A stretch of DNA of 64,000 nt from Pontibacillus sp. HMF3514. GTDB taxonomy: Bacteria; Bacillota; Bacilli; Bacillales; BH030062. The stretch covers positions 2,232,001 to 2,296,000 of the forward strand of contig NZ_CP047393.1 of NCBI RefSeq assembly GCF_009858175.1, read 5' to 3'. The position numbers and the translations under genes were made by a program. The notes below the pieces were generated by a model. The model made no database searches. It was not told the DNA's origin and saw only the letters and a program-made list of their open reading frames with translations. Positions 1-64,000 of the stretch are shown one piece after another (the first letter of the stretch is position 1; each line of letters begins with the position of its first letter).

Positions 1-270
1 TGGTGATGGGATTGGTGCACTACAATCGTTAAAACGTTTCACTCCCCATGCGAAGTAAGGCAGTAAACCAGCGAATGTGTTTTCACATCCACATAACAGC
101 ATGAATGGAATTGTATCTGCTCCGTTTCCGCCTGTTGGTGATACAAGGTCACGAATTGATTGTTCACAAGAACCGCTATCACAGCAGTTGTTATCTACCG
201 CATCCTGAGCATCTGCAATACGACGGACTTTGTCACACACACATTGCTCTCTTTTGCATTTACAACTCAT
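1..270 (-). CDS. Spore coat protein, CotY/CotZ family (C-terminus off the window)
   Basis: The 90 visible codons start MSCKCKREQCVC and continue with a second Cys pair (NNCCDSGSC), then a segment ending in PFMLLCGCEN and FAGLLPYFAWG. This Cys-rich start and the LLCGC core are typical of the CotY/CotZ/ExsY coat or exosporium proteins, which self-assemble into disulfide-linked lattices on the spore surface. The start follows an AAAGGAG ribosome site about 8 nt upstream. The gene runs off the left edge, so CotY and CotZ cannot be told apart. It is the clearest evidence that the organism makes endospores. Confidence 0.85.
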   Translation of the reverse strand, partial: MSCKCKREQCVCDKVRRIADAQDAVDNNCCDSGSCEQSIRDLVSPTGGNGADTIPFMLLCGCENTFAGLLPYFAWGVKRFNDCSAPIPSP

Positions 271-418
271 CTTTTCACAACTCCTTTAATTAAATTACCC
301 GTAGGTAATAACAGAGTATGTGATGTAACTAATTTAGTATGGGGGTTTGTCTCTAGTAGGTTTAATTGTACATTTGTCCATGAGAAAGATTCACTAGTTT
401 TCTGAAAGAATACTCACC

Positions 419-916
419 CTATGATTGATCTCGTACATAAACATGTTCACAGTGGATTGCATCTCCTAATGTAATAATCCCATAAGAGTAATATGGTAAC
501 TTTCTTTTATCTGTTAACGAACCAGGATTAAACAAAAGCGTTTTATTATACCAACGAGTAAGTGGTAAATGAGAGTGACCAAAAATGATCATATCAACCT
601 GTTCTTCATGAAATGCTTCTATTACACGCTTTTCTGTTGTTTTCTTTTCACCATGACCATGTACAACACCAATACGATATCCTTCAAATTCTAAAATGAT
701 CTTATCTTCCATAAGCTCCTTTATATCTTCTCCATCAACATTTCCATAAACTCCATAGACTTCAGCATAACTCGATAATTCATTATATAAATCACTCGTG
801 CTCCAATCTCCAGCATGTATAATAACGTTGGTATCCTTAAAATCTTCCACTACTGCTTGAGGTAATGTTTTCCCCTTTTTAGTCATATGTGTATCTGAAA
901 TAACAACGATCTTCAT
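419..916 (-). CDS. Metallophosphoesterase, YsnB/MJ0936 type
   Basis: A 165-residue single-domain calcineurin-like phosphoesterase. The metal-binding motifs appear in order: SDTH near residue 8, HAGDW near 35, GNVDG near 60, HGHG near 85, GHSH near 114 and NPGS near 130. Family members hydrolyse phosphodiester or phosphomonoester bonds using two divalent metals; the cellular substrate is usually unknown. Length and motif order match B. subtilis YsnB. It starts downstream of AGGAGTGGGG and is transcribed towards the coat gene. The fold call is firm; the physiological role is not visible. Confidence 0.85.
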   Translation of the reverse strand: MKIVVISDTHMTKKGKTLPQAVVEDFKDTNVIIHAGDWSTSDLYNELSSYAEVYGVYGNVDGEDIKELMEDKIILEFEGYRIGVVHGHGEKKTTEKRVIEAFHEEQVDMIIFGHSHLPLTRWYNKTLLFNPGSLTDKRKLPYYSYGIITLGDAIHCEHVYVRDQS

Positions 917-1000
917 GACCTACCCCACTCCTATTACATAATTCTAAAACTTTTCTTGAATTGATTGGTTTTCTTCATAATGAAAAAGGAAATATAATTA

Positions 1001-1618
1001 ATGATTACATTAAAAACTTTCCTACCGATTTCGAAAGGATTGAGAAACATAACAACACTTTACTTAGTTAGACATGGTGAAACAGATTGGAATAGACAAA
1101 AAAGATTACAAGGACAAGAAGACATACCCTTGAATGAATTAGGTGGTATTCATTTGAAAAATGAATACTGGGATGCCATTGTCGCAAGCCCCTTATCAAG
1201 AGCATATGAGACAGCGGAAATTATTCAAAGTCACTTAGAACAAACGGTTTCTATTCATACGATCGATGAGTTTAAGGAGCGCGCTTTTGGAGAAGCTTCT
1301 GGTTTAACTTTTCAAGAATTACATGAGAAATATCCTAATCGCAACTACTCTGGCCAAGAAGAATGGGAAGATTTTAAAACAAGAGTTTTCAGCGGACTTG
1401 AGCAAATCCAGACTAATTTTAAGGGTAAAAAGATTCTTTTAGTCGCTCATGGAGCCGTTATCAATTGCATGTTAAGCGTTCTATCTAATGGTGAAGTAGG
1501 CTCTGGAAAAACAAAACTCATTAATGCGTGTATAAGTCATTTAGAAAACATCGATGATATGTGGAACATCAGAAGCTACAACGAGACCAGCCATCTTTCT
1601 CAATTTCAATCGCATTAG
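1001..1618 (+). CDS. Histidine phosphatase family protein (PhoE/YhfR-like)
   Basis: The protein has the phosphoglycerate-mutase-type catalytic motif LVRHGETDWN near residue 24, a conserved acidic segment (FKERAFGEASG) near 90 and the second catalytic His in LVAHGAVIN near 150. The C-terminus (NACISHLE, then SYNETSH) resembles B. subtilis PhoE (YhfR), a broad-specificity phosphatase. The annotated ATG follows AAAAAGGAAAT at 985-993. Relatives begin almost directly at TTLYLVRHGE, so the first 16 residues are an extension. An AAAGGA 9 nt before an ATA codon (ATA ACA ACA) lies at the expected start position. The true start is therefore uncertain. Confidence 0.85.
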   Translation: MITLKTFLPISKGLRNITTLYLVRHGETDWNRQKRLQGQEDIPLNELGGIHLKNEYWDAIVASPLSRAYETAEIIQSHLEQTVSIHTIDEFKERAFGEASGLTFQELHEKYPNRNYSGQEEWEDFKTRVFSGLEQIQTNFKGKKILLVAHGAVINCMLSVLSNGEVGSGKTKLINACISHLENIDDMWNIRSYNETSHLSQFQSH

Positions 1619-1639
1619 CATGAAGAGAGGATGAATTAT

Positions 1640-2086
1640 ATGAAAAGGATGATTGTAATCCTTTTGAGTGTAGTCATGATTTCGATTCCCTTAGGCTGCA
1701 GTGTTCAATCTCAACAACCATTTTCTAAAATGGAGATTACCAAGGCTGATCAAAACATTAAACAGTTTATTGACCAGGTACAGGATAAAGGAGTTTACTT
1801 ATTTGGTGATAAGCTTGATTCGGACCAATATTATGTATTGTTAGACGGAGTTGATCGAAATAACACGGAAGAACCCATTTACTTTACTGACGTTTACACG
1901 AAGATCAAAGATGAAACCTTAAATATATTTTATTCCGAAACGACTAAACGTCAAAATGGTGATAAACAACTCCTATTTAAAATTGATAAAAACCAATTCA
2001 AAGATGATTACGATAACATTAAACTTTTTAAAAACAACGAAGGAATCGCATTCACCTCTATTGTCGTTCAAGGCAATACGCCTTAA
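1640..2086 (+). CDS. Predicted lipoprotein of unknown function
   Basis: The start was set at the second Met because AGAGAGG sits 9 nt before it, whereas the first ATG at 1631 directly abuts that site. The product has a type II signal peptide: Met-Lys-Arg, a hydrophobic stretch, then the lipobox IPLGC near residue 20. The mature part is about 125 residues, polar and acidic, and is likely membrane-anchored outside the cell. I recognise no domain. It follows the phosphatase gene by about 20 nt, so the two may be cotranscribed, and it is closed by a clear terminator. Confidence 0.75.
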   Translation: MKRMIVILLSVVMISIPLGCSVQSQQPFSKMEITKADQNIKQFIDQVQDKGVYLFGDKLDSDQYYVLLDGVDRNNTEEPIYFTDVYTKIKDETLNIFYSETTKRQNGDKQLLFKIDKNQFKDDYDNIKLFKNNEGIAFTSIVVQGNTP

Positions 2087-2093
2087 TCTCCAT

Positions 2094-2129
2094 TCACACA
2101 TTGCTGAATTCAGTAATGTGTTCTTTTTT
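2094..2129 (+). terminator. Rho-independent terminator
   Basis: ACACATT and AATGTGT form the outer stem around the palindrome CTGAATTCAG, followed by TCTTTTTT. It ends the phosphatase-lipoprotein transcript. Confidence 0.8.
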
Positions 2130-2184
2130 GTATTAAAATTACCTTTTTATCAAAAACTAAACAAAAACAAGGAGGTTATCGCTC

Positions 2185-2436
2185 ATGTCACAACCCTATT
2201 TATGTCCAAGCTGTAAAACAAACCGTACAAGATTTAACCTGATTGAGCAGGTTGCAAAACCAATCAAAATGGATCCTCAAACGGGTGAAACAGTGGAAGA
2301 GTACACGAATGATAACTTAAGTCCGATGCATATGAAATACAATGGGAGTGATTTACGTGTTCAATGCGCTGCGTGTGGTGTTATTGAAGATGAAATCACG
2401 TTTATCAAACGAGCTCAGTTAAATCAAAGTGTTTAA
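2185..2436 (+). CDS. Small zinc-ribbon-like protein of unknown function
   Basis: An 83-residue protein with CPSC near residue 8 and CAAC near 65, the two CxxC knuckles expected of a zinc ribbon, separated by an acidic central segment. No catalytic motif is visible. The start follows a strong AAGGAGGTTATCGCTC ribosome site. It lies between two terminators, so it is probably a one-gene transcript. Metal binding is inferred from the cysteine spacing only. Confidence 0.75.
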
Positions 2437-2446
2437 ATGAACTTTG

Positions 2447-2479
2447 AGGTGGCGTTCTCCAACGTCACCTTCTCTTTTT
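2447..2479 (+). terminator. Rho-independent terminator
   Basis: A ten-pair stem (AGGTGGCGTT / AACGTCACCT) with loop CTCC is followed by TCTCTTTTT. Confidence 0.85.
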
Positions 2480-2581
2480 GCCTCCCCCCATCTCTTCTAC
2501 CTTTATCCCTTCTCTTTTCTATCAACTCCCGCTATATGCTAGAATAAAAATATATCATTTATGAGAAAGGAAGTTCATAAT

Positions 2582-2941
2582 ATGAAACAACTTGTGTTTA
2601 TTGAAACTGGAATGGGCGTGGATGTACACGGTCAAAACGTAACAAAAGCATCAGTACGCGCTATTAAAGATGCCATACATACAAACTCCATGCCAGGAAT
2701 CCGATCCATTTTACCTGAGCAATCCTTAGATAACATGAAAGTAAACATTAAGCTCGCTGTTCCATGTGATAAAGAATTATTAGACTATGATGAAATCAAA
2801 CAGGCTATTCCCTATGGTCAAAAATCAGTAGAAGTCATGGACGGTGGCATGCTGACGACAAGTGGTATAGAACTAAAAGATAAAGAAGATAAAAATGACC
2901 TGATGTATATCGTCAATGCTTCTGTTGAAGTTGGTTACTAA
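2582..2941 (+). CDS. Lin0512 family protein
   Basis: The 119-residue product begins MKQLVFIETGMGVDVHGQNV and contains GIRSILPEQS and a C-terminal NASVEVGY. This matches the conserved Lin0512 family (about 110-120 residues, Firmicutes and some other bacteria), which has no established function. The start was placed at 2582 because AAAGGAAG precedes that ATG by 8 nt; an in-frame ATG at 2561 lies upstream of the ribosome site. It stands alone between the zinc-ribbon gene and yvbH. Confidence 0.8.
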   Translation: MKQLVFIETGMGVDVHGQNVTKASVRAIKDAIHTNSMPGIRSILPEQSLDNMKVNIKLAVPCDKELLDYDEIKQAIPYGQKSVEVMDGGMLTTSGIELKDKEDKNDLMYIVNASVEVGY

Positions 2942-3021
2942 AAATCCTACATATTTGGGATTTTAGAACTTACAGATTTTGATAAAATGACTTCGTACCT
3001 GAAACTGAAAGGAATGATACC

Positions 3022-3636
3022 ATGTTTAAGAAAGTTGCATCTGATGCACTCGGTTTAAGTGATGTCGGTAAAGTCATAAAGCGAGAGGATTTTGATAAAG
3101 TTGATGCTGATGACTATGTCATGCACGAAGATGATGAACAAATCTTCTTTCTAATAAAATCTCAAGCTGATGAATATTGCTTTACAAATAAAGCACTAAT
3201 ACATGTAGACGGAGAAAGTGCTGCAAGTAAAAAACGTACACTCCATCGCTATGACTATTACAGACATACTATTTCTAATGTTGAACTTGAAACTGCTGGA
3301 ACGGTCGATATTGATGTTGAAATCAAGTTCTCTTTAGGAAACACGCAGTTCTCCATTGATGTACACAAAAATCATTTGGAAGAGTTAAAAGACCTTTATA
3401 AGGCTCTATTAAAAATTGCTGAAATTGAGCGAGATAATGATATTTATCTTAATTTCTCGAAACAAAGCATTGATTATGCATCAAATACACTAAACCGTAC
3501 GGAGGCTACTGAATCTAGCCTGTCTGAGGAATTCAAAGCTATAAATCAGCATGCTTTCTCATGGTTAATGGAAAACAAAGAAAAGTACACTGTAAAAGAC
3601 TTCGGTTATGTATTCCAACGTTATATTAATAACTAA
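3022..3636 (+). CDS. yvbH: YvbH-like protein with bacterial PH domain
   Basis: The 204 residues match B. subtilis YvbH from end to end as I remember it: start MFKKVASDALGLSDVG, the KVDADDYVMHED block, LETAGTVDIDVEIKF in the middle, end QRYINN. The N-terminal 120 residues form a bacterial pleckstrin-homology-like domain; the rest is the helical YvbH-type oligomerisation region. Function is unknown; no signal peptide or membrane segment is seen. The ribosome site is AAAGGAATG. A strong terminator follows at once, so it looks monocistronic. Confidence 0.85.
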   Translation: MFKKVASDALGLSDVGKVIKREDFDKVDADDYVMHEDDEQIFFLIKSQADEYCFTNKALIHVDGESAASKKRTLHRYDYYRHTISNVELETAGTVDIDVEIKFSLGNTQFSIDVHKNHLEELKDLYKALLKIAEIERDNDIYLNFSKQSIDYASNTLNRTEATESSLSEEFKAINQHAFSWLMENKEKYTVKDFGYVFQRYINN

Positions 3637-3646
3637 AACACCTATG

Positions 3647-3677
3647 ATCCTGGTCCTTTAAAGGACCAGGATTTTTT
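3647..3677 (+). terminator. Rho-independent terminator of yvbH
   Basis: Near-perfect inverted repeat ATCCTGGTCC / GGACCAGGAT with loop TTTAAA, followed by TTTTTT. Confidence 0.95.
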
Positions 3678-3694
3678 ATACCTTTAATATATGG

Positions 3695-3722
3695 TTGACT
3701 TTTAATGTGTATATGTTATGAT
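3695..3722 (+). promoter_or_regulatory. Sigma-A-type promoter into a gene-free stretch
   Basis: TTGACT at 3695-3700 and TATGAT at 3717-3722 are 16 nt apart, close to consensus. Predicted start is near 3730. No credible ORF on this strand follows; the next stop signal is the hairpin at 4029. Confidence 0.6.
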
Positions 3723-3729
3723 AGTTTTT

Positions 3730-4060
3730 AGTGCTTTTAAACGAGGAACGTTAAAGGCATGGATAAAACCCGGTATTAAAGAATATTCATATTGAACTTT
3801 TTACGGTAAAATCATCTGGCATCCTGTGAAAACATTGAAATGTTCCTTATTTTCACTGGCACGACCGAGGAGTCGTAAGGATGAAAGAGAGGTAGGGCTT
3901 TCATTATTTAAGGTTTTCTTAGCGAAGCACAGAGATCTACCGCGGCAGCAATAAATAGATAGCGGAGACAACCGCTTATAAATAAGAACAAACATGATTT
4001 GAAGTAAAACCATATGAATGAACAATAAGGCGAATCCGTTTATCGGGTTCGCCTTTTCCA
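3730..4060 (+). ncRNA. Candidate non-coding RNA ending in a terminator
   Basis: About 330 nt lie between the promoter above and a hairpin at 4029-4053 (GGCGAATCCG / CGGGTTCGCC, loop TTTAT) followed by TTTT and then TTTTTT. Internal complementary arms include ACGAC/GTCGT (3861-3876), GATGAAAG/CTTTCAT (about 3880-3904), ATCTA/TAGAT (3935-3960) and AGCGG/CCGCT (3961-3976). There is no ribosome site with an ORF on this strand. I compared it from memory with RNase P, tmRNA, 6S, SRP RNA, T-box, SAM, lysine and c-di-GMP elements and found no match. An 86-codon ORF on the other strand has no family resemblance. Confidence 0.35.
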
Positions 4061-4073
4061 ATTTTTTAAGATC

Positions 4074-4796
4074 TTAATGTTCTATAGAGGGTACATTCTT
4101 GGGCTTATATTCTTTTAAAGAAACAAATAACTCATCTTTTTCATTTAGTGATGCAAAGAATACTCTTTTCACATCAGGTACATGTTGCTTCGTTAACTCT
4201 TCTCTTAACCATGATTCATCTCTTCGCATATGTCGCAATAGGTTATATTGAATTTCTCCATCTAAAATAACAGGTATGTCATAATTGTGCTGAGGAACTT
4301 GAACATTCAAATCCTCTCGAATAACCCCTTCTTTTAAAGGATTTAACCGAACAGACATCTTACCATTAGCCTCAATGATCGCCATCTCCACATCATTTAT
4401 ATTAAAAACATCTTTTTCTCGAAGCATCTGTAGAATATTATCAATGGAGTAATTAATTCTTTTTAAGTTTTTCATGAGGAATTGACCATTGTATAAGACA
4501 ATAGTGGGTTCAAATGTGAATAACCTTCCAATTTTTCTGTTATTCATTTTTAGAAATATAATGAATTTCTGTAAAAGAGCAATAGATATAATAGCAACTA
4601 CGGTATGAATATGATTAATTTTGGGGTCTGCGATATCTGCTCCAACAACAGACCCTAATACAAGTACTACAAGAAAATCAAAGACAGGAAGTTCTCCAAT
4701 AGATCGTTTTCCCATAAATAACCCCATCATAAGCAGCAAGGGTAAAATGGTTACAATCCTTCCTAATACAACTAGAGAATCCGTTAATTGTGACAT
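4074..4796 (-). CDS. DUF421/YetF family membrane protein
   Basis: The 240-residue product has three N-terminal transmembrane helices (about 10-28, 36-55, 62-80), then the soluble YetF domain with VLYNGQFL, INYSIDNILQMLREKD, VEMAIIEANGKMSV and VILDGEI. This is the usual DUF421 plan shared by B. subtilis YetF, YdfS, YrbG and relatives, some of which are found with spore-membrane proteins. The precise function is unknown. It starts after AGGAGTGG and lies between two look-alike GGCGAA hairpins. It is convergent with the candidate ncRNA. Confidence 0.85.
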   Translation of the reverse strand: MSQLTDSLVVLGRIVTILPLLLMMGLFMGKRSIGELPVFDFLVVLVLGSVVGADIADPKINHIHTVVAIISIALLQKFIIFLKMNNRKIGRLFTFEPTIVLYNGQFLMKNLKRINYSIDNILQMLREKDVFNINDVEMAIIEANGKMSVRLNPLKEGVIREDLNVQVPQHNYDIPVILDGEIQYNLLRHMRRDESWLREELTKQHVPDVKRVFFASLNEKDELFVSLKEYKPKNVPSIEH

Positions 4797-4833
4797 TTAA
4801 ATTCCACTCCTGTTTCGAACAAATTATAATGCT

Positions 4834-4872
4834 AAAAAGGCGAATCAGTTTGGGATAGTGATTCGCCTTTTT
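4834..4872. terminator. Bidirectional terminator
   Basis: AAAAAGGCGAATCA pairs perfectly with TGATTCGCCTTTTT across an 11-nt loop, giving a T-run on either strand. It ends the small gene at 4879-5040. Confidence 0.9.
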
Positions 4873-4878
4873 CAATTA

Positions 4879-5040
4879 TTATTTATTAAATTTAGAGACA
4901 TCTAAAGCAATTGTGTTATTGTTATTGTATTGCTCTGCAAGACGTTCTGCTTCTTCTGCTTTTTCTTCCTCAACATGTTGCCCTGAGTATGACTCAACTC
5001 GATCTTCATTCATTTCCTTTACTTCACGGTCCCTCTGCAT
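4879..5040 (-). CDS. Small acidic hypothetical protein (53 aa)
   Basis: The ORF encodes MQRDREVKEMNEDRVESYSG, then a Glu/Ala-rich helical stretch (EEEKAEEAERLAEQ), an Asn run and the end LDVSKFNK. It is highly charged and without Cys. The start follows GGGGGTC by 9 nt. A perfect bidirectional terminator begins just after the stop, which supports a real transcript end. It resembles the many short hydrophilic proteins of sporulating bacilli, but I cannot place it in a named family. Confidence 0.65.
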   Translation of the reverse strand: MQRDREVKEMNEDRVESYSGQHVEEEKAEEAERLAEQYNNNNTIALDVSKFNK

Positions 5041-5054
5041 AATCGTTGACCCCC

Positions 5055-5333
5055 TTACCCTTTCATTTTCTGCATGACCTTTTCCATCTCATTGACTAAG
5101 GTAGCTACTTCATCAGTTTGTAGTGGAACAGGTAGTTGATCATTTAGAATCATCGTACATATTTCTCCTTTTTGCTGTTGAGATTGTAAATATTGAGAAA
5201 GTGCTTCTAATTGCTCCTGATCAAAAACTGACGTTGTATTCAAATGTTTGATATTTGTCAATACAAATTCATGGTCTTCATTTACATGACCACTCATCAT
5301 ATTTCCATTAAATTCGTCCATCTCACTTCCCAC
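5055..5333 (-). CDS. Hypothetical protein (about 92 aa)
   Basis: A small soluble acidic protein, probably helical in its C-terminal half (LVNEMEKVMQKMKG). It contains LTNIKHLNT and DQEQLEALSQYLQSQQ. No domain is recognised. The reported start is GTG; an ATG five codons in (GGAAGTGAG before it) is equally possible. It lies 14 nt upstream of the 53-aa gene and may share a transcript with it. Confidence 0.6.
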   Translation of the reverse strand: MGSEMDEFNGNMMSGHVNEDHEFVLTNIKHLNTTSVFDQEQLEALSQYLQSQQQKGEICTMILNDQLPVPLQTDEVATLVNEMEKVMQKMKG

Positions 5334-5390
5334 TTTCCTACCTAGTAATATCTTTAGTTTGGCATAGGGGTTACTTATCTATTCACATAC

Positions 5391-5430
5391 AAAAGGTGCG
5401 GATACACATTATGTATTCGCACCTTTTGTA
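5391..5430. terminator. Bidirectional terminator downstream of liaR
   Basis: AAAAGGTGCG...ATACA / TGTAT...CGCACCTTTT with loop CATTA; T-runs on both strands. It closes the lia operon on the minus strand. Confidence 0.9.
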
Positions 5431-5440
5431 ATCCTTTATT

Positions 5441-6073
5441 TTAGTTCACTAAGTCATGTTTAAAAGCATAAATGACAGCTTGTGTCCGATCATGCACCTC
5501 AAGCTTTCCAAGTACATTACTAACATGAACTTTGACTGTTTTCATGGCTATATAGAGTTCATCGGCAATTTCTTGGTTTGATTTTCCTTCCGTCATCAGC
5601 TTTAATACTTCTTTCTCTCTTTCCGTTAAATCCTCATGAAGATCATTAGCTGGCTTTGTTCTCATTTTATTCATGATTTTCCCAGTTACTTCAGGCTCTA
5701 AAATGGATTGGCCTTTAAACGTTGCGCGGATTGCGGCTGCAATTTCATTTGCCTTGGAGGTCTTTAACATATAGCTTGTTGCCCCCGCTTCAAGAGCTGG
5801 ATACACTTTTTCATCATCCAGGAAGCTCGTTACCACAATAATTTTTGCTTCTGGCCATTTTTGAACGATTTCTTTCGTGGCTTCAATTCCATCCATATGA
5901 TCCATCACCAAATCCATTAATATGATATCCGGTTTATGCTCAAGGGCTAAATCAACCGCTTCCCGTCCATCATCTGCCTCTGCAATCACTTCGATATCGG
6001 ATTGAGAAGATAAGTATGCTGAAACACCAATTCGAACCATTTCATGATCATCTGCGAAAAGTACTCTAATCAT
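5441..6073 (-). CDS. liaR: LiaR-like response regulator, NarL/FixJ family
   Basis: Receiver domain at residues 1-120 with acidic pair ADDHE, phospho-acceptor Asp in IILMDLVMD, switch VVTSF and Lys in MLKTS. A LuxR-type helix-turn-helix follows at about 145-205 (LTEREKEVLKLMTEG, then MKTVKVHVSNVLGKL). It is the output regulator of the envelope-stress two-component system encoded with it. Start was set at 6073: AAGGATGGTG lies 6 nt upstream, and the ORF overlaps the end of liaS by 8 nt, indicating translational coupling. Last gene of the operon, followed by a terminator. Confidence 0.92.
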   Translation of the reverse strand: MIRVLFADDHEMVRIGVSAYLSSQSDIEVIAEADDGREAVDLALEHKPDIILMDLVMDHMDGIEATKEIVQKWPEAKIIVVTSFLDDEKVYPALEAGATSYMLKTSKANEIAAAIRATFKGQSILEPEVTGKIMNKMRTKPANDLHEDLTEREKEVLKLMTEGKSNQEIADELYIAMKTVKVHVSNVLGKLEVHDRTQAVIYAFKHDLVN

Positions 6074-7106
6074 CTTGATCACCATCCTTTGCTCGGTATG
6101 GAATTTTGACTTCCAATCGTGTTCCTTGATTCTTTACGCTTATGACCTTTAACGTTCCTCCAACCTCTAAGGCTCGTTCATTCATGTTTTGTAATCCATA
6201 AGAACTTGTTTTTTCTTCCTCTATATTAAAACCCACACCATCATCCATGACGCGCATAATGATCATATCATCACGTTCAATTAACATAGCATTTAAACTG
6301 TTGGCTTTTGCATGTCGAAGTGTATTTGAGACAGCTTCTTGAAGAATTCGAAAAAGCTGATCTTCTATGCCCTTATCAGCATTTAGGTCTTCAATTTTCC
6401 AATCAATCTCGATCGGAACCTTCTGGGTTAACTCAACAAGTAACTCTTCCATCCCCTCTCTCAGGGACTTCCCTTTTAAGGCAGCTGGTCTTAAGTGAAG
6501 CAATAATGCTCTCATTTCTAATTGTGACTGTTGAATCATTTTCTCCACCATATCCAGTTGTTTTTGTATGGCTGTGTTTTTTGCTTCATTTGAATCATTC
6601 ACTGCTGACATCATCATCGAAGCTGCAAATAATTGCTGACTTACGGAGTCATGAAGCTCTCGAGCTAATCGATTTCGTTCTTGAATCACAACCTCTTGAA
6701 GGCTTTGTTCTCGTTCATGAGCTCGTTCGGTAGCCAGCTTTTGTGACAATTCAGCTTGCTGTTTAAGTTTGTTTTCAAGCTTCTTCAACTGTTCCTGTAA
6801 ATAAAAGAACTCATGATAAGATTCACCCATGTCATTTGAGAGCTTTTGTCCCTTGATTAGTTCATCTAAGCGGTAACTAATTTTATATACACGATTTTTC
6901 CAGAACCACCCATAAATAGCACCACCAATTAAACCTCCACCTAATGAAACAGATACAACAAATAACCAATAAGGTATATCAAACGTTTCTTCACTCCATA
7001 TATCTGTAAATTGCTCAAGAGGAAACGTTAGAAAAGTGCCCGCTAACAAAAATGAAGTGAGGACAAATGAAAAAAGTAACCCAACTAGTGCCTGACGTAA
7101 TATCAT
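6066..7106 (-). CDS. liaS: LiaS-like sensor histidine kinase
   Basis: Two transmembrane helices (about 7-27 and 46-66) enclose a short extracellular loop of about 20 residues, as in intramembrane-sensing kinases. A cytoplasmic coiled coil (90-130) leads to the HisKA_3 motif RLARELHDSVSQQLFA, with phospho-His near 152, and an ATPase domain with QEAVSNTLRHA and DDGVGF. Family knowledge: LiaS senses lipid-II-cycle antibiotics and other envelope stress under the control of LiaF. It overlaps liaF by 4 nt (ATGA) and liaR by 8 nt. Confidence 0.92.
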   Translation of the reverse strand: MILRQALVGLLFSFVLTSFLLAGTFLTFPLEQFTDIWSEETFDIPYWLFVVSVSLGGGLIGGAIYGWFWKNRVYKISYRLDELIKGQKLSNDMGESYHEFFYLQEQLKKLENKLKQQAELSQKLATERAHEREQSLQEVVIQERNRLARELHDSVSQQLFAASMMMSAVNDSNEAKNTAIQKQLDMVEKMIQQSQLEMRALLLHLRPAALKGKSLREGMEELLVELTQKVPIEIDWKIEDLNADKGIEDQLFRILQEAVSNTLRHAKANSLNAMLIERDDMIIMRVMDDGVGFNIEEEKTSSYGLQNMNERALEVGGTLKVISVKNQGTRLEVKIPYRAKDGDQDD

Positions 7107-7834
7107 ATCCGCTTCACCTCTATGTTTCCGGACATTAAAGAGGTGATAATTTTGACTCGGGGCTTATCACTTGAGTAATGTGCTGTTTGATACGATAACT
7201 GGTGATTCCACAAATTCATGTGATATTGCCCAAGAATATTTGCTCTTCCTATTAAGGAACTATGTTGTATGCTCACTTCTATTTCGTATGGAACATAAAT
7301 TTCAATGTTCCCTATAAAATGTCTAATGGAAATAAATGAATGATCAGGTAAAACCGTATTACTCAAGTCTAATACACGATCTCCAAAGGTTCCTTGAATA
7401 TTTACATCATGCCATTCATAGGCACTCTCACTAGTAATTTGGTCTCCCCATATTCGCTGTTGCATAAAAGGTTTCATTTCAAGCAAAGCTTCCGTATTTT
7501 CTGATCCACTCCAATTGTGTTCTGGCACTTGCCAATTGATCGGTTCTTTTGTGGATTTATAATATTCTCGTAAGATAAGGATAAGTCCGATAATAATAAT
7601 AAATCGTACGGCCATCATATTTATAATCGTAAAGGATAAAAAGACAATACCTATCCAAAAAAGAATTTTCCCAAGTGAACGATGAAAATTTCTCCACCCA
7701 AAATAAACCATAATCCCAAAGATAACGACTGAAAAAATGAGCACCTTATTATAGAAAACGACCTCGATTATAAGGAGGATTACCCCAATCATGAGGATCC
7801 AATTGATGTTATTTGTGCTGATTCTATTGAACAT
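7103..7834 (-). CDS. liaF: LiaF-like membrane regulator
   Basis: The 243-residue product has about four N-terminal transmembrane helices (to about residue 100) and a C-terminal soluble LiaF/YvqF domain (QRIWGDQI, VNIQGTFGDRVLDLSNT, HFIGNIEIYVPYEIEVSI, GNIEVKR). In bacilli LiaF inhibits LiaS in unstressed cells. The start at 7834 follows GGGGGAG by 7 nt; the longer ORF (to 7903) begins inside the upstream terminator hairpin. It overlaps liaS by 4 nt. Confidence 0.9.
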   Translation of the reverse strand: MFNRISTNNINWILMIGVILLIIEVVFYNKVLIFSVVIFGIMVYFGWRNFHRSLGKILFWIGIVFLSFTIINMMAVRFIIIIGLILILREYYKSTKEPINWQVPEHNWSGSENTEALLEMKPFMQQRIWGDQITSESAYEWHDVNIQGTFGDRVLDLSNTVLPDHSFISIRHFIGNIEIYVPYEIEVSIQHSSLIGRANILGQYHMNLWNHQLSYQTAHYSSDKPRVKIITSLMSGNIEVKRI

Positions 7835-7868
7835 GGTGGCACTCCCCCTTTGTTTAATATGTAAGTGC

Positions 7869-7897
7869 AAAAAGACGCAGCTAATCTGCGCCTTTTT
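7869..7897 (-). terminator. Intercistronic terminator between liaH and liaF
   Basis: On the minus strand AAAAAGGCGCAG pairs with CTGCGTCTTTTT around a 5-nt loop. It lies in the 81-nt gap between liaH and liaF, so it probably lets liaI-liaH be expressed well above liaFSR. The arrangement parallels the B. subtilis lia locus. Confidence 0.8.
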
Positions 7898-7915
7898 AAG
7901 CATAGCATATTTCTT

Positions 7916-8557
7916 CTACTTCGATGCAACGCTTTCTGGTTCCTTCATTCTCTTTTCTAATTGCTCAATTTTACTGTCAAATGTATTTCGATAATAAGCA
8001 CTGTTTACTTTATGTTCAATGTTTTGCATGTATTGATCTAATTCGGAAAACTTAGAGTAAGGGTTCTCAGTAGATTGATCCATTACATAATTGATACGAT
8101 TGTGTGCACGAGCAATGTTCTCACGTCCCATAAGCTCCATACGCTTCAAACGCATATCCTTTAAACGATGCTTCATTTCTTCATATTTTTGTTCTAGACT
8201 TTCAAGTTGCTCTGAAGCTTGCTGGCGCATTTGGTCCATACGGTCTGCTCGAGCTTGGTATTCTTCATATTCTTGAATAGCAAACTGATACATGGATTCT
8301 TCCCCAGCTTTTTGGGCCACATCTGATTGCTTTTTGCGTTTATTTGCCATCTCTTTTGCCTGATGGTATTCACGAGTGAACTCTTCTTTCAAGCGGTACT
8401 GACGCTCGACAAGCTTACGTACTTTTTCGGTTTCCTTTTCACTTTCACGAAGATATTGATTCAGTTTGGCAATTGGGTTTTGTTCCTCTTTTTCATCTAA
8501 CATGTCATGAAGGTCCGCTGAAATGGTGTCTTTAATTCGAGAAAATAAATTCGCCAT
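7916..8557 (-). CDS. liaH: PspA/IM30 family envelope-stress protein (LiaH-like)
   Basis: The 213 residues are almost entirely amphipathic helix and coiled coil, starting MANLFSRIKDTISADLHDML, the usual PspA/LiaH membrane-binding N-terminus. The family forms large ring or rod assemblies that support the cytoplasmic membrane during stress. Length agrees with LiaH (about 225). It starts after AAAAGGAGAG and lies 15 nt downstream of the LiaI-like gene. The position directly upstream of liaFSR supports LiaH rather than the housekeeping PspA. Confidence 0.9.
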   Translation of the reverse strand: MANLFSRIKDTISADLHDMLDEKEEQNPIAKLNQYLRESEKETEKVRKLVERQYRLKEEFTREYHQAKEMANKRKKQSDVAQKAGEESMYQFAIQEYEEYQARADRMDQMRQQASEQLESLEQKYEEMKHRLKDMRLKRMELMGRENIARAHNRINYVMDQSTENPYSKFSELDQYMQNIEHKVNSAYYRNTFDSKIEQLEKRMKEPESVASK

Positions 8558-8572
8558 TATTGATCTCTCCTT

Positions 8573-8926
8573 TTAGGATTTATTTAGTTCTGCCCACTGC
8601 TTTTCAAAATTCACAAATGGATCGTCTTCTTTTTCTTCACTTCCATACCTGTCATTTCGTTTCCATTTTTTATAAATGATATATAGCACATAGGCAGCTG
8701 CTACACCTACAACAGCATAGATGTTCGAGACGGTGAAACTTAAGACGACAAATCCAAGAATGACCCACAAAATTTTCTTCGCTGTGGAATCTGTTTTTAT
8801 AAATTGTTTAAAGATCACGTACAACAACCAAACCCCTGCTGCAAGCATGATCATAGGACCAAGGTTCGCCACTAATACGGCTAGAGCGACAAGTCCTGCT
8901 ACAAACCAAAGAAATTGTTTCATCAT
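8573..8926 (-). CDS. LiaI-like small membrane protein
   Basis: A 117-residue protein with three to four hydrophobic segments (about 5-22, 25-42, 51-67, 69-85), then a charged tail ending DDPFVNFEKQWAELNKS. It is the first gene of the lia operon, directly upstream of liaH, where B. subtilis has liaI, the membrane anchor of LiaH. Sequence similarity to LiaI is weak, so the identification rests on size, topology and position. Ribosome site GAGGAGG. Expression is expected to be induced through LiaR. Confidence 0.7.
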   Translation of the reverse strand: MMKQFLWFVAGLVALAVLVANLGPMIMLAAGVWLLYVIFKQFIKTDSTAKKILWVILGFVVLSFTVSNIYAVVGVAAAYVLYIIYKKWKRNDRYGSEEKEDDPFVNFEKQWAELNKS

Positions 8927-9096
8927 TATTGCCTCCTCTCTGTGATCTTGTCTTTATCTTACCGAGTTATGATGTTTTCCATAATGATCCTAGGATATAT
9001 TTCGAACTAAGCCTCTAGGCGTATAAGCATGTAAGCCTCATGAATTCATGGCTTTTCCAGCATGTTTTTATCCCATGGTGTAAATACTATACCAGA

Positions 9097-9300
9097 AAGG
9101 CGCAAGCTCCCGTATAGCGACGTATATGCTGGACTGAGCCGCAGTAAGATAAAGGAAACACGAAGAACGAAGTGATTCGATGTTGACTTATCTTACGGAT
9201 AAGAATGATCGACTAAGTTCGTCACGTCCTGTGACAACGTCGATCTGACCCACGTCGTGTGGTCCCAAGCATACTAGTTGCTGGGCGCAGGAGCTAGACA
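9097..9300. repeat. Structured intergenic element with nested inverted repeats
   Basis: The gene-free span 8950-9348 holds a long imperfect inverted repeat. Outer arms are AGCTCC (9105) and GGAGCT (9290), continued by a 15-nt pair at 9116-9130 and 9268-9282 (about 11 of 15 matches). Inside are a perfect pair GTAAGATAA / TTATCTTAC (9144/9188), a hairpin GTCAC/GTGAC near 9221-9235, and GACC/GGTC arms near 9247-9264. It has no ORF and looks like the multi-hairpin intergenic repeats scattered through Bacillaceae genomes. Whether it is transcribed or mobile cannot be told here. Confidence 0.5.
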
Positions 9301-9348
9301 TCTACGAGTTACAATGCTTTTATAAAAAGTGAAAAGGAGGGAGCTTAC

Positions 9349-10134
9349 ATGCTTACTTCACAACAACAAGCCTCTTTCAAGCAACAACTTCAGAGGCAAA
9401 AACAAGAATTGCTCTCTCATCTAGAGCAAAACGATCATTATGATCTTGAAACAGCATCCTTTCAAGAGTCTGTAGATGAATTATCGAATTATGACAACCA
9501 CCCTGGTGATAATGCCAGCTATCTATATGAGCGCGAAAAAGACATCGCTTTAAATGAACACGCTGAAGATGAGCTAAAAAACATTAATCATGCCTTAGAG
9601 CGTATGAACCAAGGATCTTATGGTCAATGCGAGGAATGTGGAAAAGACATACCTATTGAACGTCTCGAAGCATTACCTACAACGACTTTTTGTATAGAAC
9701 ACAGCCGTGACCAAGAAGAACATGAACGTCGTCCCGTTGAGGAAGAAATCATTCAATCGGGATTACGTCGAATGTCTGATGAAGAATCCGAAACGAACTT
9801 TTACGATTCTGAGGATTCTTGGCAAGATGTAGCACGCTATGGCACATCTGAGACACCTTCTGATTTTTCAGGGCAGGATATCGATGACTATAGTGATACC
9901 TACATTAACTCTGATGAACCCGTTAACTATGTTGAGGATTATGAAAACTTTACTGGTGTCGATATGTATGGGAAAGAAGTAAAAGTGTATCCAAACCCAT
10001 CTCACGAAGAATATGAAGAAGACCTTGATGAATCAGGCATGATGTCTGTAGTTGGAGAGCTTCACTATCATGAAACAGATGGCTATGTCGATGAGGAAGC
10101 AAAGGAAGAAGAAGAGGATAATTTTTGGAAGTGA
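9349..10134 (+). CDS. yteA: YteA-like TraR/DksA-type zinc-finger protein
   Basis: The 261-residue protein has an N-terminal coiled coil (1-45), the conserved block DNHPGDNASYLYEREKD near 50, a zinc finger at about 95-120 and a long acidic tail with the family C-terminal motif. The finger reads CEECGK...FCIEH, i.e. three Cys and one His instead of four Cys. B. subtilis YteA has the same architecture and is linked to sporulation and general stress; DksA relatives bind RNA polymerase. Start follows AAAAGGAGGG. Function in this organism is inferred from the family only. Confidence 0.85.
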   Translation: MLTSQQQASFKQQLQRQKQELLSHLEQNDHYDLETASFQESVDELSNYDNHPGDNASYLYEREKDIALNEHAEDELKNINHALERMNQGSYGQCEECGKDIPIERLEALPTTTFCIEHSRDQEEHERRPVEEEIIQSGLRRMSDEESETNFYDSEDSWQDVARYGTSETPSDFSGQDIDDYSDTYINSDEPVNYVEDYENFTGVDMYGKEVKVYPNPSHEEYEEDLDESGMMSVVGELHYHETDGYVDEEAKEEEEDNFWK

Positions 10135-10144
10135 TTACAAATGA

Positions 10145-10180
10145 CAAAATCCTACCTCATTACGGTAGGATTTTGTTTTG
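10145..10180. terminator. Bidirectional terminator between yteA and the convergent small gene
   Basis: Perfect 12-bp stem CAAAATCCTACC / GGTAGGATTTTG, followed by TTTTG; usable on both strands. Confidence 0.9.
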
Positions 10181-10181
10181 C

Positions 10182-10412
10182 CTAATCGTGATTTTCTAAT
10201 TCTTTTTCCATATCACTTTTTCGTTCACCTTCTGCAGTAACATCAATAGCTGGAGTGTTGTTATTTAAATAATGATGAGCTAAAGATTCACCTTCAGTTT
10301 GACCATCATCTCCATCTTGGTTGTTAAATGCATTATTGATTTCAATATTGGCATTGAAAGCTTCAGACATTTCGTTATGGCTTTCTTCATTTTTCTCACG
10401 TTTCTTTGACAT
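10182..10412 (-). CDS. Small acidic hypothetical protein (76 aa)
   Basis: A very hydrophilic protein with a Lys/Glu-rich start (MSKKREKNEESHNEMSEAF), an Asn-rich middle (NIEINNAFNNQDGDDG) and a charged end (GERKSDMEKELENHD). It is probably disordered. The start follows GAGGAGGG. It is convergent with yteA and divergent from the next gene. It resembles the small soluble proteins common in spore formers but matches no family I can name. Confidence 0.65.
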   Translation of the reverse strand: MSKKREKNEESHNEMSEAFNANIEINNAFNNQDGDDGQTEGESLAHHYLNNNTPAIDVTAEGERKSDMEKELENHD

Positions 10413-10482
10413 CGATCAACCCTCCTCTTAGTTGTTAGTATTTCTAAAAGAGGTAAGTTTACTCAAGAAGGAGATGTCCAAA

Positions 10483-10713
10483 TTGGAATTTCAACTACAA
10501 AGTCGTGAAGGCGCTTATCCATGTGAAGTCACTATTGATGATGATAATGGGCGCTATATGATTCGAAAAGCAGACACATCTGGAGAGGTTTTCAACTCGC
10601 CTCTAGAACTATATCAGTGGATTCAAGACCATTGGAAGGCAAACGATTTTAAAGATGGGGAACATTATAATGAGGTAATGGGTGAGTTGGAGGATTATCT
10701 TGCTAACGCATGA
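10483..10713 (+). CDS. Hypothetical protein (about 76 aa)
   Basis: The product contains LQSREGAYPCEVTIDDDNGRY and a C-terminal part with WIQDHWKANDF and MGELEDYLANA. It is soluble with no known domain. The ATG at 10474 directly abuts AAGGAG and cannot use it, whereas the TTG at 10483 lies 9 nt downstream of the same site, so the TTG start is preferred. It ends about 50 nt before the next small gene and may be cotranscribed with it. Confidence 0.6.
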   Translation: MEFQLQSREGAYPCEVTIDDDNGRYMIRKADTSGEVFNSPLELYQWIQDHWKANDFKDGEHYNEVMGELEDYLANA

Positions 10714-10760
10714 TATTAAGCAGAGTTACGCAAACTATGTTATCGAAAGGAGGCATCACG

Positions 10761-10928
10761 ATGACGAAACGTAAAGTCGCACATGATGCAGCATTACGCA
10801 ACAATAATACACCTACAGAAAGCTTGGAAAATGTTGAGCTTACCAATGAATCCAAGAACCGTGAAGATATGCAACGCGCAGCTAATCGTAATTCGAAGCA
10901 AGGAAGAAAAGGCAAAAATGACCTGTAA
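10761..10928 (+). CDS. Small basic hypothetical protein (55 aa)
   Basis: MTKRKVAHDAALRNNNTPTE is followed by an Asn/Arg-rich tail ending KQGRKGKNDL. The start at 10761 is fixed by AAAGGAGG 8 nt upstream; the longer in-frame ORF from 10710 overlaps the previous gene and lacks a ribosome site. The composition is like that of minor small acid-soluble spore or nucleic-acid-binding proteins, but no family is recognised. A terminator follows 8 nt after the stop. Confidence 0.65.
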   Translation: MTKRKVAHDAALRNNNTPTESLENVELTNESKNREDMQRAANRNSKQGRKGKNDL

Positions 10929-10936
10929 TGAAGAAT

Positions 10937-10960
10937 GACCCGTTTATAAACGGGTCTTCT
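10937..10960 (+). terminator. Terminator-like hairpin
   Basis: Perfect inverted repeat GACCCGTTTATAAACGGGTC followed by a short TTCT tail; the weak T-run makes termination less certain. Confidence 0.6.
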
Positions 10961-11278
10961 ATGTATAGTTCTATCATAAGCATATGTATATCTTAATTGC
11001 TTTAAGTTATAAAATCTTATACATTAAATATTTCCCCTATAAACTTCCCCATCCCTCTTAACAGATAAAACACTAGTCGAAATGGTAAAAATAAAAGTTC
11101 AGGTAAGAGAAATAATATATCGAATAACATGTCTCGAGCATTTAAATTTGATTAATTTTTATATTGGATTTCTATATTTTTCATTATATAGCCCCCTGTT
11201 TATTTACAATCCCTCCTTTTTATTCGAGATCCTTATTTAAGTATCCTTCCATATTTCTGTATAGCATACCCCCCAAAA
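10961..11278. other. AT-rich intergenic stretch
   Basis: No convincing coding region, hairpin with T-run or recognisable promoter seen in these 318 bases. Confidence 0.6.
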
Positions 11279-11304
11279 AAACACCGCCAATAAAAGCGGT
11301 GTTA
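11279..11304 (-). terminator. Terminator of the ArsR-SRPBCC pair
   Basis: On the minus strand ACACCGC pairs with GCGGTGT around a 7-8-nt loop and is followed by a run of seven T. Confidence 0.85.
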
Positions 11305-11315
11305 GAAGCTAAGTA

Positions 11316-11774
11316 TTATATATCCATAGGTGATAACGTTTTACCGGTTTCCACAAGACTCTTCAAGTTACTCATAATTGCTGGCCATCCGTTATTTACT
11401 CCCATGAAGGCATCCTCTCTCTTAAAGAAATCTTCTTTTTTTAGATTTTCGTGTAAAAGGGTTAACTTCACTGTTTCGTTAAATTGTTGAAGTTCAAATG
11501 TCACCACAGTTGGTTTTTCACGCTCTGAATCATCAACATGGTTCCAAGTAAACGTTAAGATCTCATTTGGCTTCGACTTAAGTACTTCCCCAAACACATC
11601 CAATTCACCATTACCTCGAAAGTATTTAACCTCAGAACCTTCCTGCCAGTCGGATTGTACCTTTGTACCGAAAAAATACTTTTGAGTAAATTCCGGACTT
11701 GTTAAGGCTTCCCATAATTTTTCAGGTGACGTTGCGATATACGTTACGTACACAAAAGTTTGATTACCCATCAT
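11316..11774 (-). CDS. SRPBCC (AHSA1-like) domain protein
   Basis: A 152-residue single-domain protein of the START/AHSA1 fold: VYVTYIATSPEKLWEALTSPEFTQKYFFG at the start, a middle strand ILTFTWNH and a C-terminal helix (GWPAIMSNLKSLVETG). These proteins form a hydrophobic ligand cavity. In bacilli they are commonly paired with ArsR-type repressors, as here: it overlaps the upstream arsR-like gene by 11 nt, so the two are translationally coupled. Ligand unknown. Confidence 0.85.
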   Translation of the reverse strand: MMGNQTFVYVTYIATSPEKLWEALTSPEFTQKYFFGTKVQSDWQEGSEVKYFRGNGELDVFGEVLKSKPNEILTFTWNHVDDSEREKPTVVTFELQQFNETVKLTLLHENLKKEDFFKREDAFMGVNNGWPAIMSNLKSLVETGKTLSPMDI

Positions 11775-12087
11775 TCTCCTCCTCCAATTGGTGTTTCAAA
11801 TCATCTAACGCTTCCATTCGATGGTGGTCATATTTGCTTATCCACCGATTGTAAATGTCCCTTATAGGAGCTGAATTTAGATAATGTAGCTTTTCTCTTC
11901 CACGGCGAACTTCAATAACTAAATTAGCTTCAGATAATATAGATAGATGTTTCGTAACAGCTTGCCTTGATATGTCTAGATGTTGGACTAATTCATGTAA
12001 GGTTTGTCCGTTTTTTTTATAAAGTTGATCAAGTAACGTTCTTCGATTGGCGTCAGCTAACGCTTTAAAGACTTTATCTATTTTCAA
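11764..12087 (-). CDS. ArsR-family transcriptional regulator
   Basis: A 107-residue winged helix-turn-helix protein (KVFKALADANRRTLLDQL, recognition helix DISRQAVTKHLSIL, wing LVIEVRRGREKLHYL). It lacks the ELCVCDL-type metal site of ArsR/SmtB sensors, so it probably does not sense metal. It forms an operon with the SRPBCC gene and likely represses that operon. This pairing is widespread, but the inducing signal is not known. Confidence 0.88.
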   Translation of the reverse strand: MKIDKVFKALADANRRTLLDQLYKKNGQTLHELVQHLDISRQAVTKHLSILSEANLVIEVRRGREKLHYLNSAPIRDIYNRWISKYDHHRMEALDDLKHQLEEENDG

Positions 12088-12230
12088 GTCCCCCTTCCTA
12101 CTCCTATTATATGCAACTAAATGGTTGCATACAAGTAATCCAAATAATTCTTCTTCTACCCTCTATCGCATTCTTCCTATGACCTTTATAATAGATAAGC
12201 ATGAATGAATTGTAGAAAGGTGTATCAATC

Positions 12231-13787
12231 ATGAGTTTACTCACAGTAAATAACTTAAGCCACGGTTTCGGAGACCGAGCTATTTTCGATGACGTCTCTT
12301 TCCGTTTATTAAAAGGTGAACACATTGGACTTATTGGAGCAAATGGTGAAGGTAAGTCCACATTTATGAATATAATTACAGGTAAATTAGAACCTGATGC
12401 TGGTAAAGTAAGCTGGTCAAAACATGTTCGAGTGGGATACTTGGATCAGCATGCAGACTTGGCACAAGGCATGTCCATTAGAGATGTTCTAAGAACAGCA
12501 TTCCAATATCTTTTTGATATGGAAACGGAGATGAATCAGCTTTTTGCCAAAATGGGAGAAGTGGATCCTGAGGAACTTGAAGATCTACTTGAAGAAACCG
12601 GTCGCATCCAAGATGCATTAACGAACAATGACTTCTATACAATCGATGCCAAAGTAGAAGAAGTTGCCAATGGTCTTGGTTTGAATGAGATTGGATTAGA
12701 ACGTGATGTTCATGACCTAAGTGGTGGCCAACGTACAAAGGTTCTACTAGCCAAACTATTATTAGAGAAACCGGATATTTTACTACTAGATGAGCCAACA
12801 AACTACTTGGATGTTGAGCATATTGAATGGCTAAGAACCTATCTTCAAGAGTACGAAAATGCATTCATTTTAATTTCACACGATATTCCATTCCTAAACA
12901 GTGTCGTGAACCTTATTTATCATATGGAAAACCAGGAGCTCACTAGATACCCTGGGGATTACAATGAGTTTCTACGTGTATATGACATGAAAAAACAACA
13001 GCTTGAAGCAGCTTATAAGAAGCAACAAAAAGAAATTGCCAACCTAAAAGACTTTGTAGCCCGCAATAAAGCCAATGCTGCTACAAGTAAAATGGCAATG
13101 TCTCGCCAGAAAAAACTTGATAAAATGGATGTTATTGAACTGGATTCTGAAAAGCCGAAACCACATTTCAATTTTAAGCAAGCACGCACACCTGGAAAAT
13201 ATCTTTTTGAAACAAATGATCTTGTAATCGGGTATGATGAACCTTTATCCAGACCGCTCAATTTAGTAATGGAACGTAATCAAAAGATTGCACTTTCTGG
13301 AGCAAATGGTATCGGTAAAACCACGCTGTTACGTAGTATCCTTGGTGAAATCCAACCTGTATCAGGCTCCGTTCAACAAGGTGAGCACCTTCATATCGGC
13401 TACTTTGAACAGGAACTGAAAGAAACCAGTAACAATACTTGTATCGAAGAAATATGGGAAGAGTTCCGTCACTTCACACAATATGAAGTACGTTCAGCTC
13501 TTGCGAAATGCGGTCTTACTCAGAAACATATTGAAAGTAAGGTCCAGGTACTAAGTGGTGGGGAAAAAGCTAAGGTTCGACTTTGTAAGTTAATCAACAA
13601 AGAAACCAACCTACTGGTCCTAGACGAACCGACAAATCACCTTGATGTTGACGCAAAAGCAGAACTTAAACGAGCTTTAAAGGATTATAAAGGCAGTGTA
13701 CTTCTTATCTCGCACGAACCAGACTTTTATCAGGATATTGTGACTGACGTTTGGAATTGTGAGGATTGGACAACGAAAGTATTTTAA
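12231..13787 (+). CDS. yfmM: ABC-F family ATPase YfmM
   Basis: Two ABC domains in 518 residues with no membrane segment. Walker A motifs are GANGEGKST near 38 and GANGIGKTT near 350; signatures are LSGGQ and LSGGE; Walker B regions are LLLDEPTNYLD and LVLDEPTNHLD. The inter-domain linker is charged and helical (about 245-300). Length and sequence match B. subtilis YfmM closely (starts with SLLTVNNLSHGFGDRAIF as recalled). ABC-F proteins act on ribosomes, as translation factors or antibiotic-protection factors; YfmM is a housekeeping member. Monocistronic, with a terminator behind it. Confidence 0.92.
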   Translation: MSLLTVNNLSHGFGDRAIFDDVSFRLLKGEHIGLIGANGEGKSTFMNIITGKLEPDAGKVSWSKHVRVGYLDQHADLAQGMSIRDVLRTAFQYLFDMETEMNQLFAKMGEVDPEELEDLLEETGRIQDALTNNDFYTIDAKVEEVANGLGLNEIGLERDVHDLSGGQRTKVLLAKLLLEKPDILLLDEPTNYLDVEHIEWLRTYLQEYENAFILISHDIPFLNSVVNLIYHMENQELTRYPGDYNEFLRVYDMKKQQLEAAYKKQQKEIANLKDFVARNKANAATSKMAMSRQKKLDKMDVIELDSEKPKPHFNFKQARTPGKYLFETNDLVIGYDEPLSRPLNLVMERNQKIALSGANGIGKTTLLRSILGEIQPVSGSVQQGEHLHIGYFEQELKETSNNTCIEEIWEEFRHFTQYEVRSALAKCGLTQKHIESKVQVLSGGEKAKVRLCKLINKETNLLVLDEPTNHLDVDAKAELKRALKDYKGSVLLISHEPDFYQDIVTDVWNCEDWTTKVF

Positions 13788-13824
13788 TATGAGTTGGGAC
13801 ACTATTATGGTGTAAGAAAGAAAA

Positions 13825-13863
13825 AGAGGAGCTTCCCCTTTAGGAAGTTCCTCTAATTTTTTT
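13825..13863 (+). terminator. Terminator of yfmM
   Basis: Stem AGAGGAGCTTCC / GGAAGTTCCTCT with a 6-nt loop, followed by AATTTTTTT. Confidence 0.9.
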
Positions 13864-13876
13864 ATTTCCGGTACAA

Positions 13877-14056
13877 TTAATATATGTTTGTTAATCCCCA
13901 CATAATAATTGCTGCTACCGGGACCAGTACCCAAATGTTATCTCCCAAAGAATTCCGCGGCTTGTTATTAAGTTTACATTCGATGGAATCTAATCGTTTA
14001 TTCAATTGACTAATTTCCTCATGCAGTTTTTCATGTGTTTCACTTATGTTTTCCAT
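13877..14056 (-). CDS. Small tail-anchored coiled-coil protein (59 aa)
   Basis: The start at 14056 follows GGAAGGGCG. The product begins MENISETHEKLHEEISQLNK, a helical segment with heptad-like spacing, then a polar linker (NNKPRNSLGDN) and a single C-terminal transmembrane helix (IWVLVPVAAIIMWGL). Such a protein would sit in the membrane with its coiled coil in the cytoplasm. No family is recognised. The longer in-frame ORF (to 14104) has no ribosome site. Confidence 0.65.
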   Translation of the reverse strand: MENISETHEKLHEEISQLNKRLDSIECKLNNKPRNSLGDNIWVLVPVAAIIMWGLTNIY

Positions 14057-14130
14057 AGTGTTCGCCCTTCCTATATTTTTAATTCTTATCAATATTACGA
14101 TCATGGCTCTATAAAAGTTTCAGATACTTT

Positions 14131-14697
14131 TTAACCGATAGTGTTATACCACTTTCCGAACTGAATCATGCAAGAATCTTCTTTAACATTGTTATATCTT
14201 TCAAAATCCTCTTCAGTAAATTCAGCTAGTGTTTTGTTAAAACGCTGGGGAATAAATATATACCAAAGTTCAGACCACTTTTTCTCATTATCTGAACCTC
14301 TTAACTGATGTGAAATAGTACCTGGGGATTTACTTTCAAAGTACCTAATTTCTACACCATCATAGTAAGCTAAGCAAGATCTAAATTCACAATACCTATT
14401 CTCCTTGCCTCTTAACAACTTTAATATCCCATTGATACCAATCGTGTCAAACATATGGTTAACATAAGCTCTTGGAAAACCATTTAACTCTTTTATAAAA
14501 AAGCCAGAATCCAAGGCAATACATGGGCGTTTCACTATGTTATAAGCTTGTATTACTTTTTGTTTTGCGATTTCTTTAATATCATCGCTCCGTGGTTCAT
14601 TCAACTCAGCATAGGTAAAACCATTATATTCTTTAAGTCATTCTGAGCAGAAGCAACTTTACCTTTTATTCGTCGTTACAAACACTATTTCTTTCAT
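14131..14697 (-). pseudogene. Non-canonical purine NTP pyrophosphatase (Ham1/RdgB-like), two frameshifts
   Basis: The open part (from 14604) contains the family core DIKEIAKQKVIQAY, PCIALDSGFFIKELNGFP and later YFESKSPGTI. It lacks the N-terminal nucleotide-binding strand. That strand is present upstream in other frames: an ATG at 14697, with GAGGGAGA before it, reads MKEIVFVTTNK. A one-base insertion in the A-run at 14664-14667 shifts the frame, the next 12 codons read GKVASAQNDLK, and a one-base deletion at 14632-14634 restores the frame into EYNGFTYAELNEPRSDD. The joined reading fits the family exactly. Either a recent pseudogene or two homopolymer sequencing errors. Confidence 0.8.
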
Positions 14698-15061
14698 TAT
14701 TAAAATCTCCCTCAAAACATGACTCATTCAACGTTGTCTCTAACTGCTCATTCCGTACTTCTAATAGGTAATTTTTGATGACATAATCTCTCCCGCCATG
14801 TTTATCATACCATGCATTAACTCTACTCACATGTTCTTGGTCACCTCTAACATTGGTTTCAATTTCTTTATATTTCTCATAACTGTCATACTCCCAAATA
14901 GCAAATATTTCAGTAGTTGTTTCATCATTAGCGATCATCCATCTTCCTATTAGACGTGCTCCATGTTTTATTTGATTAGGTAAGTTAGTCTCATTAAAAT
15001 GAGCATTGAAAACTTCAACAAATTCATTTCTAACAATGTAAAACTTCCTTCTATAAAACAA
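14666..15061 (-). CDS. NIPSNAP-family protein
   Basis: A 131-residue protein with the ferredoxin-like NIPSNAP pattern: FYIVRNEFVEVFNAHFN, GARLIGRWMI, IFAIWEYDSYEKYKEIE and VSRVNAWYDKHGG. The preferred start is TTG at 15061, 9 nt behind AAGGAG; the upstream GTG (15070) abuts that site. The last 32 nt overlap the start of the dITPase-like gene, so the two were probably translationally coupled. Function of NIPSNAP proteins in bacilli is unknown. Confidence 0.75.
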   Translation of the reverse strand: MFYRRKFYIVRNEFVEVFNAHFNETNLPNQIKHGARLIGRWMIANDETTTEIFAIWEYDSYEKYKEIETNVRGDQEHVSRVNAWYDKHGGRDYVIKNYLLEVRNEQLETTLNESCFEGDFNNERNSVCNDE

Positions 15062-15133
15062 CTTTCTCACTCCTTATCTCTATTTTGAAACGATCTGTTA
15101 AGAATATATACCTCACACACTCTAATAGTTTTT

Positions 15134-15415
15134 CTATTGGTTTTTAATAGAAGGTATGAGTTTTTTTATGAATGGGAGGAACAAAAGGAATAAGCTAACA
15201 ATTCCTAAGCTTATGCTAAAAACTACAAATCCTTTGGTGTATTGCGGGATGTTTGATTCAGGAACACGGTCAGCGACAGGCAAACCTATAAAACTAATTC
15301 CAATCCCCTCTCCGTCTACATTTGTGCCAATAGCATTTAATTCTAGTCCTTTTTCATAAGCTAAATATGAACAAATTCCAAGAACAAAGACATCAACAAA
15401 CCGAAGTGAGTTCAC
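15134..15415 (-). CDS. Hypothetical membrane protein (93 aa)
   Basis: GTG start directly behind AGGAGGAGATAAG. It has an N-terminal hydrophobic segment (VDVFVLGICSYLAYE), a hydrophilic extracellular-like loop with Gly and Pro (about 25-58), and a second transmembrane helix (VVFSISLGIVSLFLLFLPF) before a basic tail. No known family. It lies alone between the NIPSNAP and ABC transporter genes. Confidence 0.65.
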   Translation of the reverse strand: MNSLRFVDVFVLGICSYLAYEKGLELNAIGTNVDGEGIGISFIGLPVADRVPESNIPQYTKGFVVFSISLGIVSLFLLFLPFIKKLIPSIKNQ

Positions 15416-15490
15416 CTTATCTCCTCCTGGTCATTTTGTAGTTTAATAATAGGACGCTTATATAAAAGCAAAGGTTTCAATTGTCAAAAG

Positions 15491-15523
15491 AAAAGGACGC
15501 AATCTTATTCGATTTCGTCCTTT
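15491..15523 (-). terminator. Terminator of the ABC transporter operon
   Basis: Stem AAAGGACG / CGTCCTTT with inner AAT/ATT pairs; on the minus strand it is followed by TCTTTTG. Confidence 0.75.
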
Positions 15524-15596
15524 ATTAAATGCTATTTTCTCTTTTCAACACTTACTTTTCAATGTATCGTTAGACGCCTCCTGGGAATTCATCTTT

Positions 15597-17873
15597 CTAA
15601 TCCTGTTGTTTTTTCAACGCTTCTTGTAAAGATACCTTTTTCAACTTACGCTTCGAAATCCATAGAGATACGAAATACGTAACCATAATAATCACAAATC
15701 CAAGAACAATCATAAACCAGTTTAAATTAACTGGTAGTGAGAACCCTGTTTGTTCTACTAAGGAGGTCATCATTCCATCAATACTATAATAAGCAATAGG
15801 AATCGACACCATATAAGTTATAAATACGATTGGTGTATAAACATTTAAAACCATTTTCGAAATTTCATTATCCTTATATCCCATAACCTTTAACAAGGAA
15901 ATAGAAGGTGAATTCTCTTCAACGATAAGGTTTGTTATTAGTGTTAGTACAATGACACCAATCAGAAATGCAAATCCAGCGATCCCCATAACAGAATAAC
16001 GCGTTAATTCAGATGTGGATTCAAAGTTTTCGATAGCATCTTTTTTGTTTTCAACATACAAAATATTTCCTGAATCACCTGGTTCAGTATTCGTCCATTT
16101 TGCAGTGTAAACACCTTCCGGATAACCTATAAAGGAGTTAACTTCATCAAGTTGATAATATACTGAAAAGCCAATGTACACATTCGCTACGCCTTCCACT
16201 ACTTTAGTTATCGTTTTATCGTTATATGCATTCCCTATGGTAAGTTCATCACCTTTTTCTAATTCTAAAACGGAAGCCAATGGCTTGCTAACAACAAATC
16301 CCTTTTCAGCTCTCTCATTCAATATCTCTTCATCATCATTTAGAAGTTGAATTTGATCACTTTCTGGTTTCACACCATAAATGGAAACTTTCTGATCAAC
16401 TTTTATATCCTCTTTCCCATTCAGTTGCTGGACGCTAATTTCAGCGTTTGTAAAAGGACTTGCTCCCTCCTCTAGACTACCCTGCTGAAGGGAATTGTAA
16501 TACACTCCATAGTCGTAGGTGAAAATCTTTTTATAAGTGGTCTCAACGATATCATCCATAGAGTTATACGTTACAAATCCAAATATTAATAGAATGGAAG
16601 AGAACATGACACCTATAAAGATATAGATAGCACGTGTCTTTTTCCTTACGAGTAAACGTAATCGAAAGCGAGAAATAAAGTTTCCTTTTTTAAAGAAAGG
16701 TAAGCGCTCAAACATGGATTTCTTCCCTTTAGAGACATCCTTAGGTGACAACAAATCCAGTGGCGATTGTTTCAATGGTTTACGAATCACAAAATAAGTC
16801 ATGATCAGTAAGACCACATTTGGAACAATGAATCCAATGACTAAAACCATTACATCCCAATCAAAGTAAGAAATACTTGGAAGATTGTAATATTCAGAAT
16901 ATAAATTGGTAAATGGAATGGATAGTACAGCTCCTGCAATTAGTCCTAATAGAGTTCCTATGATTCCAATTACACCTGCGTGTGACAAATAATGTCTCAT
17001 TAACTCTTTCTTTCGATAGCCCAATGCCATTAAAGTACCTATTTCTTTACGCTGTAAGTCCAGTTGGCGTTTCAAGATCATTAGCACCATCATGACTGAT
17101 AAGACTAAAATAAATAACGGTAGAGTGGTAATGACCGCTTCAGAACTCTCAATTTCTGATTCCACAAATTCAATACGTGGATTTTCGTTAGAGTTCATCC
17201 ATCTCAATAAAGAATAGTTTTCTACTACGTTATCTTTAAATGAAGCAATTTCTTCTTCACTTAGTCCTTCCCCCATCACTTGAGCAACTGATTTATTTGA
17301 TAGGTTATTTAACGTATCCTTGCCTGTTATCGCAAGTCCAAATGACTTAGGATCATTTATTAGATCACTAACTCTTTCTAATATATAAATATAATCAGGA
17401 AGATACATCATTCCTGTAACCTTAAGTTCCTGATTATTCACATTAATTGAATCCCCTACCTTAAGGTTGTGTGCCTTAGCAAAAGGTGGAGAAACGGCAA
17501 TCTCTCCTTGCTTTTCAGGCAATTCACCTTCTGATATATAGGGCTTATTAATCTCATCTGTTAAAGAGAACACACGAAGTGTTGTGTCTTCTGATTGATA
17601 TTCCACATCCGTATATGAACGTTTTTCAAGTTGGACATCAAAGTTATCTTCCCATGCGGAAAGCTGTTCTTCATGAATATCTTCGCTCACAATAAAATGA
17701 AAGTCTTCTTGATTATATGATTCTTTAAATTGCTGATTACGCGTATCCAATGTTGATATGGCCATCGACATGGACACATATAGCATGATCGATATAAGAA
17801 GTAATACAATTACGCCGAAATATTGAAATTTCTTCTCTGTAATATGACGTAAAATACTTTTTCGTAAAATCAT
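15597..17873 (-). CDS. ABC transporter permease, FtsX-like (two FtsX domains)
   Basis: The 758-residue protein has one N-terminal transmembrane helix (about 18-38), a large extracytoplasmic domain (40-240), three helices (about 250-375), a second helix and loop domain (420-625), and three C-terminal helices. This is the MacB/FtsX-type plan in which two FtsX units are fused. Motifs such as RKEIGTLMALGYRKKELMRHYL and SISLLKVMGYKDNEI are the FtsX coupling segments. Such systems export lipids or peptides or act as mechanotransducers. It overlaps its ATPase gene by 4 nt. Substrate unknown. Confidence 0.87.
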   Translation of the reverse strand: MILRKSILRHITEKKFQYFGVIVLLLISIMLYVSMSMAISTLDTRNQQFKESYNQEDFHFIVSEDIHEEQLSAWEDNFDVQLEKRSYTDVEYQSEDTTLRVFSLTDEINKPYISEGELPEKQGEIAVSPPFAKAHNLKVGDSINVNNQELKVTGMMYLPDYIYILERVSDLINDPKSFGLAITGKDTLNNLSNKSVAQVMGEGLSEEEIASFKDNVVENYSLLRWMNSNENPRIEFVESEIESSEAVITTLPLFILVLSVMMVLMILKRQLDLQRKEIGTLMALGYRKKELMRHYLSHAGVIGIIGTLLGLIAGAVLSIPFTNLYSEYYNLPSISYFDWDVMVLVIGFIVPNVVLLIMTYFVIRKPLKQSPLDLLSPKDVSKGKKSMFERLPFFKKGNFISRFRLRLLVRKKTRAIYIFIGVMFSSILLIFGFVTYNSMDDIVETTYKKIFTYDYGVYYNSLQQGSLEEGASPFTNAEISVQQLNGKEDIKVDQKVSIYGVKPESDQIQLLNDDEEILNERAEKGFVVSKPLASVLELEKGDELTIGNAYNDKTITKVVEGVANVYIGFSVYYQLDEVNSFIGYPEGVYTAKWTNTEPGDSGNILYVENKKDAIENFESTSELTRYSVMGIAGFAFLIGVIVLTLITNLIVEENSPSISLLKVMGYKDNEISKMVLNVYTPIVFITYMVSIPIAYYSIDGMMTSLVEQTGFSLPVNLNWFMIVLGFVIIMVTYFVSLWISKRKLKKVSLQEALKKQQD

Positions 17874-18571
17874 ACCCAGTTCACCTTCTCTGGATCAACA
17901 GGCGCTTCATTATAAAAGTGTTCAGTAATCTCCCCACTCTTCATACGTATAACTTTATGTGCCATTTCTCCAATTCCATTATTATGCGTGATAATACATA
18001 CAGTTGTTCCATAAGTCTCGTTTACATACTGTAGTAATTTCAATATTTTCTTTCCTGTCTCTTCATCTAATGCTCCAGTAGGTTCATCACACAAGAGCAC
18101 CCTTGGATTTTTGATGAGCGCTCGTGCAATAGCAACACGCTGCTGTTCTCCTCCACTTAACTGATGAGGGAATTTATCTTTTTTATCCCACATCCCTACT
18201 TTTTCTAAAATATCTTTCATATCTAGAGGGTTTTGACTTAATTGTCTTCCTACCTCAACATTTTCTTCTACAGTTAAAGTTGGAATCAGATTATACTGTT
18301 GAAAAATAAACCCTAGTGAATGACGGCGATACTCCGTTAAATCTTTGTCTTTCATTTTATCTAATTGATGATCATCAACTTGAATCGAACCACTGTCATG
18401 TCGATCAATTCCTCCAATTACATTAAGTAAAGTTGATTTTCCAGACCCTGATGGCCCTAAAATGGCAACAATCTTTTTGTTTGGAATTTCTATGGATGCT
18501 TCTTTTAATGCATGAACATTGACTTCACCACTTTTATAAATTTTGTTAACGTTTGATAAAACAATACTCAT
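17870..18571 (-). CDS. ABC transporter ATP-binding protein, LolD/MacB type
   Basis: A 233-residue ATPase with Walker [11 protein letters not shown]-loop [15 protein letters not shown], signature [15 protein letters not shown], Walker [14 protein letters not shown] and the H-loop ITHN. The start at 18571 was chosen because GGAGATG precedes it; the ORF extends 17 codons further without a ribosome site. It is coupled to the FtsX-like permease by a 4-nt overlap and powers it. No adjacent two-component genes indicate a bacitracin-type resistance module. Confidence 0.9.
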
Positions 18572-18705
18572 ACGCTCATCTCCAATAATATTTTTTGAAA
18601 TATATAATTCTAAATGTTTCATTTTCTACTATCATAGTACTATAAGGATTTTCAGATTACAACAAATTTTTGAAACATAAAACTTTATTCATTTCAAAAA
18701 ATCCA

Positions 18706-18739
18706 CAAAAAAAAGAGCCATGCTTTTTGCATGCCCTTT
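18706..18739 (-). terminator. Terminator of dinB
   Basis: On the minus strand GGGCATGC / GCATGGCTC around AAAAA, followed by eight T. Confidence 0.85.
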
Positions 18740-18742
18740 TAC

Positions 18743-19993
18743 TTATTTCTTTCTATAATCATCTAAAAAATCCTTTTGAAAACTTGTTGTTGGTGCCTTG
18801 CTATTATTGGGAGTCTTTAATTTCTTAAAAGGATTTGAACCATATTTTTCAGTGAGTTGATCGATTGTCGAATAGAGTTTTTCATGTTTAGCTTCTTCTT
18901 CATAAGTAAACAAGTTCAACTGCATAGCTGCATCTTGTTTTTCCGTTAAGTCTTGAGCGGTTACACCTAATAAACGAATGGGGTCCTGATTCCAATGCTC
19001 TTCTAATAACCTCATAGCATATTCATAAATATCATCTACTTGATGAATATAATCATGGAGCTGTTTACTTCTCGTAATCGTTTTCCGATCGTGGTAACGA
19101 ATCATGATCTGGAGATTTCGAGCATAGACTTCTTTTCGGTCCATACGATCTGCAACCTTTTGAGACAGCCGCCTAATTAAGCGTTGGATCTCCTGTTCAT
19201 CTGTTGTATCATGCGGCAATGTTTGTGAGTTTCCAATACTTTTAAATTCTGAAACCGCATCGGGATCAACAGGGCGATTATCTTCGCCGTTAGCCCGGTT
19301 TCGTAAACGTTCTCCATTAATGCCCAAAAGACTTTTTAGTTGCATAACATCCGCTTTAGCTAAATCACCGATCTTACGAATCTCAATTGATTGTAATTTT
19401 TCAGCTGTCTTTTGCCCAACACCATACATCTCACCAATCTCCATTGGCCAAAGTTTATGTGAAATATCTCTTTTCCGTAATACGGTAATCCCCATCGGCT
19501 TTTTCATATCGGAAGCCATTTTTGCTAGAAACTTATTTGGGGCAATTCCAATTGAACAAGGTAACTCTAATCTATCTAAAATAGTTTGTTGAATACGTTC
19601 TGCGATCTCTAAAGGTGTCCCCTGATCTTCGCATTCTGTAATATCCATGTATCCTTCATCAATCGATACAGGTTGGACATAGGGTGTAATGTCAGACAGA
19701 ATCGAAAAAATCTCACGAGAAGCTTCACGATAATGCTCAAAGTTTGGACGCATCACAATTAACTCAGGACATAACCGTCTCGCTTCCCATAAAGGCATCG
19801 TGGTTTTAACACCTTTAGCACGAGCTTCATAGCTACTTGTAACAACAATTCCTTTACGCTCTTCAGGATTTCCCGCTATGGCAAGAGGTTTTCCTTTCAA
19901 TTCTGGATTGCGTGTCATTTCCACTGAAGCATAGAAACTGTTCATATCTACGTGAAAAATAACGCGTCCCTTTTTCGGATAGTATTTCGACAT
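18743..19993 (-). CDS. dinB: DNA polymerase IV (Y family)
   Basis: The 416-residue protein has the Y-family palm motifs FHVDMNSFYASVE near 14 and SIDEGYMD near 110, which carry the catalytic acidic residues. A helix-hairpin-helix region follows (YGVGQKTAEKLQ and LKSLLGINGERL), then the little-finger domain. Near the C-terminus AMQLNLF is a beta-clamp-binding motif of the QLxLF type. It carries out translesion synthesis opposite damaged bases. Closest to B. subtilis YqjH (PolY1), in line with the yqj gene order around it. A LexA-like site lies in the upstream divergent region. Confidence 0.92.
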   Translation of the reverse strand: MSKYYPKKGRVIFHVDMNSFYASVEMTRNPELKGKPLAIAGNPEERKGIVVTSSYEARAKGVKTTMPLWEARRLCPELIVMRPNFEHYREASREIFSILSDITPYVQPVSIDEGYMDITECEDQGTPLEIAERIQQTILDRLELPCSIGIAPNKFLAKMASDMKKPMGITVLRKRDISHKLWPMEIGEMYGVGQKTAEKLQSIEIRKIGDLAKADVMQLKSLLGINGERLRNRANGEDNRPVDPDAVSEFKSIGNSQTLPHDTTDEQEIQRLIRRLSQKVADRMDRKEVYARNLQIMIRYHDRKTITRSKQLHDYIHQVDDIYEYAMRLLEEHWNQDPIRLLGVTAQDLTEKQDAAMQLNLFTYEEEAKHEKLYSTIDQLTEKYGSNPFKKLKTPNNSKAPTTSFQKDFLDDYRKK

Positions 19994-20027
19994 ACTGCTA
20001 CACCCTTCTTCAATCTTCTAAAGAAAA

Positions 20028-20081
20028 CTTGCCGATTGGCAAGCCTTATAAGGCGCAGACAGAGGGTTAGTTGCGCTTATA
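20028..20081. repeat. Compact double-hairpin element upstream of dinB
   Basis: CTTGCC-GATT-GGCAAG (20028-20043) is followed by TATAAGGCGCA / TTGCGCTTATA (20047/20071), a ten-pair stem with one bulged G. It lies in the dinB leader and resembles multi-copy intergenic hairpin elements I recall from other Bacillaceae; no terminator T-run. Confidence 0.5.
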
Positions 20082-20149
20082 CTTCATTCTTTCAAAATTT
20101 TCACTACGTCGAATTGCTTCTTAGGTAAAATTTTATTCACTCTTAACAT

Positions 20150-20163
20150 GGAACATAAGTTCT
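20150..20163. promoter_or_regulatory. Possible LexA (SOS) box
   Basis: GGAACATAAGTTCT contains the GAAC-N4-GTTC core of the Bacillus LexA site, though both outer bases differ from consensus. It lies between dinB and the divergent gene at 20233. On the minus strand a TATAAT is adjacent, so LexA bound here would cover the dinB transcription start. Confidence 0.4.
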
Positions 20164-20232
20164 ATATGGTATTATAACATATATTGTATATATTCGTGTT
20201 ATGTGACTCTTCAATCATTAAGGGGGAATATC

Positions 20233-20556
20233 ATGTTCATTGAGGTTCAATTATCACTCATCATTTTAAGTATCTATGTAGTATGTATGACGCTAACTGT
20301 GTTCACAACTTTGGTTGTATGGATTAAAACGAAACGAAACCATAAAGCTTATGGATTCCTAATGACGTTCTACGCTCTATTTTCAATAGGGGCTATCAAC
20401 CTGTTTTCTGGTATGCATACTTATTCACATCATCCATTGGGCAACGTATTTAATATGATATTCACCTTCTTTATCTGGTCTCTTGCTTTTATTAGTTTTG
20501 TAATTAGTTTATGGTTCTTTATTAAACCACATCTTCTAAAGTATTCGGATAAATAG
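20233..20556 (+). CDS. Hypothetical membrane protein (107 aa)
   Basis: The start at 20233 follows AGGGGGAAT. Three transmembrane helices are visible: about 7-28, 38-57 and 77-97, joined by a basic loop (KTKRNHKAYG) and a His-rich extracellular loop (GMHTYSHHPLG). No known domain. It is divergent from dinB and shares its upstream region, so the LexA-like site could act on it too. It ends in a strong terminator shared with the convergent gene. Confidence 0.7.
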   Translation: MFIEVQLSLIILSIYVVCMTLTVFTTLVVWIKTKRNHKAYGFLMTFYALFSIGAINLFSGMHTYSHHPLGNVFNMIFTFFIWSLAFISFVISLWFFIKPHLLKYSDK

Positions 20557-20557
20557 A

Positions 20558-20600
20558 AAACCTCCATCACATATGGCTCTCAATGTGATGGAGGTTTCTA
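20558..20600. terminator. Bidirectional terminator
   Basis: Fifteen-pair stem AAACCTCCATCACAT / ATGTGATGGAGGTTT; overlaps the end of the convergent small gene. Confidence 0.9.
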
Positions 20601-20807
20601 ATGCTCCCCTTCATTCAATTGTGCAAGCTTTTTACCCCTACTTTGGGTTTTAGTAAATGCATAAGAACGTGTAGCTGCACGATTATATATCAAATCAAAC
20701 TTGCTTTTGGCAAGTCTGCGTTTGGCAATGGACTCATTTGGGTTGTTCAAAACCCCAAGATGTTGCTCTAATTGCCATTTCTCTTTACTTGATACCAATA
20801 CTTTCAT
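20598..20807 (-). CDS. Small basic hypothetical protein (69 aa)
   Basis: It starts MKVLVSSKEKWQLEQHLGVL, then a basic helical stretch (ESIAKRRLAKSKFDLIYNRA) and ends with KTQSRGKKLAQLNEGEH. No signal, membrane segment or domain. The start follows GAAGAGG. It lies 14 nt downstream of the DUF4257 gene, so the two probably form an operon. Confidence 0.65.
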   Translation of the reverse strand: MKVLVSSKEKWQLEQHLGVLNNPNESIAKRRLAKSKFDLIYNRAATRSYAFTKTQSRGKKLAQLNEGEH

Positions 20808-20821
20808 ACAAAACCTCTTCC

Positions 20822-21409
20822 TTATTTGTTATATGATTTCTTCTCATGGGTAGCCGCTACTTCATTAGAAGAGCTTGTATGCTGTGTGCTATTACCATAC
20901 TCCTCAATTCGATCTAGTTTCTCTTGATATTCAATCGTTGCGTTATCCAAAGATTGCTCTTGAAACTTTTGAATATAAGATAAACCAGCAAATCCCGCTA
21001 ATAGTGACGTAACAATAATCGACAATGGATTTTCTGTCCCTGTTAACGAGACTGTACTTTTGGCAATCACCCCAGCTCCAGCACCAATTAATAAATCTCC
21101 AAGCACCCCTAACTCAAAAAGGATTGGATCTGTCTCTTTATTTTCTCCAAAACGAAATCCTAATAAAAACAACAAAAATAACACGGCAGCTTTCAGGGTC
21201 GTTAATCCCCACAATACCCCTTTCAGAACAGGGCCATGAGACGACAGATGAAGCTCTTTAAAACCATCAAAACGATAATCAATACTAATAATCGGCAACA
21301 AAATACATGCGTTACGTTTGTAATGCCCAATCAAAGCTCCTACCAAACTAACCAAAATCGCTACTTCGAACATGTCCCACAATTCGACTAATGAAATAAT
21401 CTTCTCCAT
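20822..21409 (-). CDS. DUF4257 family membrane protein
   Basis: The 195-residue protein has hydrophobic helices at about 12-30, 68-88 and a glycine-rich pair near 100-145 (LLIGAGAGVIAKSTVSLTGTENPLSIIVTSLLAGFAGLSYI). A charged coiled-coil tail follows. The glycine-rich block fits the DUF4257 family of Bacillaceae, which has no assigned function. First gene of a two-gene operon with the small basic protein. Confidence 0.7.
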   Translation of the reverse strand: MEKIISLVELWDMFEVAILVSLVGALIGHYKRNACILLPIISIDYRFDGFKELHLSSHGPVLKGVLWGLTTLKAAVLFLLFLLGFRFGENKETDPILFELGVLGDLLIGAGAGVIAKSTVSLTGTENPLSIIVTSLLAGFAGLSYIQKFQEQSLDNATIEYQEKLDRIEEYGNSTQHTSSSNEVAATHEKKSYNK

Positions 21410-21585
21410 ATCATCACCCTTCTCTATATCATATCTATAGAATATATGTATTATTTTGAATTTTCAATATATTTTACAGAAATTACTACAATTGGATTAT
21501 GTCTTTCTGGAATTCATAGGAAAAAAGGTAGATATAAACCTGAAATTGCCTGTTTAGATATGAAGGGACTGGATCGAGGACCAAT

Positions 21586-21634
21586 CATAACAAAAAACGC
21601 ATGAGGTTTTCGCCCTCATGCGTTTTTTGTTATG
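21586..21634. terminator. Bidirectional terminator of the yqjE-end operon
   Basis: Long stem CATAACAAAAAACGCATGAGG with its full complement; it includes the stop codon of the peptidase gene. Confidence 0.95.
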
Positions 21635-22757
21635 CATTTGATGCTTCATCTATAATGGCTAAAATCATCTCAGCTGTTTTTTCTAACTCAGAAAGTGGCA
21701 TGCGTTCGTTGGTTGTATGAATTTCCTCATAACCTACGCAAAGGTTAACAGTCGGAATACCATGTCCAGCGATGATATTAGCATCACTTCCGCCGCCACT
21801 TGTTAGAAGCTCACTAGAACGACCAATTTTTTCAGCTGCTTTTCTCGCTACTTCAACTACTTGCTCGCCCGCTTCATGTTTAAATCCTGGGTACATGACC
21901 TGAACGTCAATGTCTACACTTCCACCCATTTCTTCAGCTGTTTCTTTGAATGCTTTTCGCATCTTCTCTACTTGTTCTTCCATTTTTTCAGGAACTAGAG
22001 ATCTTGCCTCAGCTAGGATTTCCACATGATCGCATACAATGTTTGTTTTTTGACCACCTTCAAAACGTCCAATATTTGCAGTCGTTTCATCATCTATGCG
22101 TCCTAATGGCATTTTCGAAATCGCTTTAGAAGCTAATGTAATAGCCGAGATACCTTTTTCAGGTGCAACACCAGCATGAGCTGTCTTGCCCTTAATAACT
22201 GCATTGATTCTTGCTTGTGTTGGTGCTGCTACTACAATATTCCCTACTAATCCATCACTATCAATAGCATAGCCGTATTTCGCTTTTAAGTGCTTCGGAT
22301 CAAGCGCTTTTGCCCCTACTAGGCTGGACTCTTCACCGACTGTAATAATAAACTGAATATCACCGTGCTCAATGTTGTTCTCTTTTAGAGAACGAATCGC
22401 TTCTAAAATGCCAGCTACACCCGCTTTATCATCTGCGCCAAGGATGGTTGTCCCATCTGTCACGATATAACCATTTTCAATAGAAGGTTTAACACCTTTA
22501 CCAGGTAGAACTGTATCCATATGGGATGTGAAGTAGATTGTATCTACTCCTTTTATTGTTCCTTTAAGATTACAAATTAAGTTCCCTGCGCCATGGCCGG
22601 TTTCTTCCTTTGTATCATCTTCCGTAACCTCAACACCAAGGTCCGTGAATTTTTTGGTAAGAACTTGGGCAATCTCTGCTTCATCCCCAGTTTCAGAATC
22701 GATTTGAACAAGTTCTAGAAATTCTTCGATTAGTCTATCTCGATTGATGCTTGGCAT
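21630..22757 (-). CDS. M20 family peptidase, PepT-like (YqjE)
   Basis: A 375-residue di-zinc exopeptidase of the peptidase T type. Metal-ligand motifs are TSHMDTV near 76, GADDKAGVAG near 108, GEESSLVGA near 142 and DSDG near 166; TSGGGSDANI near 318 lies by the last metal-binding region. The dimerisation domain carries HAGVAPEKG. It cleaves short peptides, probably tripeptides. Synteny (next to yqjD-type carboxyltransferase) identifies it as the YqjE orthologue. Ribosome site AAGGAGG; 110 nt after the carboxyltransferase gene, probably the last gene of the mutase operon. Confidence 0.88.
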   Translation of the reverse strand: MPSINRDRLIEEFLELVQIDSETGDEAEIAQVLTKKFTDLGVEVTEDDTKEETGHGAGNLICNLKGTIKGVDTIYFTSHMDTVLPGKGVKPSIENGYIVTDGTTILGADDKAGVAGILEAIRSLKENNIEHGDIQFIITVGEESSLVGAKALDPKHLKAKYGYAIDSDGLVGNIVVAAPTQARINAVIKGKTAHAGVAPEKGISAITLASKAISKMPLGRIDDETTANIGRFEGGQKTNIVCDHVEILAEARSLVPEKMEEQVEKMRKAFKETAEEMGGSVDIDVQVMYPGFKHEAGEQVVEVARKAAEKIGRSSELLTSGGGSDANIIAGHGIPTVNLCVGYEEIHTTNERMPLSELEKTAEMILAIIDEASNA

Positions 22758-22867
22758 GTCTTTTCCTCCTTCATATGTAAAAACACATATTCATGTGCTT
22801 TGCCTTCTGAAAACACGCTCTATTAGTACGTTAGCGGAACGCCTTGTACGTGTCAAACACATCCCCT

Positions 22868-24415
22868 TTACAGAGGGATATTTCCGTGTTTCTTCTTCGG
22901 TCGTTCTACGTGTTTATTCTTTAACATATCCAACGCCTGAATTAGAGAAATACGTGTTTCTCTTGGATCGATAACATCATCTACCATACCTAATCCAGCC
23001 GCAACATAAGGATTCGCAAACTTTTCACGGTATTCATCAATCTTTTCCTGACGCGTGGCTTCAGGATCATCACTATTTTGAATATCCTTAGCAAAAATGA
23101 TATTGGCCGCTCCTTCAGGTCCCATGACAGCAATCTCGGCGTTTGGCCATGCGTACACTAGGTCCGCTCCAATGGACTTACTATTCAGAGCAACATAAGC
23201 TCCACCGTAAGCTTTACGCGTAATAACTGTAATTTTAGGAACAGTTGCTTCAGAATATGCATATAAAATTTTCGCACCATGACGGATAATTCCACCATGT
23301 TCCTGCTTAACCCCTGGAAAGAATCCGGTAACATCCTCAAAAGTAATTAAAGGGATGTTAAATGAATCGCAGAAACGAATAAAACGAGATGCTTTATCAG
23401 AGGAATCAATATCTAATCCACCGGCCATATACTTCGGTTGATTACATACTAACCCAATTGTTTTTCCTTTTAGACGCGCAAAACCAACTACGATGTTTTT
23501 TGCAAAGTCTGGATGGATCTCAAAAAATGAACCATCATCAACCACTTGATCTAAGACCGTACGTACATCGTAAGGTCGAATCGGATCAAAAGGAATTAAA
23601 TCGGTTAAGTCAGGACGATAGTGGTCCTCATCATCCATTTCAATTTGTTTCGGTTTTTCCTGATTATTAGCAGGAAGATACTTAATTAGATCACGTACTT
23701 GGTCTAATGCTTCCTCCTCTGAAGAGGCTTTTAAGTGAGCATTCCCACTTTTACTGTTGTGGACTTGAGCTCCCCCTAAACCTTCAGAGCTTATCTGTTC
23801 ACCTGTTACCGTTTCGATAACTTTTGGTCCAGTAATAAACATTTGCGACGTTTTTTCCACCATAATGACAAAATCCGTAATGGCTGGAGAATAAACAGCC
23901 CCACCTGCACATGGCCCCATAATGACAGAAATCTGAGGAATTACACCGGAATAGATCGAGTTGCGATAAAACACCTGACCGTAGCCATCAAGGGAAGACA
24001 CCCCTTCTTGAATCCGAGCTCCGCCAGAATCATTTAAACCGATAAAAGGGGTTCCATTTTCGGCTGCTAAATCCATAACAGCAGCAATCTTTTTCGCATG
24101 CATTTCGCCCAGTGCTCCACCAAATACCGTAAAGTCCTGTGCAAACAGATACACATCTTCTCCGTTTACTTTCCCAAAACCTGTTACGACACCTTCTCCA
24201 GGAGCTTCTTTTCCTTCCATTCCGAAGTCCGTATTACGATGTTCCATAAATGCGTTTAGTTCAACAAATGTCCCATCATCAAGCAGGTAATCGATACGCT
24301 CACGTGCAGTCATTTTCCCTTTTTCATGTTGCTTTTCAATGCGGTCATCACCACCGCCTAATTCAACATTTCTACGTTTATCATAAAGTTCATTAATCTT
24401 ATCAAAAATATCCAT
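22868..24415 (-). CDS. Acyl-CoA (propionyl/methylmalonyl-CoA) carboxyltransferase subunit (YqjD)
   Basis: A 515-residue biotin-dependent carboxyltransferase with both crotonase-fold halves: GKMTARERIDYLLDDG near 34, NDSGGARIQEGV near 118, GPCAGGAVYSPA near 155, and in the second half FEDVTGFFPG and RKAYGGAYVAL. It matches propionyl-CoA carboxylase beta / MmdA proteins and B. subtilis YqjD. With the mutase and epimerase it should interconvert propionyl-CoA and methylmalonyl-CoA. The biotin carboxylase and biotin carrier partners are not in this window. Its start overlaps the stop of the upstream fusion gene (TAATG). Confidence 0.9.
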   Translation of the reverse strand: MDIFDKINELYDKRRNVELGGGDDRIEKQHEKGKMTARERIDYLLDDGTFVELNAFMEHRNTDFGMEGKEAPGEGVVTGFGKVNGEDVYLFAQDFTVFGGALGEMHAKKIAAVMDLAAENGTPFIGLNDSGGARIQEGVSSLDGYGQVFYRNSIYSGVIPQISVIMGPCAGGAVYSPAITDFVIMVEKTSQMFITGPKVIETVTGEQISSEGLGGAQVHNSKSGNAHLKASSEEEALDQVRDLIKYLPANNQEKPKQIEMDDEDHYRPDLTDLIPFDPIRPYDVRTVLDQVVDDGSFFEIHPDFAKNIVVGFARLKGKTIGLVCNQPKYMAGGLDIDSSDKASRFIRFCDSFNIPLITFEDVTGFFPGVKQEHGGIIRHGAKILYAYSEATVPKITVITRKAYGGAYVALNSKSIGADLVYAWPNAEIAVMGPEGAANIIFAKDIQNSDDPEATRQEKIDEYREKFANPYVAAGLGMVDDVIDPRETRISLIQALDMLKNKHVERPKKKHGNIPL

Positions 24416-25239
24416 TATTTGCCCTCCTCATGCTGACAAAGTTCAAATAGTACGCCATTTGCTGCTTTTGGATGTAAGAAAGCTACTTGAGAGTCGTGAG
24501 CTCCTGCTTTTGCCTCTTCGTGGATAAGGTCGATTCCATCTTCTTTGTATTGACGAAGACGTTCATGAATATCTTTCACTTCAAGAGCTATATGATGGAT
24601 CCCCTCTCCTCGCTTTTCAATATACTTAGCGATTGGAGAATCCTCATGAGTTGGTTCTAATAGTTCAAGTTGTGTTTCACCTAATTGAATAAAGGCTACT
24701 TTCACACCTTCTGACTTCACTTCCTCAACATTTTGTAATCTAAGCCCTAATGTATTTGTGTAAAACGGTAATGCGTGTTCAATGTTGCTAACTGCAATAC
24801 CAATATGAGCAATCTTCTCAGGAGGTTCTAGACTAGATGATGCTTCAGGATCTATTAATCTCTTAATATATTTTGCAATTTCTTCAGTTGGACTTCCTGG
24901 AGTGAAGATTTTATTTACACCGCCATTCTCAAGAGGTGGGATGTCCTCATATGGGATAACACCCCCACCAATAACTGGAATATCTTCTGCCTGATTCTCT
25001 TTTAAAAGTTCTACGACTTTAGGAAATAAAGAATTATGAGCTCCAGATAAAGAGGATAATCCAATAACATCAACATCCTCTTGAATAGCAGCTTGAACAA
25101 TTTGACCTGGGGATTGACGTAAACCCGTATAGATAACCTCCATCCCATGATCTCGCAATGCTTGAGCAATAACGAGTGCACCGCGGTCATGTCCATCAAG
25201 CCCTGGTTTTGCGATTAGTACACGTATTTTTCGATTCAT
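24415..25239 (-). CDS. Fusion of B12-binding mutase subunit and methylmalonyl-CoA epimerase
   Basis: Residues 1-132 form a cobalamin-binding domain with the DxHxxG-type motif GLDGHDRGA near 14, SSLSGAHN and [10 protein letters not shown]. Residues 144-270 form a VOC-fold epimerase ([33 protein letters not shown] and NGVLFELCQ). The first half completes the mutase encoded just upstream, which has only the catalytic barrel; the second half corresponds to YqjC. The start at 25239 follows AAAGGAG by 7 nt, 16 nt after the mutase stop; the longer ORF lies inside the mutase gene. One protein thus supplies two successive steps of the propionate pathway. Confidence 0.9.
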
Positions 25240-25255
25240 AGTTAAACTCCTTTCC

Positions 25256-26908
25256 CTACATGCCTGTATATTCGCCGTATTCTTTACGAAGCACGTTACA
25301 GATCTCACCGACTGTTGCATAAGCTTTCACAGCCTCTAAAATAAGCGGCATTAAGTTTGTGTGTTCATCATGTGAGGCTTGCTTAATCTGATCGAGCGCT
25401 TGCTCAACTTTAGCCTGATCTCGTGTATTACGGATGTCTTCTGTTTTCTTGATCTGATTTTTCTCTAATGTTTCATCCACACGTAACAGTTCAGGATTCA
25501 CCTCTTCATCTATTTGGAACTGGTTTAATCCAACGATGATGTCATCCCCATTTTCAATGTTTTTCTGCGCTTCATATGCTGCATGATGAATTTCTCGCTG
25601 CATAAACCCTTCTTCAACAGCTTGAACTGCACCACCTAAGTCACGAATTTGTTCTAAGTACTGGTTAACTTCTTCCTCCATCTTGTCCGTTAAGTGTTCA
25701 ACATAATAAGATCCACCTAATGGATCGACCGTATCAGCTACGCCACTCTCATTTGCAATGATTTGTTGTGTGCGTAACGCAATACGTGCAGATTCCTCAG
25801 TTGGTAACGCTAACGCTTCATCACGAGAATTTGTGTGTAAGCTTTGCGTTCCTCCCATAACAGCAGATAGTGCTTGAATAGCCACTCGGACAATATTGTT
25901 ATCAGGCTGCTGGGCTGTAAGTGTTGAACCACCTGTTTGGGTGTGGAAACGTAATTTCCAACTCTTTGGATTCTCAGCTTTATAGTGATCTTTCATGATT
26001 TTTGCCCAAATACGACGAGCTGCTCTGAACTTCGCCACTTCTTCAAAGAACTGATTATGTGCATTAAAGAAGAAAGCTAAACGAGGAGCAAACTGATCAA
26101 CCTCAAGCCCTGACTTTAACGCAGCATCAACATAAGCCATGCCATTCGCAATCGTAAACGCAAGCTCCTGGACGGCTGTAGCTCCTGCCTCTCGAATGTG
26201 ATAACCGGAAATACTAATGGTATTAAAGCGAGGAACTTCCTTATAACAATAACTAAAAATATCTGTAATAATTCTCATAGATGGTTTTGGTGGATAAATA
26301 TATGTCCCACGGGCAATGTATTCTTTTAAAATATCATTTTGAATAGTTCCAGTTAGCTTGTCTTTTGAAACCCCTTGCTTCTCTCCCACCGCTATGTACA
26401 TACAAAGGAGTACGGATGCAGGTGCATTAATGGTCATAGATGTGGAAACCTTATCTAGTGGAATCTGATCAAATAACGTTTCCATATCAGCTAACGAGTC
26501 AATGGCAACTCCAACTTTCCCAACTTCCCCTTCAGCCATCGGATCATCAGAGTCATACCCAATTTGAGTTGGTAGGTCGAATGCTACCGACAAACCTGTT
26601 TGACCTTGTTCTAGTAAATAACGGAATCGTTCATTCGTTTCTTTCGCTGAACCAAAACCTGCGTATTGTCTCATTGTCCAATAACGGCTGCGGTACATCG
26701 TTGGTTGGATTCCCCGTGTGTATGGGAATTGCCCAGGAAATCCTGATTTTTCGACATATTGTTCATCTAACTTTTCAGGCGTATATAAACGATCGATCTC
26801 TATATGAGAGCTCGTCTCGAATGTGTCTTTACGTTCAGGAAATCGTTCAGTAACTTTGTCTGCTTCCTTTTTCCATTGTTCTTTTTTGTCATGATATGTT
26901 GAACTCAT
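25256..26908 (-). CDS. Methylmalonyl-CoA mutase, large (catalytic) subunit
   Basis: The 550-residue protein is the substrate-binding barrel of a B12-dependent acyl-CoA mutase without its own cobalamin domain. Motifs: [21 protein letters not shown] near 65, [20 protein letters not shown] and [11 protein letters not shown]. The Tyr in PTMY and the Arg in PSMR are the residues typical of methylmalonyl-CoA mutase; isobutyryl-CoA mutases have Phe and Gln there. It isomerises methylmalonyl-CoA and succinyl-CoA with the downstream B12 subunit. First gene of a four-gene operon; promoter TTGAAA-17-TATAGA lies upstream. No MeaB-type chaperone gene is nearby. Confidence 0.9.
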
Positions 26909-27108
26909 GGCTACTCCTCCTTCTACGATTCGTCCCTAATCCTTTATCTTTCTATAAATCCACAAGAAAACCCTTTCAATTTTCAGATAATCTTATTGTA
27001 TCATGAATTGATCGATAGTTTGATACATCATTTTCAGACATAGCCTTGTCCATTTTGAAAATTCAGGTTAAAATGTGAGTAGCACTTCGTACGAAGGAGG
27101 ACAACTAA

Positions 27109-27258
27109 ATGGCATCAAAAACTGCGAAGAAACAGACAGAGCAAGTTGCAGAACGTAAGCCATCCAAACGTGAAAAGCGTCAAAAAGTGATTATCTATCT
27201 TATGATCATTTCTATGCTTTTAACATCCCTGTTAGCTGGCGCGTCCATGTTCTTATAA
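27109..27258 (+). CDS. prli42: Stressosome-associated protein Prli42
   Basis: A 49-residue protein: a Lys-rich cytoplasmic start of about 24 residues, then QKVIIYLMIISMLLTSLL and the end AGASMFL. The C-terminal 26 residues match the Prli42 miniprotein of Listeria and bacilli, a membrane anchor for the stressosome protein RsbR. The N-terminal extension is longer than in Listeria. Start follows GAAGGAGG; a terminator lies 20 nt behind the stop. Confidence 0.8.
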   Translation: MASKTAKKQTEQVAERKPSKREKRQKVIIYLMIISMLLTSLLAGASMFL

Positions 27259-27278
27259 GAAATGATAGATGAAATATG

Positions 27279-27312
27279 AAAGGGCACACTGCATAGCAGG
27301 TGCCCTTTTTTA
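27279..27312 (+). terminator. Terminator of prli42
   Basis: AAAGGGCAC / GTGCCCTTT around a 12-nt loop, followed by TTT. Confidence 0.9.
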
Positions 27313-27346
27313 AGTGTAAAGGCCCTTTCTTTATGGAAAGAGATAC

Positions 27347-27409
27347 CTACCCGGGGGAATACAGTGGTTACCCGAGGGATTATTGCTTCTATCCGAGGGA
27401 TTACACCTC
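27347..27409. repeat. Three 21-bp tandem repeats
   Basis: Three successive 21-bp units share CTAYCCGRGGGAWTA at the same position (27347, 27368, 27389). Read on the plus strand they encode YPGEYSG, YPRDYCF and YPRDYTS. No ribosome site supports translation. Confidence 0.5.
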
Positions 27410-27436
27410 CTGCCCAAGCTCAACGCACTCAATTCA

Positions 27437-27476
27437 TAAAACAAGGCTGCACCATAAAAAGTGCAGCCTTGTATTT
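27437..27476 (-). terminator. Terminator of the BCCT transporter gene
   Basis: Twelve-pair stem ACAAGGCTGCAC / GTGCAGCCTTGT; on the minus strand followed by TTTATG. Confidence 0.88.
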
Positions 27477-27506
27477 CTATATATAAATGTAGGGGGTTAA
27501 TAAAGC

Positions 27507-29120
27507 TTAACTTGCTTGTTCTTTCTTATCCTGTCGTTCTTGATTTTCATGACGACGAGTTTCTGTAGGGTCGAGTGAAATCGTCTTAGATGTATATTCA
27601 TCAGATGCTTTGATATCTGCATTGGAAGCTTTCATAAATGACCAAGCAAGCATAACCATAATGATGAGTAATGGGAATCCTCCTACGATACTTGCCGTTT
27701 GCAGCGTTCCAAGTCCACCAAGGAACATCAATGTTAACGGAAGTAAGCAAAGAGCGAATGCCCAGAATAAACGGTTCCAGCGTAGTGGTTCTTCTTCTAC
27801 GTGTTTTTGTACTACAGAAGCTAGAATGTAAGAACTAGAGTCAAATGTTGTTGCTAAGAAAATAATCGCTAGAATAGTAAATACTGTAATCATAACAGGT
27901 GCCATTGGAAGCTGGTTCATAATTGACATAATCGCATATGGTGCACCTTGGTTATTTAGAACCGAAATAACATCAAACTGACCTGTCATTTGCATATACA
28001 TTCCGAAGTTACCAATAACTCCGAAGAAAAGAACACTGCCTAATGTTCCATAAATCATCGTTCCTAAAATCATTTGACGAATTGTACGTCCACGGGAGAT
28101 TTTAGCGATAAACAGACCTACAAATGGTGCATACACAAGCCACCATGCCCAGTAGAATACCGTCCATGATTCAGGGAATGACGTATCAGCAAATGGGCTC
28201 ATTCCTGAGAACGGTGCTGTCCATGTACTCATGTGGAAGAAATTATCCATCAATAAGCCAATGCTATTTGTAGTTGTTTCTGCAATAAAGCGTGTAGGGC
28301 CAAACACAAACACAAATGCTAGAAGGAAAAATGCTAACCATAAGTTAACGTCACTCAAGATCTTGATACCTTTTTTCAAGCCAGTATAAGCACTAATCGC
28401 GAAAATAACTGTACAGATTACTAGAATAGCAGTTTTTAATCCGAGAGTAACTTCAATTCCAGTTAGCTGGGAAATACCTTGTGCAATCATCGGAGTTCCT
28501 AGTGCTAATGTTGTACCTGCACCACCCATTAAGCCGAACATAAACAATACATCAATAAGGGTTCCGATTGGACCGTCTGCTTTTTTACCAATCAGTGGAC
28601 GGCAAGCTTCACTGATTTTTAACACGTGCTTCTTACGAACATAGTAGAAATACGCTATAGGAAGAGCTGGAAGCGTGTAGATCGCCCATGCAATTGGACC
28701 CCAGTGGAAAATACCATAAGCACTTGCCCACTGAATAGCTTCTTTGGATCCTGCTTCCATTCCCCAAGGTGGAGATTGATAATAGTACGCCCATTCAATC
28801 GTACCCCAATATAAAATACTAGAACCAATTCCTGCACAGAATAGCATTGCTGCCCAAGAAAATGTACTAAACTCTTGTTTTTCATCTTTATCGCCTAATT
28901 TAATATGTCCATTTTTACTAAATGCTACGTAGACAAGGAATAAAAAGATTCCTAAACCTACAATCATAAAGATAACGCCGAAATTCTTTGTCATGTAATC
29001 TTTCGCAGCTAATACAGCTTCCCCACCTGCTTCTGGGAAAATGATAAGTGGAACTGTAACAGCTAGTAGTAAGAAAAATGCCCCTATAAACGTGGGCCAA
29101 TCAATTAATTTCGTTTTCAT
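27507..29120 (-). CDS. BCCT family betaine/carnitine/choline transporter (CaiT-like clade)
   Basis: The 537-residue protein has about 12 transmembrane helices. BCCT features are LYWGTIEWAYYYQSPPWG near 105 (the position of the family GxGxx segment), FHWGPIAWAIYTLPA, and the signature WTVFYWAWWLVYAPFVGLFIAKISRGRTIR near 320-350. The LYWG...YYY...PP pattern is closer to CaiT-type members than to OpuD. The tail is hydrophilic and charged. Likely role: uptake or exchange of a quaternary ammonium compound, useful in osmoprotection. The exact substrate cannot be read off. Monocistronic. Confidence 0.88.
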   Translation of the reverse strand: MKTKLIDWPTFIGAFFLLLAVTVPLIIFPEAGGEAVLAAKDYMTKNFGVIFMIVGLGIFLFLVYVAFSKNGHIKLGDKDEKQEFSTFSWAAMLFCAGIGSSILYWGTIEWAYYYQSPPWGMEAGSKEAIQWASAYGIFHWGPIAWAIYTLPALPIAYFYYVRKKHVLKISEACRPLIGKKADGPIGTLIDVLFMFGLMGGAGTTLALGTPMIAQGISQLTGIEVTLGLKTAILVICTVIFAISAYTGLKKGIKILSDVNLWLAFFLLAFVFVFGPTRFIAETTTNSIGLLMDNFFHMSTWTAPFSGMSPFADTSFPESWTVFYWAWWLVYAPFVGLFIAKISRGRTIRQMILGTMIYGTLGSVLFFGVIGNFGMYMQMTGQFDVISVLNNQGAPYAIMSIMNQLPMAPVMITVFTILAIIFLATTFDSSSYILASVVQKHVEEEPLRWNRLFWAFALCLLPLTLMFLGGLGTLQTASIVGGFPLLIIMVMLAWSFMKASNADIKASDEYTSKTISLDPTETRRHENQERQDKKEQAS

Positions 29121-29447
29121 CTAATCGTCCTCTCTTTTAAGTACGTTTATTATCATAATAGATATCTAACTTTTTGTACAGAATAAATTGTACATTCTTT
29201 TTGTTCTTAAGGAATAGATGTAGTTGATTGAACTGAACAAACAAATCTTTCTTTCGTTGGCACAACTGGGATTATAGATGATCGATAGAACTTCAAATTT
29301 TTCAAAAATTTTTTCATGAGGAACCGCTTCACTGAGGTATATATGGTAGATTTTAAAATAAATAGGGATTATTTTACATGAAAAATAGAGGTTTGAGATT
29401 GAGTATGTTACCCTCTAAATACATAAAACTGGAAGTGAGGCAAATCT
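29121..29447. other. Intergenic stretch upstream of the BCCT gene
   Basis: AT-rich divergent region of 327 bases. I see no coding region or clear terminator; it must hold the promoters of the BCCT gene and the small gene at 29448, but no strong consensus elements stand out. Confidence 0.5.
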
Positions 29448-29648
29448 ATGAAACATAAAAAAATATACATATCCCTTCTTTCATTCTTCTTGTTAGCCGT
29501 AGCGATCTATTTCTTTACACCTTCCTCTTCTAAAACCTATCCGTCTTTGGAAAATGAGAAAATAAAGAATGTCGATAGCAAAGAAGTAACAAAACGCCCC
29601 CATTACCGAAAAAATGGGGGCGCTTCTATTATGGGATCAATCGCATGA
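29448..29648 (+). CDS. Small membrane-anchored hypothetical protein (66 aa)
   Basis: Start behind AAGTGAGG. MKHKKIYISLLSFFLLAVAI is an uncleaved signal-anchor helix, followed by a Ser/Lys-rich extracytoplasmic part. The last 15 codons run through the GC-rich hairpin and overlap the convergent transpeptidase gene by 46 nt, so the C-terminus may differ from the open frame. No family recognised. Confidence 0.5.
   Translation: MKHKKIYISLLSFFLLAVAIYFFTPSSSKTYPSLENEKIKNVDSKEVTKRPHYRKNGGASIMGSIA
29595..29621 (-). terminator. Terminator overlapping the transpeptidase stop codon
   Basis: CGCCCCCATT pairs with AATGGGGGCG; the stop codon of the minus-strand gene lies in the loop. On that strand TTTTG follows. 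Confidence 0.75.
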
Positions 29649-30139
29649 TACTCTCTAGCCAATGACTCAAATGATTCATTACTTGATACAATTAAAACCT
29701 TTGTGCCAATTGGGATCCGATCAAAGAGCTCTTCAACCTTTTCATTTTTCATTCGAATACATCCATTTGAAATGTACCGACCAATGGATTCTGGACGATT
29801 TGTACCGTGAACTCCGTAAATCCTTCCGTTCGTATCTTCAGCATCAAACCCAATCCACCTAGAACCTAAAGGGTTTTTCTCATCTCCCCCAGGTATATCG
29901 AGCTTTCGATAGTAAGGATTCACTGCTTTTATCGTAATCGTATGCAACCCTTCTGGGGTAAGATCGTCTTTCTTACCCGTCGCTACATGATACACATTCT
30001 TCACTTCGTTATCATCCACATATGCCAACTGATTCGTTAGTTTATTCACAATTAAAAATGGATAGCCAGGTGAAGGATTTTCACCGATTGGCCAGATGAG
30101 GGATGTAGTCAACAAAATAAAAGCGAGCAAGCTTTTCAA
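29603..30139 (-). CDS. L,D-transpeptidase (YkuD domain)
   Basis: A 178-residue secreted protein. A cleavable-type signal (MKSLLAFILLTTSLIWPIG) is followed by a YkuD catalytic domain: FLIVNKLTNQLAYVDD, TPEGLHTI, the signature HGTNRPESIGRYISNGCIRM with catalytic Cys and His, and a C-terminal strand GTKVLIV. It cross-links or modifies peptidoglycan via L,D bonds, often in the spore cortex or wall. TTG start behind AAAGGAGG. It follows yqjA on the same strand by about 60 nt. Confidence 0.88.
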   Translation of the reverse strand: MKSLLAFILLTTSLIWPIGENPSPGYPFLIVNKLTNQLAYVDDNEVKNVYHVATGKKDDLTPEGLHTITIKAVNPYYRKLDIPGGDEKNPLGSRWIGFDAEDTNGRIYGVHGTNRPESIGRYISNGCIRMKNEKVEELFDRIPIGTKVLIVSSNESFESLAREYHAIDPIIEAPPFFR

Positions 30140-30198
30140 ATAACCGACCTCCTTTTGGAAATCATTTTGAAATAGCTTGCCCTACTTTGAATGGAATA

Positions 30199-31149
30199 TT
30201 AAATATCGCTTTTTTTAAAGGATCGTTTAATAATGAGGTATTGTTCAATTTCATTAAGCAATGTGAAAAGACTTGCTCTTGATTCAAATTCCTCACGTGA
30301 TTCAGGTAGATCGCTTTCTTTAAATTTCTGCTTCATCTCTTTAATTTGCTCTAAGAATATAACAGCCGTATTACCTGGATGTACATGATCAGCTAACTCA
30401 TCAAAAAAGTCAGCAATCATAATCGATTGCTCTGAAGTATGGTGAATTCGACTTATAAGCGGTAACATTCGCTCAAGTAATTCGAATTGCTTCAAGCGCA
30501 TTTGAAAATAATGATAATACGCATGATGGTTACGTAATATATGGTTTTCTACGTCTTTATACGATAAGGATTTTGCTTCTTCTAACAATGAAGCCGTATC
30601 CGTTAATTCCTTTCCTGACCACATCTGATCACCTGTACGTAAAAAGGTTGCAATTTCTTTTAGCATAACTTGAAAGTTATCTTCAACCAATCGTTGCTTT
30701 TCACGCAATTTCCCTTCTAAGCTTGGCATATACAGATTTAATAAGAGTGCTACACCAATCCCAACCACAATTAATAAAAATTCATTTAAAAGCGTTTCCT
30801 GATCTATGTTTTTATAGGAATATAAATGAAGAATAATAACGGAACTGGTAACGATCCCTTCTTTAATGTTGAGCTTTACAGTCGCAGGAATAAAAAGGAT
30901 TAACATTAACCCAATTGCAAGAGGGTGATATCCCACCGTTTCAAAAATTAAAAAAGAAAAAAGCATAGCTAAAAGGCAAGCTGCAAATCGAGAAGATGCA
31001 CTAACAATGGACCGCTTTCTTGTATTCTGAATACATAAAATCGTTAAAATACCCGCAGACGCAAAATTCGTTAAAGATAGCATTTGTGCAATCCATATGG
31101 CAATTGGTGTACCTGTAGCTGTTTTGATTGTTCGATATCCGATTTTCAC
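30199..31149 (-). CDS. yqjA: YqjA-like membrane protein (aromatic acid exporter family)
   Basis: GTG start at 31149 behind AAAGGAG; the longer ORF extends upstream without a ribosome site. The 316-residue protein begins KIGYRTIKTATGTPIAIWIAQ and has four to five transmembrane helices in its first 140 residues (NFASAGILTILCIQNTRKRS, NIKEGIVTSSVIILHLYS), then a helical cytoplasmic C-terminal domain. This matches B. subtilis YqjA end to end. Its transport substrate is unknown. It is 69 nt downstream of brxB, as in B. subtilis. Confidence 0.87.
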   Translation of the reverse strand: MKIGYRTIKTATGTPIAIWIAQMLSLTNFASAGILTILCIQNTRKRSIVSASSRFAACLLAMLFSFLIFETVGYHPLAIGLMLILFIPATVKLNIKEGIVTSSVIILHLYSYKNIDQETLLNEFLLIVVGIGVALLLNLYMPSLEGKLREKQRLVEDNFQVMLKEIATFLRTGDQMWSGKELTDTASLLEEAKSLSYKDVENHILRNHHAYYHYFQMRLKQFELLERMLPLISRIHHTSEQSIMIADFFDELADHVHPGNTAVIFLEQIKEMKQKFKESDLPESREEFESRASLFTLLNEIEQYLIIKRSFKKSDI

Positions 31150-31218
31150 GTTCGTAACTCCTTTAAGAAAAAAGCTGTAGGCATACGAAGAAGATGGCCA
31201 TATGACCATCTTCCTTAG

Positions 31219-31650
31219 TTAAATTTCTTCACAATGTTCCTCAAAGATTTGTTGGAGCCTATTCACAACTTTAATTGGGTCAAATCCTTCAATATCATGA
31301 CGTTCAACCATCGTTACAATCTCTCCGTCTTTTAGAAACGCAAAAGATGGAGAAGATGGTGGGTACCCTACAAAATATTCACGTGCACGGTCTGTAGCTT
31401 CACGGTCCTGACCAGCGAAAACAGAAACTAACTGATCTGGGCGCTTATCATAATGAATCGCATGTGCTGCAGCAGGACGCGCGATGCCACCTGCACAACC
31501 ACATACAGAGTTAATCATAACAAGTGTTGTTCCCTTTTGTTGCAAAGCTTGATCTACTTCTTCTGGTGTCGTTAACTGTGTATAACCTGCATCTTCAATT
31601 TCTTGGCGTGCTTGACCAACTACGTCTTGCATAAAAATATTGAAATCCAT
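31219..31650 (-). CDS. brxB: Bacilliredoxin BrxB (YqiW)
   Basis: A 143-residue thioredoxin-fold protein with the CGC active site ([15 protein letters not shown] near 50), plus [19 protein letters not shown] and [15 protein letters not shown]. Family role: removes bacillithiol from S-bacillithiolated proteins in the cytosol after thiol stress. Length and sequence match B. subtilis YqiW/YphP-type proteins; position next to yqjA indicates YqiW. Ribosome site AAAGGAG. Confidence 0.92.
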
Positions 31651-31834
31651 ATATACGAAGCTCCTTTAAATAACGTTATGGTATATGCCCATATTACCAA
31701 GTTTTTATAGTGGATTCAACGAGAATACTCTTATTCCTGTAATCCGATTAGTATTATAAATTTTGTTAAGGAATTTATTCCATAAGCTTTAACTCAATTT
31801 GTTTTATTTAACAATACTCTACAAATACTTTCCC

Positions 31835-31863
31835 AATAAAATACCCCCTATAAAAGGGGGATA
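31835..31863 (-). terminator. Terminator of the 39-aa gene
   Basis: On the minus strand ATCCCCC / GGGGGTAT around a 7-nt loop, followed by TTTATT. Confidence 0.8.
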
Positions 31864-31866
31864 TCA

Positions 31867-31986
31867 TTATTTGTCGTCTTCTTTACGATTTTGTTTGTTA
31901 CCTTTTGCGTATTTACCTTGACGCCCATACTCTTTATTAGTTGATTTCTTACGGTTTTCCCCGCTTTTACCTTGGTTTTGAGCCAT
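31867..31986 (-). CDS. Small basic hypothetical protein (39 aa)
   Basis: ATG behind a perfect AGGAGG. The product MAQNQGKSGENRKKSTNKEY ends GKYAKGNKQNRKEDDK: no hydrophobic residues to speak of, rich in Lys, Asn, Gly. It has its own terminator directly behind the stop. The composition fits a nucleic-acid-binding or spore-core small protein; no family name can be given. Confidence 0.65.
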   Translation of the reverse strand: MAQNQGKSGENRKKSTNKEYGRQGKYAKGNKQNRKEDDK

Positions 31987-32126
31987 AAATAAAACCTCCT
32001 GAAATGTAAAAAAATGTTTATTATTTACATCTAAATGATGTATTAATCTTTCTATTTCCGCATAGTAATATGGTTAAACTTACTTTTAGAAAATAGTACC
32101 ATTTCCACACATAAGAAAGTGTATAT

Positions 32127-32161
32127 AAAACAAAAAGCCCTCCAAATATGGAGAGCTTTTC
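32127..32161 (-). terminator. Terminator of the ferredoxin gene
   Basis: On the minus strand AAAAGCTCTCC / GGAGGGCTTTTTG around a 6-nt loop; ends in TTTTTG. Confidence 0.85.
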
Positions 32162-32172
32162 TATGTATCCTA

Positions 32173-32442
32173 TTATTTTAATGGGACAGTCTGACAAGCA
32201 AGTCGATACCCTTCGCTTAATTGATCCTCAATTTGTTCATGTTCTTTTGGAGTTGGTTTGTTTACGATATCCTGTCCATTTACTAGCTCAACCTTACAGC
32301 GAGTACAGTTCCCTTTTTGACACTTATAATCTAAAGGGATTTCTTGTTCAAATGCTGTTGCAAGCAAGGATTTGCCCTTTACAGGCTCAATATCGTAAAC
32401 TTCCCCTTCCTGCTTAACTTTTATGGTGAAATTTTGATCCAT
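32173..32442 (-). CDS. [2Fe-2S] ferredoxin, plant type
   Basis: An 89-residue protein with the cluster motif KCQKGNCTRC (C-x4-C-x2-C) near 40 and the fourth Cys in LACQT near the C-terminus, within a beta-grasp framework. It would carry single electrons for an oxygenase or reductase; no partner gene is adjacent. Start behind GGATGGAG. Between it and the lpd gene lie 270 bases without a supported gene. Confidence 0.88.
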   Translation of the reverse strand: MDQNFTIKVKQEGEVYDIEPVKGKSLLATAFEQEIPLDYKCQKGNCTRCKVELVNGQDIVNKPTPKEHEQIEDQLSEGYRLACQTVPLK

Positions 32443-32670
32443 TATAACTCCATCCTTTCTGCAATAAATATTAAGTCTAAAGAGTCCTATGTATATTGTA
32501 TGCGTAATTAAGGATTAGGACAAGTTCAGATAAATTAATGGTCTATTCGGATTCTCTTTTATAACGATAGCTTGCTCCCCCATTTGCTTCCCTAATTGTT
32601 CAAATTGAGTCCGATTCATTTATTAAAATAAACGTATTGCTCTGAATATCCAGTAATACCAACACTCAGA
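32443..32670. other. Intergenic stretch with a possible gene remnant
   Basis: A 34-codon minus-strand ORF (32515-32619, MNRTQFEQLGKQMGEQAIVI and on) has no ribosome site. It may be the decayed end of a gene; nothing else is seen. Confidence 0.3.
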
Positions 32671-32712
32671 CAAAAAAAGCTATGAGACTCCTATAGAAAT
32701 CTCATAGCTTCT
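32671..32712 (-). terminator. Terminator of the bkd operon
   Basis: AAGCTATGAGA / TCTCATAGCTT, 11-nt loop; on the minus strand followed by TTTTTT. Confidence 0.93.
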
Positions 32713-32715
32713 TTA

Positions 32716-34122
32716 TTAAGACTTAACCTTTTCCTGTTTCGTTGTAAACTCTGCTAATGAGATAGACTCATTAAAGCTTGGGTGAGGATAGTGCGGAAAC
32801 TTCAAGTCTTCATCTCGCGCCACCATTTCTAGAGCGACTGTACCTGTTGAAACGAGTTCAACAGCTCCTTCACCTAATCCATGGAAACCTAAGACTAGAT
32901 CTGTGGCATCATCCACAATGTACTTAATGAACCCTTCACGTTTACCATGAACTGTGGCAAATCCATTCCCACCATAACCAAATTGGGCAACACGTATATC
33001 AACATATTGATCTTTTGCTTCTTCTTCTGTTAACCCGACAGAAGCAATAGGTGGTATGGAATGCACGACAGTCGGCAAAAATGTGCCGTCAAATTCAGCC
33101 GGTTTTCCTGCAATCGTATCTGCAACCACTTCCGATTGTTTAATAGCTTTCACAGCTAATGCAGGCCCCTCTGTTACATCCCCAATAGCATAAATATTAG
33201 ATATAGACGATCTCATTTGTTTATCTACTTTAATATGTCCTTCTTCACTCATATCCATTTTTAATCGATCAATTCCAAGGTCCGAAGAATTCGGTAGATG
33301 ACCAAGGGATATAAAAGCATGAGAGCCTTCAAGAAGTACAACTTCCTCATTTTTCAAGAGCGATACTTGCGTCCCTTCCCCTTGATTCTCAACTGATTTC
33401 AGCTCACAAGATTTATAGAGCTTAATTTTTTGTTTCTTGAGCAATCGACCTAGCTCTTTATTAATGGATGAATCAAAATCAAATTCACTTTTTCCACCAT
33501 CCAAGACAAGAGATACCTTTGAGCCGAATTGATGGTAGCTCATAGCAACTTCAAGTGCAATATAGTCACTTCCATACACAATTAAATGTTCAGGTACTTC
33601 TTCTAAGTGGAAAATGGACCTTGAATCTAAAATGCGTTTATGATCTATATCAATCCCCTGTCCATGCCTTGGACGACTTCCCGTAGCGACAATAGCATGG
33701 TTAAAATGAAACACATCAAACTGATGACCATTATCTACACCTATGCGATCCTCTGATAAAAAGGACGCATGCCCTTCTACCATTTCAATTTTATTCTTTT
33801 TACAAAGCGCTTCGACACCTTTACGCAAAGTAGAGACCACTTGATCCCGATAGGATTGTAAATTTTCCAAAGAAAAACTTGGTTCTCCAACATCAATACC
33901 AAAAGAACTTAGTCCAGGTACTTCAGATAGTTTTTTAGCGCTTGTTGTATAGACCTTTGAAGGAATACATCCTTCATTTAAACAAATTCCACCTATCTGT
34001 TCTTTTTCAATTAGTGTAACCCGAAATCCGTGCTGCGCGGCGTTGATAGCGGCATTGTATCCACCTGGTCCACCACCAATTATGACAACGTCTTTTTCTT
34101 CTGCTATTTCTCCGACAACCAT
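32716..34122 (-). CDS. lpdV: Dihydrolipoamide dehydrogenase (E3)
   Basis: A 468-residue flavoprotein: FAD motif VVIIGGGPGGYNAA near 13, redox disulfide GGICLNEGCIPSK near 45, second FAD motif YAIGDVTEGPALA near 310, and C-terminal HPHPSFNES with the catalytic His. It reoxidises the lipoyl groups of the adjacent E2. The NAD-domain glycine motif near 185 (IVYGSDYIALEVA) is less glycine-rich than usual (normally GGGYIG), which is a notable change. It overlaps the E2 gene by one base (TAATG) and ends the operon. Confidence 0.9.
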   Translation of the reverse strand: MVVGEIAEEKDVVIIGGGPGGYNAAINAAQHGFRVTLIEKEQIGGICLNEGCIPSKVYTTSAKKLSEVPGLSSFGIDVGEPSFSLENLQSYRDQVVSTLRKGVEALCKKNKIEMVEGHASFLSEDRIGVDNGHQFDVFHFNHAIVATGSRPRHGQGIDIDHKRILDSRSIFHLEEVPEHLIVYGSDYIALEVAMSYHQFGSKVSLVLDGGKSEFDFDSSINKELGRLLKKQKIKLYKSCELKSVENQGEGTQVSLLKNEEVVLLEGSHAFISLGHLPNSSDLGIDRLKMDMSEEGHIKVDKQMRSSISNIYAIGDVTEGPALAVKAIKQSEVVADTIAGKPAEFDGTFLPTVVHSIPPIASVGLTEEEAKDQYVDIRVAQFGYGGNGFATVHGKREGFIKYIVDDATDLVLGFHGLGEGAVELVSTGTVALEMVARDEDLKFPHYPHPSFNESISLAEFTTKQEKVKS

Positions 34123-35360
34123 TAGACCAACTCCAGTGTAATTAGATTCGGATGCTCGATGAGCTGGGCAAAACGATTGGTGAAGGTAACGGCAGAAGCA
34201 CCATCTACAACACGGTGATCAAAGGACATGGATACATTCATCATTGAACGAATGACGATCTCATCATCACCACGAACTTCAGGTCTTCTCTTTGTTTTAT
34301 GGAAGGCCATTAGTCCAACTTCTGGGTGGTTAATGATTGGCGTCGCACCAATACTCCCCTGCATAGGACCAACGTTACTAATGGTAAACGTACCACCAGT
34401 CATATCTTTGCTAGTTAACTCATTATTTTGAGCTTTAGCTGTTAGGGCCTTCATTTCTTCATGGATTTCTTTAATAGACTTCTGATTCACATGATGGATA
34501 ACAGGAACAATCAGCCCATCAGGTGTATCTGTAGCAATGCCAATATGGTGATCCTTTTCTAAATGAATCATTTCATTTTCTTCATCAAGCTTGGCATTGA
34601 ACATCGGGAAATCTTTTAACGTTAAGGAAATAGCCTTAATGAATATAGCTGTCATGGATACGCCTTGATCAAGACTCTTCCATTCTTTTCGCCATTCTTG
34701 AACATCGGTCACATCAATCTCCTCAAAATGCGTGCAATGAGCAATCGTATGTAAGGAATGACTCATTTTCTTCGCAATTTGTTTACGACGCCCTTTAAAA
34801 GGAATAGATTCAGGTTGTTGGTCAGCAAAAGTTCGGGATGGAGCCTCTTGTTTTTCTTCAGCAGATTCTACTTCTTGAGTAGCTCCTCCATCTAAGAAAC
34901 GATACACATCATCATCCATTATTCTTCCTGCAGGCCCTGTTCCTTCAACGCTTTCAATATCAATGCCATGATCACGTGCAATTTTACGAGTGTAAGGAGA
35001 TGCCAGAACACGCCCTTGCGTTTTTTCCAGGACAGCCGTAGCTGCAGAACTTGACGTTTGCACTTGTTCTGCTTGTGGGGCAGCCTCTTCAACAGGCTTC
35101 GACTCTTCCTGTTTTTGAACAGCGCCTTCAGCATTCATGACCAATACGGTTGTACCAACAGATATGGTTGTACCTTCTTCGATTTTAAGCTCCTCAATGG
35201 TCCCGTTTGCTGGAGCTGGGATTTCTGCTGTCATTTTATCTGTTTGTACTTCTACAAGTGGGTCATCTGCTTTGACAGAATCGCCTGCTTTCACGAAATA
35301 ATGCAACACTTCCGCTTCTGTCATGCCTTCACCAATATCATGAAGCTTTACTTCTACCAT
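34122..35360 (-). CDS. bkdB: Branched-chain alpha-keto acid dehydrogenase E2
   Basis: The 412-residue acyltransferase has a lipoyl domain (1-75, lipoyl Lys in QTDKMTAEIPA), an Ala/Glu-rich linker, a peripheral-subunit-binding domain (about 115-155, SPYTRKIARDHGID) and a catalytic domain ending SFDHRVVDGASAV with the active His. It transfers the acyl group to CoA and forms the complex core. Start at 35360 follows AAAGGGTGG by 8 nt; the GTG at 35372 is too close to the site. The upstream bcd gene points to branched-chain substrates. Confidence 0.9.
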   Translation of the reverse strand: MVEVKLHDIGEGMTEAEVLHYFVKAGDSVKADDPLVEVQTDKMTAEIPAPANGTIEELKIEEGTTISVGTTVLVMNAEGAVQKQEESKPVEEAAPQAEQVQTSSSAATAVLEKTQGRVLASPYTRKIARDHGIDIESVEGTGPAGRIMDDDVYRFLDGGATQEVESAEEKQEAPSRTFADQQPESIPFKGRRKQIAKKMSHSLHTIAHCTHFEEIDVTDVQEWRKEWKSLDQGVSMTAIFIKAISLTLKDFPMFNAKLDEENEMIHLEKDHHIGIATDTPDGLIVPVIHHVNQKSIKEIHEEMKALTAKAQNNELTSKDMTGGTFTISNVGPMQGSIGATPIINHPEVGLMAFHKTKRRPEVRGDDEIVIRSMMNVSMSFDHRVVDGASAVTFTNRFAQLIEHPNLITLELV

Positions 35361-35380
35361 CTTATTCACCACCCTTTCGA

Positions 35381-36376
35381 TTAAAAGTTAACAACCTTTT
35401 GAATCGCTTGAACAACGCGATTTGATGTCGGTAAATAGTGATCCTCATAAGCAAAGAATGGAACCGGTGTATCAAACCCTGTCACATATTCAACCGGTGC
35501 TTTTTGATAAAGGAAAGATGTATCATTGATAATCGATTGGATCTCACAACCAACACCACCAGTGCGGTGCGCTTCGTGTAAAATAACGGTACGTCCTGTT
35601 TTCTGTACAGATTCAGCAATCAAATCTTTATCAAGTGGGTAAAGTGTACGTAAATCAATAACATCACACGTTACGCCTTGCTCAGCCATTTCTTTTGCAG
35701 CTTTTTCAGCGACTGGTACCATTGCACCCCAAGCGAAAATACTGACATCGTCACCTTCCATCACACGTTTGCCTTTCCCAATTTCAACGGTGTACTTATC
35801 CTCTGGAACTTCTTCACGTGAGGAACGATAACTTTTCATTGGCTCTAGGAAAATAACCGGATCTGGATCTTCAATACTTGCCACTAAAAGACCTTTTGCA
35901 TCATATGGTGAGGAAGGACAAACCACTTTAATTCCTGGCATATGAGTGAAAAGTGCTTCAATCGAGTCCGAATGAATTTCAGGTGCACGAACACCCGCTC
36001 CATAAGGCGCACGAATAACCATCGGCACAGAATAGTGTCCCATTGTACGTGCACGAATTCTAGAAGCGTGTGTCATGATTTGCTCGTATGCTGGATAAAC
36101 AAATCCTAGGAATTGAATTTCAACAACAGGTCTCAATCCATTTACAGCCATACCAATTGCTGCTCCTGTAAAACCTGCTTCACTTAATGGAGTGTCCATA
36201 ACGCGTGTTTCTCCAAATTCACTTTGCAACCCATCTGTTGCACGGAATACGCCTCCATTAACGCCAACGTCTTCACCTAATACAAGCACATCATCATGCT
36301 CACGTAACATCGTACGCATACCATCCGTTACCGCTTGAACAAGGGTTAATGTATTCGTCTTAACAGCTGTTGACAT
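35381..36376 (-). CDS. bkdAB: Branched-chain alpha-keto acid dehydrogenase E1 beta
   Basis: A 331-residue transketolase-like subunit. Visible motifs are VLGEDVGVNGGVFRAT near 32, DTPLSEAGFTGAAIGMA near 62 and the C-terminal domain DLRTLYPLDKDLI and LHEAHRTGGVG. It forms the heterotetrameric, thiamine-dependent E1 with the alpha subunit, whose gene it overlaps by one base. Length is normal. Confidence 0.92.
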   Translation of the reverse strand: MSTAVKTNTLTLVQAVTDGMRTMLREHDDVLVLGEDVGVNGGVFRATDGLQSEFGETRVMDTPLSEAGFTGAAIGMAVNGLRPVVEIQFLGFVYPAYEQIMTHASRIRARTMGHYSVPMVIRAPYGAGVRAPEIHSDSIEALFTHMPGIKVVCPSSPYDAKGLLVASIEDPDPVIFLEPMKSYRSSREEVPEDKYTVEIGKGKRVMEGDDVSIFAWGAMVPVAEKAAKEMAEQGVTCDVIDLRTLYPLDKDLIAESVQKTGRTVILHEAHRTGGVGCEIQSIINDTSFLYQKAPVEYVTGFDTPVPFFAYEDHYLPTSNRVVQAIQKVVNF

Positions 36377-37446
36377 TACATGCCACCTCTTTCTAATGAA
36401 GCAAAATAGGCTTTTTTCTGTTCTTCAATCGTCCAAGTTGGTTTTTCAAATACATAGTCGAAAAGGTCCTCTGGATTCGCTTCAGGCATAGCTTCCATCT
36501 CTTGAACTGCTTGATCGATTTCTTTAGAGATTTCTTCTTTCATCTGCTTGACCCAAGCTTCGTCATAGAGGCCTTGTTTTTTCATATATAGCTCAACACG
36601 AAGGATGGGGTCTCCTTTTTCACGACGTGTATCACTTTCTTTCTGATCACGATACTTTGTAGGATCATCAGCTGTTGTATGTGCACCATAGCGCCATGTT
36701 ACAGCTTCAATTAAGCTTGGCCCTTCCCCGTTACGAGCACGGTCTAAAGCTTTTTGCGTTTCAAAATAAACAGCAAAAACATCATTTCCGTCTACACGTA
36801 CAGAAGGCATGTCATAGGATAACGCCTTTTGTGCAATGGTTTTCGAACGCATTTGTTTTGATATATGAACGGATATTGCGAAATTGTTGTTTTGGTTGAA
36901 ATACACAACAGGAGCTTGAAGGACACTCGCCATGTTCATTCCTTCATGAAAGTCCCCTTCAGATGTTGCACCATCACCGAAATAACAGATGACCGCATTC
37001 TTCGTTCCTTTTCTTTTCTCAGCAAAAGCTGTACCTGCTGCATGAGGTAACTGGGTTGCGATTGGAACAGCTGGTGGGAAAATATGTCTGCCTTCAGGTG
37101 GTACACACGCTTCATTACGGCCATTCCAATAAGCTAAGATATTTTTCAAGGAGTGGCCAAACGTCATTGTTGCTCCGTGATCACGATAGGTTGGATACAT
37201 CCAATCATCATCCTCTAATGCATAAGCACTTCCAACTTGGGCTCCTTCTTGGCCCTCAAATGGCGCATATGTACCAATACGGCCTTGACGCTGTAAACTA
37301 ATACACTTACGGTCAAATGTACGAATACGAACTAATTGACGATAAATCTGTTTAACTAAATCCTCTGTAACGTTCTCCTGAAACTCTTCCGATACAACAT
37401 TTCCTTCTTCATCAATCCATTGCTTCATTGGAAATTGATTTTCCAT
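36376..37446 (-). CDS. bkdAA: Branched-chain alpha-keto acid dehydrogenase E1 alpha
   Basis: The 356-residue thiamine-diphosphate-binding subunit has the TPP motif GDGATSEGDFHEGMNMAS running to NQNNNFAIS (about 155-190), plus MYPTYRDHGA and RYGAHTTADDPT. It decarboxylates the keto acids from Val, Leu and Ile and passes the acyl group to the E2 lipoyl arm. The start follows AAGGGGAG. It begins 15 nt after bcd, within the operon. Confidence 0.92.
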   Translation of the reverse strand: MENQFPMKQWIDEEGNVVSEEFQENVTEDLVKQIYRQLVRIRTFDRKCISLQRQGRIGTYAPFEGQEGAQVGSAYALEDDDWMYPTYRDHGATMTFGHSLKNILAYWNGRNEACVPPEGRHIFPPAVPIATQLPHAAGTAFAEKRKGTKNAVICYFGDGATSEGDFHEGMNMASVLQAPVVYFNQNNNFAISVHISKQMRSKTIAQKALSYDMPSVRVDGNDVFAVYFETQKALDRARNGEGPSLIEAVTWRYGAHTTADDPTKYRDQKESDTRREKGDPILRVELYMKKQGLYDEAWVKQMKEEISKEIDQAVQEMEAMPEANPEDLFDYVFEKPTWTIEEQKKAYFASLERGGM

Positions 37447-37461
37447 GAATGTCTCCCCTTC

Positions 37462-38568
37462 CTATGAACGAATCGTCCATTTTGGTCGTTTTTGATGTGA
37501 GAAAAAGTTATTTCTACGACTACGTGCTCCCATTCGTGTTTCACAAAACTTATTTGCGGCATCAACAGTCGGTATATCTAGATTTTCAGATTGTTCATAG
37601 ATGGATAAGAGTGAATTATAGATCGCCTTAGTTTTGGTTAACACACGTTCGCGATTTGGCTCATACAACTCATCAGACACTTGTATTAAACCACCACTAT
37701 TTACAATATAGTCCGGTGCATAAAGAATCCCTTTCTCATGAAGAACCCTTCCGTGCTTGTCATCTAGAAGCTGGTTATTCGCTGATCCTACTACAGCTTT
37801 TACTTGAAGTGATTCTAGTGTTTCATCATTAATCACACCACCAAATGCACACGGTACGAATACATCAGCATCTGCCTTATAAATCTCATCTCCGTTAACA
37901 ACATGAACAGAGCGATTCATTTCTTTACCTTTCGTGACTACCTCATCAATGGCATGTTGATTAATGTCACAAACATAAAGATCTGCCCCTTCTTCTAACA
38001 AGCGCAGGGCTACTTTACCGCCGACTTTTCCAAGTCCTTGAATGGCATAGGTTTTACCTTTTACAGAGCTACTTCCCCAAACAGCTTCATTCGTAGCTTG
38101 GATTCCATACATGACACCAAGAGCGGTAGGAACAGATGAATCACCGTGACCTCCATACTCTTCTGGCACTCCTACAATACAGTTAGTTTCTTTTAACGCA
38201 TGTACGAAATCTTCCGGTGTAGTCCCCATGTCTGTACCGGTGTAAAAGCGTCCATTTAACGACTCAACAAATTGTCCAAAAGCTCTAAAAAGTTCAGGAG
38301 AACGGTCTTTTTCAGGATCACCGATAATAACAGATTTCCCGCCTCCAAAATCCACGTCCGAAGCTGCACATTTATAGGTCATACCTTTTGATAGTCTTAG
38401 TACATCTTGCAAAGCCTCATCTACACTGTTATACGGTCGCATACGACAGCCACCAAGTGCAGGTCCAAGTGTTGTATTATGTATGGCAATAATGGCTTTC
38501 AAACCTGTATCAGGATCGTTACAGAAAACGACCTGTTCATGTTCATAAAACTTCTCAAAAATATCCAT
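37462..38568 (-). CDS. bcd: Leucine dehydrogenase (branched-chain amino acid dehydrogenase)
   Basis: A 368-residue Glu/Leu/Phe/Val dehydrogenase. Motifs: GPALGGCRM near 40, catalytic Lys regions [10 protein letters not shown] and [12 protein letters not shown] near 80-90, NAD-binding GLGKVGG near 180, and [12 protein letters not shown]. It deaminates Leu, Val and Ile to keto acids using NAD, feeding the dehydrogenase complex downstream. Start at 38568 follows GGGGTG; the GTG 9 nt upstream is an alternative. The Arg-rich end ([20 protein letters not shown]) is an extension not typical of the family. Confidence 0.93.
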
Positions 38569-38606
38569 AAAAGACACCCCTATATTAAACTAGAAAACTA
38601 GCAAGA

Positions 38607-39002
38607 TTAGTTATCGCTCTCTGCTAGTTTTTTATGAATCTCTTCTTTCGGTAATATAGCCTGTGTGACTTTTCCTGCACCTATCACACCTTTATCGTTC
38701 TTAGCTTCAACCTCTGTAATAATGACATTATTCTTTAGTTCGGTTAGTGTCGCAGTTACATAAACATTGGTTCCAACCGCAGTTGGTGCGACATGCTTAA
38801 CAGAAACTGCAGCTCCAATCCCTTCCTCATGATCTTCTATGTATGGGAGGATGATTTGTCTAGCAGCCCACTCCATGTGATAGACCATTGAAACCGTTGA
38901 GTATGCTTCATGAACTACATTACCTTCAAACTGCGCAAACATATCTTCAGTGACTTGGGCTGTGATAGTGGCTGTCTGTCCAACTTCCATTCCTGGCTTC
39001 AT
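38607..39002 (-). CDS. Hotdog-fold thioesterase, FlK-like
   Basis: A 131-residue single hotdog domain: VVHEAYSTVSMVYHMEWAAR (long central helix), GIGAAVSVKHVAPTAVGTNVYVTA and VGIxxGKVTQA-like strands. This matches the thioesterase group that includes fluoroacetyl-CoA thioesterase FlK. First gene of the bkd operon, 38 nt before bcd. It may relieve accumulation of branched acyl-CoA or supply free acids; the substrate is inferred from context only. Confidence 0.82.
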   Translation of the reverse strand: MKPGMEVGQTATITAQVTEDMFAQFEGNVVHEAYSTVSMVYHMEWAARQIILPYIEDHEEGIGAAVSVKHVAPTAVGTNVYVTATLTELKNNVIITEVEAKNDKGVIGAGKVTQAILPKEEIHKKLAESDN

Positions 39003-39057
39003 TGAAATCCCCCTTCTATTACCATTAAATAGGTATGCTCAAATGCAACTACTCATT

Positions 39058-39094
39058 CTTATATTTTGTTTAACTTTATATGCAAGCGTTTTCA
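39058..39094 (-). promoter_or_regulatory. Promoter of the bkd operon with overlapping cre (CcpA) site
   Basis: On the minus strand TTGCAT and TATAAG are 16 nt apart. A 14-nt match to the cre consensus TGNAANCGNNNNCA (TGCAAGCGTTTTCA, 39081-39094, plus strand) covers the -35 box. CcpA binding there would repress the operon when glucose-type carbon is plentiful. Confidence 0.6.
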
Positions 39095-39361
39095 AAATTA
39101 ACCTTTTAATAATGTTGATCTACAGTTATATGATACATGCACAGACCAACGTAATTATATCGTTATGTTATCATCAGCTTTAATATTCTGTCAATTAATT
39201 TTCAAAAAATTGAAATAAGATTAAAGGTATAAATAAGAATATAAATTGCAGTACATCAATCTTTTAAAGTGGTTAAGTGTCTTAGGATAATGAAGTAATG
39301 ATACAGAATTTAGTTCAATGTATATTACGATATTTTAACGATGAACGTTGTTTATGTAATA

Positions 39362-39404
39362 AAAAAAGAGCAGAGCGTTTTATTTATGCCCTGCCCTTTT
39401 CTCA
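39362..39404 (-). terminator. Terminator of the nitronate monooxygenase-like gene
   Basis: On the minus strand AGGGCAG / CTGCTCT with a long loop, followed by seven T. Confidence 0.8.
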
Positions 39405-39409
39405 AAAAC

Positions 39410-40369
39410 CTATGAGAACTTCATTAAATTTGAGTGAACCTTTTCAATTTGTTGTTTTACATCATCCATCATTCCATCTAGTAATTCCTGAACAGTTGGT
39501 ATATCCTTTAGAAGACCCGAAATTTGTCCGCCATTTATAAAGCCTTCCTCTAACCTTCCTTCTAATGCTCCAATTTTGTGATAGTCTTCAGACGTTAGAG
39601 TTTGAAATTCATCTTCAGAAACTCCTTCACGTTCATATGTTAAAAGTTTTTCTGCATAAGGTGTCTTCATCACTCTGCGAACTTTACCAACACTTCTCCC
39701 GACAATTACAGTTTTTGTATCATCTGCATTTATTAATTCTTGTTTGTAAGCATCATGAAATGGAGCTTCTTGGGTAGCGATAAATCTAGTACCCATTTGA
39801 ACACCGCTTGCTCCAAGAGAAAGCATTGCAGCAATCCCCTTTCCATCTCCAATTCCTCCTGCTGCTACAACAGGAATATTTACCGTTTCCACAATTTGAG
39901 GAATTAACGTAAGTGTCGTTGTTTCAAAGTTTGAATTAATTCCCGCAGCTTCATACCCTTCTGCAACAATAACATCAGCTCCAGCTTGCTCTGCTTTATA
40001 GGCCTGCCTTTTTGAGGCAACAACCGTTATGACCTTGATTCCATGTTCATGAAAATAATGAATAAAAGGAGCTGGGTTCCCAGCTGACAGGGATACAACT
40101 GGCACATTATGTTTGGCTACTAATAGAATCATTTCCTCACGATAAGGTGTAACATTAAGAGGAATATTTACAGCAAAAGGTTGATCCGTTCGTTCTTTCG
40201 TATCTTGTATAATCTTTTCTACTTCAGCTGGAGTCATGGTTCCAACACCAATCGTACCAAGACCTCCCGCATTCGAAACTGCTGCAGTTAATGGTGCATT
40301 ACTGATATTTCCCATACCACCTTGCATAATTGGATACTTAATATGTAAAGCCTGACATAAATCATTCAT
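39410..40369 (-). CDS. Nitronate monooxygenase / FabK-like FMN oxidoreductase
   Basis: The 319-residue TIM barrel has YPIMQGGMGNISNAPLTAAVSNAGGLGTIG at the start, VVAAGGIGDGKGIAAMLSLGASGVQMGTRFIAT near 165-200 (phosphate-binding for FMN) and a helical C-terminus. The segment AEGYEAAGINS replaces the usual EAGGH motif with its catalytic His, so nitronate oxidation cannot be assumed. It could be a related enoyl-reductase-like or uncharacterised flavoprotein. Start behind GAGGTGAG; monocistronic. Confidence 0.85.
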   Translation of the reverse strand: MNDLCQALHIKYPIMQGGMGNISNAPLTAAVSNAGGLGTIGVGTMTPAEVEKIIQDTKERTDQPFAVNIPLNVTPYREEMILLVAKHNVPVVSLSAGNPAPFIHYFHEHGIKVITVVASKRQAYKAEQAGADVIVAEGYEAAGINSNFETTTLTLIPQIVETVNIPVVAAGGIGDGKGIAAMLSLGASGVQMGTRFIATQEAPFHDAYKQELINADDTKTVIVGRSVGKVRRVMKTPYAEKLLTYEREGVSEDEFQTLTSEDYHKIGALEGRLEEGFINGGQISGLLKDIPTVQELLDGMMDDVKQQIEKVHSNLMKFS

Positions 40370-40437
40370 ATTATTCTCACCTCGTATGATAAGTGTTATA
40401 CTATTAACAAAATTAACACAATTAGAGGAGGATTTCT

Positions 40438-40950
40438 ATGCTCTATCCTTATAATCAAATTATGCCTAAAGTAGATTCATCGGTTTTTGTAGCTCCTGGT
40501 GCCCACATCATAGGTGATGTTGAGATCGGAGAAGAATCTACCATATGGTTTAACGCTGTATTACGAGGTGACGAGGCACCGATTAAGATTGGTAAGAGAA
40601 CAAGTATTCAAGATAATGCTACCTGTCATTTATATGAAGGATCTCCTTTGAATGTGGGTGATGAAGTAACAGTAGGTCATAATGTTATTTTGCATGGCTG
40701 CAATGTGGGAAACCGTTCTATTATTGGTATGGGTTCTACCATTTTAGATGGAGCTGAAATTGGAGAAGAATGCATAATTGGAGCTAACACCCTCATTTCA
40801 CCAGGTAAAAAGTATCCCCCTCGTTCGCTTATTCTAGGTTCACCAGGAAAAGTCGTGCGCGAATTAAATGAACAAGATTTTGAACTTATTCAGCTATCCA
40901 TTGATACATACGTTCAAAAAGGGAAAGAATTTAATGAGCAGCTAAAATAA
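40438..40950 (+). CDS. ytoA: Gamma-carbonic anhydrase family protein (YtoA)
   Basis: A 170-residue left-handed beta-helix of hexapeptide repeats (VFVAPGAHIIGDVEIGEESTIW and on) with an alpha-helical tail. The three metal-ligand histidines are present: CHLYEG near 64, and two in VGHNVILHGC near 81 and 86. Length and ends match B. subtilis YtoA. Many members bind zinc but show little CO2 hydratase activity. Start behind AGAGGAGG, divergent from the oxidoreductase gene. Confidence 0.9.
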   Translation: MLYPYNQIMPKVDSSVFVAPGAHIIGDVEIGEESTIWFNAVLRGDEAPIKIGKRTSIQDNATCHLYEGSPLNVGDEVTVGHNVILHGCNVGNRSIIGMGSTILDGAEIGEECIIGANTLISPGKKYPPRSLILGSPGKVVRELNEQDFELIQLSIDTYVQKGKEFNEQLK

Positions 40951-40963
40951 ACATGTATAAAGC

Positions 40964-41004
40964 GGATAGATAAAGCATAATGTTGCGATATCTATCCTTT
41001 TTTT
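40964..41004 (+). terminator. Terminator of ytoA
   Basis: GGATAGATA / TATCTATCC, 16-nt loop, followed by TTTTTTT. Confidence 0.88.
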
Positions 41005-41022
41005 GAGGTGATGTTGTATTAT

Positions 41023-41574
41023 ATGAAAAAGATTACTGGAATTGTTGTATGTGCATTATTGATTATTTGGGTTCTAACTTCTGATTTTATAGAAAATAAT
41101 GTTCTCCATACTGCAACACAGCCAACTAAAGGGACTGAGGTTTCTTCATCTTCACCTGATGCTATTCATAATAAAACTGCCGAAGAAGAAGAAAATGCTC
41201 TATTAGAAGAGATAGGATTCGATATTAAGTACGTGGGAAAACCTTTCCCGGATCTAAAAAATGATTTACTTCAAGTTTTAAGAGGAACAAAACAAGATAC
41301 TATTTTCTCTGAGAAAACAACAGGCATGCTGAACGGAGTGTCTATAACAGAGGATGGAACAGCCATAATAGATTTCAAAGATTTTAGAGATACAATTCCC
41401 TCCCCCACATCAGCTGAAAAAGGGAAACTATCTATAGAATTACATCGCGCTGTATTCAATTATCCAGAGGTCTCTACGGTGTATTATCAGTTTAATGGAA
41501 ATGCTTCAGCTTGGTGGAATTGGTTAGAGGCTTACCCTGAACCCATTACGAGAGCAGTTTGGATGGATAATTAA
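41023..41574 (+). CDS. GerMN-domain protein, secreted or membrane-anchored
   Basis: An N-terminal helix (KKITGIVVCALLIIWVLTS) is followed by a Ser/Glu-rich linker and a GerMN-like domain (about 75-180) with GVSITEDGTAIIDFKDF, TSAEKGKLSIELHRAVFNYPEV and VYYQFNG. GerMN domains occur in the germination protein GerM and in wall-linked lipoproteins. Start is ambiguous: GAGGTG lies 12-14 nt before the ATG at 41023, and a TTG at 41014 would have better spacing. Role in sporulation or wall growth is plausible but inferred. Confidence 0.75.
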   Translation: MKKITGIVVCALLIIWVLTSDFIENNVLHTATQPTKGTEVSSSSPDAIHNKTAEEEENALLEEIGFDIKYVGKPFPDLKNDLLQVLRGTKQDTIFSEKTTGMLNGVSITEDGTAIIDFKDFRDTIPSPTSAEKGKLSIELHRAVFNYPEVSTVYYQFNGNASAWWNWLEAYPEPITRAVWMDN

Positions 41575-41579
41575 CGAAG

Positions 41580-41610
41580 AACAGGAGCCATTCGTGAAGT
41601 GCTCCTGTTT
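41580..41610. terminator. Bidirectional terminator
   Basis: AACAGGAGC / GCTCCTGTT with a 12-nt loop between two convergent genes; T-run on the plus strand is short. Confidence 0.75.
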
Positions 41611-42061
41611 ACTTTGTATTTGTTGGAGGGTTAAGCGGAATACCAACCACCGTCCTCCCCTTTCCTACACCTAACTCATAGATAATCTTAATTAGCATCA
41701 TATTATTGGAAATATTAAGCCTTTCTGAAGGGATTAGAGAAGTCAATTCCTTTACTTTCTCCGACTCGAGACCTTCAGAATAAATATTGGTACAATCTAT
41801 TTGTTCTGGCCTACCTTCATATCGAATCAGCTCCCCACACTCATATACCAGTTGAACATCATGTTCAGATCTATTTTCAATATTTACATGAACTTCGTAT
41901 TCATTTTCTTCTCTTTTCAAAGTCGCTTCCGCCTCTATTTTTACATAAGCATCTGCATAATCCCCTTGATAACTACTAGACTCCACACCCTTATTCACTG
42001 AACACCCTAATAAGATCATGATGTAAAGACTTATTAATGAAATTTTCATCGTACTCCTCAT
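41609..42061 (-). CDS. Predicted lipoprotein of unknown function
   Basis: Start at 42061 behind TAGGAG (8 nt). A type II signal peptide ends in the lipobox ILLGCS near residue 20. The mature part looks like one beta-sandwich (YEVHVNIENRSEHDVQLVYECGELIRYEG), a pattern seen in BsuPI-like domains, with a further Cys pair (YECGEL, IDCTN) that could form a disulfide. No firm family. The longer ORF upstream lacks a ribosome site. Confidence 0.72.
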   Translation of the reverse strand: MRSTMKISLISLYIMILLGCSVNKGVESSSYQGDYADAYVKIEAEATLKREENEYEVHVNIENRSEHDVQLVYECGELIRYEGRPEQIDCTNIYSEGLESEKVKELTSLIPSERLNISNNMMLIKIIYELGVGKGRTVVGIPLNPPTNTK

Positions 42062-42225
42062 AGTGACAACTCCTATATTTCGTAACTTCTTTGGCTTACA
42101 AATCATATTGACCATTAAATGAATCATCTATACCTCGTCATACCTATAGAAGCTTATATTATAAATAGGAAGGAAACCTCTTCCTTTTGATAGAAAATAT
42201 CAGTGAGTAGTAAGGAGGAATAACC

Positions 42226-42615
42226 ATGATATATGAAATGACCATCCAATTTAGAGTAACGGATATAACAAATGGACAGGCATGGTATGAGGGCCTTTTT
42301 CAAAGAAAGCCAGATTTTATACCACATGAGGGTTTTGCAGAGTGGGAAATCATCCCTGGCTGCTGGTTACAAGTTGCTGAAGGCACCCCTACCCCAGGGA
42401 ATGGACCGCTTCGCCTCGGTGTCACAGACATAGAAGCTGAAAGGAATCGTATGGTGAATGAGTATGGAGCTGAACCCTTTGAAGTTCATTCTAGAAAAGA
42501 AGTACCTGTAAAATGGGGGACTTTTTCAGACCCTTGGGGGAACCGAATTGGATTTTTTGAAACATTAGATAAGGATGAAATGAATGAACGGATTGAAATG
42601 GTTTTGAAGAAGTAA
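42226..42615 (+). CDS. VOC (glyoxalase-fold) family protein
   Basis: 129 residues of one vicinal-oxygen-chelate unit pair: IQFRVTDITNGQAWYEGLF at the start, WLQVAEG in the middle, and GTFSDPWGNRIGFFET at the end, the usual substrate-side motif. The general fold is clear; the reaction is not. Start behind AAGGAGGA. It lies 16 nt before the nucleotidyltransferase gene, probably cotranscribed. Confidence 0.85.
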   Translation: MIYEMTIQFRVTDITNGQAWYEGLFQRKPDFIPHEGFAEWEIIPGCWLQVAEGTPTPGNGPLRLGVTDIEAERNRMVNEYGAEPFEVHSRKEVPVKWGTFSDPWGNRIGFFETLDKDEMNERIEMVLKK

Positions 42616-42631
42616 CAAAAGGAGATATAAA

Positions 42632-43237
42632 ATGGACAAAAGAATGGATATTGCTATTAAAACCATAAACCTATTCCAATCTCACCCAAAGGTACAAAAT
42701 GTCTTCTTAAGAGGCAGCCTACATAAAAACACCAATATCGATCCTTACTCGGATATCGATATTGGTGTAGATGTATCTGGATATGATAACGGTAAATTTT
42801 CATTAGAAGTACCTGCTATTATGCGAAGTCATTTTGATGTGCTATTTTTCGATTGGAGCCCTAGTCTTCTGCCCGATCAATATGTCCAATCTTATGTAAT
42901 AAAAGGTACGCCTATATTTTGGCTAATTGATATTCAATGTATGGCTAACCCTCATGTTTCTTCTATTCAAAACATACGAAATGATTTTTACGAACACTTA
43001 TTAAAACTTTGGATTCTAAACTTGAAGTATTACTTAAGAGGAAACTCAGAAGCTTTGAAGGATATTCATAAGCTTGGGTTTAGAACATTTAAAGAGGATG
43101 TGAGTTATAACAGTATCTATGAAATCCTATTTAATATTTTACTTGAAATTCGTTCAAATACTCATCCAAACTTACATGAATTCCTCGATCAATGTGAAAC
43201 GACAATTCTAGACCATAAATACAGATTACAATCTTAA
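42632..43237 (+). CDS. Nucleotidyltransferase-fold protein
   Basis: A 201-residue protein with the Pol-beta-type motif FLRGSLHKNTNIDPYSDIDIGV (GS...DxD) near 26-50 and a third acidic position in HFDVLFFDW. A helical C-terminal domain follows, as in small antibiotic-type nucleotidyltransferases and MNT-like proteins. The substrate is unknown. It overlaps the convergent NUDIX gene by 4 nt. Confidence 0.82.
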   Translation: MDKRMDIAIKTINLFQSHPKVQNVFLRGSLHKNTNIDPYSDIDIGVDVSGYDNGKFSLEVPAIMRSHFDVLFFDWSPSLLPDQYVQSYVIKGTPIFWLIDIQCMANPHVSSIQNIRNDFYEHLLKLWILNLKYYLRGNSEALKDIHKLGFRTFKEDVSYNSIYEILFNILLEIRSNTHPNLHEFLDQCETTILDHKYRLQS

Positions 43238-43698
43238 GGATCTAACCTGCCCATCATCTGATAAGGATTAACTTCCCAAGTTTCATATGGTATGTAATTG
43301 TCGGCATTCATCGCATCTAATGTGCGAGACTTCATGTGCGGACGTGTAATATATTCATTAATATTCTCTTCACTTAGCGGAACGAATGCAGCTTCTTTAA
43401 TTTCTTCAGGTTGAATATTTAACAGACCACTATCAACATTTGCCTTAAAAACAACTGACATTAAATGCTTGGTGGCATTATAGTAAATTCCTGTTATTCC
43501 TAAGACATTAATTTTAACCCCCGTTTCTTCAAAAACTTCTCGATAGACTGCTTTGTCGAGGGCTTCCCCCTCTTCTACTTGACCACCCGGAGATTCCCAT
43601 GTATCTGAGCGATTATGTGTCTTTACAAGCAACGCATCTCCTTCTCCATTTGTAATATACGCCGATACTGCAATTATATGTTTTGGATGATTATTCAA
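43234..43698 (-). CDS. NUDIX hydrolase
   Basis: A 154-residue protein with a complete Nudix box: GGQVEEGEALDKAVYREVFEETGV near 37-60. The N-terminal strand HIIAVSAYITNGEGDALLVKT and SPGGQ are MutT-like. It hydrolyses a nucleoside diphosphate linked to some other moiety; the substrate cannot be named. TTG start behind AGGAGGG (9 nt). Confidence 0.88.
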   Translation of the reverse strand: MNNHPKHIIAVSAYITNGEGDALLVKTHNRSDTWESPGGQVEEGEALDKAVYREVFEETGVKINVLGITGIYYNATKHLMSVVFKANVDSGLLNIQPEEIKEAAFVPLSEENINEYITRPHMKSRTLDAMNADNYIPYETWEVNPYQMMGRLDP

Positions 43699-43753
43699 CG
43701 TATGCCCTCCTAAATTATAAAGGTACTCTTAACCATCATACTAAAATATAAAT

Positions 43754-43784
43754 CTAAAAAAAGCTGGTACCTACCAGCTTTAAT
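43754..43784 (-). terminator. Terminator of the GAF-STAS gene
   Basis: AAGCTGGT / ACCAGCTT; on the minus strand followed by seven T. It overlaps the last codons of the gene. Confidence 0.85.
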
Positions 43785-44646
43785 TACTCTCTTCTTTCTC
43801 TGCTAAATAAAATCCAATATACTCTAGTGCAGATTCTAGGTCAGGAACCTTTTTCGCATTTAACTCTTTAAATTGCATATTATTCACTTCATGTTTGGCA
43901 ATTTCAGGGGATATTCCTGTGATAATCGTTTCAATTCCCATAAGCTGAAGTGATTTCACAAGTGTAATGATTACAGGTGGAAAGTCATTATCTAAAATGA
44001 CTAAACCAGACATATCAATAATAAAGTAATCCATTTGATGTTTAGAACCATACTGAAGAACCGTATTTGTAATATCCGCAGCTCGATTTTCATCAATAAT
44101 ACCTTGGATAGATAAAACAGAAACCCCTTTGGTTATTGGAATTATAGGAACACTTAAGTAAGCCATATTATATTTCGTCTGATCAAGTTCAATAATATAT
44201 GAAAGTACCTCTGCCATAGACTTAAGATAATCTATATCCTCGTTACTAAAGTCTTTCTCCTCTTTATCCAATACACATAACGTACCAAACACATTCTCTT
44301 TTGCATCTGATAAAGTAACTCCCAAAAAGCCTCTCGTTCCTATATCGGATGTAACTTCTAGCTCCCTTGTTAGTTCATCCTTAGCTCCGTTTACGATACT
44401 TATGGCCTCATTTTCATTTTGTATAACTAAACGACAATATGTACCACTATATTCTAATGAGAACCCCTCTGGAACCATTTCTTCTTGTTGATTGAATGAA
44501 CTAAGAACCGTCATTGCAGTGTCGCCTCTTCTAGCGACATAAGCTGTATTTACATTTAATTGATTCGTAATCAGTTTAAACATTTTCTTAGAGGCGGTCT
44601 TTAATGATTGAAATTCTGATGATTCGATATTATATTTATTTGCCAT
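43780..44646 (-). CDS. GAF-STAS protein, stressosome (RsbR-like) paralogue
   Basis: Residues about 15-155 form a GAF sensor domain (TAYVARRGDTAMTVLSSFN, FLGVTLSDAKENVFGTLCVLD) and 160-280 a STAS domain (VPIIPITKGVSVLSIQGIID, MDYFIIDMSGLVILDND, GIETIITGISPEIAKHEV). The STAS half is closest to the RsbR group. The two Thr phosphorylated in RsbRA (VDT... and AQT...) are replaced by Asn (LDND) and His (AKHEV). It probably senses a ligand through GAF and joins stressosomes or a small regulatory circuit. Ribosome site AGAGGAGG; single gene. Confidence 0.85.
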   Translation of the reverse strand: MANKYNIESSEFQSLKTASKKMFKLITNQLNVNTAYVARRGDTAMTVLSSFNQQEEMVPEGFSLEYSGTYCRLVIQNENEAISIVNGAKDELTRELEVTSDIGTRGFLGVTLSDAKENVFGTLCVLDKEEKDFSNEDIDYLKSMAEVLSYIIELDQTKYNMAYLSVPIIPITKGVSVLSIQGIIDENRAADITNTVLQYGSKHQMDYFIIDMSGLVILDNDFPPVIITLVKSLQLMGIETIITGISPEIAKHEVNNMQFKELNAKKVPDLESALEYIGFYLAEKEESN

Positions 44647-44756
44647 GAATTCTTTACCTCCTCTAAATATCAGTAGATTAGTAACAATTATAGTACTTTA
44701 ATCTCGAGGTAAGCAAAGATTCAAGGTTATATCAGAATAATTCGTTGGACGTATAT

Positions 44757-45269
44757 TTATTTGATGTACCAAGATAAGGCTTCCTGCTCAATATCTTTCA
44801 CCAGTTGTTCCTTACCATCGATGTAAGCTTCCATATCATGAGGATATTGTTTTGCTAGTTTTTGTTTTAGCTCTCCATACTGTTGTGCAACATCCTCATG
44901 TGTACGTAAATAATCTCTGAAAGCCAAATGACGTTCCACATCTGGACTTCCTTCTTGAAAAACATGAATGTGGTGGCTTCGATCTTCTCCACCTTTACGA
45001 AAGTACCTTCTATTTTTGATCCCAAATTCCCCCATTGGTTCATAGCCAATATCCTTCATATCCTCATTATAGTTATCAATATTCCTTATGTTTTTAGCTA
45101 CTGGCATCAAATCAATAATTGGCTTGGCAGACAGCCTAGGCACAGAAGTGCTCCCAATATGATGGATTGCTACTAGCTCTTCACCGAAAATATGATGTAA
45201 TAAGTTCTTTTCTTCATTAAATTTATGAACCCAGTCCTCATTATAAGGTTCTACAATAACTCTTCTCAT
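44757..45269 (-). CDS. GrpB/UPF0157 family nucleotidyltransferase-like protein
   Basis: A 170-residue protein with the GrpB signature IHHIGSTSVPRLSAKPIIDLM near 36-56, GYEPMGEFGIKNRRYFRK, HIHVFQ and HLAFRDYLRTH. The fold is that of a minimal nucleotidyltransferase; a function in CoA-type metabolism has been suggested for the family but not settled. ATG at 45269 lies 7 nt behind AAAGGAG; the TTG directly before it is less likely. Confidence 0.87.
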   Translation of the reverse strand: MRRVIVEPYNEDWVHKFNEEKNLLHHIFGEELVAIHHIGSTSVPRLSAKPIIDLMPVAKNIRNIDNYNEDMKDIGYEPMGEFGIKNRRYFRKGGEDRSHHIHVFQEGSPDVERHLAFRDYLRTHEDVAQQYGELKQKLAKQYPHDMEAYIDGKEQLVKDIEQEALSWYIK

Positions 45270-45447
45270 CAAACTCTCCTTTATTTTTAGCTTTGATTAA
45301 CCATACAACCCCTACAATTATAAGTTTAAAGGGTTAAATTGATTTTGGAAACATTAACCACAAGTGTTTTCTTTAGTAGAAGGAAGAATAAAATTCCTTT
45401 ACACTCATCATCCTATGAATATAAACAAGACAGGAGGATGAACAACT

Positions 45448-46503
45448 GTGGATCTTTTGAAGGAACTAACAGAAGCGAATGGGGCTCCTGGTTATGAGGG
45501 AGCAATCCGTCAAATAATGGAGCGTGAAATTAAAAAGCACGATGGAAAAGTAGTTCATGACCATCTTGGGAGTATTTTTGGCGAGAAAAAAGGGTCTACA
45601 TCTGGACCAAGTGTTATGCTTGCCGGTCACATGGATGAAGTGGCTTTCATGGTACAAGAAGTAACCAAAGAAGGCTACTTACGTTTCACTCCATTAGGTG
45701 GATGGTGGAGTCAGGTGCTCCTTGCTCAACGCGTTTCAGTCGTTACAGAACATAAAACATTTACAGGAGTAGTTGGTTCAAAACCACCTCACGTATTAAA
45801 ACCTGTCGAAAAAAATCAAGTCTATCCGATTAAAGAGATGTTTATAGATGTTGGAGCTAGTAGTAATGATCAAATAAAAGAATGGGGCATTCGCGTTGGC
45901 GACCCAATTGTTCCCGTGTGTCCGTATGAAATTTTGCCTGATCATGACACAATTTTAGCAAAAGCTTTAGACAACCGCTTCGGATGTTATCTTGCATTAG
46001 AAGTGATGAGACAACTCCGAGATATTGATCATCCCAACACAGTGTATGCTGGAGCAACCGTTCAAGAAGAAGTTGGCTTAAGAGGTGCAGCAACGTCACC
46101 ATACGAAGTAAACCCCGATATTGCTATAGCACTTGATGTAGGTGTGGCACAAGATGGACCAGCTGGCAAAGGGCATCCGAGTTTGGGCGCAGGACCACTT
46201 GTAACATTTTTAGATGCAACAATGATTCCGAATACACGCTTACGTAATCTGGTTATCGATACAGCTGATAAAAACAATATTCCTTACCAAATCGATGTCA
46301 TGACAGGTGGCGGAACTGACGCTGGTAAGTTCCACTTATTTAAACAAGGCGTTCCATCAATCGTCATCGGAGTTCCTGCTCGATATATCCATAGTAATGT
46401 ATCCATGGTCAGTAAAAAAGACATTGAGAACTGTGCCAAGCTCGTAACGGAACTTCTGAAAAAACTTGATGAACAGCAACTTAAAAATATTATTGGGTAT
46501 TAA
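45448..46503 (+). CDS. ytoP: M42 family aminopeptidase (YtoP/FrvX-like)
   Basis: The 351-residue di-metal aminopeptidase has metal ligands in AGHMDEVAFMV near 65, KALDNRFGCY near 175, VQEEVGLRGA near 208 (catalytic Glu pair), ALDVGVAQD near 232, and C-terminal GGGTDAG and RYIHSNVSM with the last His. A PDZ-like insert lies between residues 75 and 160. It forms large tetrahedral complexes in other organisms and trims peptides. GTG start behind AGGAGGATG. Terminator follows. Confidence 0.9.
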   Translation: MDLLKELTEANGAPGYEGAIRQIMEREIKKHDGKVVHDHLGSIFGEKKGSTSGPSVMLAGHMDEVAFMVQEVTKEGYLRFTPLGGWWSQVLLAQRVSVVTEHKTFTGVVGSKPPHVLKPVEKNQVYPIKEMFIDVGASSNDQIKEWGIRVGDPIVPVCPYEILPDHDTILAKALDNRFGCYLALEVMRQLRDIDHPNTVYAGATVQEEVGLRGAATSPYEVNPDIAIALDVGVAQDGPAGKGHPSLGAGPLVTFLDATMIPNTRLRNLVIDTADKNNIPYQIDVMTGGGTDAGKFHLFKQGVPSIVIGVPARYIHSNVSMVSKKDIENCAKLVTELLKKLDEQQLKNIIGY

Positions 46504-46518
46504 TTCACCGCTTTTTAA

Positions 46519-46549
46519 AAAACAGAGCTTGAAAACCAAGCTCTGTTTT
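46519..46549. terminator. Bidirectional terminator of ytoP
   Basis: AAAACAGAGCTT / AAGCTCTGTTTT with a 7-nt loop. Confidence 0.92.
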
Positions 46550-46567
46550 CATACATTTATGTACAAA

Positions 46568-46915
46568 TTAACTCAAAGGTCCATAAACACTTACGCATTC
46601 ACCAGTATAAGCATCAACAATAACCGTTGGGTGTTTGCCGTTAATTTTAAGTGTTATTTCCCATTCTCTATGGTTGGTCATACTATTCCACAATCCGATT
46701 TTCTTCACTAAATGTGTCTTCGAAATATGTTCTGATGTTAAAGTATCAACTTCAATATTCATAGGCCTTATCCCCAAGTCCTCTGGTGGATCATTTAAGC
46801 ACTTCACAGCTTGAATTAATGCCCCACTTGTACTTAATACTGGCTTCTGGTGTTCATATAGAAAAACCATAACCACTATGATGAGAAGAACTACCCCTAC
46901 ATTCATCACTTTCAT
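46568..46915 (-). CDS. Hypothetical membrane-anchored protein (115 aa)
   Basis: One N-terminal helix (MNVGVVLLIIVVMVFLYEH), then an extracytoplasmic domain with LKINGKHPTVIVDAYTGECVSVYGP, which looks like a PepSY-type strand-turn. No firm family. It overlaps the upstream membrane gene by 4 nt (ATGA), so both act from one message. Ribosome site GAGGGAG. Confidence 0.7.
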   Translation of the reverse strand: MKVMNVGVVLLIIVVMVFLYEHQKPVLSTSGALIQAVKCLNDPPEDLGIRPMNIEVDTLTSEHISKTHLVKKIGLWNSMTNHREWEITLKINGKHPTVIVDAYTGECVSVYGPLS

Positions 46916-47172
46916 AAAAAGCTCCCTCTCAATATCAGAAATTCAACAAACACAATGGCGCCACATAAAAAGAAAAATGTGCCTAATCGAAACTCTGCTC
47001 CCCAATCTCTTTTTAATTCACCTTTAAAGAATGAGAACAGATCAGGCTGAAAATCAAACTTTACACACTCAAAAAAGTCATCCATATCCTCAAATAACAT
47101 CCGAAAAATTGAACGAAAGATATAATAATCTGCTACCACAAAACCTATAAGTAAGGCTAACCCTACAATCAT
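46912..47172 (-). CDS. Hypothetical membrane protein (86 aa)
   Basis: Two transmembrane helices (MIVGLALLIGFVVADYYIF and FFFLCGAIVFVEFLIL) enclose an acidic loop with LFEDMDDFFECVKFDFQPDLF. No domain recognised. Start behind GGGGGGATG. First gene of a two-gene unit with the membrane-anchored protein downstream. Confidence 0.68.
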   Translation of the reverse strand: MIVGLALLIGFVVADYYIFRSIFRMLFEDMDDFFECVKFDFQPDLFSFFKGELKRDWGAEFRLGTFFFLCGAIVFVEFLILRGSFL

Positions 47173-47269
47173 AAAACATCCCCCCCTTTTATTTTACTGG
47201 AGCTCCTTTAAAGCTCTCTTAAATATTTCTACGTATTAACACAATTTTCGTTTCAGAATAAAAAATATA

Positions 47270-48478
47270 TTAAGGTTGTAAGACATTTGCTATTCTTTTA
47301 TGAGTCACTGTTTTATTTATAGTCACAACAGCAAACAACAAAATGATGACAACTGGGATCATCATCGCCAAATATCCACGATTAGCCCCAAAATACTCGC
47401 TAATTAATCCTAATATCGGACTCCCTACTACCACTGATCCTTGATTGATCAACATGCGAAAACTTGCCATCCTTCCATGATAATTTGGCTCTGTTATCAT
47501 CTGCTGTAATGATTGCGTACTTACCCTTAATAGCGTGGTACCAAGACCTATAAAAAATATTCCTATAAAAGCAGATGTTACGTCCCTGGTAAAGGAAAAA
47601 ATACTTAACCCAACCATAATCAATAGTAAAGAATATACAGTTGCAAAGGATTTATATTTCTTTAACATCCAAGAGGCAAAAATCCCAGCTATGATTGCAG
47701 AAATTGAAAACGTACCTTCTAACAAACCAAATACTTTACTAGAAGTCTCCAAGTAACTGTTTGTGTAAACTGGAAGAAGGCCTGTATTGGAATGTACGGT
47801 TAACTGCCCTACAAAACCAATTATGATTAAATACAATACAATATTATTATTTTTTAAATAAGAATATCCATTTTTTAAATCAGTTAGGAAAGGTTGAGGT
47901 ACAGGAGTATCTTTTATATTCACATTTTCTACTTTAATTATGGATAAACTGATTATGGCTAGGCTGCTTAACATCACTATGATGAGGATGATTTCAGCAT
48001 CTGGTAAAATAGCCAATAATACTCCTGCTAAACTCGCTCCTGTTACCATTCCAAATTCAGATAGACTAGTCGAGATTCCGATAACTTTTGCATAGTCTTT
48101 CTTTGAAAACAAACCAACTACAAGCGCTTGTAAAGCTGGTCGATTCATTGAATGAACGGATCGTAAAATAAGATGAAACATAAATAATAACCAAACATGA
48201 AGCATATCCAATTCAGCAGTTATTGCAAATATTAAAAACACAGCTGTAGTTATACTGAGACCTATAAGTGCGATTCTCTTTCGATTTAGACGATCTACAA
48301 TGACACCAAAAATAAGGTTTAATATTAATCCTGGCAAAAAGCCAATCCCTATTAACATCCCAGAATAAAAAGCATTTCCTGAAAGTTCATATAACAACCA
48401 GCCCACCACAATCATATACATAGATCCACTCATAGAAGAAAATAGCATCATTAAACTGTAGAGAACTTTATTATTCAT
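47270..48478 (-). CDS. MFS transporter
   Basis: A 402-residue protein with 12 transmembrane helices and the family loop motif GVIVDRLNRKRIALIG near 65. The C-terminal half has FIGLGTTLLRVSTQSLQQM. It is of the drug/antiporter-like MFS_3 (EntS/MacrolideEfflux) group; a cargo cannot be assigned. The start at 48478 follows AAGGAGG by 7 nt; the ORF extends 44 codons upstream without support. It is divergent from a LysR-type regulator gene that probably controls it. Confidence 0.87.
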   Translation of the reverse strand: MNNKVLYSLMMLFSSMSGSMYMIVVGWLLYELSGNAFYSGMLIGIGFLPGLILNLIFGVIVDRLNRKRIALIGLSITTAVFLIFAITAELDMLHVWLLFMFHLILRSVHSMNRPALQALVVGLFSKKDYAKVIGISTSLSEFGMVTGASLAGVLLAILPDAEIILIIVMLSSLAIISLSIIKVENVNIKDTPVPQPFLTDLKNGYSYLKNNNIVLYLIIIGFVGQLTVHSNTGLLPVYTNSYLETSSKVFGLLEGTFSISAIIAGIFASWMLKKYKSFATVYSLLLIMVGLSIFSFTRDVTSAFIGIFFIGLGTTLLRVSTQSLQQMITEPNYHGRMASFRMLINQGSVVVGSPILGLISEYFGANRGYLAMMIPVVIILLFAVVTINKTVTHKRIANVLQP

Positions 48479-48559
48479 TTCATCTCCTCCTTTCCCTTTC
48501 CAATAAAAGTATATATAATAAAAATCAATAAGGATAATACATATTTTGAATTCAATTTG

Positions 48560-48574
48560 ATAAGTAAAACTTAT
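48560..48574. promoter_or_regulatory. Candidate LysR-type operator
   Basis: ATAAG-TAAAA-CTTAT is a perfect inverted repeat that fits the T-N11-A LysR box. It lies in the 114-bp divergent region, 19 nt before the lysR start; a palindrome TTGAATTCAA is adjacent at 48547. Confidence 0.45.
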
Positions 48575-48592
48575 ATTCTGGAGGTGATGTTT

Positions 48593-49444
48593 ATGAGAGT
48601 AGAAGATCAAAAAATTTTAGTTGCACTGAAGGAAGCAGGAACAATAAGAGGTGCTGCAAAGGAGTTACTAATCTCACAACCAGCTTTGAGTCAACGCTTA
48701 AAGCATATCGAGGATCATTGGGGACAAAAAATTTTTATAAGATCACATAAACGCTTAGCTTTAACACCAGCAGGAGAACAAATAGTTGAATTTGCTAACA
48801 GAGTAATAAGTGAAGAAAGAAAAGTTCGAGATGAAGTATCGATTCATTCAGGAGGTATTGGAGGAACCCTATCACTTGGTGTATCTTCTGTCATTGGTCA
48901 ATACGTATTACCTAAAATGTTAGAAACGTACATAAATCAACATCCTTATGTAAAAATCGATCTTGAGACAGGATTAAGTGAAGGGTTTAGACAGGCTCCT
49001 GATCATTTTCATATTTGTATCATACGCGGAGAGCCTATCAAACAAGAACACTGCCAGGAATTATTCTCTGATAAGCTATATTTAGTCGAAAAGAAAGAAT
49101 CTAATAAAAATACAAGAGATAAACCTTTAATTGAGTTTCAAGCAGATTCATCTTATGGCTCAACTGTTAATGAGTGGTTTTTACAGAACTCGAATATCTC
49201 TTACTCTCAAAAGATCAAAGTGGATCAAATTGAAACATGTAAACAACTCATGTCCAAAGGGATTGGAATGGCTGTATTACCTGAAATAGCTATTCAGGAC
49301 CTGAATGATCAAGAATATTTGATTCACCCATTACATTTAAAAGGGAAAGCTATTACGCGAAAAACGTGGATCTGTACCTCTGATACAGCTCGACAATTGC
49401 CACAAGTTCAAGCATTTTTCCAAGTTCTCAAATTAGGCATATAA
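48593..49444 (+). CDS. LysR-family transcriptional regulator
   Basis: The 283-residue protein has the LysR helix-turn-helix (KEAGTIRGAAKELLISQPALSQRLKHIEDHWG near 12-45) and a periplasmic-binding-like effector domain from about 88. The start at 48593 follows GGAGGTG by 6 nt. It is divergent from the MFS transporter gene, the classic arrangement in which it would activate the transporter and repress itself. Effector unknown. Confidence 0.9.
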   Translation: MRVEDQKILVALKEAGTIRGAAKELLISQPALSQRLKHIEDHWGQKIFIRSHKRLALTPAGEQIVEFANRVISEERKVRDEVSIHSGGIGGTLSLGVSSVIGQYVLPKMLETYINQHPYVKIDLETGLSEGFRQAPDHFHICIIRGEPIKQEHCQELFSDKLYLVEKKESNKNTRDKPLIEFQADSSYGSTVNEWFLQNSNISYSQKIKVDQIETCKQLMSKGIGMAVLPEIAIQDLNDQEYLIHPLHLKGKAITRKTWICTSDTARQLPQVQAFFQVLKLGI

Positions 49445-49489
49445 AACCCTCAACCTAATAAGGAGATATCATTTTAGATTGAGGGTTTT
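49443..49489 (+). terminator. Terminator of the lysR gene
   Basis: AAAACCCTCAA / TTGAGGGTTTT with a long loop; overlaps the stop codon. Confidence 0.85.
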
Positions 49490-49555
49490 ACTTTGATGCA
49501 ATTTTTAATTCATTTTAGATCATTGATGTTTTCCCTTATAAGACTTCTATATGAA

Positions 49556-49924
49556 TCAACCTATAACTCTTTCTAGCTTGGATTTACCGTTAAACACATA
49601 AACAGGTACATCTCCTACTACACTCGTTCCTTTTTCACTCATATTCAAAGCCACACCTTCAGATAAAGCAACAACTGGAGCATTATTCTTCATAACATAC
49701 TCTTGTATAGATGCATCATCATCTTCGTTATAGTGGCAACAAAACGAGTAAGGTTGAACCATGTCCATTCCATTTAATCCATCATCTAAGTCACCTTCAA
49801 GATGAACGACCTTTTGACCAAATATCATCGCTCCAGCGCTTTGCCCATACACCTTACCCCCTTCGTCTATATATTGTTTTAGGACTTTATCGAACCCTGT
49901 TTGATTAAAAGTATTTAATAATTG
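49556..49924 (-). pseudogene. C-terminal remnant of an S51 (peptidase E-like) protein
   Basis: The frame starts directly after a TGA with QLLNTFNQTGFDKVLKQYID, then GGKVYGQSAGAMIFG, which is the nucleophile-Ser elbow of peptidase E, and ends KSKLERVIG. Family members have about 90 further residues before this point, including a glycine-rich strand; these are missing. The remnant abuts, in the same frame, the end of a VOC-type gene, so a deletion has joined the two. No ribosome site precedes it. Confidence 0.75.
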
Positions 49925-50134
49925 TCACTCTTCGTTTTGAACAAATCCTAGTTCGTTGCCATCTATATCAAGAATCGTAAACTTTCTACTCCCATAAGCT
50001 GTATCACTTTTAGTCTCTTCAAATACTTCAATACATCTTGAACGTTGTCCTTCATATATTCCAAAATATGGACCGAATTTAAAATAGCCCCCATAATTAG
50101 ATCGATTTAAACGAAAGGTAATACAAAAGCCCAA
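49925..50134 (-). pseudogene. C-terminal remnant of a VOC/glyoxalase-type gene
   Basis: About 70 codons end in SRKFTILDIDGNELGFVQNEE, the typical last strand of glyoxalase/bleomycin-resistance-like proteins; YFKFGPYFGIYEG fits the preceding strands. The frame is closed by a stop about 45 nt upstream of its first TTG, with no ribosome site and no N-terminal half. Its stop codon is immediately followed by the S51 remnant. Confidence 0.6.
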
Positions 50135-50210
50135 CTGAGTTTGATTATTGATAAAAATAGTTTGAAAAAGGGTATAGATTTATACAAATCTTTATAAAGG
50201 GTGAGAAAAA

Positions 50211-51116
50211 ATGCTTAAACGGTTCACTTTTATTTTGCTTTCTTTACTAATGATCTTTGGATTTATTGGGAATCAACTAACCTTCGCCTCAACAAATGAC
50301 GGAGAAGGAATAAATGAAAAACTTGGGGTACCTATTGTTGTGTACGGTGACACGCTTTCAGATGCCCAGGAAAAAGAAGTTCGAAACCTATTAGAGGTAC
50401 AAAACCAAGAGAACATTGATGAATACCGAGTAAATGGTAAGGATATTGCAAACTATATCGATGGAAATCCTAATTCTCGCATGTATTCATCAGTAAAAAT
50501 TACTCCTAAAGAAAAAGGATCCGGCTTAGAAGTTAACCTTGTTACCCCAGACAACATCACTCAAGTTACAAAAGAAATGTATAAGAATGCATTGCTTACT
50601 GCAGGTGTCCAGAATGCAACAGTAGATGTCGCCTCTCCTGTAAAGGTATCAGGACATTCAGCATTAACTGGAATCTACAAAGCTTACGATGAAAAAGGGG
50701 CTAAACTAGATCAAGAAAGAATGAAAGTGGCTAATGAAGAATTAGATGTAGCTACAAAGCTAGCTGAAGATGCTGGGATTAACCAAGAACAGGTTAGCGA
50801 ACTCATATCAGCAATTAAAAAGGAAATTGCCAAGCAAAACCCCGCTTCTAAAGAGGAAGTTGAACAAATTGTTAATGAGCAATTGAAATCCTTAAATATT
50901 GAATTAAGTGCTGAGGATCGTCAGTTGTTAACAAATTTATTCAATAAAATTCGTTCCTTAAATATTAATTTTAATGAAGTTCAAAAGCAGCTCGATGAGA
51001 TCACTTCAAGCGTAAAAGATCTTATTAATGACAAGGGCTTCTGGAACAGTGTGGCAAACTTTTTTAATAGTATAATGAATGCTGTAGCTAACCTCATTAA
51101 CAGTCTATTAAGTTAA
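50211..51116 (+). CDS. ypuA: DUF1002 (YpuA-like) secreted protein
   Basis: A 301-residue secreted protein with a signal peptide (to FAS near 27) and the DUF1002 domain: PIVVYGDTLSDAQEKEVRNLL, SSVKITPKEKGSGLEVNLVTPDNIT, and HSALTGIYKAYDEKGAKLD. The C-terminal 100 residues are helical (VQKQLDEITSSVKDLI) and end in a hydrophobic segment. It matches B. subtilis YpuA, a cell-surface protein of unknown function. Ribosome site AAAGGGTGAG. Confidence 0.85.
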   Translation: MLKRFTFILLSLLMIFGFIGNQLTFASTNDGEGINEKLGVPIVVYGDTLSDAQEKEVRNLLEVQNQENIDEYRVNGKDIANYIDGNPNSRMYSSVKITPKEKGSGLEVNLVTPDNITQVTKEMYKNALLTAGVQNATVDVASPVKVSGHSALTGIYKAYDEKGAKLDQERMKVANEELDVATKLAEDAGINQEQVSELISAIKKEIAKQNPASKEEVEQIVNEQLKSLNIELSAEDRQLLTNLFNKIRSLNINFNEVQKQLDEITSSVKDLINDKGFWNSVANFFNSIMNAVANLINSLLS

Positions 51117-51147
51117 TTATGGTGCAAGTAAGACATTCAAAAGCTAT

Positions 51148-51188
51148 AACGCATGTGATTTTTATAATGAAAATCACATGCGTTTTTT
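51148..51188 (+). terminator. Terminator of ypuA
   Basis: AACGCATGTGATTTT / AAATCACATGCGTT stem followed by TTTTTT. Confidence 0.93.
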
Positions 51189-51281
51189 AAAAGGTTAAAG
51201 CTTATTTTTTGTAAATAAAAATACAGCAGAATAAGCATATTGAATAAAGCGTTGCATGTTTTGCAGTTCTCTTTCATTTTG

Positions 51282-51325
51282 TTTATTCCACTAAAGAGCC
51301 CTTTAACGGAAGACTTGAAAATGAG
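51282..51325. repeat. Diverged copy of the array spacer element
   Basis: TTTATTCCACTAAAGAGCCC followed by TTTAACGGAAGACTTGAAAA aligns with the hairpin-GCGCCC-CTTGAATTC modules further right (e.g. 56118-56165). It suggests the array once extended leftwards past dus. Confidence 0.4.
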
Positions 51326-51490
51326 GCTCTCCTTCAAAACAAGACGGTATGTTCACTTGCACATTTCTCTTAATAGTATTAAAGTATATACTGGTTGAAA
51401 TCCAGTCTAACTAGTCATGGATAAGAAACAAACAATTTACTTTTTAATTTTGAAAATATATTTCACATAAGGAAAGGGTTCAGATATATT

Positions 51491-52489
51491 ATGAAAGATA
51501 ATTTTTGGCATGAGTTGCCGCGGCCGTTTTTTGTTCTGGCACCGATGGAAGCCGTGACGGATGTCGTTTTTCGTCATGTTGTGAGTGAAGCTGCGAGACC
51601 TGACGTGTTCTTTACAGAGTTTACGAATACGGAAAGCTACTGTCATCCGAAAGGAAAAGATAGCGTAAGGGGGCGTTTGACGTTCACGGAAGATGAACAG
51701 CCTATCGTCGCCCACATTTGGGGAGATAAGCCGGAATATTTCCGACAAATGAGTATTGGTATGGCTGAAATGGGTTATCGCGGAGTGGATATCAATATGG
51801 GTTGTCCTGCGCCAAATGTTGCAACGAAAGGGAAAGGTTGTGGCCTGATCCGTCGTCCGGATGTTGCAGCGGAAATCATCCAAGCAGCCAAAGCAGGAGG
51901 ACTGCCCGTAAGTGTGAAGACTCGTCTCGGTTATACAGAAGTCGAGGAATGGCACGACTGGTTGAAACACCTCCTAGAACAGGATATTACCAACCTTTCT
52001 ATCCACCTCCGTACAAAAAAAGAAATGAGTAATGTCGATGCTCACTGGGAGCTGATTCCGGAGATCAAGAAACTTCGTGATGAGGTAGCGCCTGATACGC
52101 TTCTGACCATCAACGGAGACATCCCTGACCGTCAAAAGGGACTTGAACTAGTAGAAAAATACGGAGTGGATGGAGTGATGATCGGGCGAGGAGTTTTCCA
52201 TAACCCGTTCTGCTTCGAAACAGAAAAGAAAGAGCATACGAGCGAAGAACTCCTTGACCTTCTGCGACTACAATTAGATCTTCATGATAAGTATTCTGAA
52301 GAGTTGGAGCCGCGACTATTTAAACCGCTTCGCCGCTTCTTTAAGATTTACGTCCGTGGATTCCGGGGAGCGAGTGAGTTGAGAAATCAATTAATGAGCA
52401 CAGAATCCACCGATGAAGTCCGTGCTCTGCTTGATGAGTTTACAGAGGAAGATGGAGTGAAAGAAGAAGAAGGTTTTTCTGTTTCTTAA
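51491..52489 (+). CDS. dus: tRNA-dihydrouridine synthase
   Basis: The 332-residue FMN-dependent enzyme has [18 protein letters not shown] at the start, [21 protein letters not shown] near 97 with the Dus cysteine, SVKTRLGY near 140, LSIHLRTK near 172 and [12 protein letters not shown] near 228. It reduces uridines in tRNA D-loops. The third codon positions are visibly richer in G and C than in every neighbour (for instance CCG CGG CCG near the start), which suggests horizontal acquisition. Ribosome site AAGGAAAGGG. Confidence 0.9.
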
Positions 52490-52532
52490 CTAGCCCGTTT
52501 CGTTTGAATCGAATCATTCTTAGATATTTAAA

Positions 52533-52568
52533 GGAGAGGAAAGCCGATTGGGCTTTTCTCTCTTTTTT
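52533..52568 (+). terminator. Terminator of dus
   Basis: GAGAGGAAAGCC / GGGCTTTTCTCTC around a short loop, followed by TTTTTT. Confidence 0.9.
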
Positions 52569-52590
52569 ATATACAACTATGAAGCACATA

Positions 52591-52620
52591 CACCTTTATT
52601 CTAGGTTTGCGCCCTTAATG
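52591..52620. repeat. Array spacer fragment: hairpin plus GCGCCC
   Basis: ACCTTTATTCTAGGT hairpin followed by TTGCGCCC; same layout as the hairpin-GCGCCC module at 55243 and 56118. Confidence 0.5.
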
Positions 52621-52720
52621 GAATAAAACCTATTTTAATGTGATAATATAAACACTAGTAAAGCAATTAAAAAATAGCCTGAAAACAGCATTATCCCTCC
52701 TTAATATGTGTACTCTTGTA

Positions 52721-52855
52721 ATTAACCTGCAAGTTAGCTTAAGTATATTTCTTTTCATTGCGACTCTCATTTTAACATAAATATCCAACTTTATTATTCA
52801 ACAAATCTAAACTAAACAAAAATAATGCACATTCCTTGTTCCAGAAATGCGCTCG
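52721..52855. repeat. Array spacer A: GTTAG site, promoter-like block, hairpin
   Basis: GTTAGCTTAAGTATATTTC at 52733; TTTTAACATAAATATCCAAC at 52770-52789; TTCCTTGTTCCAGAAATGCGC at about 52832. Each piece has close relatives in spacers B-E. It precedes (in plus coordinates) the stop of the gene at 52876. Confidence 0.65.
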
Positions 52856-52875
52856 ATCACAAGATTATTTAACTT

Positions 52876-53274
52876 TTATCTATTATTTGTTAGGGATCGA
52901 ACTAATAAAATCCCTGTAATAATATCCAATGCCATTTGTGACTCTCTATATCTAAATGGTGATACAAACCATGGTTTCCCCACCCCAAACCAAGAAAACC
53001 AATAATAATCAGGTATGAAAGCTAAAACCATTAAGAACAAAGTAGGAACAAAAAGCCAATTGACTTTAAAGTTTCCTTGAAAAATTGCTTTTAAGCTAAA
53101 CCATTCAACTAGAATGCCAATAAGCATTCCATATATAGTTAACTTTATATAAGGAATGGGTGTAGAGTCCATTTTTTTAATCAGCTCTTGAATAGTCCAA
53201 TACATATCAGCAACCAGAAAAATGAGTAGGGCTACAATTCCAGTTGCTAAACCCTTAAAAAACCAGCTCTTCAT
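52876..53274 (-). CDS. Array gene: hypothetical membrane protein (132 aa)
   Basis: Four hydrophobic helices: about 5-27, 42-62 (LTIYGMLIGILVEWF), 72-90 (WLFVPTLFLMVLAFIP) and 112-128 (ALDIITGILLV), with a Trp/Tyr-rich loop (DYYWFSWFGVGKPWFVSPFRYRES interrupted by the membrane edge). No known family. Start behind GGGGGGAG. It is the leftmost clear member of the minus-strand gene array, with a GTTAG-type spacer on its 3' side. Confidence 0.65.
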   Translation of the reverse strand: MKSWFFKGLATGIVALLIFLVADMYWTIQELIKKMDSTPIPYIKLTIYGMLIGILVEWFSLKAIFQGNFKVNWLFVPTLFLMVLAFIPDYYWFSWFGVGKPWFVSPFRYRESQMALDIITGILLVRSLTNNR

Positions 53275-53359
53275 CGGTCTCCCCCCTCTTTTGGATCATC
53301 TCTTTTTCTTAAAACCAATTATTTCAAAACAACAGTAAACCATCAATACCTCATTCCAA

Positions 53360-53435
53360 TATATACCTATACAAAAAGACGCGTTATTAAACAAACGCGA
53401 CCTTACATAACTAATTCTATGTACCCTCTGAATTT
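53360..53435. repeat. Degenerate array spacer
   Basis: A GCGTT/AACGC hairpin with GACC (53380-53402) is followed by CTAATTCTATGTACCCTCTG, which partly matches the CAACTATGGCACCCGTTAG site at 54175. It lies between two array genes. Confidence 0.35.
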
Positions 53436-53487
53436 TCATCTAGAATGGCAGAAGTGTTTTAGTACACCTTTTCACACTTATTCTAAA

Positions 53488-53895
53488 CTATCGACCAGCA
53501 AATTGATTGCCGAACATATTCTCTAGTTGATTTAAAATCACTTTATTTCGCCCTACATATTGAACGATAATATTTCCTTTTTTGAAAAAATGAGGGCTTG
53601 AGATATATTCAATACGAGCAAGTCCAATATTTCCGTCCCCGTGTATCTTAGAAGCATCCTTTTCCATTTCTTTATTTGTTTGGTATTCATATATCAATAT
53701 AAAATCTTCATTTAACTTTATTAACTTAGGTACAACAGAAAGGAATTCATCTTTTTCGTTGTTTTCGATAATTGTGAAATCTACTCCTACTTTTTCAAGT
53801 TCCTCTGTGAGTTGGGAAAAATTAAAAGTGTCTGAGTTATTAGAACAACCAACCAAGAAGAAAATTAAGACAAACAAATTTATGCCTACCTTCAT
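53488..53895 (-). CDS. Array gene: predicted lipoprotein (135 aa)
   Basis: Signal peptide with lipobox FLVGCS near residue 18; the mature domain contains VDFTIIENNEKDEFLS, LIYEYQTNKEMEKDASKIHGDG, and ends HFFKKGNIIVQYVGRN with LNQLENMFGNQFAGR. I recall similar short lipoproteins scattered in Bacillus genomes, none characterised. ATG at 53895 behind GGTGAGG; the GTG at 53904 is an alternative. Flanked by array spacers on both sides. Confidence 0.7.
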   Translation of the reverse strand: MKVGINLFVLIFFLVGCSNNSDTFNFSQLTEELEKVGVDFTIIENNEKDEFLSVVPKLIKLNEDFILIYEYQTNKEMEKDASKIHGDGNIGLARIEYISSPHFFKKGNIIVQYVGRNKVILNQLENMFGNQFAGR

Positions 53896-54099
53896 AATCC
53901 TCACCTTTTTATTCTTAGTCTGCCCAAAGTCAAAAATTATTCAGTTAAACTTCTTACATTATTCTAATCTATCGGATTGAGTAATTAATATAATGATAAA
54001 AGAGAAAATTAAAGGGAAAATGACTAGAGAATATATATAACTCTTTATTTTATCGTCCAATTTTTTCTCTCCTTTCAAGAACTCAATAGATTTTTTAAA

Positions 54100-54195
54100 A
54101 CAAGTTGTTGTTGGTTATCCAACTTAAGCGCCCTTTTAATGAATGCTTGAATTCAAGATAACTAATTTTTTCTTCAACTATGGCACCCGTTAGTA
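54100..54195. repeat. Array spacer F: hairpin-GCGCCC, palindrome, GTTAG site
   Basis: AAGTTG/CAACTT hairpin then AAGCGCCC (54128-54133); palindrome CTTGAATTCAAGATAAC (about 54145-54161); site TTCTTCAACTATGGCACCCGTTAG ending at 54193. Here hairpin, palindrome and site are in one block without the promoter-like piece. Confidence 0.7.
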
Positions 54196-54211
54196 AAGTA
54201 TCACCGTTCTT

Positions 54212-54538
54212 TTAATTAAAGGTTTCATTGTAAATTTGTATCCATTTCTTTCGTTTCAAAAATAAGGTTGTAATCAAAACAGCTTCACATACAACTAATA
54301 AACCTATGCCTAAAACTAATCCTCCAAAGAATAGAAATTCATTTACACCCCAAGCGAAGAAAAACCATCCTATTATTGAAAATAAACCTAAAGCCAAGTT
54401 GATAGTTCCTGCAATTAAGGCTTGCGGTAGAAACAATCCCGTTTTTCTAATCATATTCGAACCGTATTTAAAACTTACAAAAGTCGCTACAATCATAAAA
54501 ATAATATATATAGTCGTCGCAATATCTATCTCACTCAC
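54212..54538 (-). CDS. Array gene: hypothetical membrane protein (108 aa)
   Basis: GTG start at 54538 lies 8 nt behind AGGAG; the ATG at 54568 lies upstream of that site. Three transmembrane helices (about 4-24, 38-62, 68-92) with GLFLPQALIAGTINLALGLFSIIGWFFFAWG and a basic tail KRKKWIQIYNETFN. No family. It sits alone between the GTTAG sites at 54189 and 54603. Confidence 0.65.
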   Translation of the reverse strand: MSEIDIATTIYIIFMIVATFVSFKYGSNMIRKTGLFLPQALIAGTINLALGLFSIIGWFFFAWGVNEFLFFGGLVLGIGLLVVCEAVLITTLFLKRKKWIQIYNETFN

Positions 54539-54591
54539 ATAACCAACTCCTATAAAGATTTCACCCATATAACTCCATAACCCTCATTAAA

Positions 54592-54610
54592 GATTACTGC
54601 CCGTTAGTGA
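54592..54610. repeat. GTTAG site between array genes
   Basis: ATTACTGCCCGTTAGTGAAAT, GTTAG at 54603-54607. It directly separates two single-gene units. Confidence 0.6.
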
Positions 54611-54622
54611 AATAAGAGTCAT

Positions 54623-55069
54623 TTATCTTACTTCAACCGAGAACGCATAATTTCCGTCTCCCTGCTCCCAATTAGCTAATATATGAAAGACATATATTCC
54701 TTTTTCTTTTGGAGCTATAATTGAATCATTTTTCAGTACAATATTTTCTATGTTATCTCTATCAATCCATTTCTCTACTTCCAATGTTTCAGGAATTGGT
54801 GCTTTCTTAAAATCAATTTCTATTACTTCATTAGGAGATACGACTGCCGGCTTATGTTCTTTTACCATCTCGAGTGGACTTGTATAAATCTTATCTACAC
54901 ATTTAGCTGATAATAATCCTTCCCAACAATATGAACCTTGTGTAGTGGCAATCTCTTTATTCGCTGCTGTTATAGTTGGTGTAGGTGGCTCTGAGCGAAA
55001 TGGTTTAAAGACAAACAAACTTATAACAACCATTCCAATGATAATAATCGCAATAATAATCTTTCTAAT
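54623..55069 (-). CDS. Array gene: membrane-anchored protein with apparent ATT start
   Basis: The open frame with a normal start (55033) begins inside a hydrophobic segment. Twelve codons further up, ATT AGA AAG at 55069 lies 6-8 nt behind GGGGGG and would give a normal signal anchor: (M)RKIIIAIIIIGMVVISLFVF. No ATG, GTG or TTG lies between. The outside domain has EGLLSAKCVDKIY, then VIEIDFKKAPIPETLEVEKW and ends HILANWEQGDGNYAFSVEVR, a beta-sandwich-like pattern. Function unknown. Either a genuine AUU start or a lost ATG. Confidence 0.65.
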   Translation of the reverse strand: MRKIIIAIIIIGMVVISLFVFKPFRSEPPTPTITAANKEIATTQGSYCWEGLLSAKCVDKIYTSPLEMVKEHKPAVVSPNEVIEIDFKKAPIPETLEVEKWIDRDNIENIVLKNDSIIAPKEKGIYVFHILANWEQGDGNYAFSVEVR

Positions 55070-55132
55070 TGTACTCCCCCCTTACCCAAAATAGATGTAT
55101 CAAACAATAAATAGTTACGATTGTTGTTCAAT

Positions 55133-55310
55133 ATTACTACTCTGTTAGCTTAAGTAGATTTCTTCACAAACCAATTGAAATATTAACACAAATATCCAAT
55201 TGATAACCTACTCTATTATACGATCAAGACAAATAAAAAGGACTTTCCTTATTACAGGAAAGCGCCCTAATGCGGAACACTTGAATTCGAGACATTTAAG
55301 TTGTTCTTCT
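55133..55310. repeat. Array spacer B (complete)
   Basis: GTTAGCTTAAGTAGATTTC (GTTAG 55144-55148); promoter-like TATTAACACAAATATCCAAT (55181-55200); CGATCAAGACAAATAAAAAG; hairpin CTTTCC/GGAAAG then CGCCC (55243-55267); CACTTGAATTCGAGAC (about 55278-55293). On the minus strand the hairpin plus CTTTTTATTT is a terminator and TGTTAATA lies in the promoter-like block. Confidence 0.75.
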
Positions 55311-55336
55311 ATTGTTCTTCATACTTCAACTTTTAA

Positions 55337-55945
55337 TTATGGTATATAGATCTCTCTAATAAAAACTACTTCGCCATCATTTTTAAAGAGTTCAATTAAA
55401 CCACTTTCATTCATAACTTCTTTCCATTCAACCCTTACCAGCTTTGATGGGGTTTCTAATAAATATATGGGCTTTTTTTTATCAATACTCAATGTGGCAT
55501 CTTCAAACTGATTTAAATTAAATCCATTTGGAGCCTGATCATCGTCTACCTTCTCAGCATATGTGATTCTTAAAAGCAATTGGTCTCCTTTTATTTTTGC
55601 ATCATGTAAGATAGCAGTTTCGCTTTTCATAGTCTGACTTATTAGTTCATCGTAGTAAGTTAGGTCAGTTTTCTTCGCATAAGAATCACTTATTAAAGAT
55701 GACGTTTTTTCATTTGAGGCTATTCTTTCTTCAAGCTTTTTAATAGTTGCTGTTTGTGCATCTATTTTTTCTTCCATTTTTAAAACACTATCTTGAAGTC
55801 TGTTGATATTTTTTTCTAATTCTTTATTTACTTCTTCGGAAGATGCGTTGTTTACACAGCCTGCCATTAAACCCACAAGTAAGAATAAAACTAAAGTTTT
55901 CTTAAGAAACTCAGCTTCAAAAAAACCTTTAAAGCAGCTAATCAG
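55337..55945 (-). CDS. Array gene: predicted coiled-coil lipoprotein with apparent CTG start
   Basis: The frame contains LKKTLVLFLLVGLMAGC, a lipoprotein signal with lipobox, but no ATG/GTG/TTG far enough upstream (the first is a GTG inside the signal, 55876). CTG at 55945 lies 6 nt behind AAAGGAG and directly after an in-frame stop region, so it is the likely initiator. After Cys comes a coiled coil (about 40-85, INRLQDSVLKMEEKIDAQTA) and a C-terminal domain with LLLRITYAEKVDDDQAP and VVFIREIYIP. Unknown function; no membrane helix other than the signal. Confidence 0.68.
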   Translation of the reverse strand: MISCFKGFFEAEFLKKTLVLFLLVGLMAGCVNNASSEEVNKELEKNINRLQDSVLKMEEKIDAQTATIKKLEERIASNEKTSSLISDSYAKKTDLTYYDELISQTMKSETAILHDAKIKGDQLLLRITYAEKVDDDQAPNGFNLNQFEDATLSIDKKKPIYLLETPSKLVRVEWKEVMNESGLIELFKNDGEVVFIREIYIP

Positions 55946-56004
55946 AACCTTCTCCTTTACTTAGTAATTTTCATTCCGAAATGTGACTTATCTTATTCGT
56001 ACAT

Positions 56005-56204
56005 TCTACTCTTATGTCCGTTAGCTAAAGTATATTTCTTTGCAATCTTATTTAAATTTTAACACAAATATCCAGTTAATAACTTACTCCATTATTCGAT
56101 CAGGACAAATAAAAAGGCTTTCCTTATTCCTGGAAAGCGCCCGTTTGCTAAAAACTTGAATTCGAGATAAATTGCAAATAAGATATTCAACTAACGCACC
56201 CGTT
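56005..56204. repeat. Array spacer C (complete, no gene), ending at the IS110 insertion point
   Basis: CTTATGTCCGTTAGCTAAAG (GTTAG 56020-56024); TTTTAACACAAATATCCAGTT (56057-56077); CGATCAGGACAAATAAAAAG; hairpin CTTTCC/GGAAAG and CGCCC (56118-56142); AACTTGAATTCGAGATAA (about 56153-56170); CAACTAACGCACCCGTT ending 56204, where the IS110 copy begins. Two sites thus bound a 185-bp gene-free unit. Confidence 0.78.
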
Positions 56205-56206
56205 CG

Positions 56207-56212
56207 TATTAT
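56207..56212 (+). promoter_or_regulatory. -10 half of a circle-junction promoter (copy 1)
   Basis: TATTAT at the left end. The right end carries TTGACA at 57815-57820. Joining the ends through one GTT puts them exactly 17 nt apart, giving a strong promoter only in the excised circle. Confidence 0.7.
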
Positions 56213-56214
56213 AA

Positions 56215-56440
56215 GGTTAGCCAGAATGCTAATTATTTCTGGTTGACCTTATTTTATATGGTCTTATTATAGCAGTAGCCAGGGTAGAACGTAAGCACCC
56301 GTGGGACTTAGATCCCGTCAGTTAAACCGTTCACCCCCTACTGGTAGAAACATGTTTAAGGCTGGTTGGGACTGACATGAGATCTCGTATAACAAGCGAA
56401 GCTATGATACTACTAGGAGGAGTTAGGGGTTACTGGCAAG
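56215..56440 (+). ncRNA. Candidate IS110 bridge RNA, copy 1
   Basis: Begins with a stem-loop (GGTTAGCCAGAA / TTCTGGTTGACC). A second stem (GTAGAAC / GTTC...CTAC) encloses GCACCCGT at 56295-56302, identical to the left flank at 56196-56203, and TTAAACC at 56322-56328, complementary to GGTTTAA across the right border (57832-57838). A later loop holds GCTGGTT (56361-56367), identical to the element's right end. The order target loop then donor loop is as known for IS110 bridge RNAs. 3' end not defined. Confidence 0.7.
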
Positions 56441-56464
56441 TAGAATTTAAGGAGGAGATATAGA

Positions 56465-57700
56465 ATGAATCCAGTTGTTGGTCTGGATGTTTCAAAAGGA
56501 GAAAGTGAAGTTCAGGCATTTCTAGATAAGGGAAAACCTTACCTTAGAAGCTTTAGTATCAAACATGACCTTGATGGGCTACGATCATTACTCGAGTTTC
56601 TGGAAGATTTAAAAAATAAAACAGGAGCACAACCTTCGGTTGTGTTGGAAGCAACTGGACATTACCATGCACCTGTGGTTCAGTTTCTAGAGGAACATCA
56701 GTATTTATTAATCATTGTCAATCCATTGATCTCACATAGAGCCAAAAGCTCTAGTTTACGAAAAGTAAAAACGGATGCCATTGATGCCTATCGTCTTTGT
56801 GAGCTTTACTATAAAGAAGATTTAGAGCCATATAAGAAACGAGGGATTCAACTTTTGAATCTTCGTAATCTTACAAGACAACATGAGAATATTACAGGAA
56901 TGTACGCGCAAACCAAGCTACAATTTCAAGCAGTTCTTGATCAAGTATTCCCTGAATACAGAGGCGTTTTTGGGGACTTATACTCAGTTGTGTCTTTGCG
57001 TATTCTACAAGAGTATCCAGCATCAGAAGATATTTTAACAATTAGTGATGATGCGTTGGCGAATAGAATAAAAGAATTATGTAAAAGTCGTTCGAAAAGA
57101 TGGGCGGTAGAAAAATCCCAAAAGCTAAAAGCAGCAGCTGCGAGAAATCCATTTCAAAAGACACTATATCAGAGTCATTTATTAAGTCTTAGTATGTATA
57201 TAAATATGCTTATTCAATACAAAGAGCATCTATCAGAGTTGGACGCTGAGATAGATACTCTCGCTAAAGAAATTGAAGAATATAAGATTATCCAATCTAT
57301 CCCTGGTATTGGAGAAAAGATCGCGGCAACGATCATTTCTGAAATTGGAGAGATAGATCGGTTTAATCACCCAAAAAAGCTTGTAGCATTCGCTGGAGTA
57401 GATCCAGAGGTTTTCGAGTCAGGGAAATTCAAGGCAAGTCTGGTTCGCATAACAAAACGTGGATCAAGTAGGTTGCGTCATGCCTTATATATGGCTGTTC
57501 GTTCTGGTATTCGTGATTGTCGCAAACAGAAAACCACGGATGAAATCATCCCTAGAAACAAAAAATTAAGAGCGTTTTACGATAAGAAGCGAGAAGAAGG
57601 CAAACTTTATAAAGTAGCCGTTATTGCTTGTGTAAATAAGCTCTTACATTGGATTTATGCCATATTAAAAAACAGAACCACTTTCCAAGATATAGCCTAA
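56465..57700 (+). CDS. IS110-family recombinase (copy 1)
   Basis: The 411-residue enzyme has an N-terminal RuvC-like DEDD domain (GLDVSKGE near 6, VVLEATGHYH near 59, KTDAIDAY near 105), a helical coiled linker, and a C-terminal Tnp domain (SIPGIGEKIAATIISEIG near 279, FAGVDP near 307, and ITKRGSSRLRHALY near 325 with the catalytic Ser). It excises and inserts the element under guidance of the bridge RNA. ATG behind AAGGAGGAG. Intact, so possibly active. Confidence 0.93.
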   Translation: MNPVVGLDVSKGESEVQAFLDKGKPYLRSFSIKHDLDGLRSLLEFLEDLKNKTGAQPSVVLEATGHYHAPVVQFLEEHQYLLIIVNPLISHRAKSSSLRKVKTDAIDAYRLCELYYKEDLEPYKKRGIQLLNLRNLTRQHENITGMYAQTKLQFQAVLDQVFPEYRGVFGDLYSVVSLRILQEYPASEDILTISDDALANRIKELCKSRSKRWAVEKSQKLKAAAARNPFQKTLYQSHLLSLSMYINMLIQYKEHLSELDAEIDTLAKEIEEYKIIQSIPGIGEKIAATIISEIGEIDRFNHPKKLVAFAGVDPEVFESGKFKASLVRITKRGSSRLRHALYMAVRSGIRDCRKQKTTDEIIPRNKKLRAFYDKKREEGKLYKVAVIACVNKLLHWIYAILKNRTTFQDIA

Positions 57701-57837
57701 TTAAGATTTTCAAGTAAATAAGGCAAAACCTTCCATTCATTAGTTAGTGGAAGGTTATTTGGCATGCGCACTTTTAGTATAGCATGAAATAATTTAAGTT
57801 TTTATTGAAAAATGTTGACAAACTATTAGCTGGTTTA

Positions 57838-57981
57838 ATACTATAAGGAAAATTTTCCATTAGATATAATAGTTGCATTATGCTATACTAATCTCGCGAT
57901 GAGCTGAATTGCATAAGACGAGATTGACGCGCCTTTATGGCAAGGCACAAATGTGGAGTGCTGTCTCTCGCCGCAATACGC
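57838..57981. other. Right flank of IS110 copy 1, with hairpins
   Basis: TTGACA in the element end is 18 nt from TACTAT (57839-57844) in the flank, a possible outward hybrid promoter. Downstream are GGAAAATTTTCC and AATCTCG/CGAGATT arms. The segment has replaced the normal 3' end of the lipoprotein pseudogene. Confidence 0.4.
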
Positions 57982-58012
57982 AAAGACGTCCTTCATAGGA
58001 CGTCTTTTTTTT
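57890..58012 (+). ncRNA. Possible plus-strand RNA antisense to the lipoprotein pseudogene
   Basis: A strong plus-strand terminator (AAAGACGTCC / GGACGTCTTT plus eight T, 57982-58012) has no plus-strand gene before it. Several short hairpins lie upstream, and TATACT at 57884 or the hybrid promoter at 57815-57844 could start a transcript. Confidence 0.3.
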
Positions 58013-58446
58013 GTCCGTTAATACTTCGAATAAAATAGATGAGTTTTCTTTAGATAATTGAATATATCCTTTTGGTTTAATTATTTCTAACTGTTCTTTG
58101 TTGTCACTAATCCAGACTTGATACATGATTGCTTTTACTTCTGTTTCTGAATTTTTATATTGGCGATAAAAACGATAGTCAGCATTTCTTGGCATATCGA
58201 CTTTTACATTTTCCATTTTATATTATTCACGATATCTTTTACTTTGGCTACACCTTCCGAGTTTAAGATTTCTTGAAGGTCTTTATAATTGTTGTCTTCA
58301 CCAATACGTTTTTGAACAACGATTTTTTGTTCTATATCTTCACTATCATTATTAGGTTCTTTTTCTTTCACAGTATCACTCGAACAACCTACAAGAGCTA
58401 ACAAAAACATTGAAATTAAAGTTATAAATATTTTTTTATATGACAT
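57935..58446 (-). pseudogene. Array gene: frameshifted lipoprotein
   Basis: The first frame (58446-58204) gives a lipoprotein signal (FLLALVGCSS), then EDNNYKDLQEILNSEGVAKV and DIVNNIKW before a stop. The second frame (58216 down) continues ENVKVDMPRNADYRFYRQYK, AIMYQVWISDNKEQLEI and YIQLSKENSSILFEVLTDKK. I know the joined sequence as one Bacillus lipoprotein family (INWEN...DYxF.F.FKN...LWISPNK). Restoring one G at 58213-58214 reconnects the frames. The C-terminus runs on through an unrelated terminator, so the 3' end is also damaged. Confidence 0.78.
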
Positions 58447-58507
58447 TTAATCCCTCCATCTATATATAAAAGGACGTTTTTTTATTATAGAAGTTTCATT
58501 TAAAACC

Positions 58508-58529
58508 TTATTCAACAATTCTGCCCGTT
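58508..58529. repeat. GTTAG-type array site interrupted by IS110 copy 2 (left half)
   Basis: TTATTCAACAATTCTGCCCGTT ends at the element; compare CAACTATGGCACCCGTTAG at 54175. The right half resumes at 60141 (GTTTAGTTTAAGATCATTTC). Confidence 0.7.
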
Positions 58530-58531
58530 CG

Positions 58532-58537
58532 TAATAT
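58532..58537 (+). promoter_or_regulatory. -10 half of a circle-junction promoter (copy 2)
   Basis: TAATAT pairs with TTGACA at 60123-60128; spacing across the joined ends is 17 nt. Confidence 0.7.
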
Positions 58538-58539
58538 AA

Positions 58540-58750
58540 GGTTAACCAGTTTTTACTGGTTGACCATTTTTTATATGGATCTATTATAACAGTAGCCGGG
58601 GTAGAACGTCTCTGCCCGTGGGGTTTGACCCCGTAAACTAAACAGTTCACCCCCTACTTGTAAAAACATGATTTAGCTGGTTGGGACCCTAGATCCCGTT
58701 TAACAAGCGAACCTGTGACATTACAAGGAGGATTAGGGGCACCGGCAATA
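58540..58750 (+). ncRNA. Candidate IS110 bridge RNA, copy 2
   Basis: Stem-loop GGTTAACCAGT / ACTGGTTGACC is conserved with compensatory changes versus copy 1. The target loop holds TCTGCCCGT at 58611-58619, identical to the left flank 58520-58528, and TAAACTAAAC at 58634-58643, the exact reverse complement of the right border GTTTAGTTTA (60141-60150). The donor loop holds TTAGCTGGTT (58673-58682), identical to the right end of the element (60134-60143). Confidence 0.75.
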
Positions 58751-58772
58751 TTTTTTGAGGAGGAGAATTCGA

Positions 58773-60008
58773 ATGAATCCAGTCGTAGGTCTGGATGTAT
58801 CTAAAGGGGAAAGTCAGGTCCAAGCATTCTTGGACAAGAAAAAGCCATATCGTAAGAATTTTAAAGTAGACCACACGCGAGATGGTTTAACGACGCTTCA
58901 CGAATTTTTAAAGCATTTAAAGGAAGTTACGGGTCAAGATCCAGCAATTGTTTTGGAGGCAACGGGACATTATCATGCGCCTGTTGTTCAATTTCTGGAG
59001 GAGCATAATTATTTATTAATCATTGTAAATCCATTGGTTTCTTTTAGAGCGAAAAGCTCTAATTTACGAAAGGTGAAAACTGATGCAGTTGATGCTTATC
59101 TTCTTTGTGAACTTTACTATAAGGAAGATTTAGAGCCTTATAAAAAGCGAGGAGTTCAACTTTTAAACCTTCGTAATTTAACTCGGCAACATGAAAATAT
59201 TACTGGGAACTTTATTCAAACAAAGTTACAGTTCCAAGCTGTATTGGAACAAGTATTTCCTGAATACAAAGGGGTTTTTGGTGAGCTATATTCTTTTGTT
59301 TCTTTACGGATCCTCAAAGAATATAAGTCCTCGGAAGATATTTTAAGGACTAGTGAAGACAGACTGGCAAATCGAATAGCTGATTTATGTACAAGTCGTT
59401 CTGAAAAGTGGGCTTATGAAAAAGCACAAACTCTGAAAGCAGCAGCTGCTCGTAATCCTTTTAAAAAGACACTGTATCAAAGTCACCTATTAAGTATGGG
59501 AATGTATATTGATATGCTTCTTCAATTTAAAGAGCATCTATCAAAGTTAGATGCAGAGATAGATACTCTAGCTAAAGAAATTGAAGAATATAAGATTATT
59601 AAATCTATCCCTGGTATCGGAGAAAAGATCGCTGCCACGATTATTTCTGAAATTGGGGAAATAGATCGATTTAATCACCCTAAAAAGCTTGTGGCTTTTG
59701 CCGGTGTTGATCCAAGTGTGTTTGAATCAGGTCGCTTTACAGCCAGTAATAATCGCATTACTAAAAGAGGTTCTAGTCGCTTAAGGCACGCTTTATATCT
59801 GGCTGTCTGTTGTGCGATTAGAGACAAACGGAAAAAGAAAACAACCGATGAAATACTCCCTAGAAATAAGAAATTGAGAGAATTTTACGATAAGAAACGA
59901 AACGAAGGTAAACCTTTTAGAGTAGCAGTCATCGCTTGTGTTAATAAGCTTTTACATTGGATCTATGCTCTTTTAAAAAGCAGAACTAACTTCCAAGAAA
60001 TAGCTTGA
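58773..60008 (+). CDS. IS110-family recombinase (copy 2)
   Basis: 411 residues, same length and domains as copy 1: GLDVSKGE, VLEATGHYH, KTDAVDAY in the RuvC-like part; SIPGIGEKIAATI, FAGVDPSVF and NRITKRGSSRLRHALY in the Tnp part. The start at 58773 follows GAGGAGGAG; six upstream codons are untranslated. Intact frame. The stretch from about residue 255 to 310 is much more similar to copy 1 at DNA level than the rest. Confidence 0.93.
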   Translation: MNPVVGLDVSKGESQVQAFLDKKKPYRKNFKVDHTRDGLTTLHEFLKHLKEVTGQDPAIVLEATGHYHAPVVQFLEEHNYLLIIVNPLVSFRAKSSNLRKVKTDAVDAYLLCELYYKEDLEPYKKRGVQLLNLRNLTRQHENITGNFIQTKLQFQAVLEQVFPEYKGVFGELYSFVSLRILKEYKSSEDILRTSEDRLANRIADLCTSRSEKWAYEKAQTLKAAAARNPFKKTLYQSHLLSMGMYIDMLLQFKEHLSKLDAEIDTLAKEIEEYKIIKSIPGIGEKIAATIISEIGEIDRFNHPKKLVAFAGVDPSVFESGRFTASNNRITKRGSSRLRHALYLAVCCAIRDKRKKKTTDEILPRNKKLREFYDKKRNEGKPFRVAVIACVNKLLHWIYALLKSRTNFQEIA

Positions 60009-60140
60009 TAACTATATCTGCCTATATAGAACAAAACCTTCCAATATAGTTTTAATGGAAGGTTATTTGGCATGTTCTTTTTTATTTTATCATGTCTTTT
60101 TTCAGTTTTTTATTGAAAAATGTTGACAAACTATTAGCTG

Positions 60141-60331
60141 GTTTAGTTTAAGATCATTTCTTCACAATCTAACTCAAATTTTACTACAAATATCCAGTTA
60201 TTAAATCACTTCATAATTTAATTCATAACATAAAAATAAGACACAACCCTATTTCAGAATTGCGCCCTTTAAATGAAAACTTGATATCAAGATATTCATT
60301 AATGTGGTTCTGCAACTATAGAATTCGTTAG
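60141..60331. repeat. Array spacer D
   Basis: GTTTAGTTTAAGATCATTTC (site, right half); TTTTACTACAAATATCCAGTT (60179-60199); a weak hairpin with TTGCGCCC (60253-60276); palindrome CTTGATATCAAGATAT (about 60280-60295); and CAACTATAGAATTCGTTAG ending 60331. The last GTTAG contains the stop codon of the next gene. Confidence 0.7.
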
Positions 60332-60816
60332 AACAAAAGCTGATCGTTTACCCCCTGAAAAGATTCTTCCTCATATTTAATCTTGGATAATATATCCTCT
60401 TCATTAAATTCCAAAGCAACCTCATCATATTGTAGCCTGTCAATCATTTCACTAATTTCATACCACTCAAGCAAATCATCCGGGTAATCTAACTCTGTCG
60501 CAACAATATGAAAAATCCTCTTAGCTAAACCAAACATTTCTGATTGATTATTAACTTTTATTATTTTATTTGCAAAAAGCTCTATATAAGCTCTCGCACT
60601 TACTTCTAAGCTAGGTTTTTGAATTTCTAGCTCATTTAATGCCTTATTAAAATACTCTTCAACTTCAAAAATATTATCTTCAAATGAAAAAGCAGCAATT
60701 ATGTTTAATGACGGTGATGATATATTGTTTTTTAATAAACTGTGCGACCAATTAATATAGTCTTCAACCGACACAATTTCCTTTTGAATGATATAAAATA
60801 GAGCATTAGATTGCAT
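60328..60816 (-). CDS. Array gene: hypothetical cytoplasmic protein (162 aa)
   Basis: A soluble, acidic, largely helical protein: FYIIQKEIVSVEDYINWSHSLL, LNIIAAFSFEDNIFEVEEYF, VSARAYIELFANKIIK, DDLLEWYEISEMIDRLQYD. It has the look of small immunity-type proteins that protect against polymorphic toxins, but no specific family matches. Start behind AAGGTGG. Its stop codon (TAA) is part of the CTAACG of the adjoining GTTAG site. It lies between sites at 60327 and 60886. Confidence 0.65.
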   Translation of the reverse strand: MQSNALFYIIQKEIVSVEDYINWSHSLLKNNISSPSLNIIAAFSFEDNIFEVEEYFNKALNELEIQKPSLEVSARAYIELFANKIIKVNNQSEMFGLAKRIFHIVATELDYPDDLLEWYEISEMIDRLQYDEVALEFNEEDILSKIKYEEESFQGVNDQLLF

Positions 60817-60867
60817 TTTACAACCACCTTAAAATCTCTTTTCTTCCTGCTACAATATTAGTTTTTT

Positions 60868-61030
60868 CTTCTTCAACTCTTTTGCGTTAGTTAGCATAAC
60901 AATCTAATTCAAATTTAACACAAATAGCCAGTAAACAACCTGATCTACTTTACGATTAAGACAAATGAAAAGGCCGTTCCTTATTCCAGAAAAGCGCGCA
61001 AAAGCTGAATACTTGGATTCGAGATAACTT
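60868..61030. repeat. Array spacer E
   Basis: TTCTTCAACTCTTTTGCGTTAG (GTTAG 60886-60890); TTAACACAAATAGCCAGT (60914-60932); CGATTAAGACAAATGAAAAG; TTCCTTATTCCAGAAAAGCGC (60976-60997); TACTTGGATTCGAGATAAC (about 61008-61028). It is the last complete unit on the right. Confidence 0.72.
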
Positions 61031-61097
61031 TAACGAATGAAAAAATTTCATAAAACAATAATATGAATGAACTTTTATTTTGGAAGGAGTATATAGG

Positions 61098-61742
61098 ATG
61101 AAAAAGTTAATGTTTATGGCGGTAATTTTAGTATTTATGCTCAATACCTTACCAGGGGCAATTAGTGTCAATGCTAAAACACAGGAACAATGTATTAGTC
61201 AATCAGAGGTAAAGTTCAAAAATGAATTCAGAAGACTTTGGGTTGATCATGTGTTGTGGACAAGCAATTATATTACAAGTGCAACAACAGCCGGTGCTGA
61301 GGATCAAAAGGAAGTGCTATCAAGACTTCTGAGGAATCAGGAGGATATAGGAAATGCAATTAAGCCAGTGTATGGAGAGAAAGCAGGGAACAAGCTTACT
61401 GATTTGCTAAAAGAACATATCGTTATAGCTGGTAAAATCGTAGATGCCGCTAAAAATGGGAACGAAAAAATGATGGATAAGCTTAACAAAGACTGGTATA
61501 GAAATGCTGATGATATTGCGGCGTTCCTTAGTGATGCCAATCCCCATTTAAAAAATGAAGATTTAAAAGAAATGCTATATATACATTTAGAATTGGTAAC
61601 AGATGACTTAATAGCAAGCTTAGAAAAAGAATGGGATGAAAGAATTGTTGCGATCGATGATGGGATGACTCATATAATCTTAATGGCAGATGCGATCTCT
61701 GAAGGAGTTGTCAAACAGTTTCCTGAGACATTTAAAAAATAA
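61098..61742 (+). CDS. Secreted helical protein of unknown function (214 aa)
   Basis: The start at 61098 lies 8 nt behind AAGGAG. A signal peptide (KKLMFMAVILVFMLNTLPGAISVNA) is followed by an all-helical domain with RRLWVDHVLWTSNYITSA, LLRNQEDIGNAIKPVYG, LLKEHIVIAGKIVDAAK, WYRNADDIAAFLSDANP, and LKEMLYIHLELVTDDLIA. Proteins like this are common in bacilli and are often given misleading automatic names; no activity is known. It is the only plus-strand gene in the array apart from the IS110 genes. Confidence 0.75.
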   Translation: MKKLMFMAVILVFMLNTLPGAISVNAKTQEQCISQSEVKFKNEFRRLWVDHVLWTSNYITSATTAGAEDQKEVLSRLLRNQEDIGNAIKPVYGEKAGNKLTDLLKEHIVIAGKIVDAAKNGNEKMMDKLNKDWYRNADDIAAFLSDANPHLKNEDLKEMLYIHLELVTDDLIASLEKEWDERIVAIDDGMTHIILMADAISEGVVKQFPETFKK

Positions 61743-61746
61743 ACTA

Positions 61747-61780
61747 GAGAAGCTTCAGCATATGCTGGGGCTTCTTTTAT
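61747..61780 (+). terminator. Terminator
   Basis: AGAAGC...CAGCATATGCTG...GCTTCT followed by TTTTAT. Confidence 0.85.
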
Positions 61781-62118
61781 AACTTACTTTGACATATGTA
61801 CTGTATGTTTATATCTACTTATAAAGTATCTGTAATTATACTAATAAGAATCAGAAATAGTTTTCTAATCCATGTACTTTAAAACGCAAATATAAAAAAA
61901 AAGGCGTAAAACCTTTGTTCTAGGTTTGAGCCCATATTATTTCAGCCATTTATCCATTTTCTCTTTTACTTCAGTATGAGTAAAAGAACTTTCTTCATCT
62001 AATGGCATATGTATTCATGCCATTTATTGCGACATTAGGCTCACCTATTAAACACCAATGAGAATATGTACAAAATATTTATTGAATTCCTTCCTGGCTA
62101 TCTGTAGAAGTTATAAAA
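61781..62118. other. Right margin of the array: gene remnants and one spacer fragment
   Basis: AAACCTTTGTTCTAGGTTT hairpin followed by GAGCCC (61909-61935) is a spacer-type module. Next to it, a 23-codon minus-strand frame (61938-62009, ending EVKEKMDKWLK) has no ribosome site and looks like the end of a decayed gene. Confidence 0.4.
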
Positions 62119-62150
62119 CAAGGCTTAGAGATTAAAATTCTCTAAGCCTA
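62119..62150 (-). terminator. Terminator of the pseudouridine synthase gene
   Basis: GGCTTAGAGA / TCTCTAAGCC; on the minus strand followed by TTGTTTTAT. Confidence 0.82.
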
Positions 62151-62225
62151 AAAATTCGATTATATGTGAATACTATTGTGAAGCACTAGTATTTTTCTGG
62201 CTTCTCTTTTTACTCAATTTTATAT

Positions 62226-63128
62226 TTAAAATTTCTCCAGAAACACATCAGGCACTTGTGATTCAAAGTGTAACATTTCATTTCGGGAAGGATGTTTAAA
62301 CGTAATTTCTTTTGCATGGAGTCCTAAGCGACCTATCGAATTCCTTGTTGCTCCATACTTTTTATCTCCAACAATCGAATGGCCTATATCTTTCATATGC
62401 ACGCGGATTTGATTCTTCCTTCCAGTTTCAAGGTTAAGCTTAACTAAGGAAAAGTTTTGGTTCGACTGCAACACTTTATAATGGGTGACAGCTTTTTTCC
62501 CATCGTTTGGCTTCTTACTTGAATACATTACATGTGTTTTAGTCTCTTTTAACCAAGAGGTTATCACACCTTCAGATTTTTGTATGTTCCCTTCTACAAT
62601 AGCTATATAAGTCCGTTCCTTTACCATGTCTTTCCATGAATTCTGTAGCTTGTTTTTCACCTGTTCTGATTTTGCAAAGATCATGACTCCCGATGTATCT
62701 CGATCTAAACGATGAACAATAAATATGCGATTTTTAGGATGACTTGTTTTGACATATTCAGAAAGCTGGCGGTGAGCTGTTAAAGTTTTCTCTTTACCTG
62801 AGGAAATAGATAAAAGACCTGAAACCTTTTCAACCACAATGATATCCATATCTTCATAAAGAATCATAAGTCCTCTCAATGAATGTTCAGAACGCACGTT
62901 ATCTTTATATATTTCCACCACTTGCTCCTGTTGAAGTGGATAATTATGCTTCGTAACTACATTTCCTTCTATAACAACATTCCCACTAGTGAGAACAGAT
63001 TTAACAGCATTACGACTTAGGTGGGATAGAACCTTTTGTAAAAAAGGAAGCAAAGTCGTTGATTCTTTTACGATATATCGCTTAGCTCTTTGATTTTGAC
63101 ATCTTGTTACATTTCCCTTCTTTTTCAC
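62226..63128 (-). CDS. RluA-family pseudouridine synthase
   Basis: The 300-residue enzyme has an N-terminal S4-like region (LPFLQKVLSHLSRNAVKSVLTSGNVVIEG), the catalytic motif FIVHRLDRDTSGVMIFAK near 132 with the active Asp, and LETGRKNQIRVHMKDIGHSIVGDKKYG near 235. It isomerises uridines in rRNA or tRNA. GTG start at 63128 lies 5 nt behind GGAGG; the ORF to 63185 has no other site. It is the first ordinary gene to the right of the array. Confidence 0.9.
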   Translation of the reverse strand: MKKKGNVTRCQNQRAKRYIVKESTTLLPFLQKVLSHLSRNAVKSVLTSGNVVIEGNVVTKHNYPLQQEQVVEIYKDNVRSEHSLRGLMILYEDMDIIVVEKVSGLLSISSGKEKTLTAHRQLSEYVKTSHPKNRIFIVHRLDRDTSGVMIFAKSEQVKNKLQNSWKDMVKERTYIAIVEGNIQKSEGVITSWLKETKTHVMYSSKKPNDGKKAVTHYKVLQSNQNFSLVKLNLETGRKNQIRVHMKDIGHSIVGDKKYGATRNSIGRLGLHAKEITFKHPSRNEMLHFESQVPDVFLEKF

Positions 63129-63288
63129 ACCGTGACCTCCATTTATGACACTGTCACAAAAGTATTTTGATATTCTAATAGACATTTTCTCTCTTAAGAT
63201 TATACACTCCTTATTTTATTTATCTAGAAAAACCTAACCCTTTGATTACGGATGTAAAAATCTTAACATTCAACCCTCCATACAAATG

Positions 63289-63348
63289 AATGAATATAAA
63301 TGTATATTAATTCTTAATTAACCCCTTTAAATGAATAATTATGTGTGA
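63289..63348 (+). promoter_or_regulatory. Two ARG-box-like sites
   Basis: AATGAATATAAATGTATA (63289-63306) matches 16 of 18 positions of the ArgR/AhrC box; a weaker copy, AATGAATAATTATGTGTG, begins at 63330. Tandem boxes upstream of an arginine-type transporter are typical of ArgR control. Confidence 0.35.
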
Positions 63349-63408
63349 TAGCATTCTAGATACTAATAAAAATACATCAACACTTATAGTTATCAAGGAG
63401 GAAAAGTC

Positions 63409-64000
63409 ATGAACAACAAATTTGTAGTAAGCGTACTAATGATGATCTTATCGATTGGATTAATTGGGTGTAGTAATTCTTCAGCAACAGAGAATTCTGA
63501 GAAAACATTGGTTATGGGAACATCAGCAGATTTTGCTCCATTTGAATCTAGAAATGAATCTGGTGAAATCGTTGGATTCGATATTGATTTAGCTAATCAT
63601 ATTGCTGATGAGTTAGGTTATAACCTAGAAATTAAGGATATGAAATTTGACGGCTTAGTTGGAGCGCTTCAAACAGAGAAAGTAGATATGGTTCTAGCTG
63701 GAATGTCTGCTACAGAAAAACGTAGTCAAAACGTAGATTTTTCCACGCAATACAATCACTCAGGCGAAATGTTTATAACGAATAAAGATGCAAACATTGA
63801 ATCACTAGAACAACTAAAAGGAAAAACGGTGGGCGTACAGCTTGGAACTATTCAAGAAGAAGGTGCTAAGAAAATCCAGGAGAAAGTAGACTTTAAGATT
63901 AAGCGTGTAGATACCAGTTCAACACTAATTCAGGAATTAAAAACAAATCGCATTGATGTTGCTTACATGGACAAAGCGGCCGCTAAAGGATATATCAAGG
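63409..64000 (+). CDS. artP: Amino acid ABC transporter substrate-binding lipoprotein (ArtP-like; C-terminus off the window)
   Basis: 197 codons visible. The signal ends in the lipobox GLIGCS near 21. The mature protein is a type-3 solute-binding fold: LVMGTSADFAPFESRNESGEIVGFDIDLA near 34-62, FDGLVGALQTEKVDMVLAGMSAT near 80-105, GKTVGVQLGTIQEE near 138 and ELKTNRIDVAYMDKAAA near 176. Start behind AAGGAGG. Similarity and position in a yqi-yqj-type region point to B. subtilis ArtP (YqiX), the high-affinity arginine-binding protein. Confidence 0.88.
   Translation, partial: MNNKFVVSVLMMILSIGLIGCSNSSATENSEKTLVMGTSADFAPFESRNESGEIVGFDIDLANHIADELGYNLEIKDMKFDGLVGALQTEKVDMVLAGMSATEKRSQNVDFSTQYNHSGEMFITNKDANIESLEQLKGKTVGVQLGTIQEEGAKKIQEKVDFKIKRVDTSSTLIQELKTNRIDVAYMDKAAAKGYIK

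What the first reader, a model, noticed from the sequence alone, without database searches (positions are those of the whole stretch)
56196..60150. Two IS110 elements carry bridge-RNA-like loops that match their own insertion sites
Seen: the left non-coding part of copy 1 holds GCACCCGT, identical to its left flank, while copy 2 holds TCTGCCCGT, identical to its own different left flank. The guide changes with the flank. In copy 2 the next loop strand, TAAACTAAAC, is the exact reverse complement of the right border; in copy 1 the match is 7 nt (TTAAACC). Known: IS110 bridge RNAs use a left guide in the sense of the top strand and a right guide complementary to it. Inference: both RNAs are functional guides, and this pair is a natural example of reprogramming.
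Basis: partly seen in the sequence, partly recalled or inferred. Interest (0 to 1): 0.88.

Follow-up and report, generated by a model that had tools for sequence, protein, structure and literature searches.

The report
IS110 elements with natural retargeting guides
Two related jumping genes each carry a short guide RNA region whose loops match the different DNA sites they sit in, and most of their relatives in other bacteria show the same, so this looks like a clean and fine-grained natural case of a recently discovered mechanism.

Summary
Confirmed, with corrections. Both elements are IS110-group insertion sequences (transposases 81% identical) with a bridge-RNA-like fold in the left non-coding end. 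The left guides match the left flanks as stated. The same genome holds an identical second copy of each element at another site, with a matching (copy 1) or near-matching (copy 2) flank. In 80 usable loci the left guide fits its own flank better than permuted guides do (5.73 vs 4.10 of 6; 0 of 10,000). The right guide does so more weakly. Two-sided pair changes support the fold of 71 left ends. The left guide changed at least 27 times on the transposase tree. One pair of left ends differs by a single guide base, and the flanks differ at that base.

The mechanism and natural reprogramming were published in 2024. Less expected: a conserved internal promoter-like motif just before the RNA, guides changing about 3 times faster than the scaffold in close pairs, and a lineage aimed at the opposite strand of the same repeat. 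New member of a known kind; activity untested.

The parts
56203..57836 (+). IS110-group element copy 1, both TT cores included (56203-56204 and 57835-57836)
   Evidence: Empty sites in same-genus genomes; identical element L002 at another site
56196..56204 (+). Left target half GCACCCG plus core TT, in an extragenic palindromic repeat
   Evidence: Sequence; unoccupied repeats of the kind
56205..56212 (+). Copy 1 left terminus; TATTAT at 56207-56212 would be the -10 of a circle-junction promoter with TTGACA of the right end
   Evidence: Spacing 17 or 18 in 67 of 68 elements with distinct left ends when the ends are joined in a script
56243..56270 (+). Internal promoter-like motif TTGACC-N16-TATTAT, copy 1
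   Evidence: Kept at one spacing in 69 of 71 left ends; coordinates read
56275..56437 (+). Predicted bridge RNA, copy 1; ends inferred from the motif and the closing stem
   Evidence: Consensus fold; single-sequence fold z -1.88
56295..56302 (+). Left target guide GCACCCGT, copy 1
56319..56327 (+). Right target guide CAGTTAAAC, copy 1; its last two bases AC face element sequence GT
56358..56367 (+). Left donor guide AAGGCTGGTT, copy 1, like the right end AGCTGGTT
56391..56401 (+). Right donor guide region AACAAGCGAAG, copy 1; GCGAA faces TTCGT of the left end with one G-T
   Evidence: pairing read by eye
56465..57700 (+). Transposase/recombinase copy 1, 411 aa
   Evidence: DEDD_Tnp_IS110 3.9e-34 (1-155 of 155), Transposase_20 5.4e-25 (2-77 of 87)
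57815..57836 (+). Right end of copy 1: TTGACA ... GCTGGT, then core TT
58528..60144 (+). IS110-group element copy 2, both TT cores included (58528-58529 and 60143-60144)
   Evidence: By analogy with copy 1; identical element L004 at another site
58520..58529 (+). Left target half TCTGCCCG plus core TT, copy 2
58560..58587 (+). Internal promoter-like motif TTGACC-N16-TATTAT, copy 2
58592..58746 (+). Predicted bridge RNA, copy 2; ends inferred
   Evidence: single-sequence fold z -2.35
58611..58619 (+). Left target guide TCTGCCCGT, copy 2
58634..58643 (+). Right target guide TAAACTAAAC, copy 2; its last two bases AC face element sequence GT
58673..58682 (+). Left donor guide TTAGCTGGTT, copy 2, identical to the right end at 60134
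58702..58712 (+). Right donor guide region AACAAGCGAAC, copy 2
58773..60008 (+). Transposase/recombinase copy 2, 411 aa, 81% identical to copy 1
   Evidence: DEDD_Tnp_IS110 3.1e-31 (1-155 of 155), Transposase_20 9.7e-25 (2-80 of 87)

Best explanation
Both elements are IS110-group insertion sequences that use a bridge RNA made from their left non-coding end. The RNA has a target loop (left guide like the top strand, right guide complementary to it) and a donor loop for the element's own joined ends. The recombinase joins the excised circle to a site that pairs with the target loop, at a short core with an invariant T. The targets are members of a family of extragenic palindromic repeats. Copies differ in guide and accordingly sit in different members of that family. 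Shown here by sequence: the anatomy, the fold with two-sided changes, guide-flank covariation, the core position from empty sites, and repeated guide change on the tree. Inferred: that the RNA is made, from the internal motif and from the circle junction; that it pairs with DNA; and that guide mutation comes before insertion at the new site.
For: Domains. Identical elements at two sites each. Left guide vs flank: 80 loci, mean 5.73 of 6, permuted 4.10, best of 10,000 permutations 4.51; one locus per guide class (n=18) 5.5 vs 3.59. In 68 distinct left ends, guides without the majority base had the matching flank base in 24 of 25, 29 of 29 and 29 of 32 at positions 1, 2, 3, with the register chosen to fit the guide. 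Right guide: 75 loci, 2.88 of 4 vs permuted 2.29, best 2.6. Independent pairs on the tree, flank register chosen without the guide: position 2, 5 of 5 same way (p 0.0625); position 3, 6 same and 2 without difference (p 0.031). Fewest left-guide changes 27. Fold: 98.8% of cells paired; 11 pairs and 83 cells with two-sided change vs 5.4 and 20.9 shuffled, 0 of 500. Promoter motifs: 67 of 68 at the junction, 69 of 71 internal. Empty sites.
Against: No transcript, pairing or transposition was measured. 12 of 80 flanks fit another guide class better, 8 of these by bases at positions 5-6 as I read the list. Some rare guides do not have their rare base in the flank (L029, L052, L073). Tree-based pairs are few: of the left positions only position 3 passes 0.05; of the right guide, position 1 goes the same way in 3.4 of 4 pairs, position 2 in 3.7 of 7 (C) and 0.6 of 3 (A), none significant. 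In the fold, further pair types do not exceed shuffles (36 vs 34.4, 87 of 500). Donor guides hardly vary, so donor pairing has no covariation support, and the right donor guide pairs only 5 nt with one G-T. Two left ends lack the internal -10 at spacing 16-18 (L071, L083). Copy 1 alone folds only modestly better than shuffles (10 of 200 as good).
Confidence: 0.92

Rival explanations
1. The protein alone recognises a repeat family; the resemblance between interior and flank is family resemblance or shared descent, with no RNA guide.
For: The targets are related repeats with a shared CCC and T, so permuted guides still match 4.10 of 6.
Against: Several rare guides meet the same rare flank (GCCTCC L081, GCACCA L086, GCACCT L048, CTGCTC L030 and L045), though not all do (L029, L052, L073). 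L043 and L048 left ends differ by one base, in the guide, and their flanks differ at that base. The matched bases lie on the two sides of one internal loop of the fold.
Confidence: 0.04
2. The guides are copied from the flank after insertion, so the flank changes the guide and not the reverse.
For: Guides and flanks agree, and guide columns change 2.9 times faster per column than the rest in 23 disjoint close pairs.
Against: Copies with left ends identical to those of other copies sit at sites that differ from the guide by 1-2 bases without the guide following (L004, L019, L033). Copying would have to serve both sides of the loop, once direct and once inverted.
Confidence: 0.03
3. The bridge RNAs worked in the past but these copies are inactive remains.
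For: No expression data. In the integrated state the left flank offers no good -35 for the left-terminal -10 (2 or more mismatches in 68 of 68).
Against: Both reading frames are open, the Pfam domains are complete or nearly so, and each element is identical to a second copy elsewhere in the genome, which suggests recent movement. The internal promoter-like motif is present in both.
Confidence: 0.12

Closest known systems
IS621 and its bridge RNA (Durrant et al. 2024, PMC11208160: abstract, sections 5, 6, 12 and passages seen; Hiraizumi et al. 2024, PMC11208158: passages seen)
   Same: DEDD plus PF02371 recombinase, bridge RNA in the left end, two loops, 5' side pairing with the bottom strand and 3' side with the top strand, core with an almost invariant second T, promoter at the circle junction, targets in extragenic palindromes; bases in the handshake position.
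   Different: Donor core TT and target core NT rather than CT; a conserved internal promoter-like motif just before the folded RNA; repeats of Bacillus relatives instead of E. coli REP.
seekRNA of IS1111/IS110 elements, ISEc11 vs ISXne4 (Siddiquee et al. 2024, PMC11187229: abstract, passages and section 10 seen)
   Same: A change of target by change of the guide between related elements is reported there as natural reprogramming.
   Different: There one pair at 72% protein identity with only 3 of 13 target bases the same; here at least 27 changes on one tree and steps as small as one base.
REP-targeting IS110 elements such as ISPa11, ISPpu9, ISPpu10 (Tobes and Pareja 2006, PMC1525189: passages and table parts seen)
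   Same: Specific insertion into extragenic palindromic repeats.
   Different: The strains named in the passages seen are Gram-negative (my knowledge); the term 'Bacill' does not occur in the main text.

Membership tests
IS110 group of the IS110 family | N-terminal DEDD domain (PF01548) and C-terminal PF02371 | tested here: met
   Both copies above Pfam's cut-offs
IS110 group of the IS110 family | Longer non-coding end upstream of the gene, with the bridge RNA there | tested here: met
   Left ends 260 and 243 nt, right ends about 134 nt (from and the boundaries); fold of 71 left ends
IS110 group of the IS110 family | No long subterminal inverted repeats (these would point to IS1111) | not tested
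   No repeat search was run on the termini
Bridge RNA | Target loop: one side like the target top strand, the other complementary to it | tested here: met
   Left guide strongly, right guide more weakly
Bridge RNA | Donor loop matching the joined ends of the element | tested here: inconclusive
   Left donor guide 6-8 of 8 in 68 left ends; right donor guide 5 nt with a G-T; almost no variation, so no covariation test
Bridge RNA | Promoter formed at the circle junction | tested here: met
   67 of 68, by sequence only
Bridge RNA | RNA is made, binds the recombinase and directs recombination | not testable with these tools
   Needs RNA-seq and assays

The most novel reading that the evidence does not exclude
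This clade is a natural mutational scan of a bridge RNA. It follows a shifting family of extragenic palindromes by small steps: single bases, linked changes of both guide halves when it moves between the GCACCC and GCGCCC repeat classes, and even a flip to the opposite strand of the same palindrome (L005/L006, GGGTGC). Guides evolve faster than the scaffold. Unlike IS621, the integrated copy would make the RNA from a conserved internal promoter, so a resident element could act without first excising.
Probability: 0.45. Interest if true: 0.6.

Novelty: new member of a known kind. Interest (0 to 1): 0.45.

Why it matters
If the reading holds, the clade is a ready natural data set on bridge RNA specificity: which guide positions tolerate mismatch, how core mismatches resolve, and how new targets arise step by step. 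It also offers recombinases from Bacillus relatives with ready-made guide-target pairs and a non-CT core. It does not change what is known about the mechanism.

Tried and rejected
Core GT instead of TT was considered, because the left guides end in GT. It would need GTTTA in the empty site, while 3 of the 6 empty orthologous sites read GTTAATAC (L097, L100, L101), two differ by a substitution (L096, L099) and one has an added base (L098). A one-base core (the invariant T) fits equally well where the target has AT and cannot be excluded. Two right ends (L028, L078) have one T fewer.

Exchange of whole target loops between elements as the way guides change: the loop scaffold of L017 is nearest to L068 and L079 while its protein groups with L015, L016, L018 and L023. 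Too few informative positions to claim it. Handshake pairing of the donor loop with the target was looked at by eye and does not fit most members; the same position in the target loop (AC) fits but does not vary, so it has no covariation support.

Literature: IS642 with Bacillus halodurans gave no paper; a search for Bacillus extragenic repeats gave no listing that I recognised as this repeat. No paper on this clade was recognised in the listings; most subscription journals are not held.

Rows dropped: of 86 same-lineage loci (L001-L088 without L007 and L008), L047, L075 and L085 had no recognisable left terminus; L011, L014 and L027 had N in the left flank; L006, L018, L027, L028, L044, L055, L060 and L078 were left out of the right-guide count; L065, L066, L067 and L070 were left out of the protein tree, and 79 of its 82 rows bear a guide. 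A first guide-extraction pattern failed on all 86 loci and was replaced by an alignment.
Full report
What was checked. Each flank matches the other copy's left end less well, 6 and 5 nt.

What the elements are. Both reading frames are 411 aa, with a full DEDD_Tnp_IS110 match and a nearly full Transposase_20 match, and are 81% identical. The window lies in a 3.98 Mb single-contig genome with eight matches to the copy 1 protein at E up to 0.001: the two window copies, a second copy of each, two at 68-69% and two at 32-33% identity. Copy 1 (L001) and L002 do not differ inside the element, nor do copy 2 (L003) and L004; all listed differences lie in the flanks.

Boundaries. A same-genus search with the sequence right of copy 1, which holds the sRNA BsrF, gave seven hits in six other genomes. 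Six continue leftwards into a related site without the element, such as GCACCCGTTAATACTATAAGG in L097; L102 does not. Comparison with the occupied site gives a shared TT, and right ends read GCTGGT before it. In 68 distinct left ends the last three flank bases are GTT 41, GAT 11, TTT 9, CTT 5, ATT 1 and CCT 1, so the last base is T in 68 of 68 and the one before it is T in 56, A in 11 and C in 1. On the right side the corresponding base is T in the 83 loci found, but my search pattern required it. Unoccupied repeats have both GTT and GAT there. This fits top-strand cleavage downstream of a core whose second T is almost invariant, as reported for IS621 (passages of PMC11208158). The same paper describes handshake guides, RNA bases that pair with the donor top strand in the target loop after exchange. 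By position these should lie next to the core-pairing bases (my inference). Here those bases are AC in 71 of 71 left ends, opposite the GT that precedes the core in the right end.

Guide and flank across relatives. The best 80 of 301 loci were fetched; their titles name Bacillus and relatives, with a few such as Paenibacillus and Ammoniphilus. Of 86 same-lineage loci, 83 had a readable left end and 80 of these a readable left flank. The six variable bases of the left guide match the own flank in 6 of 6 for 63 loci, 5 for 13, 4 for 3 and 3 for 1, with a shift of one base allowed for real and permuted pairs alike. The mean is 5.73 against 4.10 permuted (best of 10,000: 4.51); for 68 distinct left ends 5.69 against 4.08; for one locus per guide class (18) 5.5 against 3.59. 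The own guide is strictly best in 50, tied in 18, and worse than another class in 12. The right guide matches at 2.88 of 4 positions in 75 loci, permuted 2.29, best 2.6. Because relatedness inflates such counts, independent pairs on the transposase tree were used, with the flank register chosen without the guide. Guide and flank go the same way and on average not the opposite way, but numbers are small: position 1, 2.8 same and 1.2 without difference of 4; position 2, 5 of 5; position 3, 6 same and 2 without difference; right position 1, 3.4 of 4; right position 2, 3.7 of 7 for C and 0.6 of 3 for A. Only left position 3 passes 0.05.

Natural reprogramming. The fewest changes of the left guide class on a quick tree of 82 proteins (79 with a guide) is 27. 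The left ends of L043 and L048, compared up to 15 nt before the gene, differ by a single base, in the guide, and the flanks read GCACCC and GCACCT. GCGCCC or TGGCCC guides go with a right guide ending in AAAAC (or AACAC) in three separate parts of the tree (L017; the L068 group; the L082/L054 group), while L010 combines GCGCCC with CATTAAAC. So both halves have changed together more than once, but not always. In 23 disjoint close pairs the 17 guide columns hold 35 differences, against a mean of 12.3 and a maximum of 26 in 143 overlapping control blocks of 17 columns. L005 and L006 in the window's own genome carry GGGTGC and sit at GGGTGC, the opposite strand of the GCACCC palindrome.

Structure and expression. 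The consensus fold of 71 left ends has a 5' hairpin, then a closing stem that holds a target loop (stem 88-95/136-142, inner hairpin 107-111/120-124, guides on both sides) and a donor part. Standard pairs fill 98.8% of cells; pairs and cells with two-sided changes exceed all 500 shuffles and all slid versions, whereas the number of further pair types does not (36 vs 34.4, 87 of 500). Single folds are modest (z -1.88 and -2.35). Two promoter-like motifs are seen. With the ends joined, TTGACA lies 17 or 18 nt before TA[AT]TAT in 67 of 68 elements with distinct left ends. Inside the element TTGACC, TTGAAC or TTGATC lies 16 nt before TATNAT or TAATAT in 69 of 71, 62 of these with 10 of 12 consensus matches. 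With the downstream 30 bases shuffled once per sequence, 29 of 71 still give a scored -10 and 9 of these score 10 or more, so the AT-rich region makes part of this easy; the fixed spacing and the conserved hexamers next to variable columns are the stronger point. That motif would start the RNA near the closing stem in the integrated state. In copy 2 a terminator-like hairpin with a T-run lies between the left terminus and the folded RNA and overlaps the internal -35.

Targets. The repeats read roughly like cttnTTcaactaa(GCACCC or CTGCCC)nnTagttgAAtaag (my summary). Strict searches of the genome found 8 GCACCC-type places at up to 3 mismatches, two of them the occupied sites of L001 and L002, and 3 CTGCCC-type, with 0 for the reversed control in both.

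Comparison with what is known. Bridge RNAs, their covariation with targets in thousands of pairs, the junction promoter and REP targeting are in PMC11208160 (sections 5, 6, 12 read). Natural redirection is in PMC11187229 (section 10 read). REP targeting by IS110 elements was described in 2006 (PMC1525189, passages). In the listings I recognised no description of this clade, of single-base retargeting or of opposite-strand retargeting; that is a statement about those searches only.

Verdict. The worth lies in resolution: a clade in which most elements are their own guide-target experiment.

Noticed in passing
57815-57844: The right end's TTGACA forms a promoter-like pair with the flank (TTGACA-N18-TACTAT), pointing at the BsrF sRNA gene at 57896-58004, so copy 1 may alter its expression.
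   Followed up: partly
G000:C1:2288465-2447668: All eight matches to the copy 1 protein (E up to 0.001) lie within about 160 kb of the 3.98 Mb genome, while target-type repeats are found at several other places.
   Followed up: no
L007, L008: This other IS110 lineage (32-33% identity) also carries GCGCCC inside its left end and at its left flank, and sits beside a repeat with CTTGAATTCGAGAT or near it (read by eye).
   Followed up: partly
L013, both flanks: A direct repeat of 14 bases (AATTGAACAACCCT) flanks the element; the expected left target GCCCCC lies just outside it, as if right flank had been duplicated at the left end.
   Followed up: no
L077, left flank: The element sits next to what looks like the left end of another IS110 element in reverse orientation, at AAAGCACCCG.
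   Followed up: no
L006: No right end was found and the match covers query residues 1-400 only, so the copy looks cut at its 3' side.
   Followed up: no
3831-3917 (-) and 9197-9263 (+): Rfam matches to BsrC and Bacillaceae-1 RNA.
   Followed up: no
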